From IMG/VR virus record IMGVR_UViG_3300022693_004339, positions 1 through 33,091 of that record: 33,091 bases of DNA; one strand, given 5' to 3'. The notes under the pieces were generated by a model. That model saw only the letters and a program-made list of their open reading frames with translations, ran no database searches and was not told where the DNA came from. The stretch comes from a virus. A program made the translations under genes and the position numbers. This document shows positions 1 to 33,091 of the stretch, piece by piece (the stretch's first letter is position 1; the number at the start of each line of letters is the position of its first letter).

Positions 1-594
1 TCACTGGTTTTCTTTTGCCTCCTTGTACGTGTCTGGTGTGGATAGGTAGCCTTGTTCGTGTAGGTAGTTTATGCAGTCATTCCAACCTCTATTGATTCTG
101 TGTTGTGCGATGTTCTCGCCGACCTCTTGTTTTTTCAGCCCCTCAACATCAACCTGCGGACGCTCTAGGGCTGTACGGATCGCTTCTGCGTGATTTTCTA
201 CAAAGAGCCGCCACTCTGTTTGTGTTCCTTCTTCCAGAACAAATTCTAATGCTTTCAGTGTATCGGGATTGTAGCTTTTTTCTTGCAGGGTTTTGCCGTA
301 TTCGACACCTTTCTGGAAGATGTCGTTCTCGGCCGAGCGGCAGGTATCGCACGGGTGTGTGTGTGGGCTGTCCGGTTCGCATTCAATCCGGCCGGTGCCG
401 GCGCACGCATCGCAATGGGCTGTGTCTTTTGTTGTGCGTGTGTTCCATAGTTTGACGGCTGATTTTCCTTGTGAGAATCCTTTTGTATAGATGTTGCCGG
501 ACGACACGTGATATTTAACGCGCCCCCTTAATGACACGTGCTTCATAAGTTTGGCTTTTTTTCCCGTAAATGGGCATGGTTCTAGCTGGCTCAT
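1..594 (-). CDS. Lar-like restriction alleviation family protein with degenerate zinc knuckle
   Basis: 197 residues, last gene of the leftward operon. The first ~52 residues follow the Lar layout: an LxPCPF opening near residue 5 and a closing AVKLWNTR near residue 45, the place of the usual A-x-x-WN-R. Lar proteins of Rac and related phages reduce cleavage by type I restriction enzymes. Here the usual CPFCG is CPFTG and the second CxxC is absent, so the classical zinc site looks lost. A separate pair of CxxC motifs follows at about residues 60-85, the first a DnaJ-type CxxCxGxG, so a different zinc site may exist. The remainder is unrecognised. The ATG forms an ATGA overlap with the upstream 58-residue gene. 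The Lar call is moderate; it could simply be a phage zinc-finger protein. Confidence 0.6.
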   Translation of the reverse strand: MSQLEPCPFTGKKAKLMKHVSLRGRVKYHVSSGNIYTKGFSQGKSAVKLWNTRTTKDTAHCDACAGTGRIECEPDSPHTHPCDTCRSAENDIFQKGVEYGKTLQEKSYNPDTLKALEFVLEEGTQTEWRLFVENHAEAIRTALERPQVDVEGLKKQEVGENIAQHRINRGWNDCINYLHEQGYLSTPDTYKEAKENQ

Positions 595-767
595 TGTTCT
601 TTGTCCTTTCTGTAGATTGCAATATCGCGTTTGTGTACTGCCTTTTTGATTGCGTAATGTCCGGCGACGCTATTGATTTGTGTGGCTGTTAATGGCTGTA
701 GTGTCCTGAAATAGAATATTCCACGATCGAATATATCTACGCAGTACAGGACGCCACGGAAAATCAT
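591..767 (-). CDS. small hypothetical protein (58 aa)
   Basis: A longer frame reaches back to 890, but that would lie almost wholly inside the preceding gene. The ATG at 767 forms an ATGA overlap with the stop of the upstream gene, and this gene's own stop makes an ATGA overlap with the next start, so the 58-residue version fits the coupled operon on both sides. The product starts MIFRGVLYC, is rich in aromatic residues in its first half and in Lys/Arg in its second half. No family was recognised. Its position beside a Lar-like gene and a methyltransferase makes an accessory or counter-defence role possible, but nothing in the sequence shows it. Confidence 0.6.
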   Translation of the reverse strand: MIFRGVLYCVDIFDRGIFYFRTLQPLTATQINSVAGHYAIKKAVHKRDIAIYRKDKEQ

Positions 768-1078
768 GATGTTTTTATATCCTGCTCTGGGGTGTTGTGG
801 TGTTTGAGATATGCCATGAGAAGGTGCTTTGTTGTTACATCGTGAAATCCTTTTTCTCTGAGGTATGCTGTAAAAGCGTCCGGATTCCATTTTCTTTTGT
901 GTCCCTTTCGGGTTTCTATGAGCGCGTCAGCGTATGTTCTATAACCGAGTGCGCGCGCAAGCGCTTCGCATCTGTGGCTTGATTTCACGTGCGGTATGAT
1001 CTTTGTCAGGGCTTTCTTGATGCCTATCAGTTCATCGTGCTTGATGCCTATCAGTTCATCGTGGAGCTGTTGTGTCAT
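764..1078 (-). CDS. hypothetical protein with SSHRxEALAR-type motif (104 aa)
   Basis: 104 residues, with a strong GGAGGACAG ribosome binding site just before the ATG. Residues ~34-56 carry SSHRCEALARALGYRTYA, a short motif I associate with small phage and plasmid proteins of alphaproteobacteria, function unknown to me. The N terminus contains an exact repeat of HDELIGIK, produced by a 24-bp tandem duplication (listed separately). The C-terminal half is helical in character and basic. It overlaps the next gene by ATGA and follows the methyltransferase gene by 9 bases, so it is co-transcribed and probably translationally coupled. No catalytic residues can be named. Confidence 0.65.
   Translation of the reverse strand: MTQQLHDELIGIKHDELIGIKKALTKIIPHVKSSHRCEALARALGYRTYADALIETRKGHKRKWNPDAFTAYLREKGFHDVTTKHLLMAYLKHHNTPEQDIKTS
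1017..1064 (-). repeat. 24-bp tandem duplication inside a coding sequence
   Basis: Two adjacent 24-base units at 1017-1040 and 1041-1064 differ only at the last base. Being a multiple of three, the duplication keeps the frame and doubles the octapeptide HDELIGIK near the N terminus of the 104-residue protein. Near-identity suggests a recent slippage event. Confidence 0.95.
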
Positions 1079-1087
1079 CTGTCCTCC

Positions 1088-1585
1088 TTATAAAAATGTC
1101 ATGGGTTGGCCGGTGATGTCGCGGCAGAACCATGCTGTGTCGAACCAGCAATCATTCTTTCCCGACGGCGTGATGAAGTGGACGCGGTAGCCGAGAAAGA
1201 TAATCTCGATGCCGTGTTCCTTGTAGAGTTTGTGCCGCGCCTGTTGGCGGCCGTGTGACAGGGCCGTGATCGGCAGCAGCAAGGCAAACGGTTTGTCTTG
1301 TTCCAGGCAGCGCTTCAGGAATTGATTTTTGATCGAGAAGGGCGGGTTGGTTACGATCGCGTCGTGTTGAAGATGTTCCGCATCGTAAGTCAGGAAATTG
1401 CATCCGTTTTTGATGTCCGAAGAATAAACATAATGATGCTTCTGCAGAATATGCGATATGTGCCCTTCACCTGCGGCCGGTTCCCATATGATTTCGAAGG
1501 GCTTTAGGAACGGCAACAGGTCCAGTACCGGTTCCGGTGGTGTGTAGATGTCGTTAAATTTGCTGCTGTTTTTTAGCGGTTTCAT
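1088..1585 (-). CDS. DNA adenine-N6-type methyltransferase (orphan, phage)
   Basis: 165 residues. Motif I (S-adenosylmethionine binding) is EPAAGEG at residues 35-41, and the catalytic motif IV is NPPF at residues 80-83 in the context VTNPPFSIK, typical of N6-adenine or related exocyclic-amine methyltransferases. It is short for the class and shows no recognisable separate target-recognition domain, as is common in phage orphan enzymes. No restriction endonuclease lies next to it, so protection of phage DNA from host restriction, or regulation, is the likely role. The start follows the stop of the preceding gene by one base, and the Shine-Dalgarno sequence (AGGAAAG) lies inside that gene's end. 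Target sequence cannot be inferred. Confidence 0.85.
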   Translation of the reverse strand: MKPLKNSSKFNDIYTPPEPVLDLLPFLKPFEIIWEPAAGEGHISHILQKHHYVYSSDIKNGCNFLTYDAEHLQHDAIVTNPPFSIKNQFLKRCLEQDKPFALLLPITALSHGRQQARHKLYKEHGIEIIFLGYRVHFITPSGKNDCWFDTAWFCRDITGQPMTFL

Positions 1586-1586
1586 A

Positions 1587-1832
1587 CTATTTCTTTCCTA
1601 TGATTGCAGGATAGACCAAGCCGTTGCATTTGTTGCAATGACGGCCGTCTTGGTTTCTGGTCCAGATTGTGTCATTCACACGGAATATGAAGGGGCGCTT
1701 CAGCTTGGCGTCATAGGCAATGAATACAGCTTCCTGTCCGTCCTGTGTCCGGAATATATCGCCCGGCCTAGCGGTTGCCAGGTCTATGGTAAGCGGGCAA
1801 TCCGCAATGCGTTGTTTCTTTGGATGTTTCAT
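1587..1832 (-). CDS. hypothetical protein (81 aa)
   Basis: 81 residues between the Xre regulator and the methyltransferase. The start makes an ATGA overlap with the regulator's stop. Residues ~18-52 contain alternating hydrophobic and polar stretches suggesting a small beta-rich fold (ATARPGDIF, EAVFIAYD, RPFIFRVND), and a CNKC pair sits near residues 66-69. No family is recognised. A small DNA- or metal-binding accessory protein is possible, but the evidence is only the cysteine pair and the location. Confidence 0.6.
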   Translation of the reverse strand: MKHPKKQRIADCPLTIDLATARPGDIFRTQDGQEAVFIAYDAKLKRPFIFRVNDTIWTRNQDGRHCNKCNGLVYPAIIGKK

Positions 1833-2170
1833 GATGTCAGTCCTTTGGCGAAGGATACCAGGTGTGACCGGGCGCTTTCCGGCATGGCGCGGAATGCGGC
1901 CAGCAGCTCGAACTCCTGCTTGTTTTCAGGCAGGACGGTGAACGGCGCTTCGCCGGCGAAGAAGAATGCAACGGGGATATCGAGGATATCCGCGAATTGT
2001 TTTAGCCGGCTGGCACTGATGCGGTTTGTGCCGCGTTCATATTTCTGGATTTGCTGTTGTGCGATGCCGGTTGCGTTGGCGAGTTGTTCCTGGCTCATTT
2101 CGCGTACCATACGGAAATTGCGCAGACGTTCGCCGGCGGTGACATCGATCGGGTTCGGTTCTTTGTTCAC
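1829..2170 (-). CDS. Xre/Cro-type HTH transcriptional regulator
   Basis: 113 residues. The start is GTG at 2170, supported by a well-placed AGGAGC sequence 8 bases upstream. An Xre helix-turn-helix fills residues ~11-66, with a SQEQLANATGIAQQQIQKYERG core and a terminal helix reaching VAFFF. This closely resembles the chromosomal Xre regulators common in alphaproteobacteria, which read SQEKLGEALGITFQQVQKYEKG from memory. The C-terminal ~40 residues are helical and have no peptidase motif, so it is not a LexA-type self-cleaving repressor. It sits deep in the early operon, far from the immunity operators, and probably tunes the left operon or host genes. This is the second Xre-like regulator besides the CI-like one. 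Confidence 0.85.
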   Translation of the reverse strand: MNKEPNPIDVTAGERLRNFRMVREMSQEQLANATGIAQQQIQKYERGTNRISASRLKQFADILDIPVAFFFAGEAPFTVLPENKQEFELLAAFRAMPESARSHLVSFAKGLTS

Positions 2171-2194
2171 GGTGTGTTGCTCCTGTGGGTGTTA

Positions 2195-2521
2195 TCAGTT
2201 TATGCTTTGCTTTGTATCGGCCGATCTGTGCCGTGATACTGCGTTTTGTATTTCTTCGGCGATGATGTCGGCAGTCATCTGTGCATTTTCAGGGCCGCAC
2301 ATCTTGGCAAGGCCGCCCAGTGAAGCGATAATGTCACGCATTTTTGACGTTATCAGCGCGCTGATAACGACGTCCGGATCGATGGCGCCCTCGTATCTTT
2401 CCAGCGTATCAAGCGTATGCGTCCGCAGATCGCGGTCGATCTTTTTGGTGAGATCGATCAGCATTTGCTCTTTTTCACCCTGCGGTTCTTTTGTGTTCAG
2501 TATTAATTTTTCGGGTTTCAT
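2195..2521 (-). CDS. hypothetical protein (108 aa)
   Basis: 108 residues, mostly helical in character, acidic at the end. The ATG is preceded by AAGAAGGAC, a good ribosome binding site. No recognised motif; the central part (DPDVVISALITSKMRDIIASLGG) is hydrophobic enough to pack as a helix pair but not long enough for a membrane segment. It lies 24 bases from the Xre gene and 174 bases downstream of the putative Acb2 gene, so it may have some independent expression. Function unknown. Confidence 0.65.
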   Translation of the reverse strand: MKPEKLILNTKEPQGEKEQMLIDLTKKIDRDLRTHTLDTLERYEGAIDPDVVISALITSKMRDIIASLGGLAKMCGPENAQMTADIIAEEIQNAVSRHRSADTKQSIN

Positions 2522-2695
2522 TATGTCCTTCTTTCTGATGTTGTTTTGTTAAGTTTGAAGCAGGGAAGAGCTGTGCCGTTTATGAACGGCGGCGCTGCAA
2601 TGCGGATGTTTCACCTCAGTTAATACGCCTTAGTCTGCCCGTCCTGCCTCACGCGATGGCCTCGATGTTCGGGGCCATCTGGTGAAGCAGGTCTT
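2522..2695. other. 174-bp spacer with two hairpins in the left operon
   Basis: No convincing gene. Two inverted repeats are present: GCCGTT/AACGGC at 2575-2590 with a TATG loop, and GATGGCC/GGCCATC at 2655-2679 with an 11-base loop. Neither is followed by a T-run in the leftward direction, so they are not clear intrinsic terminators. The spacer is unusual because the rest of the operon is tightly packed; it lies on the integrase side of the operon and could hold a regulatory or attachment site, which is inference. Confidence 0.5.
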
Positions 2696-2947
2696 TTATG
2701 ATGTCAGTTGTTTGACGGCCCACATCACGGATTCTTCTAGCTTTGTGACGGCAAGAGAGGTGTATCTGCCTTGTGTCAGCTTGTTATATAGGGCATCAAG
2801 CTCTTCCGCTTTTGCCTTGATTTCATCGTGCAGGGCTTTTTCTTCATCGGTTAATGCGCGGTAACGTGGACGGAATCTGCTGATCGTTTCCTGTGTATCC
2901 TCGGATTGTCTATCGTCTGGCTGGTCTTTATATAGATGTTGTGACAT
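2696..2947 (-). CDS. Acb2/Tad1-type cyclic-nucleotide sponge (anti-CBASS / anti-Thoeris)
   Basis: 83 residues. After a polar N terminus the protein has a helical hairpin from ~residue 25: YRALTDEEKALHDEIKAKA, a turn, then SLAVTKLEESVMWAVKQLT at the end. This two-helix pattern, especially the LAxTKLEExVMWA block, is the one I associate with the phage Acb2/Tad1 hairpin family. Characterised members form oligomers that sequester cyclic oligonucleotides used by CBASS, or the ADP-ribose signals used by Thoeris, and so blunt host defence. The start abuts the integrase stop (TAA-ATG), so the gene is co-transcribed with the integrase in the early operon, sensible for a protein needed soon after injection. 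Ligand specificity cannot be read from the sequence. Some family members may have other roles. Confidence 0.72.
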   Translation of the reverse strand: MSQHLYKDQPDDRQSEDTQETISRFRPRYRALTDEEKALHDEIKAKAEELDALYNKLTQGRYTSLAVTKLEESVMWAVKQLTS

Positions 2948-4078
2948 TTATTTTCCTTTCTCTGTTTGGTTTTCTTCGTGTTGCAGGCGGAGTTTGAAGG
3001 CTTCCTGCGCGGCCTTTTTCGTCCGGACGTTGTACACCTCCAGAATTTGGTTGGCGCTACCGAGAGAGTGTCCGGATACGGATGTGATTCTGGTTACTTC
3101 CGCGCCGGCTTCGGCCAGCCGCACGACGGCGGTGTGGCGCAAGTTCTTGAATGTTTTTCCCTTGAGGGTTGGGTGGTGCTTTTGCGCCTGTTCCCTGATG
3201 TCCTGCACGATATGGGTGAAGGTGTATTCGGTGTATGGGCGGCCTTTGCTGTCCTGTATCAATGTGCCGACAAGGCTGTGTTTGCGGTTGCGTTCGATCT
3301 GTGCCGCGATGCGTTCTTTCAGCTGGGGAATTAGATCAACGGGCAGATCAACATTCGCGCCGGTCTTTGACTGGCGGATCTGTATCACGCCGTCGCGATA
3401 ATCTTTGACGGACAGTGATAAAAGGTCCATTTTGCGTTGGCCCATCCATGCGTTTATGAGTACGGCCGTGCCGACACCGAAGTGATCCATTTTGTCAGCT
3501 TGCGCGACGAACGCGGTCACATCGTCTTCGGACCAGATTTCCTGTCGCTTGGCTTTGTACTTTATGCCGGGGTTGGCGGCCGGATTGCTGCCTTTGGGAA
3601 TCCAGTTTTCGCGCTCGGCGTGTGTCATTAGCAAGCGTAATGTGCGAATGATGGTTCCGGCCTTTGCCGGCTTACCGGTGGCCAGTAATTTTTCGTAGAA
3701 AATCTGCACTGATTTGGCTGTGATCGACTTTACCGGTGCGTCGCCTGCCCAGGCTTCGATCGTTTTCCAGTTCAGGCCGTAGAGATACTGCGTTTTCGGG
3801 CTGAGATCGCGCCAGAAGCGGCTGTTCTTATAGTTTGCCCAGAGCGCCGACAATGTGCCGGGGCGTTCGGTGACCGGTGATTTTATAAGGCCGGCGCGCC
3901 ATTCATCAACGGCAGCGTTGATCCGCTGGGCTTCTGCCACGGCATCCGTATAGTTATCGGGTAGCCGTGTCAGTTTCCAGCCGGCGTCAGCGAGTTCTTT
4001 GCTCGGCTGCCAGAAATAGCGTTTTGTGCCGTTTTTTCCGGGACGTTTTGTAAAATATCGGATGGTGAGTTTTGCCAT
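2948..4078 (-). CDS. int: tyrosine integrase (site-specific recombinase)
   Basis: 376 residues, full length for a phage integrase. The N terminus (~1-60) is an arm-type DNA-binding region, residues ~70-165 form the core-binding SAM-like domain, and ~180-360 the catalytic domain. Visible active-site residues are Arg215 (GQRKMDLL), Lys238 (QSKTG), Arg314 (KNLRHT), His337 (SGHS) and the nucleophile Tyr349 (EVYNVR). The usual HxLR histidine is a lysine (K311), a substitution tolerated in several integrase branches. It should insert and, with a partner such as the AlpA-like protein, excise the phage. Unusually it sits mid-operon, with Acb2 abutting it downstream, so it is read with the early genes rather than from its own terminal location. 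Confidence 0.95.
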   Translation of the reverse strand: MAKLTIRYFTKRPGKNGTKRYFWQPSKELADAGWKLTRLPDNYTDAVAEAQRINAAVDEWRAGLIKSPVTERPGTLSALWANYKNSRFWRDLSPKTQYLYGLNWKTIEAWAGDAPVKSITAKSVQIFYEKLLATGKPAKAGTIIRTLRLLMTHAERENWIPKGSNPAANPGIKYKAKRQEIWSEDDVTAFVAQADKMDHFGVGTAVLINAWMGQRKMDLLSLSVKDYRDGVIQIRQSKTGANVDLPVDLIPQLKERIAAQIERNRKHSLVGTLIQDSKGRPYTEYTFTHIVQDIREQAQKHHPTLKGKTFKNLRHTAVVRLAEAGAEVTRITSVSGHSLGSANQILEVYNVRTKKAAQEAFKLRLQHEENQTEKGK

Positions 4079-4110
4079 CGGTCCGCGCTTTCCGTTGGTG
4101 TTGCGCCCTG

Positions 4111-4500
4111 TTACGACAGGGCTTCTTCCAGCTTTTTGTCAATAAAGGTTTGCAATTTTTGCTCAAGATAGCTTTCTATCGTGCTGGCCGCTTCATCGAT
4201 GCGCGCCTGTATATCGGCTGTGTCGATCGCCGGCGCAGCCGCAGGGGCTGTGTCGTCCTGCGTATGTGGGGACGGTGCTGTTGCCAGATATGCGTCAAGA
4301 TTATTGATGAACATTTCGGCAAAATGGTGTTCTTTGCCAGGGGCGGATGCCACAAAGGCGACGGCCATATTTTTCAGAAGAAGTTCGCGCAGCACATTGC
4401 GTGCGTCTTCTTCGGCTTTGCGCAGTTCTGCTTCGCCGGTCGGTGTTTCCTCGTGGCCGGTCTTCTTTGTGTTCGGCGTGTTTTTCGCTTTTTTACCCAT
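4111..4500 (-). CDS. hypothetical protein, helical with Ala/Pro-rich linker (129 aa)
   Basis: 129 residues with a clear AAGGAGA ribosome binding site. Three parts can be seen: a basic N terminus (~1-18, Lys/Thr-rich), a helical segment (~22-75), an Ala/Pro/Thr-rich linker (~76-95) and a C-terminal amphipathic helix with coiled-coil character (ESYLEQKLQTFIDKKLEEAL). No known family. It precedes the integrase by 32 bases. The helix-linker-helix layout would fit an oligomerising accessory protein, which is inference. Confidence 0.65.
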   Translation of the reverse strand: MGKKAKNTPNTKKTGHEETPTGEAELRKAEEDARNVLRELLLKNMAVAFVASAPGKEHHFAEMFINNLDAYLATAPSPHTQDDTAPAAAPAIDTADIQARIDEAASTIESYLEQKLQTFIDKKLEEALS

Positions 4501-4537
4501 TTTTCAATCTCCTTATGATTTGTTTTTTCGGGTTAGT

Positions 4538-4789
4538 TTAAAAAAGTGTGATGTTGTAACGTCCATCTGCCCCGACCCCCACCGTGCCGGCAAGAATTCC
4601 GTCGCGATAGAGGGCGGCCGGAATAGCGCGATCGCGCAGGCTTTCCATTTGGCGGATCATGCGATCGGGATCGCGTGAGGTAATCATGTGCGGCCGGTTG
4701 CGGCGTGCCCAGTGCAGTTCATATTCTGCGGGGGCGCTGAGGTCGGCCGGCGGTTTTTTATCACGGGGGAATGCAACAACATTGTTCAT
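4538..4789 (-). CDS. hypothetical protein (83 aa)
   Basis: 83 residues if started at the ATG at 4789, where it forms a TGATG overlap with the upstream gene; a GTG three bases earlier (4792) would form GTGA and add one residue. The N terminus reads NNVVAFPRDKKPP, a style common in small alphaproteobacterial and phage proteins. The C-terminal part alternates short strands (AALYRDGILAGTVGV, GRYNITLF), suggesting a compact beta structure. Charged and arginine-rich centre. No family assigned. Confidence 0.65.
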   Translation of the reverse strand: MNNVVAFPRDKKPPADLSAPAEYELHWARRNRPHMITSRDPDRMIRQMESLRDRAIPAALYRDGILAGTVGVGADGRYNITLF

Positions 4790-5070
4790 CACTGTTTTGT
4801 CCTTTTGTTTGGTTCGATTTCATCTGCGACCATATCCAGTCCCGCGCTGAGATAGGGGGCTTCGTTGCGATAGATCATCGATGTGCTGCGCAGGGCAGAA
4901 ACAAGCTGTTCTTCCTGAAGCGTGCCGGCGTTGATCGCGTTGATGATCGTGAGCGTTTCGATCAAGGCGCGCTGTTCCGGCGGCATCGCCGATAATTTTC
5001 GGCGGGCGAATTGTTCGAGCTGTTCTGTTATGTCGGTTACGTTTTTGTTCTTTTTGTTCATTTTGTTCAT
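4789..5070 (-). CDS. hypothetical protein (93 aa)
   Basis: 93 residues. The start region repeats MNK twice (a 9-base repeat), so translation could begin at either ATG; the first has AGGTGA at good distance. The rest is helical: TDITEQLEQFARRKLSAMPPEQRALIETLTIINAIN. It overlaps the next gene and follows the 205-residue gene closely. No recognised motif. Confidence 0.65.
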   Translation of the reverse strand: MNKMNKKNKNVTDITEQLEQFARRKLSAMPPEQRALIETLTIINAINAGTLQEEQLVSALRSTSMIYRNEAPYLSAGLDMVADEIEPNKRTKQ

Positions 5071-5080
5071 GGCGCGTCAC

Positions 5081-5698
5081 CTATAGATGTGCGGCGGGTG
5101 TATAGCCGCCGGCATAGCGTGTCGGGCATTTGGTGACGGTCTGGCCGCCGCTTTCCGTTTTTTCCAGTGGCTCGAATTTTGAGCCGTCCGGATTTTTCAG
5201 AACGCGGGCGGTTGCGGGGCGTTTGCTCTCGTTCAGCTCGACATAATGTTTACCCGCTAGTGCTTTTAATTGGGATAATACGTTTTTCGGTTCGATATAG
5301 ATGTTTTTGCAGCGCGATATATTGCGGGCCGTGATAGGTTTTCCGGCATGTGCCAGGCGAACAGCGGCGTCGAGTGTTTCGCGCTGTCGCGGTGAAAGCG
5401 TGGCTTTCTTTGTTTCTTTAGGGGGCGTTGCGGGTGTTTCCGGTTTCTGGGTTTGTTTCTGTGCCGGTTGCGGTAGGTCTGTCTCGTCGATGGCGCTTGC
5501 GCGGACGGTGAAGACGGAGCCTGTAAATTGTTTCTCAGCCGCATTGGCTGCCAATCTGCGAAGATGGTTGTATAGGATGTTTGTTTCCTCGACGATGTCC
5601 CGGATGGGTGTGTGCGGCCGTAATGTGTTGGCTGTTTCAATTTGTGCCATGAGGATTTGCTCTTTCGAAATGTTCAGGGCTTCTTTTGTCTGTGTCAT
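5081..5698 (-). CDS. hypothetical protein with C-terminal winged-helix-like region (205 aa)
   Basis: The frame is open to 5848, but the ATG at 5698 has an excellent AGGAAGGA site upstream and the longer version would overlap the AlpA-like gene by over 100 bases, so 205 residues is preferred. An N-terminal helical part (~1-60) is followed by a Pro/Thr/Lys-rich linker (~72-95) and a C-terminal region LSPRQRETLDAAVRLAHAGK...ITARNIS...NVLSQLKALA (~97-150) resembling a winged helix. Such a layout fits a DNA-binding protein of the early operon. Direct function is unknown. Confidence 0.65.
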   Translation of the reverse strand: MTQTKEALNISKEQILMAQIETANTLRPHTPIRDIVEETNILYNHLRRLAANAAEKQFTGSVFTVRASAIDETDLPQPAQKQTQKPETPATPPKETKKATLSPRQRETLDAAVRLAHAGKPITARNISRCKNIYIEPKNVLSQLKALAGKHYVELNESKRPATARVLKNPDGSKFEPLEKTESGGQTVTKCPTRYAGGYTPAAHL

Positions 5699-5739
5699 TG
5701 TTCTGTGGTCCTTCCTGTTTTTAGCCTGCTCTTTAGTCT

Positions 5740-6027
5740 TTAGATCGTTATCGTTGCGGCGCGGTCGGATAAGGTTTTTTCCCAGTCCGTTACGAGGTTG
5801 CCGGCATCGGGGGTGATGTGACGGTGGTTTGTGTGTCCGTCGATCCATGTTTCGATCGCTTTGCGGTCGTAGCGCCGTGACCCGAATTCGTCTGTATCAA
5901 GAACGGGTTGCGGAAAGCCGCGTGCATAGAGCCGGTCGCGATGGCGGTGAAGCCATGCGCGTGAAAAACCGAGCAGGGCGGCCGTGGCATCTTCGTCGAT
6001 AAGGCGGGGTGTTATTGTTGCGTTCAT
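5740..6027 (-). CDS. AlpA-like helix-turn-helix protein (possible excisionase/regulator)
   Basis: 95 residues from the ATG at 6027, which overlaps the stop of the upstream 41-residue gene as TGATG; a GTG at 6039 is possible. Residues ~6-55 follow the MerR/AlpA small-HTH pattern: RLIDEDATAALLGFSRAWLHRHRDRL, then GFPQPV, then RRYDRKAIETWID. AlpA-family proteins act as regulators of integrase genes or as excision factors. Being the second gene of the operon that also carries int, an excisionase or early regulator role is attractive but unproven. The C-terminal ~35 residues lack a recognised motif. Confidence 0.75.
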   Translation of the reverse strand: MNATITPRLIDEDATAALLGFSRAWLHRHRDRLYARGFPQPVLDTDEFGSRRYDRKAIETWIDGHTNHRHITPDAGNLVTDWEKTLSDRAATITI

Positions 6028-6152
6028 CACAGCACCCACTTTCTGTTGAAGCGCCGGCGGCGGCGGTGAATGCGGGTGGCTTTGTTGAGCCGGGCCTGAA
6101 CGGCCAGAGAAAAATCAGACAGATTTTTCAGGACAAAGGTTTTAATGCGCAT
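6027..6152 (-). CDS. small arginine-rich protein, first gene of the left operon (41 aa)
   Basis: A 41-residue gene read directly from the sequence. The ATG at 6152 is preceded by TACGGAGAAC, a good ribosome binding site, and the stop overlaps the AlpA-like ATG as TGATG. The product starts MRIKTFVLKNLSDFSL and ends in a cluster of arginines near residues 30-37, then WVL. The high positive charge suggests nucleic-acid binding or a leader-peptide role coupling translation of the next gene. It is the promoter-proximal gene of the operon. Confidence 0.7.
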   Translation of the reverse strand: MRIKTFVLKNLSDFSLAVQARLNKATRIHRRRRRFNRKWVL

Positions 6153-6181
6153 TGTTTGTTCTCCGTAAAGTTGTTACGAAG

Positions 6182-6211
6182 AATATCAATTTATTTTTGG
6201 CAAGATGTCAA
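6182..6211 (-). promoter_or_regulatory. left early promoter overlapping a repressor operator
   Basis: Read leftward, a perfect -35 TTGACA (6211-6206) is followed after 18 bases by GATATT (6187-6182), a 4/6 match to TATAAT. The -35 is part of the operator TTGACATCTTGCCAA (6197-6211), which matches 13 of 15 bases of the immunity palindrome at 7255-7269. Repressor binding here would block the promoter. The ribosome binding site of the first gene lies about 20 bases downstream. Confidence 0.7.
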
Positions 6212-6232
6212 CATATTTCCAAAAATAAATTG
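6187..6232. repeat. perfect 14-bp inverted repeat flanking the left operator
   Basis: CAATTTATTTTTGG at 6187-6200 and its exact reverse complement at 6219-6232 are separated by 18 bases. The left arm overlaps the start of the 15-bp operator, and a further TTGGCA half-site begins at 6231. The AT-rich dyad frames the promoter and may support cooperative or looped repressor binding. Confidence 0.85.
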
Positions 6233-6259
6233 GCAAAAAATGTTATTGATTAAAAAAAT

Positions 6260-6439
6260 CTAGAATATCCAGTGTAGAATTCCCCAGTAAATGGGCCATA
6301 TAGATGATAGGAAGAAGTTTATTGGGGCAGCAAGTATCCAATTCCACCACGTATATACGTAGCCATCAAAAAAACACAGGTATACAAAAGTCAATATTGT
6401 TACCAAAGTGTAGATTGTGATCAGTGATTTCTCTGTCAT
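6260..6439 (-). CDS. small membrane protein with two TM segments (59 aa)
   Basis: 59 residues from the ATG at 6439; a TTG two codons earlier is less likely. Two hydrophobic segments are visible, about residues 7-25 and 35-58, with a tryptophan/tyrosine-rich region between (DGYVYTWWNWI) and at the end. It lies 29 bases downstream of another membrane-protein gene and on the repressor strand, so it is probably expressed from the repressor promoter in the lysogen. No clear Shine-Dalgarno is seen, so it may rely on coupled translation. A superinfection-exclusion or abortive-infection role fits the location but is inference. Confidence 0.6.
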   Translation of the reverse strand: MTEKSLITIYTLVTILTFVYLCFFDGYVYTWWNWILAAPINFFLSSIWPIYWGILHWIF

Positions 6440-6468
6440 TTGCAAATTACGTTATGGGTTGATTTTTG

Positions 6469-6831
6469 TTATTCAATCCATTCGAACCATAGGGCAAGCG
6501 TGCCTGTGATGATGGATATATCTATGATGGGCTGGATTTTATAGAGTGTGGATATTGTCTTGGTTTGCACGGTCATTGGTGCGCAAAAAAGGCAGAATGC
6601 AATGCCGGTGATGGCCATGAAGGACATGCGTCTGAATTCAAAGAACGGAAAAACCAGCAGTGCAATGAGGCAGAAGAATGTCCCTGCGCCGATGATGAGG
6701 CGTATTGTGTTTTGTCCGGACAACGTGTCCGGTGATAGTCTTTGCACTGTCAGGGTGATGCGGCCGGATATAGTTGTTAAAGCCAGTGTGAGCAGCCATA
6801 TCAGGGCCAGTGTCTGGTCATCAACGTACAT
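6469..6831 (-). CDS. integral membrane protein co-transcribed with the repressor (120 aa)
   Basis: The ATG at 6831 lies within the last 11 bases of the repressor gene, with AAGGACG upstream, giving 120 residues; an alternative start at 6882 would add a basic 17-residue tail. About four hydrophobic segments can be seen: ~7-27, ~43-63, ~70-85 and ~100-115. No signal for enzymatic function. Its position directly after the CI-like gene parallels lambda rexAB and other lysogenic-conversion genes, so a role in blocking incoming phages or altering the lysogen's envelope is plausible. No family recognised. Confidence 0.65.
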   Translation of the reverse strand: MYVDDQTLALIWLLTLALTTISGRITLTVQRLSPDTLSGQNTIRLIIGAGTFFCLIALLVFPFFEFRRMSFMAITGIAFCLFCAPMTVQTKTISTLYKIQPIIDISIITGTLALWFEWIE

Positions 6832-7216
6832 TTTTCTTGTCGTCCTTTGTGTCGTCTTTTTCTGCTGTGTCCGGTTCTTCAACGGTGCTGAATGATTTTA
6901 AGGTATGTAAGTACATCTGTTTTGCACTGTCATCCAGGCCGCGGAATGTTGATAACAGATCTTTTTCTTTTTCATCGCGCGCGGCAATTAATTCGCCCGG
7001 GCCGTCGGTGATGTCGGAGGGGTGGCATTCCAATATGGTTGCGAGTGTTTGTATTTTCGACCATGTGAGGTCAGCCTTAGATAGTTCCAAATTGCTTAAT
7101 GTTTGGTTATGCCATCCTGTTTTTTCTGCGAGATCACGTAGTGTTAGACCGCGAGATTCTCGCAGTTCTTTTATATAGTTTTTAGGGTATTTATTGCTTT
7201 TTACCATGTAAATCAT
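6821..7216 (-). CDS. CI-like repressor, Xre family
   Basis: 131 residues from the ATG at 7216, or 128 from the one at 7207. Neither has a Shine-Dalgarno. A -10-like AATAAT at 7228-7223 would start transcription almost exactly at 7216, so a leaderless mRNA, as for lambda cI, is likely. The HTH occupies ~residues 17-70 (IKELRESRGLTLRDLAEKTGWHNQTLSNLE...). The C-terminal ~60 residues are charged and have no Ser-Lys peptidase motif, so induction by RecA-driven self-cleavage is not expected. Divergent to the Cro-like gene, it should bind the TTGGCAT-type operators at 7255-7269 and 6197-6211. Confidence 0.85.
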   Translation of the reverse strand: MIYMVKSNKYPKNYIKELRESRGLTLRDLAEKTGWHNQTLSNLELSKADLTWSKIQTLATILECHPSDITDGPGELIAARDEKEKDLLSTFRGLDDSAKQMYLHTLKSFSTVEEPDTAEKDDTKDDKKNVR

Positions 7217-7254
7217 TTGCCAATTATTTTTTTGCTTGTGCAACCAATTAGAAT

Positions 7255-7269
7255 TTGGCATCATGCCAA
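7255..7269. promoter_or_regulatory. immunity operator, 15-bp perfect palindrome
   Basis: TTGGCATCATGCCAA is a perfect dyad centred on C7262. It lies between divergent repressor and Cro-like genes and between a weak -35-like TTAGAA (7248-7253) and a TATAAA (7270-7275) for the rightward transcript. Extra TTGGCA half-sites occur at 7277-7282 on the plus strand and at 7217-7222 on the minus strand. The 13/15 match at 6197-6211 indicates a shared binding protein. Confidence 0.8.
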
Positions 7270-7296
7270 TATAAATTTGGCAAAAAGATTTCCGTT

Positions 7297-7602
7297 ATGT
7301 GTAAAAAACTACAATATTATTGCGACATAAATTCTTTGTCCGATGCAGACGCTGCGGCGCAATTGCAGGTGAACAAAGAAACTTTCAGGCTTTGGCGTAC
7401 GGGTGGATCTGTACCGCGGCCTGATAAAATAGTGGAAATTTTTGAGTGGTCGCTAGGATATATAATTCCGAATGACTTCTATCCTATTGATCTGTCGAAG
7501 ACGCACAACAGATCTGCCAAAATCTCCCGACAGGTCGGTCAAGGCAATAGTGATGTCTTGCCCGGCCAGTTGGCGATGTTTCCCACGGAGGCGTCCGCAT
7601 GA
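7297..7602 (+). CDS. Cro-like / CII-like HTH regulator (101 aa)
   Basis: 101 residues from the ATG at 7297; an upstream start would place the operator within the gene. Residues ~10-55 form a compact HTH: INSLSDADAAAQLQVNKETFRLWRTGGSVPRPDKI, similar to small phage Cro proteins that recognise DNA with the NKETFRLWR helix. The last ~35 residues are polar. As first gene of the rightward transcript, diverging from the repressor, it should be the lytic switch protein, with a CII-like activator as the alternative. No strong Shine-Dalgarno is seen. Confidence 0.75.
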   Translation: MCKKLQYYCDINSLSDADAAAQLQVNKETFRLWRTGGSVPRPDKIVEIFEWSLGYIIPNDFYPIDLSKTHNRSAKISRQVGQGNSDVLPGQLAMFPTEASA

Positions 7603-7633
7603 TCCTTTCTTTGTTTTTCATAAAATTCCATTC

Positions 7634-7688
7634 CGTTGCCGCGCCGTTGCAACATATTTTCATAATTAAGTCAACAGAATTATTCACA
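7634..7688. promoter_or_regulatory. spacer with CGTTGC motifs and a DnaA-box match
   Basis: The 127-base spacer between the Cro-like and primase genes contains CGTTGCC at 7634-7640, CGTTGCA at 7645-7651 (part of the palindrome GTTGCAAC at 7646-7653), an AT-rich stretch, and TTATTCACA at 7680-7688, which fits the DnaA box TTATNCACA. The CGTTGC core is the same as in the array at 10676-10919. It may be a replication or regulatory site for the downstream primase-helicase pair. Confidence 0.5.
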
Positions 7689-7729
7689 GGCCGCTGTGCC
7701 GGTCATACAGACGGGGGCGTTTGGTGCTG

Positions 7730-8797
7730 ATGGATATAGACGAGATTGCCGGCATGTTGAATAGCCGGGCGGCATCATTGGCCGCCGAATTATTGCCGCG
7801 TGGATCGCGGCAGGGGCACGAATGGGTCGAGGCCAATACGGCCAGCGGCGGTCTTGGTGATAGTCTGAAAATGTGTGTATCCGGCGCGAAGTCAGGCATT
7901 TGGTCGCACTGGGCCGCCGGCCGTAAAGGCGATGCGCTTGATCTGGTGGCCTATATCCGGTTTGCCGACAATAAGAAAGAGGCTGTTGCCTGGGCAAAAA
8001 GCTGGTTGGGGCTGGATAATCTTGATCCGGGCCGATTGCAGGAGCGCCGCAAAGAAGTGGCGGCGGATGCGCGCCGGCGCGAGGCCGAGGGCCGGAAAGC
8101 TGTGCAGAAAAAACAAAAGATGGCCCGCAATATATGGATGGCCGCGCAGCCGGTGACCGGTACGCCGGTTGTCGATTATCTGGCCGGCCGTGGCATTGAT
8201 ATCAGCGATCTGGCCAAAGCGCCCGGTGCGTTGCGGTTTGCGCCGGAGTGCCGGGCCTATGAAAACGGGCAGGTGACGCAGCACCCTGCCATGCTGGCCG
8301 CGATTGTGGACGGTGAGGGCCGGCATATTGCGACGCACCGGACATATTTGCAGTTCATGCCGGACGGCCGTGTCGTAAAAGCCGGTCTTGAAGACCCGAA
8401 AAAGGTTTTGGCCCCGTATCGAGGTGGCGTTATTCCGTTATCGCGCGGGGCATCTGGTAAATCATTGAAAGATGCGCCGGACGGTGACCGGCTGATTTTG
8501 TGCGAGGGCATCGAGGACGGCTTGTCGCTGGCGCTATGTTGCCCAGATTACAGGGTGCATGCGGCGGTATCGATCGGCAACTTCCAGAATATCACATTGC
8601 CGCCGGCGATCCGGACGATCACGATCGCGGCGGATAATGATGGCGATAATGAAGCGGCCGAGAAGGGGCTGAACGCGGCGATTGAACGCTTTTATGACGA
8701 AGGCCGGCAGGTCTTTGTCGCGCGGTCGCCGGTCGGAAAAGATTTTAACGATTTCCTCCAGGGCGACACGCCGCTGGTTGTAAAAGAGGCGAATTGA
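7730..8797 (+). CDS. Toprim-domain primase-like protein
   Basis: 355 residues from the ATG at 7730; GTG at 7724 is an alternative with a GGGGG run closer by. The N-terminal ~90 residues (WSHWAAGRKGDALDLVAYIRF) resemble the zinc-less front domain of phage DUF7146-type primases. A Toprim domain follows, with its conserved Glu259 in ILCEGIEDGLSLAL and the metal-binding Asp302, Asp304 and Asp306 in AADNDGD. The final KDFNDFLQG is typical of this primase group. It should make RNA primers for phage replication. Its stop overlaps the helicase start (TGATG), showing that the two work and are expressed together. Confidence 0.9.
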   Translation: MDIDEIAGMLNSRAASLAAELLPRGSRQGHEWVEANTASGGLGDSLKMCVSGAKSGIWSHWAAGRKGDALDLVAYIRFADNKKEAVAWAKSWLGLDNLDPGRLQERRKEVAADARRREAEGRKAVQKKQKMARNIWMAAQPVTGTPVVDYLAGRGIDISDLAKAPGALRFAPECRAYENGQVTQHPAMLAAIVDGEGRHIATHRTYLQFMPDGRVVKAGLEDPKKVLAPYRGGVIPLSRGASGKSLKDAPDGDRLILCEGIEDGLSLALCCPDYRVHAAVSIGNFQNITLPPAIRTITIAADNDGDNEAAEKGLNAAIERFYDEGRQVFVARSPVGKDFNDFLQGDTPLVVKEAN

Positions 8798-10590
8798 TGA
8801 GTGATGCAAAAGACCAGATCAGGGATGTGATTACGTCAGCACCGGAGGCGAAACGGCCGGCGCGTGATGGCCGTGATTATTGGGGTGCAAAGGCAAAGCA
8901 CATCACGTCGTATCATCTGCCGGACGATTCGCCGATCATTCCTTTGGGCGTGTCCGACGATCATTGTTTTATCATCGATGAAATGGCCCGGCTGCGCATT
9001 TTGCATTACGAAAAGCTGTCAAAGAATTCGATCATGTCTTTGTTCGGTGACCGGACAGATCTGGTGCATGAATACTGGCCGCGCTATAGCGCGCCGAAGA
9101 ATGAAGATGAGTTGCCGGAGATTGTCGGCTGGCGGCCGGAGATGGCAGCGCAGGCGATTATGGATGCGTGCAGCAAAAAGGGCTTCATCGATGTATCGGA
9201 AAAGGTGCGCGGTCCGGGGTGCTGGATGTCGGCCGATGGCCAGCTTGTCATGCATTGTGGCGATAAAGTTTATCAAAATCGTGATGCCCTTGAACCCGGC
9301 GAGATATACGGACATGTTTATCCAGCCGGGCCGCCGAAGCCAAAACCGGATTTATCTGATAAGGGTACGGATTCAGGGCAGGCATTGCTGGATGTGCTGA
9401 AAAGCTGGAGCTGGCGACGGCCGGACCTTGATCCGTATTTGTTGCTGGGGTGGATCGGGGCGTCCATATTGGGCGGGGCGCTTGATTGGCGGCCTGTTGT
9501 GTGGATCACAGGCGATAAAGCAACGGGCAAAAGTACGTTGCACCGGATCATACAGGACATACATGGTCATGGCGGTGTGATTAGCGTAACAGACCCCACG
9601 GCCGCCGGTCTGTGGCAGTCGGTCGGGCATGCGTCACTGCCTGTGGCGGTGGACGAGCTGGAAGCCGAAGAAGATAACCGCCGATCGAATAATATTATCA
9701 AGCTGGCGCGTCTTGCGGCCAGTGGTAGCCGTATGGTGCGCGGTGGATCGGATCACCGCAGTACAGATTTCACGCTGCGGAATTGTTTTCTGTTTAGCTC
9801 GATTCTGATACCGCCATTGATGCCGCAGGATGTCAGCCGGATGGCGATCCTTCAGCTCGATAAACTGGAAAATGGCGCGCGTCCGCCCTCCCTCGAACCC
9901 GAATATTTCAACAAGATCGGGGTTCGTTTGCGGTCGCGCTTGATTGACCAATGGCCGCGAATGCGGGATACGCTGCACAGCTATCAGACGATGCTTGCGG
10001 AAATCGGGCACGGGGGTCGCGGCGGCGATATGTTCGGCACGCTTCTGGCCTGTTGCGATATGATGCTTTACGACGGGTTGCCTGTGTCAGACACACTGGA
10101 TGAGTGGCGCGATCTGCTCGAGAAATCGGCGCTTGCCGAAACCGAGGAAGATGTCGCCGATCATGATCGGTGTATTGACCACATGATGACATCCATTGTC
10201 GATGTGTATCGTGACGGCAAGCGGCGGCAGATCGGTGCGTATATTATGGAAGCGTCTGGTTATTCCGAAGCCAGCAGCAGTGCAGCGGCACTGAATGATG
10301 GCAACGCTGTGCTGGCCAGTTACGGCATGAAAGTTATGTTCGAAAATGGAAACTGGTATCTGTTGGTTGCCAACATGCATCAAGGGCTGGCGCAGATTTT
10401 CAAAGATACGCATTGGTCCGGCCGATCGGGTAGTTCCGGTGTGTGGGTGCAGGCACTGCGGCGGAAAGAAGGTGCTGTTGCGGCGGGCTGTATCCGCTTC
10501 GATGGTGTGCCGAGCCGCTGCACCAAGATTCCGTTCAAGTCGTTCATTTCTGAAGAAATGCGCCGTCATTACCACAAGGGGGATGCATGA
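8797..10590 (+). CDS. superfamily 3-type replicative helicase / DNA-primase C-terminal-like ATPase
   Basis: 597 residues. Walker A is GDKATGKST with Lys245, Walker B is VAVDELE around Asp286-Glu287, and a likely sensor region follows at ~330-350 (NCFLFSSILIPPL). Together these fit the D5/P4-type phage helicases that act beside a Toprim primase. The first ~200 residues form a separate part with SPIIPLGVSDDHCFIIDEM, reported in phage helicase fusions, perhaps for DNA or primase contact. The C-terminal ~150 residues look like a winged-helix extension. The TGATG overlap couples it to the primase. It should unwind DNA at the phage origin, candidates for which lie on either side of the gene pair. 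Confidence 0.85.
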   Translation: MSDAKDQIRDVITSAPEAKRPARDGRDYWGAKAKHITSYHLPDDSPIIPLGVSDDHCFIIDEMARLRILHYEKLSKNSIMSLFGDRTDLVHEYWPRYSAPKNEDELPEIVGWRPEMAAQAIMDACSKKGFIDVSEKVRGPGCWMSADGQLVMHCGDKVYQNRDALEPGEIYGHVYPAGPPKPKPDLSDKGTDSGQALLDVLKSWSWRRPDLDPYLLLGWIGASILGGALDWRPVVWITGDKATGKSTLHRIIQDIHGHGGVISVTDPTAAGLWQSVGHASLPVAVDELEAEEDNRRSNNIIKLARLAASGSRMVRGGSDHRSTDFTLRNCFLFSSILIPPLMPQDVSRMAILQLDKLENGARPPSLEPEYFNKIGVRLRSRLIDQWPRMRDTLHSYQTMLAEIGHGGRGGDMFGTLLACCDMMLYDGLPVSDTLDEWRDLLEKSALAETEEDVADHDRCIDHMMTSIVDVYRDGKRRQIGAYIMEASGYSEASSSAAALNDGNAVLASYGMKVMFENGNWYLLVANMHQGLAQIFKDTHWSGRSGSSGVWVQALRRKEGAVAAGCIRFDGVPSRCTKIPFKSFISEEMRRHYHKGDA

Positions 10591-10977
10591 TATTTTTTTG
10601 CGCCTATTCCCTCGAACCCGTTGTATTTCAAGCAATTCAGCGGTGTCAATCTGTTTTTTGTGTTGCATTGCACAGCGTTGCACCGTTGCGGGTGCGTTGC
10701 GGGTGCGTTGCGGCGGAAAGTCAATGTAGATATGGGTTAGATCAAAGTGCAACGCTTGCAACGGTGATTTAACCCATGTCTATGCGTATGTGCGCGCGTG
10801 TACACGTATAGCGTTCTATGCGTTGCAAGCGTTGCATACGTTGCATTCTTTCTTTTTTCTTTATTTATCAAACAGATAAAGAGGAAAAATAGTGCAACGG
10901 TGGTGCAACGGTCGCAACGGTCCGGTCAATCTTTCGCAGTTTTCTGCGGTTTTGAATAAAATAATGGGGTTTTATTG
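10591..10977. other. 387-bp non-coding region with iteron array (candidate origin or packaging site)
   Basis: Region between helicase and terminase small subunit. It contains the CGTTGC(A/G) array described separately, a pyrimidine/AT-rich tract at about 10846-10870, an AT hairpin TTTATC/GATAAA at 10864-10880, and a short hairpin CGCAG/CTGCG near 10935-10948. No gene of good quality is seen; a 61-codon frame starting at 10587 runs through the repeats and is judged incidental. Confidence 0.6.
10661..10919. repeat. CGTTGC(A/G) iterons in four alternating-orientation groups
   Basis: Seven-base copies on the plus strand at 10676, 10684, 10695 and 10706 (the last three within an 11-bp tandem GTTGCGGGTGC); minus-strand copies (TGCAACG) at 10748 and 10757, nine bases apart; plus-strand copies at 10821, 10830 and 10839, exactly nine apart; minus-strand copies at 10893, 10904 and 10913. 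A near-match TGTTGCA starts at 10661. Twelve copies in 250 bases, with helical-turn-like spacing, look like binding sites for a phage replication or terminase protein. Confidence 0.85.
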
Positions 10978-11595
10978 ATGTCTGACGACACAACAGGGGA
11001 AAAAACGGGATTATCGACAGCCGTGGGGGAGCTGCACGATCGTGACAGCGTGCCGCCCGGTGCTGACGTGTCTGAACAGCAGAGCCTTTTTGCATTATCG
11101 AAAATTGATGACGGGGACGAAGCCGGAAAACGAGGTGTCCCTTCGGGGCGGGGTAAGGGGCGGCCGCCTGGTGCGAAGAACAAAAGCACCGAAGCATGGC
11201 GCGAATTTTTGCTGTCACGTTATCCGTCACCGCTGCAGGGGTTGGCTGAGATTGCGCATCGTCCGGTGCAGGATGTCGCCAGAGAACTGGGGTGTAGCAG
11301 GCTGGAAGCATTCAAGATACAGGTGGCGGCGTTGAAAGAGCTTGCGCCGTACATCCATAGCAAGATGCCACAGGCGATTGACATGGGTGATGGTGGTCTT
11401 CTGAACCTGACGATCAACACGGGCCAGTCCGGTCCGGTTGCCGATAAGAATCCGGATGCAATGGACGTTGAATTCATTGATTTGGAAAGTGAACAAAATC
11501 AAGAGCTTAGCGACAGCGAGAGCGAAAACTCTAACAATGAATACTCTAACGAAAACGCCGAAAGCGATGGTGGCGGCGGGATTGATGATTTTTGA
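10978..11595 (+). CDS. terminase small subunit-like DNA-binding protein
   Basis: 205 residues. The ATG at 10978 has GGGG 8 bases upstream; a TTG one codon earlier is less likely. After a polar N terminus comes a basic RGKGRPPGAKNKSTEAW segment (~55-75), typical of phage small terminases and AT-hook-like proteins, then helical LSRYPSPLQGLAEIAHRPVQDVARELGCSRLEAF (~80-115) resembling the helix-turn-helix of the family. The final ~50 residues are very acidic and low in complexity (SDSESENSNNEYSNENAES). It should recognise packaging DNA and load the large subunit; the iteron array lies immediately upstream. Adjacent placement with the large terminase supports the call. Confidence 0.75.
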   Translation: MSDDTTGEKTGLSTAVGELHDRDSVPPGADVSEQQSLFALSKIDDGDEAGKRGVPSGRGKGRPPGAKNKSTEAWREFLLSRYPSPLQGLAEIAHRPVQDVARELGCSRLEAFKIQVAALKELAPYIHSKMPQAIDMGDGGLLNLTINTGQSGPVADKNPDAMDVEFIDLESEQNQELSDSESENSNNEYSNENAESDGGGGIDDF

Positions 11596-11664
11596 GCAAC
11601 TAATCAAAGATTATAAAGTTTTTTGACGCACGAACGATAAACGAACCAATGGAAGGATGATGGT

Positions 11665-11895
11665 ATGAAAAAGTTGATAGGCGGGCAGTATGTGGCGGTT
11701 GAGGATAGCGATCAAGCTGTTTCTGTTGGCGCGGCCGCTGCGGACCCCGAGAATCTGGTTTTCACCGGCACGCGCGACCAGCTGATGCAGGTGCTGCGCA
11801 GTTACGGTGTGCGTGCGAATAGCCGCTGGAAGGACAGCACGCTGGTCAAGCATGCTGTTGATCTTGGCTATCGTGATGTGCGGATCGAAGGGTAA
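11665..11895 (+). CDS. hypothetical protein (76 aa)
   Basis: 76 residues with a strong GGAAGGATGATGGT ribosome-binding region. It begins MKKLIGGQYVAVEDSD and ends with a helical SRWKDSTLVKHAVDLGYRDVRIEG. Small, mixed charge, no recognised motif. Located between the two terminase genes, so a packaging accessory or head-related protein is conceivable. Confidence 0.65.
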   Translation: MKKLIGGQYVAVEDSDQAVSVGAAAADPENLVFTGTRDQLMQVLRSYGVRANSRWKDSTLVKHAVDLGYRDVRIEG

Positions 11896-11906
11896 TAGGT
11901 GATCCG

Positions 11907-13376
11907 ATGCAGCTAGACTTTCAACCTCCAGGGCCGACCGGTGCGCGTTTCATGCAAAGCACTTTGCCGGTTAATTTTATCATGGGGCCGGTTGGCTCGG
12001 GTAAAACGTCATGCTCTGTGATGAAAGTTATGCGCCGCGCCGCTTCGCAAGTGCCGTCAAAGGTGAATGGCGTGCGGTACACAAAGTGTGCCGTTATTCG
12101 CGGCACGTATCGGCAGCTGTACAGCACGACGATTCCGTCATGGTTCAACTGGGTGCCGAAAAGCATGGGACAGTGGAAAGGTGGCGGCAATGAGCCGGGC
12201 CAGCATCATGTCCGTTTCCGGATGCAGGATCAGACGATTGTCGATTTGCAAATGATCTTCGCGGCGCTCGGCGATCAGAACATCGAGGATCTGGCGCGGG
12301 GCTGGGAATTGAATATGGCTTTGTTGAACGAGGCTGATACGCTTCCGCCTGATGTGCTTTTTTACCTCATTACCCGTGTGTCGCAAGGACGTTACCCAGG
12401 GGCGCGGCATGTTGATCCGGAGCTGTGCGTCAAGGAAATCATGGGCGATTACAATGCGCCGGATATCGAGAATTATCTGTACAAGGCTATGGAAGAGGAT
12501 CGTCCGGATAACTGGGGCTTCTTCCGTCAGCCCGGCGGGCTGGACCACAATGCGGAAAATAGGCTGCACGTGCCGCGTTCGACTTATGAAGAGATGGAAA
12601 AGTCTTTGATGGCGCAAGGGCGCGATGATCTGGTCCGGCGCATGATCCATAACCTGTATGGTTATACGCGCGATGGCAAGCCGGTATATCCGCAATATCG
12701 TGATGATTTTCATTGTTCGGATTCAGAGTTGATGCCTGTCGAAGGTATTCCGGTCAAGGTCAGTGTCGATCAGGGGCTGCGGCCGGCAATGGTCTTCCGG
12801 CAGATAATGCCGAACGGTCAGCGTCGTGTTCTGGACGAGATCAGGGTCGAAGAAGGTGCGGCCGTGCTGGCAGAACAAGCAACGCGCTTGATTGGCGGGA
12901 AGTATCACGGACATAAGGTTATAGGTGGCGGCGCCGATCCGGCAGCGGTTGCCCGATCCGGTAATGATGCGGAAGCCTGGCTTGACTGCCTTAATCGTTT
13001 GATGAATTTCACAGGCCCGGCACGGATACGGCCTGTTGATACCAATGATCCGGAAAAGCGTCAGACGGCCGTACGGTTGTTGCTGACGAAAACCCTGGAT
13101 AACGGTCAGCCGGCGCTGTTGATTAGCCCGACCTGCCGTTTGCTGCGGAAGGGGTTCAATTCGGCTTACAAGTTTAAAAAGGTTCGTGGAGCCGGGGCAG
13201 ATGCGTATCGTGATGTGCCTGACAAGAATGATCCGTCAGCTGATGTACATGATGCCTTGCAATATGACTGCTTGAGCGATGGCGGGTTCGAGAGTGTCGT
13301 CGGTCGTGCGGCGCGTTCCAAAACATTCGGTTCTGGCAAGCCGATGAAAGCGAAAGTACAGGTGAATATCAGATGA
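11907..13376 (+). CDS. terL: terminase large subunit (packaging ATPase-nuclease)
   Basis: 489 residues. Walker A is GPVGSGKT at residues 27-34 and the Walker B-like stretch is NMALLNEAD around residue 135. The C-terminal nuclease part includes the acidic metal-ligand strand VSVDQGLRPAMVF and a late DVHDAL near residue 450, in line with the RNase H-like nuclease of large terminases. It pumps DNA into the prohead and cuts the concatemer. The gene is preceded by AGGTGATCCG and ends in ATGA overlap with the next gene. Sequence type alone does not tell cos from headful packaging. Confidence 0.9.
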   Translation: MQLDFQPPGPTGARFMQSTLPVNFIMGPVGSGKTSCSVMKVMRRAASQVPSKVNGVRYTKCAVIRGTYRQLYSTTIPSWFNWVPKSMGQWKGGGNEPGQHHVRFRMQDQTIVDLQMIFAALGDQNIEDLARGWELNMALLNEADTLPPDVLFYLITRVSQGRYPGARHVDPELCVKEIMGDYNAPDIENYLYKAMEEDRPDNWGFFRQPGGLDHNAENRLHVPRSTYEEMEKSLMAQGRDDLVRRMIHNLYGYTRDGKPVYPQYRDDFHCSDSELMPVEGIPVKVSVDQGLRPAMVFRQIMPNGQRRVLDEIRVEEGAAVLAEQATRLIGGKYHGHKVIGGGADPAAVARSGNDAEAWLDCLNRLMNFTGPARIRPVDTNDPEKRQTAVRLLLTKTLDNGQPALLISPTCRLLRKGFNSAYKFKKVRGAGADAYRDVPDKNDPSADVHDALQYDCLSDGGFESVVGRAARSKTFGSGKPMKAKVQVNIR

Positions 13377-13822
13377 GCAGGATTGTTCTGGAGGCATTGC
13401 GTACATTTACGCCCCGTGAGGTGGACCGGTGGATATTGTCGGATCGTGATGCCTGCGCCCGCTTGGTCTGGCAGATCGAGAATTATCCGGCGATGGTGCT
13501 GCCGGACATTGCGAAGCCGACGGTTATATGCGGCGTTGTGTCAACGGCCGGTGTCGGGGAAATGTGGATGATAACGGGTAAGGGCTTTGAAGATGATTGC
13601 GGCGTTGTTTTGCGCCAACAGCGCCGGCTGTGTACCGACATGTTTGCTGTTCTGGGCCTTCACCGGTTGCACATGATGATCGATACGCGCCGCGATGAAG
13701 CTAAAAGATGGGCGCGGGGTTTGGGTTTTGAATATGAGGCAACATTAAAAAAGATGGGCGCGCGGGCCAATGACGTTGACATTTTTCTTTGGAGTGAAAG
13801 GAGCGAAGAATGGGTGGATTAG
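13373..13822 (+). CDS. T7 gp13-like GNAT-fold virion/assembly protein
   Basis: 149 residues. The pattern resembles the phage DUF2833/gp13 family: an N-terminal helical region, a central strand pair ICGVVSTAGVGEMWMITGKGF and a C-terminal MIDTRRDEAKRWARGLGFEYEATLKKMG typical of the GNAT-like fold. T7 gp13 is needed for infectious virions although its exact job is not settled. It begins in ATGA overlap with terL and overlaps the next gene by 13 bases. Confidence 0.75.
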   Translation: MSRIVLEALRTFTPREVDRWILSDRDACARLVWQIENYPAMVLPDIAKPTVICGVVSTAGVGEMWMITGKGFEDDCGVVLRQQRRLCTDMFAVLGLHRLHMMIDTRRDEAKRWARGLGFEYEATLKKMGARANDVDIFLWSERSEEWVD

Positions 13823-14082
13823 TCAGTATGGTGACGGGGAAAGGCAACAAAGCTGCAGAGCGCGCGGCCGCCGAAGCCCGCCGCAAGCAGGAAGAGTCGT
13901 TGAAAAAACAAGAGGCCGTTCAGGCGCGTCAGCGACAGGATGCCGACAAGCGGGAAGAAGAGCTATCAGCGCAGGAAGCTGCACAACGGCGTGCTATTCG
14001 TGCGCGTCGCAGCGGGGCGGCCGGCCTGCAATATGGCGGCCCGATTACATCTTCAACGCTCAAAGACAAGCTAGGGGGCTAA
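13810..14082 (+). CDS. small coiled-coil virion-associated protein (90 aa)
   Basis: 90 residues, largely one long charged helix from ~15 to 65 (Ala, Glu, Lys, Arg, Gln) with coiled-coil character, followed by a Gly-rich tail GAAGLQYGGPITSSTLKDKLGG. AAGGAGC precedes its ATG. Short proteins of this style lie before the portal gene in several podoviruses. Possible scaffold or portal accessory; no exact family named. Confidence 0.7.
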   Translation: MGGLVSMVTGKGNKAAERAAAEARRKQEESLKKQEAVQARQRQDADKREEELSAQEAAQRRAIRARRSGAAGLQYGGPITSSTLKDKLGG

Positions 14083-14086
14083 TATC

Positions 14087-15661
14087 ATGACGCAAAAAAC
14101 AGTAGATGAAATAAAATTTCTGTCTGATGAGGCCTGGCAGATCAAGGATTTGTGGAAGCCGATATTTCAGGAGGCTTACGAGTTGGCAATGCCAACGCGC
14201 AATCCGTATGAAGGAAACAAGAAACAGCCACGATCATTGGCCCGTGCCTATGACAGTACAGCTGTTGATGTTGTTTTTCGCGGCGCGAACCGTCTGATGA
14301 TGGAATTAACGCCGCCGGATCAAAAATGGCACGACGTAAAGCCGGGGCCGCTTCTTAAAATGAATTACGAAAAAGCGGCTTTGGATCAGCTTGATCGGGA
14401 ATTGTCAAAAGTTGTTGATGTTCAATCAATGATTTTTCAATCGGGTAACTTCATTGATGCGATGGGGGAGGTGTACATTGATGCCTATGTGACCGGTCAT
14501 GGCTTTTTGTTGACGTTGGAAAATACAAAGAATCCGGTTAATCCGGTTGCGTTCCAGGCTGTCAGCCAGTCTGAAGTTGCAGTTCTGGAAGGGCCGTTCG
14601 GTGAAGATGATTTCTTTTCCCGGAAGCGGAAAATCAAGGTGCGGATGATTGATCGGTTGTGGGATGATGCTTCTGTGCCGGAAGAGATACGCGCGATGAA
14701 GTCTGACGCGAAAGACCCTGAGATCGAGGTGCTTGAGGTTGTTTACAACGCATCATCCGAAGAAGATGTGTCCTGGCGTTATGAAGTCCTCTGGCTGTCG
14801 GGTGATAAACCGGTTCGCATGGTTGAGCGGAATTATACCAGTAATCCCTGGACGGTGTTCCGTTGGTCAAAGGTTGCCGGTAGTCCCTATGGCCCCGGTC
14901 CGGTCTTGTTGGCGCTTGCTGATATTCGCACAGCGAATACGACAAAAGAAATGATCCTGACAAATGCCGCGCTTGCGTTGGCCGGCATGTATCTGGTGAA
15001 AGATGATGGCACGGTCAATCCGGATAATATCATCATCACCGAGGGCGGGATGATTCCAGTGGCCAGTACGGGCGGCAATATCGGCGCGTCTATTGTGCCG
15101 CTGGAAAGTGGCAGAGGGTTTGATGTGGGGCAGATTGTTCTGGAGGATCTGCGCGATCAAATCCGTAAGATTATGATGGATAATACATTGCCGCCGATGA
15201 CGGGGGCTGTCCGGTCAGCGACAGAAATCATCGAGCGCGTCAGGCAGATGGTTCAGGATTACGGTGGTGCGGCCGGTCGCTTATCAACGGGCTTGGTTAA
15301 TCTGGTGCAGCGTGTCCAGGATATTTTGCGCAAGCTTGGCTTTGTCCCTGCGCTAAAAATCGATCAGTTCAATCTCAAGGTGCAGATCAATTCTCCGATG
15401 GCTCGATCACAACAGCTTCAGGAAGTTGAAAATGTTGTGCGTTGGATTGAGTTATCCCGCGCTGTTGGCGGTGAAGAAATGCTCTTCATGGGGGCCAAGC
15501 TAGAACAGATTATTCCGTGGTTTTCGGACCAGATGGGTGTGCCCGCCGATCTGGTGCGATCGGATACAGAGCGTGATGTTTTGCAGAAAAATGTCGCGCA
15601 ACTGGTTGCTGCGCAACAAATGCAGCAGGCAGAGGGCGGATTAACACAACAGGCAGCATAA
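14087..15661 (+). CDS. portal / head-to-tail connector protein (T7 gp8-type)
   Basis: 524 residues, typical length. The N-terminal half holds RSLARAYDSTAVDVVFRGANRLMMELTPPDQKWHDVKPG, and the centre has FRWSKVAGSPYGPGPVLLALADIRTANTTKEMIL, both hallmarks of the bacteriophage head-to-tail connecting family. It forms the 12-subunit ring through which DNA enters and leaves the head. AGGGGG lies before the ATG. The C-terminal tail is Gln-rich (QMQQAEGGLTQQAA). Confidence 0.93.
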   Translation: MTQKTVDEIKFLSDEAWQIKDLWKPIFQEAYELAMPTRNPYEGNKKQPRSLARAYDSTAVDVVFRGANRLMMELTPPDQKWHDVKPGPLLKMNYEKAALDQLDRELSKVVDVQSMIFQSGNFIDAMGEVYIDAYVTGHGFLLTLENTKNPVNPVAFQAVSQSEVAVLEGPFGEDDFFSRKRKIKVRMIDRLWDDASVPEEIRAMKSDAKDPEIEVLEVVYNASSEEDVSWRYEVLWLSGDKPVRMVERNYTSNPWTVFRWSKVAGSPYGPGPVLLALADIRTANTTKEMILTNAALALAGMYLVKDDGTVNPDNIIITEGGMIPVASTGGNIGASIVPLESGRGFDVGQIVLEDLRDQIRKIMMDNTLPPMTGAVRSATEIIERVRQMVQDYGGAAGRLSTGLVNLVQRVQDILRKLGFVPALKIDQFNLKVQINSPMARSQQLQEVENVVRWIELSRAVGGEEMLFMGAKLEQIIPWFSDQMGVPADLVRSDTERDVLQKNVAQLVAAQQMQQAEGGLTQQAA

Positions 15662-15676
15662 TATAAAGGAGGAAAC

Positions 15677-16105
15677 ATGTCTGATTATGGAATGAAAACC
15701 AGTGGCGGCTTTTTGCCGAAACACCCGCAAGCCGAGGATTTGATGCAGCGTATTCTGCAACAGGATAAGGGGGGGCGCTCTTTCGGTATGACGGATGCAG
15801 CAAACCCTCTGGCCAAAGCGCACCAGAGCACGAAGCAGGATTTGCTCAAGAATTATGTGTCCGTTTTTTCGTCGCCTGCCGGCCGGGCTGTTCTGGAAGA
15901 CTTGCTCAATCAAACCTTGCGGCGTTCGAATGCAGTGAATGCGGGGCAGATGAATATGGAGCAGATCACAGCCTATATGTTGCAGCGGGACGGTCAAAAC
16001 GGTTTGATGAGCTATATTCTTGCGCAATTATCCGAAGGCGAGAATATCGGGAAAGATGCATCTGCGCCTGCAGATGCGGCATCAACGGCACAATCCGAAG
16101 AATAA
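15677..16105 (+). CDS. Bbp19-like phage head protein
   Basis: 142 residues with AAAGGAGG upstream. The core FSSPAGRAVLEDLLNQTLRRSNAVNAGQMN (around residues 63-95) resembles the Bbp19 family named for Bordetella phage BPP-1, where the gene lies in the head module. Polar N terminus; the end is Ala/Asp/Glu-rich. Role unknown in general; position between portal and scaffold fits head assembly. Confidence 0.7.
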   Translation: MSDYGMKTSGGFLPKHPQAEDLMQRILQQDKGGRSFGMTDAANPLAKAHQSTKQDLLKNYVSVFSSPAGRAVLEDLLNQTLRRSNAVNAGQMNMEQITAYMLQRDGQNGLMSYILAQLSEGENIGKDASAPADAASTAQSEE

Positions 16106-16146
16106 ATTTTTAACCCTAGCCAGAATTTTTGAAAGGAGCAGCAATT

Positions 16147-17046
16147 ATGTCACAAGAAAAAGAAGGGATCGAAGATGTCAATAATGCAGAAACAAACAAT
16201 AACGGATCAGCAAAAGAGCCGGCAGCGAATACAGAAGGCGTTGAGGCAAGCGCAGATAAGCCTGTATCTGGAGCGTCGAACGGCGCGGGCGATGGAGGCG
16301 ATGCTTCACCGTCCGCCGACGGAAATAGCGAGTCTGACGATGCCGTGCAAATATACCGGCCAGATGGTATCGCAGACCATTTGGTGGGCACCACAGATCA
16401 GGACACAATCGACCGGCTTTTGAAAGCATATAAGGGATCGCGTGACGAATTGGCAAAGGGCAAAAATGTGCCGGATGATGCCGACGGTTACACGCTTGAT
16501 GTTCCGGATGATGTCAAAGAAAAGATTTTGCGGCCGGATGAAGATGGCAATGATCCTGTTTTGGCCAAATTCAAAGATATTGCACACAAGCATGGGCTGT
16601 CACAGGAAACGTTTCAGGACGTGATAACGGATTTGTATGCCGGTGTCATGGAGGACGTAGAAGGTGGCGGCGCTGAAAATGCCGAAGCTGACGATGCTGA
16701 CTGGGATTATACGTCATATGGCGGTGCTGAAAAGGCAAAGCCGCTCGTTGATGCTGTCGATGTCTGGCTGAAAGCATCGGTCGATCAAGGGACGCTGACC
16801 GAGCAAGAAGCGCATGAGGCCGCGTTAATGTCGAAGCATGGTGCGGGTCTGTCATTTGTGTTGAAAGCGCGGGAAGCGTTTGGTGAAAAGCCGATCCCGG
16901 TTGATCTTGGCAAGGCCGGTGTTTCTTCCGAGGTGACGGAAGAGCAGGTGAATAAGCGCGTGAAGGATCCGCGGTATTGGCGTGACAAGGATCCTGCTTT
17001 TATCCAGGAAACGACAGAGATGTTTCAACAGCTCTATAAAAAATAA
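16147..17046 (+). CDS. scaffolding protein
   Basis: 299 residues from the ATG at 16147, which has GAAAGGAGCA upstream; an earlier TTG is unlikely. Strongly acidic, with a low-complexity Asn/Ala/Asp/Ser-rich first ~70 residues, then helices. Position directly before the capsid gene, acidity and helix content match podoviral scaffolds that guide prohead assembly and are then removed. No separate protease is seen in the window. Confidence 0.75.
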   Translation: MSQEKEGIEDVNNAETNNNGSAKEPAANTEGVEASADKPVSGASNGAGDGGDASPSADGNSESDDAVQIYRPDGIADHLVGTTDQDTIDRLLKAYKGSRDELAKGKNVPDDADGYTLDVPDDVKEKILRPDEDGNDPVLAKFKDIAHKHGLSQETFQDVITDLYAGVMEDVEGGGAENAEADDADWDYTSYGGAEKAKPLVDAVDVWLKASVDQGTLTEQEAHEAALMSKHGAGLSFVLKAREAFGEKPIPVDLGKAGVSSEVTEEQVNKRVKDPRYWRDKDPAFIQETTEMFQQLYKK

Positions 17047-17092
17047 CTGAAGACGTTGACAGCTAAAAAAAAATATGATTCTGCTTAATATA

Positions 17093-17299
17093 GCAAAGAT
17101 CACTTTTCTGTGATCGATCATATTTGCCGCCCTCATGTTTTTCATGACCGGCACCTTTCCGGAGCAAGGCTTTGCTCCGGCCCCTAGCGGGGTGAATGCC
17201 AGGGAACTGGACCCGATCCAGACGGCACCCGGGCGCTTATCAGAGCGTATCAAGGCCCGTCCATAGGAAAGGCACTCGGCCCGACGCAAGTCGAAACCG
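17093..17299 (+). ncRNA. candidate structured RNA in the leader of the capsid gene
   Basis: A 281-base gap holds a chain of potential hairpins: GCAAA/TTTGC enclosing GATCAC/GTGATC (17093-17127); TCATG/CATGA extended by GCCG/CGGC (17126-17152); a 9-bp CCGGAGCAA/TTGCTCCGG (17159-17180); CCCC/GGGG (17181-17192); TGCC/GGCA enclosing CTGGA/TCCAG (17197-17227); CGGGC/GCCCG enclosing GCT/AGC (17230-17259); CGG/CCG enclosing CGAC-GCAA-GTCG, a GNRA tetraloop (17277-17299). The 9-bp hairpin is not followed by a T-run, so it is not an intrinsic terminator. I do not recognise a known RNA family. Possible roles are mRNA stability, capsid expression control or packaging. Confidence 0.45.
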
Positions 17300-17327
17300 T
17301 TTAACTTTTTATATGGAGGCTCTTGAA

Positions 17328-18158
17328 ATGAGTACTGATATTGATAATGCATTTGTAAAACAATTTGAGCGTGAGGTTCATGAGGCGTTTCAGCGTCAGG
17401 GATCGAAATTGCGCAACACTGTCCGCAACGTGAATAACGTCAACGGGGCATCAACAACATTCCAAAAAGTGGGTAAAGGAAAAGCGTCAACAAAATCAAC
17501 GCACGGTATCGTGCCTGTCATGAATCTGGGGCATAGTACTGTCGAGTGTGTTTTGAAGGATTATTATGCCGGTGATTGGGTTGATAAGCTGGATGAGCTG
17601 AAGATCAATCATGACGAGCGGCAAGTGATCGCGAATGCCGGTGGGTATGCGCTCGGCCGTACATCAGACGAGTTGATTATTACGGCGATGCAGGACACAT
17701 CGACGACGATTGCGGATGGTAATGCCGGTATGACGCTGGATAAGGTCATGGAGGCGTTTCAAAGGCTGGGGAATAATGATGTTCCTGAAGACGGTGAACG
17801 TTACGCGGTAGTCGGCTGGAAACAATGGGCCGAGCTTCTGCAGATTAATGAGTTTGTCGATGCCGATTATGTTGGTGCGGATGCCTTGCCATTCAATGCT
17901 ATGACGCAGGCAAAGCGTTGGCTCGGCACGCTTTGGATGCCGCATTCCGGTCTGCCGAAAGATGGTGACGATATCCGTTCCTGTTTCTGGTATCACAAAA
18001 CGTCTGTTGGCCATGCCAGCGGTTCGGATGTTCAATCCGACATTTCATGGCACGGCGACCGGGCAGCACATTTCGTGAATAACATGATGAGCCAGGGCGC
18101 GGCATTGATCGATGCCAGCGGTATCATCGAAATCAAGTGCGACGAAACACCTGATTAA
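17328..18158 (+). CDS. major capsid protein
   Basis: 276 residues. The ATG at 17328 has GGAGG 8 bases upstream; the frame stays open to 17196 but that part is arginine-rich and lies in the structured leader. Features such as RNTVRNVNNVNGASTTFQKVGKGKAS and LKDYYAGDWVDKLDELKINHDERQVIANAGGYALGRTSDELII match the phage capsid family of BPP-1-like podoviruses, thought to have an HK97-type fold. It forms the head shell. A strong terminator after the gene and the structured leader before it suggest special control of its dosage. Confidence 0.85.
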   Translation: MSTDIDNAFVKQFEREVHEAFQRQGSKLRNTVRNVNNVNGASTTFQKVGKGKASTKSTHGIVPVMNLGHSTVECVLKDYYAGDWVDKLDELKINHDERQVIANAGGYALGRTSDELIITAMQDTSTTIADGNAGMTLDKVMEAFQRLGNNDVPEDGERYAVVGWKQWAELLQINEFVDADYVGADALPFNAMTQAKRWLGTLWMPHSGLPKDGDDIRSCFWYHKTSVGHASGSDVQSDISWHGDRAAHFVNNMMSQGAALIDASGIIEIKCDETPD

Positions 18159-18178
18159 TAGTTTTACCTCCTGAACTT

Positions 18179-18204
18179 TGCGGCCTCCGGGCCGCAGGTT
18201 TTTT
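18179..18204 (+). terminator. Rho-independent terminator after the capsid gene
   Basis: TGCGGCC (18179-18185), loop TCCG and GGCCGCA (18190-18196) form a 7-bp GC-rich stem followed by GG and six T (18199-18204). It lies 20 bases after the capsid stop codon. Likely partial read-through supplies the tail genes. Confidence 0.85.
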
Positions 18205-18242
18205 CTTTATTTAAAATCAATTTCAGAGAAAAGGATATAAAA

Positions 18243-18866
18243 ATGCCAACTCCTACACCTTCGGCCATCGCAGCCGGTTTTATCACAATCCAGACATTGG
18301 GCGCAGTCGCCGGTATGTCCGGCACAGTCAAGGAACATGCCTATGTTTCAGATCATACAAAAACAGAAATTGAAACGGCGGGTTATTTTAATCCGCTTGC
18401 GGATCTGATTACGGATGGTGATTTGATTGTCGTGTCCGGTGACCGTGATGGCACAAAGTTTCATTCCAGTTATGTCGTGAACAAGCCGTCCAGCGGTGAC
18501 ATTACGCTGACCGAGCATGCGGCGGTGACGCAAAATGCGCTGCAGGTTATTACAGCGCGTGTCGCGGCTCTGGGTACAGAGTCGGATCATTATGTCGTTT
18601 CGCCTGTTGCCGGTGAAATCACAGCCGTGTATGGCGTGTCGAACGGCGCCAATGGCACAGCGCAATCCAGTCTGGTCGTCAAGGCCGATGCATCCGAGGT
18701 TGCAACGCTGTCCTTTTCAGACAGCTATGCGGCCGGCACATCTGTGACCGATGGTAGTGTCCAGGAGAATACAATTTCAGCTGGTGAGGTCATTCATTTG
18801 GATAATGACGGGGCCGGCGACGGCACAGGCGAAGTTTTCGTGACAATCGTGATTACGCCAGCGTAA
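18243..18866 (+). CDS. head decoration/cement-like protein
   Basis: 207 residues, beta-rich and Gly/Thr/Ser-rich. The second half (ITAVYGVSNGANGTAQSSLVVKADA... to FVTIVITPA) is similar in style to phage decoration domains that build a jellyroll on the capsid. AAGGATATAAAA lies before the ATG. The first part (EIETAGYFNPLADLITDGDLIVVSGDRDG) occurs in unassigned phage proteins next to capsid genes. Gene order matches the BPP-1 cement protein, which follows from memory. Exact role is inferred. Confidence 0.6.
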   Translation: MPTPTPSAIAAGFITIQTLGAVAGMSGTVKEHAYVSDHTKTEIETAGYFNPLADLITDGDLIVVSGDRDGTKFHSSYVVNKPSSGDITLTEHAAVTQNALQVITARVAALGTESDHYVVSPVAGEITAVYGVSNGANGTAQSSLVVKADASEVATLSFSDSYAAGTSVTDGSVQENTISAGEVIHLDNDGAGDGTGEVFVTIVITPA

Positions 18867-18929
18867 TCACTTTTCCGCGTTTCGGCGGCATCATTCCGCG
18901 CATGGTGTCGCCGATTCTTATGAGGCAGC

Positions 18930-19550
18930 ATGACATTAAACACCTATACAGATACGATCATATGTAACACAGCGCTTGATTTGGTGGGCGCTGAATCGAT
19001 CAATTCTCTGGAAGAAAATTCAGATGTCGGAGCGGTTTGCAGTCGTGCGTTTCCCTCACGCCGCGATGCCTTGCTTGCCCGTGGTAGCTGGCGATGGGCC
19101 AAAGGCAAAAGAGAGCTGAACAAGGCGGCGGATTTTACGCCATTGAACATCCACAAAAATGCACATCGTCTGCCCGCCGATTTGATTGAGGGGCCGACCG
19201 CTGTTTATGGGGACGGGTCTTCGCGGCCGGTTGCCGGTTGGGAGCAATATGGCGTTTACATCTATTCTGATTATGACGTGATGATTATCGATTATTTGCG
19301 CCGGCCTCCTGTGGAGCAATGGCCATATTATTTTGTTAATCTGCTTATACATGATCTGGCGGCCGGATTTGCGTTGTCCATCAAAGAAAATACATCGCGT
19401 CATGAAGCGCTTTTGAAGCTCGCATACGGCACGCCCGGATATGACGGGCAAGGTGGCCTGTATGCTGAAGCGCGCCGGATTCATTCGCAAAGTTCCCCGA
19501 TAAAAAGTTTGCATAAGAATGGCAATCGATTACTGGCGACGAGGTATTGA
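18930..19550 (+). CDS. tail tubular protein A (T7 gp11-like adaptor)
   Basis: 206 residues with GAGGCAGC before the ATG. The opening CNTALDLVGAESINSLEENSDVGAVCSRAFPSRRDALLARGSWRWAKGK is the classic gp11 pattern (a small helical N terminus, then LL..W.WA). It forms the adaptor ring between portal and nozzle. The stop overlaps the next start (TGATG), coupling it to tubular protein B. Confidence 0.88.
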   Translation: MTLNTYTDTIICNTALDLVGAESINSLEENSDVGAVCSRAFPSRRDALLARGSWRWAKGKRELNKAADFTPLNIHKNAHRLPADLIEGPTAVYGDGSSRPVAGWEQYGVYIYSDYDVMIIDYLRRPPVEQWPYYFVNLLIHDLAAGFALSIKENTSRHEALLKLAYGTPGYDGQGGLYAEARRIHSQSSPIKSLHKNGNRLLATRY

Positions 19551-22246
19551 TGGCGATTAAAATCAAGCAAACAAATTTTACATCCGGTGTCGTCGATGAG
19601 CTGTTGGCGGCGCGTGAAGATACTGTGTTTTATTATAACGGTCTTGCGGACGCGAACAATCTGTTCGTGATCCCGCAAGGCGGTGTGACGCGCCGGCCCG
19701 GCATGCAGCATGTTGCCGAGCTGAAACGCAAGCTGGAAGAGATCGATTTGTCCGGTGTGTCGGTCACGGTGCCGAATGGTGGCACAGCCGAGAATATCAA
19801 TGATGGTGATCCGGATAGCTATGTGACGACATCCGGTAATATCGGAACAACAGATCCGTGTGTTATTGTCCAGTTTGATTTCAGTGAGCCTGTCAGCGTG
19901 GATGCGGTTGATATTATCAATTATAAGTTATCATCCGGTTCTTTGGCAGATGAATTCTTTGTGCGTTACAGTGACGATGGTTCTAGCTGGACAGTGTATG
20001 GCAGTGCTTTTAATTGGGATGCAACAGATCGCAGCCGGCGGCGTTCATCGACCGAAACAGTGACGGCCCGTTATTGGCATATTGTGCGTGTCGGTTCGAC
20101 GGATATTGCCGCAACAGCTTCGATCGGCGAAGTGAAGTTCTGGGCGCAAACGGATGATTTGTCTGCCGGGAAACTGGTTCCTTTTTCATACAGCACCGAA
20201 GAAGTTTATATGATGGCTGTTTCCGACCGGAATATTGACGTGTTTGTCGGTGACGATCTGAAGGGGCATATCGCTGTGCCGCACACGCATGACCATGTTG
20301 ATGTGTTGAACTGGACCCAGAGCTACGACACGCTCTTGCTGTTCCACGGCGATGTCTGGACCCAGCGGGTTTTCAGGCAAGGCGATGATGATGAATTTGA
20401 TTTTCGCAATGTGTCCTGGTCGAATATACCGAAGCATGATTTCGGGGCAGGCATCGGCGGTGTTGATGAGGTCCAGACGTTGGGGTATGTGAACTTGTCG
20501 TCCGGCGATAAATTCACGATTTTGCTGGAGGGGAAGCGCACGGCTGTTATTGCGGCGGCGGCGACTGATGCTGATACGGCGGCGGCGATACAGTCTGAAT
20601 TGCGTGGATTGAGCAACACGGCGGCGGACGGTATTTCTGTTTCGGATGACACAGATAAATTTACTGTGACTTTCAGCGGCGATGACGGCACGCGCGAATG
20701 GGGCGAGATGTCTGTCAGTGTGCTGTCTGGCAATTCTGTGTGGTCCGTATCACGGACCACGGAAGGTGAACTGCCGGGCGAAGATATTATAAGCGATACT
20801 CGCGGTCATCCCCGGTGCGGCGTTATATATCAAGAGCGTCTGCATGTCGGCGGTTTTAAAAGCCTGCCGAACGCAATCGGTAGTAGTGTTCTCGGCGAAT
20901 TCTATAATCTTGATATTGACCGTGATGCCGATACGCGCGGTCTTTTGTTCCGGGCGACGGCCGATCAGGTTGCTGCTGTTTATCAGCTGGTCGCCGGTCG
21001 CAATTTGTCTGTATTCACCAATGACGGTGAATTTTTTGCGCTGAATGAGCCGATATCCGTTGATACAATTCTGAAACTTTCAACCGGTGTCGGCACAAAA
21101 GAAGGTATCCGTGTCCATGAGGTCGAGGGGGCGCTTATATTTATCGAGGGTGTTGAGGACGAAGACTCCGACGATGGCCGCGAAGTCGCGACATCATTCC
21201 GGGAATTTCTTTTTGTCGATACAGAGCAGTCCTATACAGCACTTGATTTGTCTAAGTTGGCGCGGGACCAGATCAAAAATCCGGTATCTGTTGCCAAGCG
21301 GCGCAAGAAATCGAAAAAGGATGCCGATATGTTGTTGGCGGTGAATGATGACGGAACAGGCACGGCTTTTACTGTCCTGCGATCGGATCAGGTGAATGCC
21401 TTTATGCCGTTTTCGACACGGGCCGGTGACCGTCTTTTTGATGTGCGGGTGGATAAGCGCCGGCGCGTCTTCTTTATTGTCGAGCGCGAAATCAATGGCG
21501 TCAAGCGCCGCTTCATTGAGCGGTGGAATGATGATTTGCTCCTCGATGGCGGCGGTATTTTTACCGTGACGGCCGAAAGTTTTACGGCTGCGGAGGGGCA
21601 AGAAGATTTTGTGTGGACGTTTGATAATCCGTCTTCGGTCGATGAAATCGGCGTTCGTGTCGATGGAGGCCGTCTTGGCGCATCCGAATATAGTGTCGAT
21701 CTTGGCAGTAAGACAGTCACGTTGTCTGTGGCGGCGGCAGCGGGGCAAGTTGTTCGTGTTGCAAAAATGGTGAATGAGGTCACCGGTCTGGATCACCTTG
21801 CGGGCGAAGAGGTTCAGACGCGCATTGATGGCACGGCATATTCTAGTTTTACCGTGAGCGAAACCGGTGTTCTCAGTATCGGCAAATATGCCGACACGGA
21901 AATCCAGTACGGTTTTAATTATGAGGTGTACGGAAAATTGCTTCCGTTTCGTATTCCGGAGTCAGAAACGCTCGAGGGCGAAAAGATGCGGTGTGTTGAA
22001 GCGACGTTCTCGCTGTATCAAACAGGTGATCTGGAATTACGGGCCAATGACGGTCTGTGGCAGGCTGTCAGGTTGCTGCAGGCAGATAGTAATGTTCTGG
22101 ATCGCAGCACAGACGAACTGCTTTATACAGGGATTAAAAAGAAAGAAGGTCTGAAGGGGAATGCAGAAGGTGCGCCGCTCGAATTCCGCAGCGTTGTCCC
22201 TGAGCCTTTAACCGTCCGTGCTGTGACGAGAAAGGTAGAATTCTGA
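19550..22246 (+). CDS. tail tubular protein B-like nozzle with F5/8 type C domain
   Basis: 898 residues. The N terminus KIKQTNFTSGVVDELLAAREDTVFYYNGLADANNLFVIPQGGVTRRPG is typical of gp12-like nozzle proteins. An inserted domain at about residues 70-205 (VQFDFSEPVSVDAVDIINYKL, FFVRYSDDGSSWTVY, YWHIVRVGS, IGEVKFWA) looks like a discoidin/F5/8 type C carbohydrate-binding domain. A further beta domain lies near ~680-745. It closes the tail tip and contacts the host surface. The extra lectin-like insert may add receptor binding to a protein usually concerned with tail closure. Coupled by ATG overlap with the next gene. Confidence 0.85.
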   Translation: MAIKIKQTNFTSGVVDELLAAREDTVFYYNGLADANNLFVIPQGGVTRRPGMQHVAELKRKLEEIDLSGVSVTVPNGGTAENINDGDPDSYVTTSGNIGTTDPCVIVQFDFSEPVSVDAVDIINYKLSSGSLADEFFVRYSDDGSSWTVYGSAFNWDATDRSRRRSSTETVTARYWHIVRVGSTDIAATASIGEVKFWAQTDDLSAGKLVPFSYSTEEVYMMAVSDRNIDVFVGDDLKGHIAVPHTHDHVDVLNWTQSYDTLLLFHGDVWTQRVFRQGDDDEFDFRNVSWSNIPKHDFGAGIGGVDEVQTLGYVNLSSGDKFTILLEGKRTAVIAAAATDADTAAAIQSELRGLSNTAADGISVSDDTDKFTVTFSGDDGTREWGEMSVSVLSGNSVWSVSRTTEGELPGEDIISDTRGHPRCGVIYQERLHVGGFKSLPNAIGSSVLGEFYNLDIDRDADTRGLLFRATADQVAAVYQLVAGRNLSVFTNDGEFFALNEPISVDTILKLSTGVGTKEGIRVHEVEGALIFIEGVEDEDSDDGREVATSFREFLFVDTEQSYTALDLSKLARDQIKNPVSVAKRRKKSKKDADMLLAVNDDGTGTAFTVLRSDQVNAFMPFSTRAGDRLFDVRVDKRRRVFFIVEREINGVKRRFIERWNDDLLLDGGGIFTVTAESFTAAEGQEDFVWTFDNPSSVDEIGVRVDGGRLGASEYSVDLGSKTVTLSVAAAAGQVVRVAKMVNEVTGLDHLAGEEVQTRIDGTAYSSFTVSETGVLSIGKYADTEIQYGFNYEVYGKLLPFRIPESETLEGEKMRCVEATFSLYQTGDLELRANDGLWQAVRLLQADSNVLDRSTDELLYTGIKKKEGLKGNAEGAPLEFRSVVPEPLTVRAVTRKVEF

Positions 22247-22962
22247 TGGAATTAGTGGGCATGTTGGCGATGGGGGGCGGTAGCGCAGCAGCGGCAGGTG
22301 GCGCTGCGGCCGGCACGGGGGCGCTCTTGACGGCCGGTGGTGCTGCGGCCGGTACAGCTGTTTCTGCGGCGGCGTTGCCGGCGGTGGTATCGTCAGGAAC
22401 GGCGATTGCAGGGCTGGGGACAGCGACAGCGGGTGCGGCGGCCGGTGGCGGATCAATTCTCGGTATGTTATCGACCGGCACGACATTGGCCAGTACGGCG
22501 TTATCCCTGTTCGGCGGATTTTCGCAGGGTAATGCCATAGAATCACAGGCGATGGCACGGGCGTCATCGATGCAGTTGCAGGCGCATGAAATGGAGTTGC
22601 AAGCCGAGCAGGAAGAGATTGCGGGGAAACAGCGTTCCAATGAAATTCTGGATAATATGGTCCAGACATTGGCATCACAGCGATTGGCATATGCGGGTAA
22701 CGGTATGGATCCGTCGTTCGGGACACCGGTTTCGGTGGCGGGATCAACGCGCCGTCAGGCTGACCTGCAACTCTCTGTGTCCAGAGATGATGCGCAAATG
22801 AAAGCAATGGCGCGGCGGCGCTCTGCGCGTGCCCGTTTGATTGATGCGGCCAATATCCGTGCATCCGGATCCACATCGGCCGATGCGGCGCGCATGACGG
22901 GCATTGCTAAAAGTATCGGCACAGTCGGTGATTATGCAATAGGGAGGTCTATCCGTGGCTAA
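22246..22962 (+). CDS. internal virion protein (gp14-like ejection protein)
   Basis: 238 residues. An extremely Gly/Ala/Thr-rich, hydrophobic first ~95 residues is followed by a long polar helix (SQAMARASSMQLQAHEMELQAEQEEIAGKQRSNEILDNM). T7 gp14-type proteins are ejected and insert in the outer membrane at infection; the hydrophobic N terminus suits that. Stop overlaps the next gene's GTG by 8 bases. Confidence 0.75.
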   Translation: MELVGMLAMGGGSAAAAGGAAAGTGALLTAGGAAAGTAVSAAALPAVVSSGTAIAGLGTATAGAAAGGGSILGMLSTGTTLASTALSLFGGFSQGNAIESQAMARASSMQLQAHEMELQAEQEEIAGKQRSNEILDNMVQTLASQRLAYAGNGMDPSFGTPVSVAGSTRRQADLQLSVSRDDAQMKAMARRRSARARLIDAANIRASGSTSADAARMTGIAKSIGTVGDYAIGRSIRG

Positions 22963-25207
22963 TCGTACAGGACGAGGGCAGAATATACCGACATTGACAC
23001 GGGCGACCGGATCCGTTTCGGCGATTCCGCGTGTGCAGCATAGCGCGACATCACCTGCATCCGGCGATCAGGCGCAGTCATTTGATATGTTGTCGCGAGA
23101 GCTTGGTCATATTTCCAGAAAAATCGGCAAGCAGCTGGATAATATTGCGCGCGAAGAAGGTTATCGCGCCGGCGTTCGTGCGGCGGCATCTGATGATGTT
23201 GCGCTCAGGCAGGACGGCACAATTCGCGGACAGTCATTTGATGCGGCCGCAATCAGAACAATGATTGCACGGCATGATACAGAATCGCGTCAGGCTGCGG
23301 AAAGATTGTATCAGGATCATAAAAGCAATCCGGCCAAGCTCGAACAAATGTTCGACCAGTACAAAAAGGGCGTTATGGCGTCGGGCTTGCCGGACGAGGT
23401 TGCGACAAATTTTTCATTTTCGTTTGATCGTTTGAAAACGGCCTACGCAAGTGATGCCCAGAGGCTGTCCGAGAAAAGACAGTATGATGAAGATCGTGCG
23501 GCCGCTTTCCAGGCAAATGACGAGCGAAAGAAAACGATCGGCCGCTTGGCTGTGCGGGCCAGTGCGGATCCTGAAGCGGATACGTTGCTTGCTGAAGAGA
23601 TAAAAGATTATCAGGACTTCCTTGTGACCTATGGGCCGAAGGAAGAATTCACATTTGACGGGGTCGCATATCCGGCCAGTCAGAACAGAGCCGGCGCGCT
23701 GAGTTTGCAGGAAATCCAGAGCTTTGTTGTCGATGCCACGGCCGAGGCAAAAGAGTTGCGCGTGATCGGGGCGTTCTCAGACATTGATGAACTCGATGAG
23801 AAAAAGAAATATCTGAATGCATTTGATGCCGCGTTTTCTGATGGTGAGAGCGAATTCAATCTGGATCAGCGCGATCGCCTGGTCCGGCGCATGAAAACAG
23901 AAATCAATGCGATGGAATCCGGTGTAAATGGTGTGCGGCGTCTTGTGAACGAAAATGTGCGGGAAATGAAAAGCCGGATGGAAAAAGGGTTTTCGCCCGG
24001 TGAAGATTTTCTGTCAGGCATTGAAGATCGCGCAAAGGCCAGCGGGGACGTTGAGGCGATTAACGGTGTAAGATATGCGCGCGACATGATTTCTTTTCAG
24101 GAAACCGTCAGACAATGGCGGCCTGACCAGCTGCAAGGGTGGATCAACGAAGAGCGTAGCCGCATTAATAGTCGCGGATCCGCAGGCCAGATTGAAGTCG
24201 ATCGTGTCGATATGGCCGAAAAACTATTGTCGAACATGGAAACAGAGTTGCGCCGCGATCCGCTGAGTTGGGCGGCGCGTGTCGGCCTGCGTCCGGTCGG
24301 ATCATTGCAATTTTCCGGTGAAGAAGCGCCGGTTTCTGTCAAAGCGCGCCTCGAGGATGCGCTTGCCGTTTCGGAGCATTACGGCACGCCTGTAAAATTG
24401 ATGACAGATGAAGAGGTCACGCAGTGGAAAAATGCTTATGACGAATTGGATGTGGACGGTCGTGTGGGGTTGATCGGTTTGATCCAGCAAGGTTTCGGCG
24501 ATCAGTCTATTCATGCTTTCCGCGATATCTCAAAGGCATCGCCGGCACTGGCCAATGTCGGGGGGCTTTTGTCTGCTTCTGAAGCCCATAAAGCGACAGC
24601 CCGTGATTTTGCGGTCGGCGATTTTGCGATTGCAGAGGGTTTGAAGGTTCAGCCGGATTCAGGGCAAGATCAACAGGATATTATGCACGATACGGTCGGG
24701 AATGCTTATGGCGAACATAGCGCCGCAATGCGTGCGGTTACAGATACAGCGGATCGTCTTTATGCGGCCGAGGCCGTGCGCCGTGGTTTGAATCCGGCTG
24801 ATTTTGGTAAAAACAAAGATATATATGAAAGAGCACTTCAGCGTGCGACCGGAGCCTGGTTCGATGATGATGGGCAACAATATGGCGGTGTTGTGGAGTG
24901 GCGCGGGAATCACAAGATTGTCCTGCCGTTTAATGTGTCGGAAGATGCGTTCAGGACCGCGATCGCAAATGTCACGGTTGACGAGTTGATCGATGCGTCT
25001 GTCGGTGGCATAGCGCCAACGGATATGGCGGGCCGGCCGTTATTACCGGAGCGCGTCGAAGATATGTATCTTGTGTCTGCCGGTCCTGGTCGCTATCTGA
25101 TTAGTGTAACAGACCCGGTGAAGGGGGCGGCGTCCTATTTGCATGGTGGTAACCGTGACGGCTTGTTCGAGCTGGATGCGAATAAATTACTTGGCGGGGG
25201 CGAATAA
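22955..25207 (+). CDS. internal virion protein (gp15-like ejection protein)
   Basis: 750 residues starting at GTG 22955, which is supported by AGGGAGG about 7 bases upstream. Predominantly helical and charged, with a polar N terminus and frequent coiled-coil-like stretches (e.g. ERLYQDHKSNPAKLEQMFDQYKKG, VRRLVNENVREMKSRMEKG). Size, location between the gp14-like gene and larger ejection proteins, and lack of enzymatic motifs fit gp15, which helps form the DNA-ejection channel. Sequence similarity is not strong enough to name it firmly. Confidence 0.75.
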   Translation: MANRTGRGQNIPTLTRATGSVSAIPRVQHSATSPASGDQAQSFDMLSRELGHISRKIGKQLDNIAREEGYRAGVRAAASDDVALRQDGTIRGQSFDAAAIRTMIARHDTESRQAAERLYQDHKSNPAKLEQMFDQYKKGVMASGLPDEVATNFSFSFDRLKTAYASDAQRLSEKRQYDEDRAAAFQANDERKKTIGRLAVRASADPEADTLLAEEIKDYQDFLVTYGPKEEFTFDGVAYPASQNRAGALSLQEIQSFVVDATAEAKELRVIGAFSDIDELDEKKKYLNAFDAAFSDGESEFNLDQRDRLVRRMKTEINAMESGVNGVRRLVNENVREMKSRMEKGFSPGEDFLSGIEDRAKASGDVEAINGVRYARDMISFQETVRQWRPDQLQGWINEERSRINSRGSAGQIEVDRVDMAEKLLSNMETELRRDPLSWAARVGLRPVGSLQFSGEEAPVSVKARLEDALAVSEHYGTPVKLMTDEEVTQWKNAYDELDVDGRVGLIGLIQQGFGDQSIHAFRDISKASPALANVGGLLSASEAHKATARDFAVGDFAIAEGLKVQPDSGQDQQDIMHDTVGNAYGEHSAAMRAVTDTADRLYAAEAVRRGLNPADFGKNKDIYERALQRATGAWFDDDGQQYGGVVEWRGNHKIVLPFNVSEDAFRTAIANVTVDELIDASVGGIAPTDMAGRPLLPERVEDMYLVSAGPGRYLISVTDPVKGAASYLHGGNRDGLFELDANKLLGGGE

Positions 25208-27549
25208 TGAGTGGGTATTGGCCTGACAAGTCGCGCAGCGGCCGGATCGCACAAAATACAGGGCAAATCCAGACCGGGTTTGTCGAAAATTTTATGGCGG
25301 CGCGTGAAGATCAAAAAGCGAATAACAATCCCTTTTCCCGCTATGATGCGTTATCAAAAGCTTACAGCGATCGTATTGCGCAGATAGAAAGTGCGACGGG
25401 CAAAAAGTTAAAGCATCCGATTCTCAGTGAGGCACCAAGCCTTGTGAATGACGCTATTCTGGGGCGAACGGAAAGTAGCCGCCGCAAAGCCATTGATGAC
25501 TTTGAAGCCGAGGTTGATCTGTTGCGACAAGAACACCCGGCCTTGCCGACGCGGGATCAAATGATCGCACAGATGAATGACCGGGCGCGGCGCATCGAGG
25601 GAGATGCGGCAGATCAATATGATCGTGCGAATTTTGCCGGAAAGGTCGGTTCGATCATTGGCGCGATGGAAGGGGCTATCGAGGATCCGGCATTGTTGGC
25701 GACAATGCCGTTCGGTGCGGCCCGGTCGGCCGGTGTTGTTGCGACGGCCGTCACAGAAGGGGTGATCGCCGGCGGCACGGAATTGGCGACACAGCCGCAA
25801 ATTCAGCAATTCAGGGGTGAGCAAGGTCTTGAAGCCGGCGTATTGGAAGGTGCGAAAAATATTGCAGCCGCAACCGGTGGCGCTGCGGCATTGGGCGGTG
25901 TGGCCAAAGGGGCGGCCGAGGGTGTTATGTTGCTGTCAGGTAAACGGCGCTTGAAGCTCTTTGACAAGATCGTAAAAAAACCGACGCCGGAGCAAAAGGC
26001 GGCCCGTGATTTTTATGAGCGTCAACTCGATGTGGAGAAAGACAATCCTTTTGACAGTTCTGTGCCGGGCGCAGCGCAGGAACACAGCCGGCGTTTGGCT
26101 GATGCCATGCGGGCGCTTGATGGCGAAGAGGAATTCGCGCCAGTCCATACTGATTTGCCGAAAAAGGAAAGATCATTGCGCCGTGAAATGAAATCTCTGG
26201 ACGGCGTGATACATGCCTTTGACCCGGATGATGTGCAGGTCGATGCTAAAACATTCCAGTTTAAGGATGGCGGCGATGCACAAGGCGTGACAGAGCGTTT
26301 ACGCGGTGTCGGGCAGTGGGACCCGGACAAGGCCGGGCTGATTTTTGTTTACGAGTATGAAGACGGCCGCCGGTTTATTGCCGATGGTCATCAAAGGCTC
26401 GGTCTGGCCAAGCGGCTAAAGGCCGAGAGTTCAGACGAAAAACTGGAAATATACGGCATGGTTATGCGCGAAAGTGACGGTGTTACACCGGAAGATGCGC
26501 GGATGCGTGCCGCGATGACCAATATTGCACAAGGTACAGGAACGGCCGTTGATGCGGCTAAAGTCCTGCGTGTTGCGCCAGAGCGGATCGGTGAGCTGCC
26601 GCCGCATTCTGCTCTGGTGCGGCAAGCCGGCGATATGGTAAGCCTGTCAGATGATGCTTTCGGTATGGTTGTGAATGAGATTGTGCCGGCAAATTATGCG
26701 GCGCTTGTCGGTCGTATTATTCCCGATGATGCCGATTTGCAGCTGGCCGTCATGGATGTTCTGAGCAAGACGGCGCCGGCGAATGTGACGCAGGCAGAAT
26801 CCATTGTGCGGCAAGCGGCATCGTCCGGTGTGCGGCGTGAAGTCCAGCAAGGGCTTTTCGGTGAAGAGATTATGACACAGAGTCTTTTTTCTGAGCGTGC
26901 AAAGGTTCTGGACAAAACGCTGAAAAAATTACGGCGGGATAAAAATATCTTTGATAGTCTGGTCCGGAACGAAAATTCTATTGCAGCCGAAGGTAATGTG
27001 TTGAATACTACGGCCAATAGACAAATTGCCGATGCTGCGGCTGTTGGGGCCGATATGGTGCAGCGCCTGGCAAACAGAAAAGGTCCGCTTTCGGACGCAT
27101 TGACATTGGCCGCAAGGAGGGCTGCAGATGAAGGACAATACACAAACGCAACAGACGACTTCGTCCGCGCTGTCAGAGACGCAATTGAAAGAGGCGATTT
27201 CACACGGATACAGGATGGCGGAGCTGGACGCGCTGTTCAAGTTGCGGATGAAAACGCGCCGCGTGCTGGCGAAACAGCAGAGCCGGACGAGCAAAGCCTA
27301 AATTTATTCGACAAACCAGGTCAATCAGGATCGGAGCAGCAAGCGCGTGCGCTTGATGCCGATGTGCGTTCCGATGCTGTGACAGACTCATCTTCGGCCG
27401 AAGATGATTTTCAGATTCCCGTTGGTGAAAAAATAGACCCGGACACCGGTGAGCGTGTGCCGGAAACCCGTTCTGCGAAAGATATTCTGGACGAGCTTGA
27501 CCGGGATGAAGCCGAGCTGGGCGAAATAGGAAAGTGCGGTAAACCATGA
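25207..27549 (+). CDS. ejection protein with embedded ParB-like domain
   Basis: 780 residues; TAATG overlap with the upstream gene. N-terminal ~120 residues are helical; residues ~145-235 are Gly/Ala-rich and hydrophobic, a possible membrane-inserting part. At ~340-455 a ParB/Srx-like domain is visible: VDAKTFQF, GVGQWDPDKAGLIFVYEYEDGRRFIADGHQRLGLAKRL, then an all-helical tail with EIYGMVMRES. The GHQRLGLAK signature is the conserved nucleotide/DNA-contact motif of ParB-fold proteins. Other phage virion proteins carry DdrB-like ParB domains. The final part is acidic and low-complexity. Position suggests ejection into the host with the genome. Confidence 0.8.
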   Translation: MSGYWPDKSRSGRIAQNTGQIQTGFVENFMAAREDQKANNNPFSRYDALSKAYSDRIAQIESATGKKLKHPILSEAPSLVNDAILGRTESSRRKAIDDFEAEVDLLRQEHPALPTRDQMIAQMNDRARRIEGDAADQYDRANFAGKVGSIIGAMEGAIEDPALLATMPFGAARSAGVVATAVTEGVIAGGTELATQPQIQQFRGEQGLEAGVLEGAKNIAAATGGAAALGGVAKGAAEGVMLLSGKRRLKLFDKIVKKPTPEQKAARDFYERQLDVEKDNPFDSSVPGAAQEHSRRLADAMRALDGEEEFAPVHTDLPKKERSLRREMKSLDGVIHAFDPDDVQVDAKTFQFKDGGDAQGVTERLRGVGQWDPDKAGLIFVYEYEDGRRFIADGHQRLGLAKRLKAESSDEKLEIYGMVMRESDGVTPEDARMRAAMTNIAQGTGTAVDAAKVLRVAPERIGELPPHSALVRQAGDMVSLSDDAFGMVVNEIVPANYAALVGRIIPDDADLQLAVMDVLSKTAPANVTQAESIVRQAASSGVRREVQQGLFGEEIMTQSLFSERAKVLDKTLKKLRRDKNIFDSLVRNENSIAAEGNVLNTTANRQIADAAAVGADMVQRLANRKGPLSDALTLAARRAADEGQYTNATDDFVRAVRDAIERGDFTRIQDGGAGRAVQVADENAPRAGETAEPDEQSLNLFDKPGQSGSEQQARALDADVRSDAVTDSSSAEDDFQIPVGEKIDPDTGERVPETRSAKDILDELDRDEAELGEIGKCGKP

Positions 27550-30020
27550 GCATGTATGATTGTATCAATAAGGCTGTTTCCGAGGGGCGCTTGTCGCAAG
27601 AAAAGGCCGATCAGGTTCTCGAGTTGTTTGATGATTTTGACCTGCAGTTGCAGAACACAATGCATGCTGATGCGGCACAGGTCGAAGCCGGCCGGCGGGC
27701 GTATGAGGCAATGCGGCTTGAAACACTTGAAAAGCGCCGTCGCGAATTGCTACGGATCAAAACATGGCAGCGCATCGAGAAGGATATGCGTGGTTACAGA
27801 AACGCGAAAGGCGCGGCGGATTTTCGCGGCGCTTTGTTAGCCCATATCGATCATGATGAATTTGCGGAATTTTCGAATTTACAGGCCCGGCAGAATGCTG
27901 TGCTGGGCCGCTTGCATGGCCGTATGGAAAAGGTCTTGTCCACCTTCCGGCGTAATCTGGTCGGATCAGTGCGTGAAAAGGCGACGCTGGATGATCTGGT
28001 CCGTGAGGCGTTCGGGCATGATACGGGCAATGCATCTGCCAAAGAGCTGGCAACAGCCTGGAGCGACACGGCCGAATTTGCGCGCAAGCGTTTTAATGCC
28101 GGCGGCGGCCGCATACCGAAGCGCGATGATTGGGGGCTGCCGCAGACGCATGACAGTCTGCGCGTCGGCAAGGCCGGATATCAGGCGTGGCGTGATTTTG
28201 TCGTCGATAAACTTGATCCGGACCGGATGATTGACGAGGTCACCGGTTTTTCGATTACGCCTGAAAAGCTCGAGATTGCCTTGCGTGAGGTTTACGAAAC
28301 AATCAAAAGCGAGGGGCTGAACAAGCTGACACCGTCCGGTGCGGCCAGTGGGCGTTCTTTGGCCAATCGTCGTGCCGATCACCGCTTTCTGGTTTTCAAG
28401 GACGCGGATGCGTGGCTTGCCTATAATCGTAAATTTGGTGGAAACGATGTCTATTCAACCATGATGGCGCATATTGACGGCATGGCGCGTGATATTGCCA
28501 TGCTGGAGGTTTTGGGGCCGAACCCGACCGCAACCTTGCGTTATATGTCCCAGTTGACGATCAAGTGGGGCAGCGATACCGGAAATCTTGATCGCGCGAA
28601 AAGCGCTGTCAAACTTGCCGAAGATATGTTCGGTTTGTTTACCGGCGGTACAAATGCGCCGATTGACGGCCGCTGGGCACGTTTTTTTGCCGGAACGCGG
28701 CAATTTGTACAGTCCTCGCAACTCGGCGCGGCATCCTTGTCTGCCATCACGGACCTGAATTTCCAGCGGATGGCCCGTGCGCATACGGGCTTGTCGGAGG
28801 CGAAGCTTATTCCGCAAGTGCTGAAGTTATTTACCCCGACCGCGACAGAAGACCAGAAGCTTGCGGTACGCTTGGGATTGATCGCCGAGAACTGGTCATC
28901 CATCGCATCCGGGCAAATGCGTTATGTTGGTGACGTGTCCGGATCAGAGATTAGCCGCCGGCTGGCTGATGTGGTTATGCGGGCATCTTTCTTGTCGCCC
29001 TGGACGCAGGCCGGCCGCTGGGCGTTCGGTATGGAATTCATGGGCCGGCTTGCCGATGATGCCGGCAAGGAGTTTGATGCGCTTGATCCTGCGTTGCAGA
29101 GAACAATGCGCAAATATGGTATCGGTCCCGAGCATTGGGATATTGTGCGTGCGACGACGCAATACACGCACAAGGAAGCCACGTTTTTGCGGCCGGATGA
29201 TATTGCGGGCCGGAATGATCTGACACCGTCATTTGCGGATGATCTGGCGATGCGCGTGATGGAAATGATACAGACCGAAACAGAATTTGCTGTACCGTCA
29301 ACAAGTTTGCGCGGCCGCGCCGCAATGGTCAGCGACAGCCGTCCCGGTACTGTTCAAGGGGAATTGATGCGGTCCTTTGCGATGTATAAATCCTTTTCCG
29401 TCACCTTGCTGCACACCCATATCCGGCGGATGGTGACGCAAAAAGGTGCGATGAGTAAAGCGCGTTATGGCGCGAACTTCATCATATCAACGACGTTGAT
29501 GGGCGCGCTTGCGCTGCAGCTGAAGGAAATGTCAAAAGGCCGCGATCCTCGGCCCATGTTCGGCGATAATGCCGGCGCGTTCTGGGGGGCGGCGTTGTTG
29601 CAAGGGGGTGGTCTTGGTATTATCGGTGATTTTCTGGGATCGGCGTCAACGAACCGTTATGGCGGCGGGCTTGGTCAGACGATTGCCGGCCCTGTTTTTG
29701 GTGGCGTGAATGATGTCGGCCGATTAACGCTCGGCAATGCGTTGGAGGTCGCGCAAGGAAAAGACACCAATATCGGCAATGATGTTGTCAATATGCTGCG
29801 GCGTTACACGCCCGTCTTTGGGTCTTTGTGGTATGCGCGTGCCGCGTATGAACGCATGTTTCTTGATGAAATCCAGAAAGCCGTTGATCCGGATGCGTTC
29901 AGACGATTCCGGCGGCAGGAAAACAGATATCGGCGTGAATACGGACAGCGTTATTGGTGGTCACCCGGCGAGGCATTGCCGGATCGCGGGCCTGATTTTT
30001 CAAATGTGTTAGAGGAGTAA
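27546..30020 (+). CDS. large internal virion/ejection protein (824 aa, gp16-position)
   Basis: 824 residues, the last and largest-class protein of the ejection cluster, beginning in ATGA overlap with the ParB-domain gene. Highly helical; the N-terminal ~100 residues have CINKAVSEGRLSQEKADQVLELFDDF and many charged helices. The C-terminal third has Gly-rich hydrophobic segments (ALLQGGGLGIIGDFLGSASTNRYGGGLG) likely to insert in membrane. Position equals T7 gp16, but no lytic transglycosylase ExxxxR motif is evident and no polymerase motifs were seen. It should help carry DNA across the envelope. Confidence 0.75.
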   Translation: MSMYDCINKAVSEGRLSQEKADQVLELFDDFDLQLQNTMHADAAQVEAGRRAYEAMRLETLEKRRRELLRIKTWQRIEKDMRGYRNAKGAADFRGALLAHIDHDEFAEFSNLQARQNAVLGRLHGRMEKVLSTFRRNLVGSVREKATLDDLVREAFGHDTGNASAKELATAWSDTAEFARKRFNAGGGRIPKRDDWGLPQTHDSLRVGKAGYQAWRDFVVDKLDPDRMIDEVTGFSITPEKLEIALREVYETIKSEGLNKLTPSGAASGRSLANRRADHRFLVFKDADAWLAYNRKFGGNDVYSTMMAHIDGMARDIAMLEVLGPNPTATLRYMSQLTIKWGSDTGNLDRAKSAVKLAEDMFGLFTGGTNAPIDGRWARFFAGTRQFVQSSQLGAASLSAITDLNFQRMARAHTGLSEAKLIPQVLKLFTPTATEDQKLAVRLGLIAENWSSIASGQMRYVGDVSGSEISRRLADVVMRASFLSPWTQAGRWAFGMEFMGRLADDAGKEFDALDPALQRTMRKYGIGPEHWDIVRATTQYTHKEATFLRPDDIAGRNDLTPSFADDLAMRVMEMIQTETEFAVPSTSLRGRAAMVSDSRPGTVQGELMRSFAMYKSFSVTLLHTHIRRMVTQKGAMSKARYGANFIISTTLMGALALQLKEMSKGRDPRPMFGDNAGAFWGAALLQGGGLGIIGDFLGSASTNRYGGGLGQTIAGPVFGGVNDVGRLTLGNALEVAQGKDTNIGNDVVNMLRRYTPVFGSLWYARAAYERMFLDEIQKAVDPDAFRRFRRQENRYRREYGQRYWWSPGEALPDRGPDFSNVLEE

Positions 30021-30026
30021 TACAGT

Positions 30027-31319
30027 ATGGTATCGGATACAGCATTAAATGATCGTCGGGCAAGATATACGGTTACCAATCCGGCCGGACAGTCCGTTTT
30101 TGATATTGACTTTCCGTTGACCGACGAAAACGCGATCAAGGTTTATATCGACGGGATTGAAGAGAGTTCGGATGACTACACGGTGGATGTGGATGCCTTA
30201 ACCGTGACGACCGGTTCTGCCGTTGCGAAAGACAAGGTTGTGGTTCTGGAAGGTGTGACGCCGGCCGATCGTGCGGAGGGGTTCGCCCGTCGAGGCGGTC
30301 TTGATACAGCATTGTTGAACGGCGACTTCCGCGAAATCTATTATATCCTGCAGGAATTGCGCCGCGACCTCGATCGGGCGCTGATATTAAATCGGGCCGA
30401 AGGGGCAGATGTGTCAGGCGATATGCCGCTTTTTGAAGCCGGAAAACTTCTTATTATTGACGATGATTCTGAAAATATAAAGATGGGACCGGATGCCAGT
30501 GATATTGCCGATGCGCAGTCCAATGCGGCAAATGCGGCGAATAGTGCAAATGCATCTGCGGCATCTGCAGCGGCCGCACAGTTTTCGGAGGAAAAGGCGC
30601 AAGCATGGGCCGAGGAAGACGAAGACGTCGAAGTTGAGCCTGGACAATACAGTGCAAAACACCATGCAATCAAAGCTGCTGCCGTTGTGGAGGGCGGCGC
30701 ATCATCCATATCATACGATAATACTGCGTCTGGTATGTCTGCCGAGAATGTTCAGGATGCTATTGACGAGATCAACACAACAGTTGACGAGATCAGCACC
30801 GCTTTGCCGATCGGTATGCCGTTCCCGGTTTGGGATCATATTACGGGGGTGACCGCGCCTTCAAACTCAGGTTCAGAAAAATACATCAAGCTGACGGCTG
30901 GCGAAGATGGTGTCGGCGAGTACAACGAAGGATTGCTGACCAATGAAAGCGTGTCAGGTACAGCGCCGCTGGTTACAGCAACGGCTGATATCGACTTGGC
31001 TGGAAGTCCGCTCAATGGTCAGACGGTTCATCTGATTAACAGTGAAAATCGCTATGTAATGCCCGGCACGGGTACTGGCACGACGGCGAATGACCAGATG
31101 CAGCAGATTACGGGGGAAGTGAGCAACTTAATGTCTGGCCAGACTACGACTTACCAGGGTGCTCTTTCCAGTTCTGTCGGCGGATCACCAGGTGCTGGAG
31201 GTAACAATTACAGGTATGCCACGATTAGCTTAGACAGCGCCAACTCCCCCGACGCCCGCACAGGCGACCACACAAATGTTAAGCACATTCAAGCAACATT
31301 TTACATGAGAATTTTATAA
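30027..31319 (+). CDS. tail fibre with T7-type N-terminal anchor
   Basis: 430 residues with GAGGAG before the ATG. Residues ~1-140 match the T7 tail-fibre attachment domain (ARYTVTNPAGQSVFDIDFPLTDENAIKVYIDG, then LDTALLNGDFREIYYILQELRRDLDRAL). A short Ala/Asn coiled-coil segment follows at ~165-190, then a DAIDEINTTVDEIS helix, and a Gly/Thr/Ser-rich tip ending PDARTGDHTNVKHIQATFYMRIL, similar to the ends of many collar/fibre tips. It recognises the host. The last ~60 codons use more AGC, TTA and AAC than neighbours, hinting at exchange of the tip. Confidence 0.88.
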   Translation: MVSDTALNDRRARYTVTNPAGQSVFDIDFPLTDENAIKVYIDGIEESSDDYTVDVDALTVTTGSAVAKDKVVVLEGVTPADRAEGFARRGGLDTALLNGDFREIYYILQELRRDLDRALILNRAEGADVSGDMPLFEAGKLLIIDDDSENIKMGPDASDIADAQSNAANAANSANASAASAAAAQFSEEKAQAWAEEDEDVEVEPGQYSAKHHAIKAAAVVEGGASSISYDNTASGMSAENVQDAIDEINTTVDEISTALPIGMPFPVWDHITGVTAPSNSGSEKYIKLTAGEDGVGEYNEGLLTNESVSGTAPLVTATADIDLAGSPLNGQTVHLINSENRYVMPGTGTGTTANDQMQQITGEVSNLMSGQTTTYQGALSSSVGGSPGAGGNNYRYATISLDSANSPDARTGDHTNVKHIQATFYMRIL

Positions 31320-31331
31320 GGAAAGATTGAA

Positions 31332-31811
31332 ATGGCATATGCAGCAAATAACAAAATCAGTAAGCAGAATTTCACAGGTGCGATTGAAATTACGGATGCT
31401 CAATATAAAGCGGCACAGGACGCGCTCTTGTCTGGACGCGAGGTGGTTGTGGTTGAGGGTGAGATGATTATTGCCGATGAAACAATGCGTTCTGTCTATC
31501 GCACAGCCGATGGCGTCGCAAAAGAAATCGCGGATAATTTTCCGACACCGGCCGGTTATACAGATAGTCCTCGTCCATCGCCGTGCCATGAGTGGAACGG
31601 CACAGATTGGGTTGCCGATCCGGCGTTGAAGTGGGCAGACGTTCGAGCGCAGCGGGATGGGCTGCTGAGCCAATCAGATTGGACGCAGGTTGCCGATGCG
31701 CCCGTAGATCAACAGGCATGGGCGACATATCGCCAAGCCCTGCGCGATCTGCCGGCAGATCAGGCTGATCCGTTTGACATTACATGGCCGCAACCACCGG
31801 TCGATCAATAA
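31332..31811 (+). CDS. tail fibre assembly chaperone
   Basis: 159 residues, directly after the fibre gene with AAGGAAAG before the ATG. The C-terminal RAQRDGLLSQSDWTQVADAPVDQQAWATYRQALRDLPADQADPFDITWPQPP is the signature of phage tail assembly chaperones (DUF4376/Tap-like), including the closing WPxxP. It likely folds or trimerises the fibre tip. The N-terminal half is less conserved in such proteins and would match the cognate fibre. Confidence 0.9.
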   Translation: MAYAANNKISKQNFTGAIEITDAQYKAAQDALLSGREVVVVEGEMIIADETMRSVYRTADGVAKEIADNFPTPAGYTDSPRPSPCHEWNGTDWVADPALKWADVRAQRDGLLSQSDWTQVADAPVDQQAWATYRQALRDLPADQADPFDITWPQPPVDQ

Positions 31812-31833
31812 AACAAAATAAGGAGTAGATGAT

Positions 31834-32076
31834 ATGGATCAAATTGCGGTGTCGGCCGGCGCAAAAGTTGTTGAATATGGCGGTTTGGTCAGCTTCATGC
31901 TGATGGTTATTATCGCCCTGGTCTGGTTTGCACGCGCGCTTTGGTTGCAGAACAAAGAGCAGAAAAAAGAGATGATCGCGATGGTGCGTGAATTCGGGGA
32001 TGTGGTCGAAAAGAACACAAAGGCGTTCACGATTTTCTCGGAAAGGATCGAGCATGTCTTCAGAAAAGATAAGTAA
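31834..32076 (+). CDS. holin candidate, single-TM protein (80 aa)
   Basis: 80 residues with AAGGAG before the ATG. One membrane span at ~17-37 (LVSFMLMVIIALVWFARALWL) and a charged, helical C terminus, as in class III or BhlA-like phage holins. It is first in the lysis cassette ahead of the endolysin and spanins. The holin name is positional; an antiholin or other membrane protein is possible. Confidence 0.7.
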   Translation: MDQIAVSAGAKVVEYGGLVSFMLMVIIALVWFARALWLQNKEQKKEMIAMVREFGDVVEKNTKAFTIFSERIEHVFRKDK

Positions 32077-32236
32077 AAAAATGTCGCGCCTGGTTTGCCC
32101 GGGGACGGATCAGGTCGAGGCGGAAAAGAAGCTGCTGCGGGAGCGTCTGGAGGCATTCAGATGTGCGGCATCCAGATTCTGTGTCGTGCTGGAAAACCAT
32201 ATGCCGCAACATGAGGTGAAAAATGAACGAGATTGA
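32054..32236 (+). CDS. small hypothetical lysis-cassette protein (60 aa)
   Basis: 60 residues from the ATG at 32054, which has GAAAGGA upstream and lies within the holin gene's end (23 bases overlap). Three cysteines and many charged residues; helical middle EAEKKLLRERLEAFRCAASRF. Overlaps the endolysin start by 14 bases. Function unknown; a regulator or partner of the lysis proteins is possible. Confidence 0.5.
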   Translation: MSSEKISKKMSRLVCPGTDQVEAEKKLLRERLEAFRCAASRFCVVLENHMPQHEVKNERD

Positions 32237-32690
32237 TTTGATACGAAGCATGGTTATTGCGCCGGCGTTATCCGCGATCGGCGCATATTCTGACGAGGCG
32301 TTGGATATGGTTTTGGTTACCGGTGCGGCCGAAAGTCTATATCAACATACGCGCCAGGTCGGCGGGCCAGCATTGGGATGGTGGCAGATGGAGCCGGCAA
32401 CGCATAATGATATATGGTCGCATTATCTCGGTCCTACGCACCGGCAGCATTTACTTGATGGCTTGCAGGAAATTTCGCGCCGGCCGGGTGTGTCTGCAGA
32501 TCTTGAGGTCAATCCCTGGTATGCGGCCGCGATGACACGTATTCACTATATGCGCTTTAGGGAAGCGCTGCCCCCGGCAGGTGATCGTGTGGCGCAAGGG
32601 CGTTATTGGAAGAAATATTACAACACGTCGGCCGGCAGGGGAACGACGGATGGCTTTTTGCAGAAAGTACATGCGGTGATCGATGCTTAA
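32223..32690 (+). CDS. endolysin / lytic transglycosylase-like muramidase
   Basis: 155 residues. GAGGTGAAAA precedes the ATG. The core VTGAAESLYQHTRQVGGPALGWWQMEPATHNDIW follows the phage lysozyme-like pattern, with Glu37 the likely catalytic acid and the GxWQMEP motif around residue 52-58 shaping the site. No signal peptide, so release through the holin is expected. It cuts peptidoglycan glycan strands. Its stop overlaps the spanin start by 8 bases. Confidence 0.85.
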   Translation: MNEIDLIRSMVIAPALSAIGAYSDEALDMVLVTGAAESLYQHTRQVGGPALGWWQMEPATHNDIWSHYLGPTHRQHLLDGLQEISRRPGVSADLEVNPWYAAAMTRIHYMRFREALPPAGDRVAQGRYWKKYYNTSAGRGTTDGFLQKVHAVIDA

Positions 32691-32925
32691 ATTTATTTTG
32701 TTTCTGGTGCGATATAAAAAATGGACCGCATTTGCGCTTGTTTTAATCGCTGTGCCGCTTGTTTATGGTTTTGGCTACCTTAGGGGGGTGGACGCACAAA
32801 AGCGCTCTACGGCGCTTAAATCGGCAAAAATGAATATTGAAATAAGAGAGGTTCAAAATGAAATTCGTAACAACCGGCCTGATGATGACATTCTTATTGA
32901 CCGGCTGCGATCCGGCAACTTCTGA
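32683..32925 (+). CDS. inner-membrane spanin (Rz-like)
   Basis: 80 residues. One N-terminal transmembrane segment (~14-32, WTAFALVLIAVPLVYGFGYL) then a polar helical periplasmic part ending NEIRNNRPDDDILIDRLRSGNF, the common ending of short Rz-type proteins. It partners the lipoprotein encoded by the overlapping next gene to fuse inner and outer membranes at the last step of lysis. Shorter than lambda Rz. Confidence 0.85.
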   Translation: MLKFILFLVRYKKWTAFALVLIAVPLVYGFGYLRGVDAQKRSTALKSAKMNIEIREVQNEIRNNRPDDDILIDRLRSGNF

Positions 32926-33091
32926 CGCATTGATAATGCCTGATGTTGTTAAATATTCGGTGAAAACGCAGAGCGCGGCCGCTGATGAAATAGAGGCCGG
33001 TTTCTGTCCGGTGATGACAGAGATGGTTAAGGATTATAGTGTCATGCGTGACCAGTCCCGCGCCGCAAAAAAGAAGTTGAACAAACGTTAG
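32858..33091 (+). CDS. outer-membrane spanin lipoprotein (Rz1-like)
   Basis: 77 residues; GAGAGG precedes the ATG and the gene overlaps the Rz-like gene by 68 bases in another frame, the classical Rz/Rz1 layout. Signal peptide of ~16 residues with lipobox LLTGC and lipid attachment at Cys17. The mature part is helical (YSVKTQSAAADEIEAGFCPVMTEMV) with basic end. Notable is Asp18 at position +2, which in E. coli retains lipoproteins in the inner membrane, though the rule varies among bacteria. The window ends at its stop codon. Confidence 0.85.
   Translation: MKFVTTGLMMTFLLTGCDPATSDALIMPDVVKYSVKTQSAAADEIEAGFCPVMTEMVKDYSVMRDQSRAAKKKLNKR

Follow-up and report, generated by a model that had tools for sequence, protein, structure and literature searches.

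The leader of the major capsid gene in a 33,091-base virus record, the whole of which is referred to here as the window, belongs to a family of structured RNAs that we term class I. We consider it likely that this RNA is a pseudoknotted capsid leader of a new family, in which the Shine-Dalgarno sequence (SD) is closed by default, three sites accept one trans-acting factor, and switching sets the capsid output. The class I RNA thereby probably controls the amount of shell protein.

The window encodes a T7-like head module on the plus strand (Table 1), and its integrase-like gene, assigned to PF00589, suggests that the phage is temperate. The original prediction placed a candidate structured RNA in a large gap of the virion operon just before the capsid gene. 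The gap is real: it extends over 281 nt (17047-17327), from the scaffold stop codon (17044-17046) to the capsid ATG at 17328, is the largest of the operon and holds no plausible gene. An N-terminal capsid extension from 17196 was ruled out, as in-frame stops lie 3-210 nt upstream of the start codon in the members, and no open extension upstream of the start is common to class I. In close relatives of the phage, a PilZ-domain gene (PF07238, above cutoff) sits on the opposite strand between the scaffold gene and the capsid leader, and other marine relatives have this slot occupied likewise.

Table 1. Genes, signals and RNA elements at the capsid locus; coordinates are those of the window unless a locus name is given, and loops are in square brackets.
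Feature	Coordinates	Strand	Details
Integrase-like gene	2948-4078		PF00589
Portal/head-tail connector	14087-15661	+	PF12236
Bbp19-like protein	15677-16105	+	
Scaffold/capsid assembly gene	16147-17046	+	PF05396
TTGACA, -35-like element	17056-17061	+	beside scaffold stop; TTGAC in 11/11
5' hairpin region	17070-17125	+	AAAUAUGAU...AUCAUAUUU with inner GAUCAC/GUGAUC; minimum-energy fold
P0	17126-17152	+	GCCG 17126-17129/CGGC 17149-17152, around motif copy 1; strings in all 11
Motif copy 1	17130-17133	+	CCCU, in P0; M = C17132
P1	17159-17180	+	9-bp GC-rich stem of CCGGAGCAA and UUGCUCCGG, loop GGCU; sequence, fold
P2 position	17181-17200	+	hairpin CCCC[UAGC]GGGG; replaces P2 of 10 relatives
GGG, 5' strand of proposed pseudoknot	17202-17204	+	with CCC 17280-17282; GAG/CUC in L333, L334
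Conserved UGGACCCG	17208-17215	+	alignment
P3	17221-17261	+	GACGG 17221-17225/CCGUC 17257-17261; motif copy 2 and variable hairpin within
Motif copy 2	17226-17229	+	CACC, in P3; M = C17228
P4	17260-17317	+	anti-SD UCCAUA 17260-17265/UAUGGA 17312-17317; sequesters SD (predicted)
P5, motif copy 3, P6, P7	17269-17308	+	P5 AAGG/CUUU; P6 CGG 17277-17279/CCG 17297-17299; P7 CGAC[GCAA]GUCG 17282-17293
Motif copy 3	17273-17276	+	CACU, in P5/P6 loop; M = C17275
Shine-Dalgarno GGAGG of capsid gene	17315-17319	+	sequence
Major capsid gene	17328-18158	+	PF19821, phrog_3437
Terminator-like hairpin with T-run	18177-18198	+	after capsid gene; scan
Inserted PilZ gene	L007:2378-2839	-	PF07238
Inserted PilZ gene	L006:3884-4303	-	PF07238

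The plus strand of the gap folds with a minimum free energy of -102.5 kcal/mol, compared to -78.5 ± 5.0 kcal/mol for 200 dinucleotide shuffles, none of which was as low (z = -4.78). The minus strand is nearly as stable (z = -4.36); folding energy therefore does not identify the strand, which was assigned by orientation and by the homologues. The hairpins noted beforehand, including a 9-bp GC-rich stem without a T-run (P1), nested stems and a GNRA-capped stem (P7), are all present in the window, but several are specific to its sequence. The relatives bear hairpins of other sequence at the P1 position and hairpins of unconserved sequence in the 5' region, the GNRA loop of P7 is found in some members only, and P2, which in the relatives is a 4-bp stem with the loop RGCGNNAY, is replaced in the window. 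On the 3' side of P2, a strand CAGGGA is followed by the conserved GGACCCG and then by P3, whereas P5, P6 and P7 are nested within P4. The stems had also been thought to end short of the ribosome-binding site, which turned out to be wrong, as the capsid GGAGG falls within P4, the final helix. The P1 stem runs into CCCCUAGC with no U-run, which does not fit an intrinsic terminator or attenuator, and a terminator-like match at 17098-17115 in the leader is weak, without a clean U-run.

Homologues were collected by scanning viral contigs with the capsid protein (80 loci) and with that of L118 (80 more). Most loci from both scans bear other leaders, and a few match the window, by eye, in AAGGCAMTCGGCCCGA near the capsid start. 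Pattern scans with AAGGCAMTCGGCCCGA and looser strings yielded nine distinct class I leaders (the window, L026, L030, L035, L074, L086, L118, L122 and L190, the last from a Rhodospirillaceae genome contig), from which the covariance model R1 was built. Across 66 sources R1 recovered all nine at 75-109 bits, with a sole other match of 11.5 bits, and it gave no matches on 67 further capsid loci. On whole genomes, R1 detected two non-seed leaders, L333 (70.1 bits) and L334 (61.7 bits), each of which runs up to a capsid homologue's ATG; L333 is probably a chromosomal prophage, since its contig exceeds 1.59 Mb. Among 385 alphaproteobacterial genomes, the only R1 match besides G001 was L332 (39.5 bits), a false positive in a transposase-like frame (by eye) with no adjoining capsid gene, and L412 (24.8 bits) was likewise false, falling within a prolyl-tRNA-synthetase-like ORF. 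Because both are false, true members are taken to be those above about 60 bits; R1 E-values are rough. Class I is known from 11 members. Each of them immediately precedes the capsid gene, in 11 distinct phages or prophages whose capsids are 35-80% identical to each other. The association is consistently with this one gene family, the two weaker R1 matches elsewhere being in other coding frames. Further genome and viral scans added no class I members, and a DNA similarity search in named phages gave no match. As predicted, the RNA is of an unrecognised family: at the gathering threshold, Rfam 15 returned nothing for the window or 15 relatives, and at loose E-values the best matches were unconvincing, at 18.7 bits versus 80 required and 19.4 versus 45.

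The covariation whose absence would have spoken against a structured RNA is present among these diverse homologues, as expected of a conserved cis-regulatory structure. Plain MAFFT misplaced P3b, P4a and the 3' end, so seeds with the variable loop shortened were used instead. In the resulting nine-seed alignment, 87.6% of the helix cells are paired, compared to 19.8-51.1% after shifting the partner by 1-3 columns; for covariation the alignment scores 0.281 and its shuffles 0.179 ± 0.017. In the final alignment of the 11 members, which is hand-made, structure-guided and hence biased towards the structure, 275 of 280 helix cells in P2-P7 and the pseudoknot are paired (shuffle mean 246.5, 0/5000 as high). 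Ten pairs show double-sided changes (shuffle mean 5.5, 3/5000 as high), spread across P2, P3, P5, P6, P7 and the pseudoknot. With the window set aside, P2 has 38 of 39 cells paired and double-sided changes in 4/4 pairs, whereas P3 has 44/44 cells paired over four pairs, two of them with double-sided changes. CGG/CCG of P6 becomes CGU/ACG in L333 and L334, a G-C pair of P5 becomes A-U in L334, and a C-G pair of P7 becomes U-A, with double-sided changes in three sequences. P0, which stands outside the 275/280 count and whose strings were verified in all 11 members, occurs as UCCG/CGGA, CCCG/CGGG and GCCG/CGGC, with a variable pair of U-A, C-G or G-C. P4 is paired in 54 of 55 cells over five pairs; its changes are one-sided, mostly keeping G-U pairs, and double-sided changes are missing here because the SD side cannot vary.

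The GGG strand has two possible partners, a nearby ACCC and the distant CCC within UCGGCCCGA. In L333 and L334 the GGG reads GAG and the distant strand reads CUC, whereas the nearby strand is still CCC. We therefore dropped the local hairpin, and these sequence changes favour the predicted pseudoknot; as L333 and L334 are sisters, the support amounts to one event.

The capsid SD is predicted to pair with a conserved CUCCA (UCCAUA in the window) in all members, giving the anti-SD/SD helix of an SD-sequestering translational leader. Substitutions in the anti-SD retain pairing, with C to U facing G and A to G facing U; the exception is one G in the window, where P4 is displaced by one position and acquires UA/UA. 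The calculated probability of an unpaired SD is 0.000-0.037 in 11/11 leaders (0.024 in the window), compared to means of 0.13-0.40 in controls with the upstream sequence shuffled. Median SD accessibility is 0.011 for class I versus 0.300 after shuffling, whereas it stays near the controls in a second type of leader described below, class II (0.305 versus 0.346), and in the remaining capsid leaders (0.307 versus 0.330). The closed SD is therefore a property of the class I RNA and not of capsid leaders generally. The conserved UGGACCCG resembles the SD segment AUGGAGC (17313-17319), which makes it possible, from the likeness of the two strings, that it acts as an SD mimic in a bistable switch or that the two are paired CsrA-like GGA sites. 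By eye, the anti-SD could pair with the UGGA of UGGACCCG in 9/11 members. P3 and P4 overlap by 2-3 bases and could therefore compete.

Each of the internal loops of P0, P3 and P5/P6 carries a C-N-M-Y stretch on its 5' side. Within an RNA, the base M is identical across the three copies in 11/11 members, an extraction checked by script: it is C in seven (the window, L035, L074, L086, L118, L122 and L333) and A in four (L026, L030, L190 and L334). P0 lies outside the model alignment. Of the gap-free columns in that alignment, the two holding M, and no others, divide the A set from the C set completely. The chance that two such label sets match is 1 in 330, with the third copy and the tree uncounted. 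On the capsid tree, A-type members stand apart from each other beside C-type neighbours (L026 beside L035, L334 beside L333), which implies at least four independent switches of M. Watson-Crick pairing fails to explain A going with A or C with C. The in-step variation would be explained by three sites for one trans-acting factor, or alternatively by a three-fold tertiary contact. No position in the 11 capsids separates A-type from C-type members, so the capsid protein gains no support as its own factor.

Putative transcription signals also accompany the leader. TTGAC occurs upstream of it in 11/11 members, mostly touching or just past the scaffold stop, and it keeps with the leader rather than with the scaffold gene, both in L030, where DNA is inserted, and in the relatives with the minus-strand PilZ insertion, in which a -10-like box follows it by 17 bases. 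In the window, no canonical -10 follows the TTGACA and a promoter scan did not list the site, so its use as a promoter is put forward here as an inference. Most class I members have a hairpin after the capsid stop. This hairpin and the upstream TTGAC, both read from sequence, suggest that the capsid gene is probably a separate transcription unit. Five other capsid loci (L003, L006, L007, L008 and L020) carry a promoter-like TTGACA-N17-TANANT upstream of the capsid gene, with a palindrome AGGAAT-N-ATTCCT within the spacer, resembling an operator through which a regulator might control capsid transcription. L122 and L333 have a common element, CCTAGAGATCGGC...ATAGACCGAAG, 5' of P0 inside a long stem of the GAGGCGG type, which may be an additional domain of this RNA.

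From the computed features, namely the conserved structure, its position, the SD sequestration and the modules that vary in step, we infer a switch, a factor, a direction of control and a promoter as follows. The cis-acting RNA of ~210 nt would pair its anti-SD with the capsid SD and keep translation off by default. A single trans-acting factor, for which an oligomeric RNA-binding protein encoded by the phage is the most likely candidate, would recognise the modules in P0, P3 and P5/P6. Its binding would shift the balance between the closed form with P4 and an open form, for which the pairing of the anti-SD with the upstream UGGA is a candidate, and so set the capsid output. Of the three roles offered originally, regulation of the capsid level is favoured, because SD pairing is common to all 11 members and is not seen in relatives bearing other leaders, while a role in packaging is unsupported. 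More tentatively, and on balance we doubt it, the RNA might be a sensor of virion assembly in tailed phages, whose three equivalent protein sites count a free assembly protein, switching capsid translation on or off, with RNA and protein specificity co-switched between A-type and C-type at least four times.

The third role, protection of the message, corresponds to a passive structured 5' UTR that stabilises or processes an abundant capsid mRNA without translational switching, by RNase III or a 5' stem-loop as for T7 gene 10. In its favour, most members have strong hairpins close to their putative 5' end, and the capsid gene resembles a transcription unit of its own that is followed by a hairpin. 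The passive reading leaves unexplained the conserved unpaired core, the class-restricted anti-SD/SD pairing and the three in-step motifs, and we regard it as unlikely. Translational riboswitches are typically built with such a pairing beside a pseudoknotted conserved core, and a metabolite or ion would here act on an SD-sequestering expression platform. We give this reading a low probability: the RNA is tied to capsid genes in 11/11 cases and never to metabolic genes, three in-step modules are less easily reconciled with a single pocket than with a repeated site for a protein, and no Rfam riboswitch matched even at loose thresholds.

A leader of the CsrA/RsmA type, in which a CsrA dimer would bridge the ANGGA sites in UGGACC and in the SD (AUGGAG), would account for the two GGA-containing sites, one of them over the SD, seen by eye in 9/11 members. 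It appears very unlikely, as L026 and L086 read UAGACC/CAGACC, the SD copy of GGA is in a helix rather than a loop, and the other GGA would be displayed by the local hairpin, which covariation disfavours relative to the pseudoknot. Taken singly, the leaders of several relatives have modest z-scores (-0.2 to -1.6), as might be expected of an ordinary GC-rich fold or functionless terminator remnants. Covariation, specific position and SD pairing contradict such an origin, no T-run follows the GC stem, and we find it scarcely credible.

Leader RNAs that sequester the SD are a known kind, whereas Rfam contains neither this family nor its association with a tailed-phage capsid gene nor the triple module. 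The open-access literature that was searched yielded no description of class I, and one may exist elsewhere. Autogenous translational leaders, such as those of ribosomal proteins and the T4 gene 32 pseudoknot, share with class I a pseudoknotted 5' leader of an abundant protein's mRNA, whose fold contains or adjoins the ribosome-binding site; class I differs in having no family match, in the three repeated modules and in the absence of a capsid residue that tracks M. SD-sequestering riboswitches similarly place a conserved core beside an anti-SD/SD helix, but class I precedes a virion gene and has no counterpart in Rfam 15. The T7 capsid gene, gene 10, has its own promoter and a downstream terminator, and the capsid gene here is similarly flanked by promoter-like and terminator-like elements, next to T7-type scaffold and portal genes. 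Compared to T7, however, the upstream element is a bacterial-type TTGAC rather than a phage RNA polymerase promoter, and the leader RNA is large and conserved. In tailed phages, promoters, operon order and rates of translation are usually credited with balancing capsid, scaffold and portal. With a conserved folded RNA tied to the capsid gene and the ribosome-binding site locked in it, control of virion stoichiometry at the RNA level can be tested directly, and the in-step A/C copies, which can be swapped singly, in pairs or all three, offer a genetic handle for finding the factor.

Relatives of the capsid occur in 86 of the 385 alphaproteobacterial genomes (E <= 0.001, most of them strong matches) and the RNA in very few, so the class I leader is much rarer than the capsid. 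On the capsid tree, class I members are interleaved with other leaders, the window and L118 standing beside L002, which has a different leader; leader and capsid have therefore been exchanged or lost independently. In relatives from Vibrio and Pelagibacter phage isolates, the gaps are about 40-105 bases with no class I match. Class II, a leader of related prophages, was flagged in 38 of 130 leaders, with a detector chance rate of 12 in 1300. It is laid out as an outer stem, AYAACC, an inner hairpin, GGC and the outer stem again, and this stem covaries strongly. At least two AYAACC copies are present in 34/38 class II leaders versus 0.4% in shuffles. Examples are L029, L033, L080 and L305, with L271 and L309 seemingly weak matches; those searched in Rfam gave no match. 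Joining the two classes in one family was rejected, as the class I model gives no match on class II. Class II resembles class I in its place, its capsid family and its repeated motif, but has another sequence and fold and does not sequester the SD. Since capsid relatives are common in alphaproteobacterial prophages and a second unlisted leader RNA stands at the same place in many of them, RNA control at the capsid leader looks to be general in this phage group.
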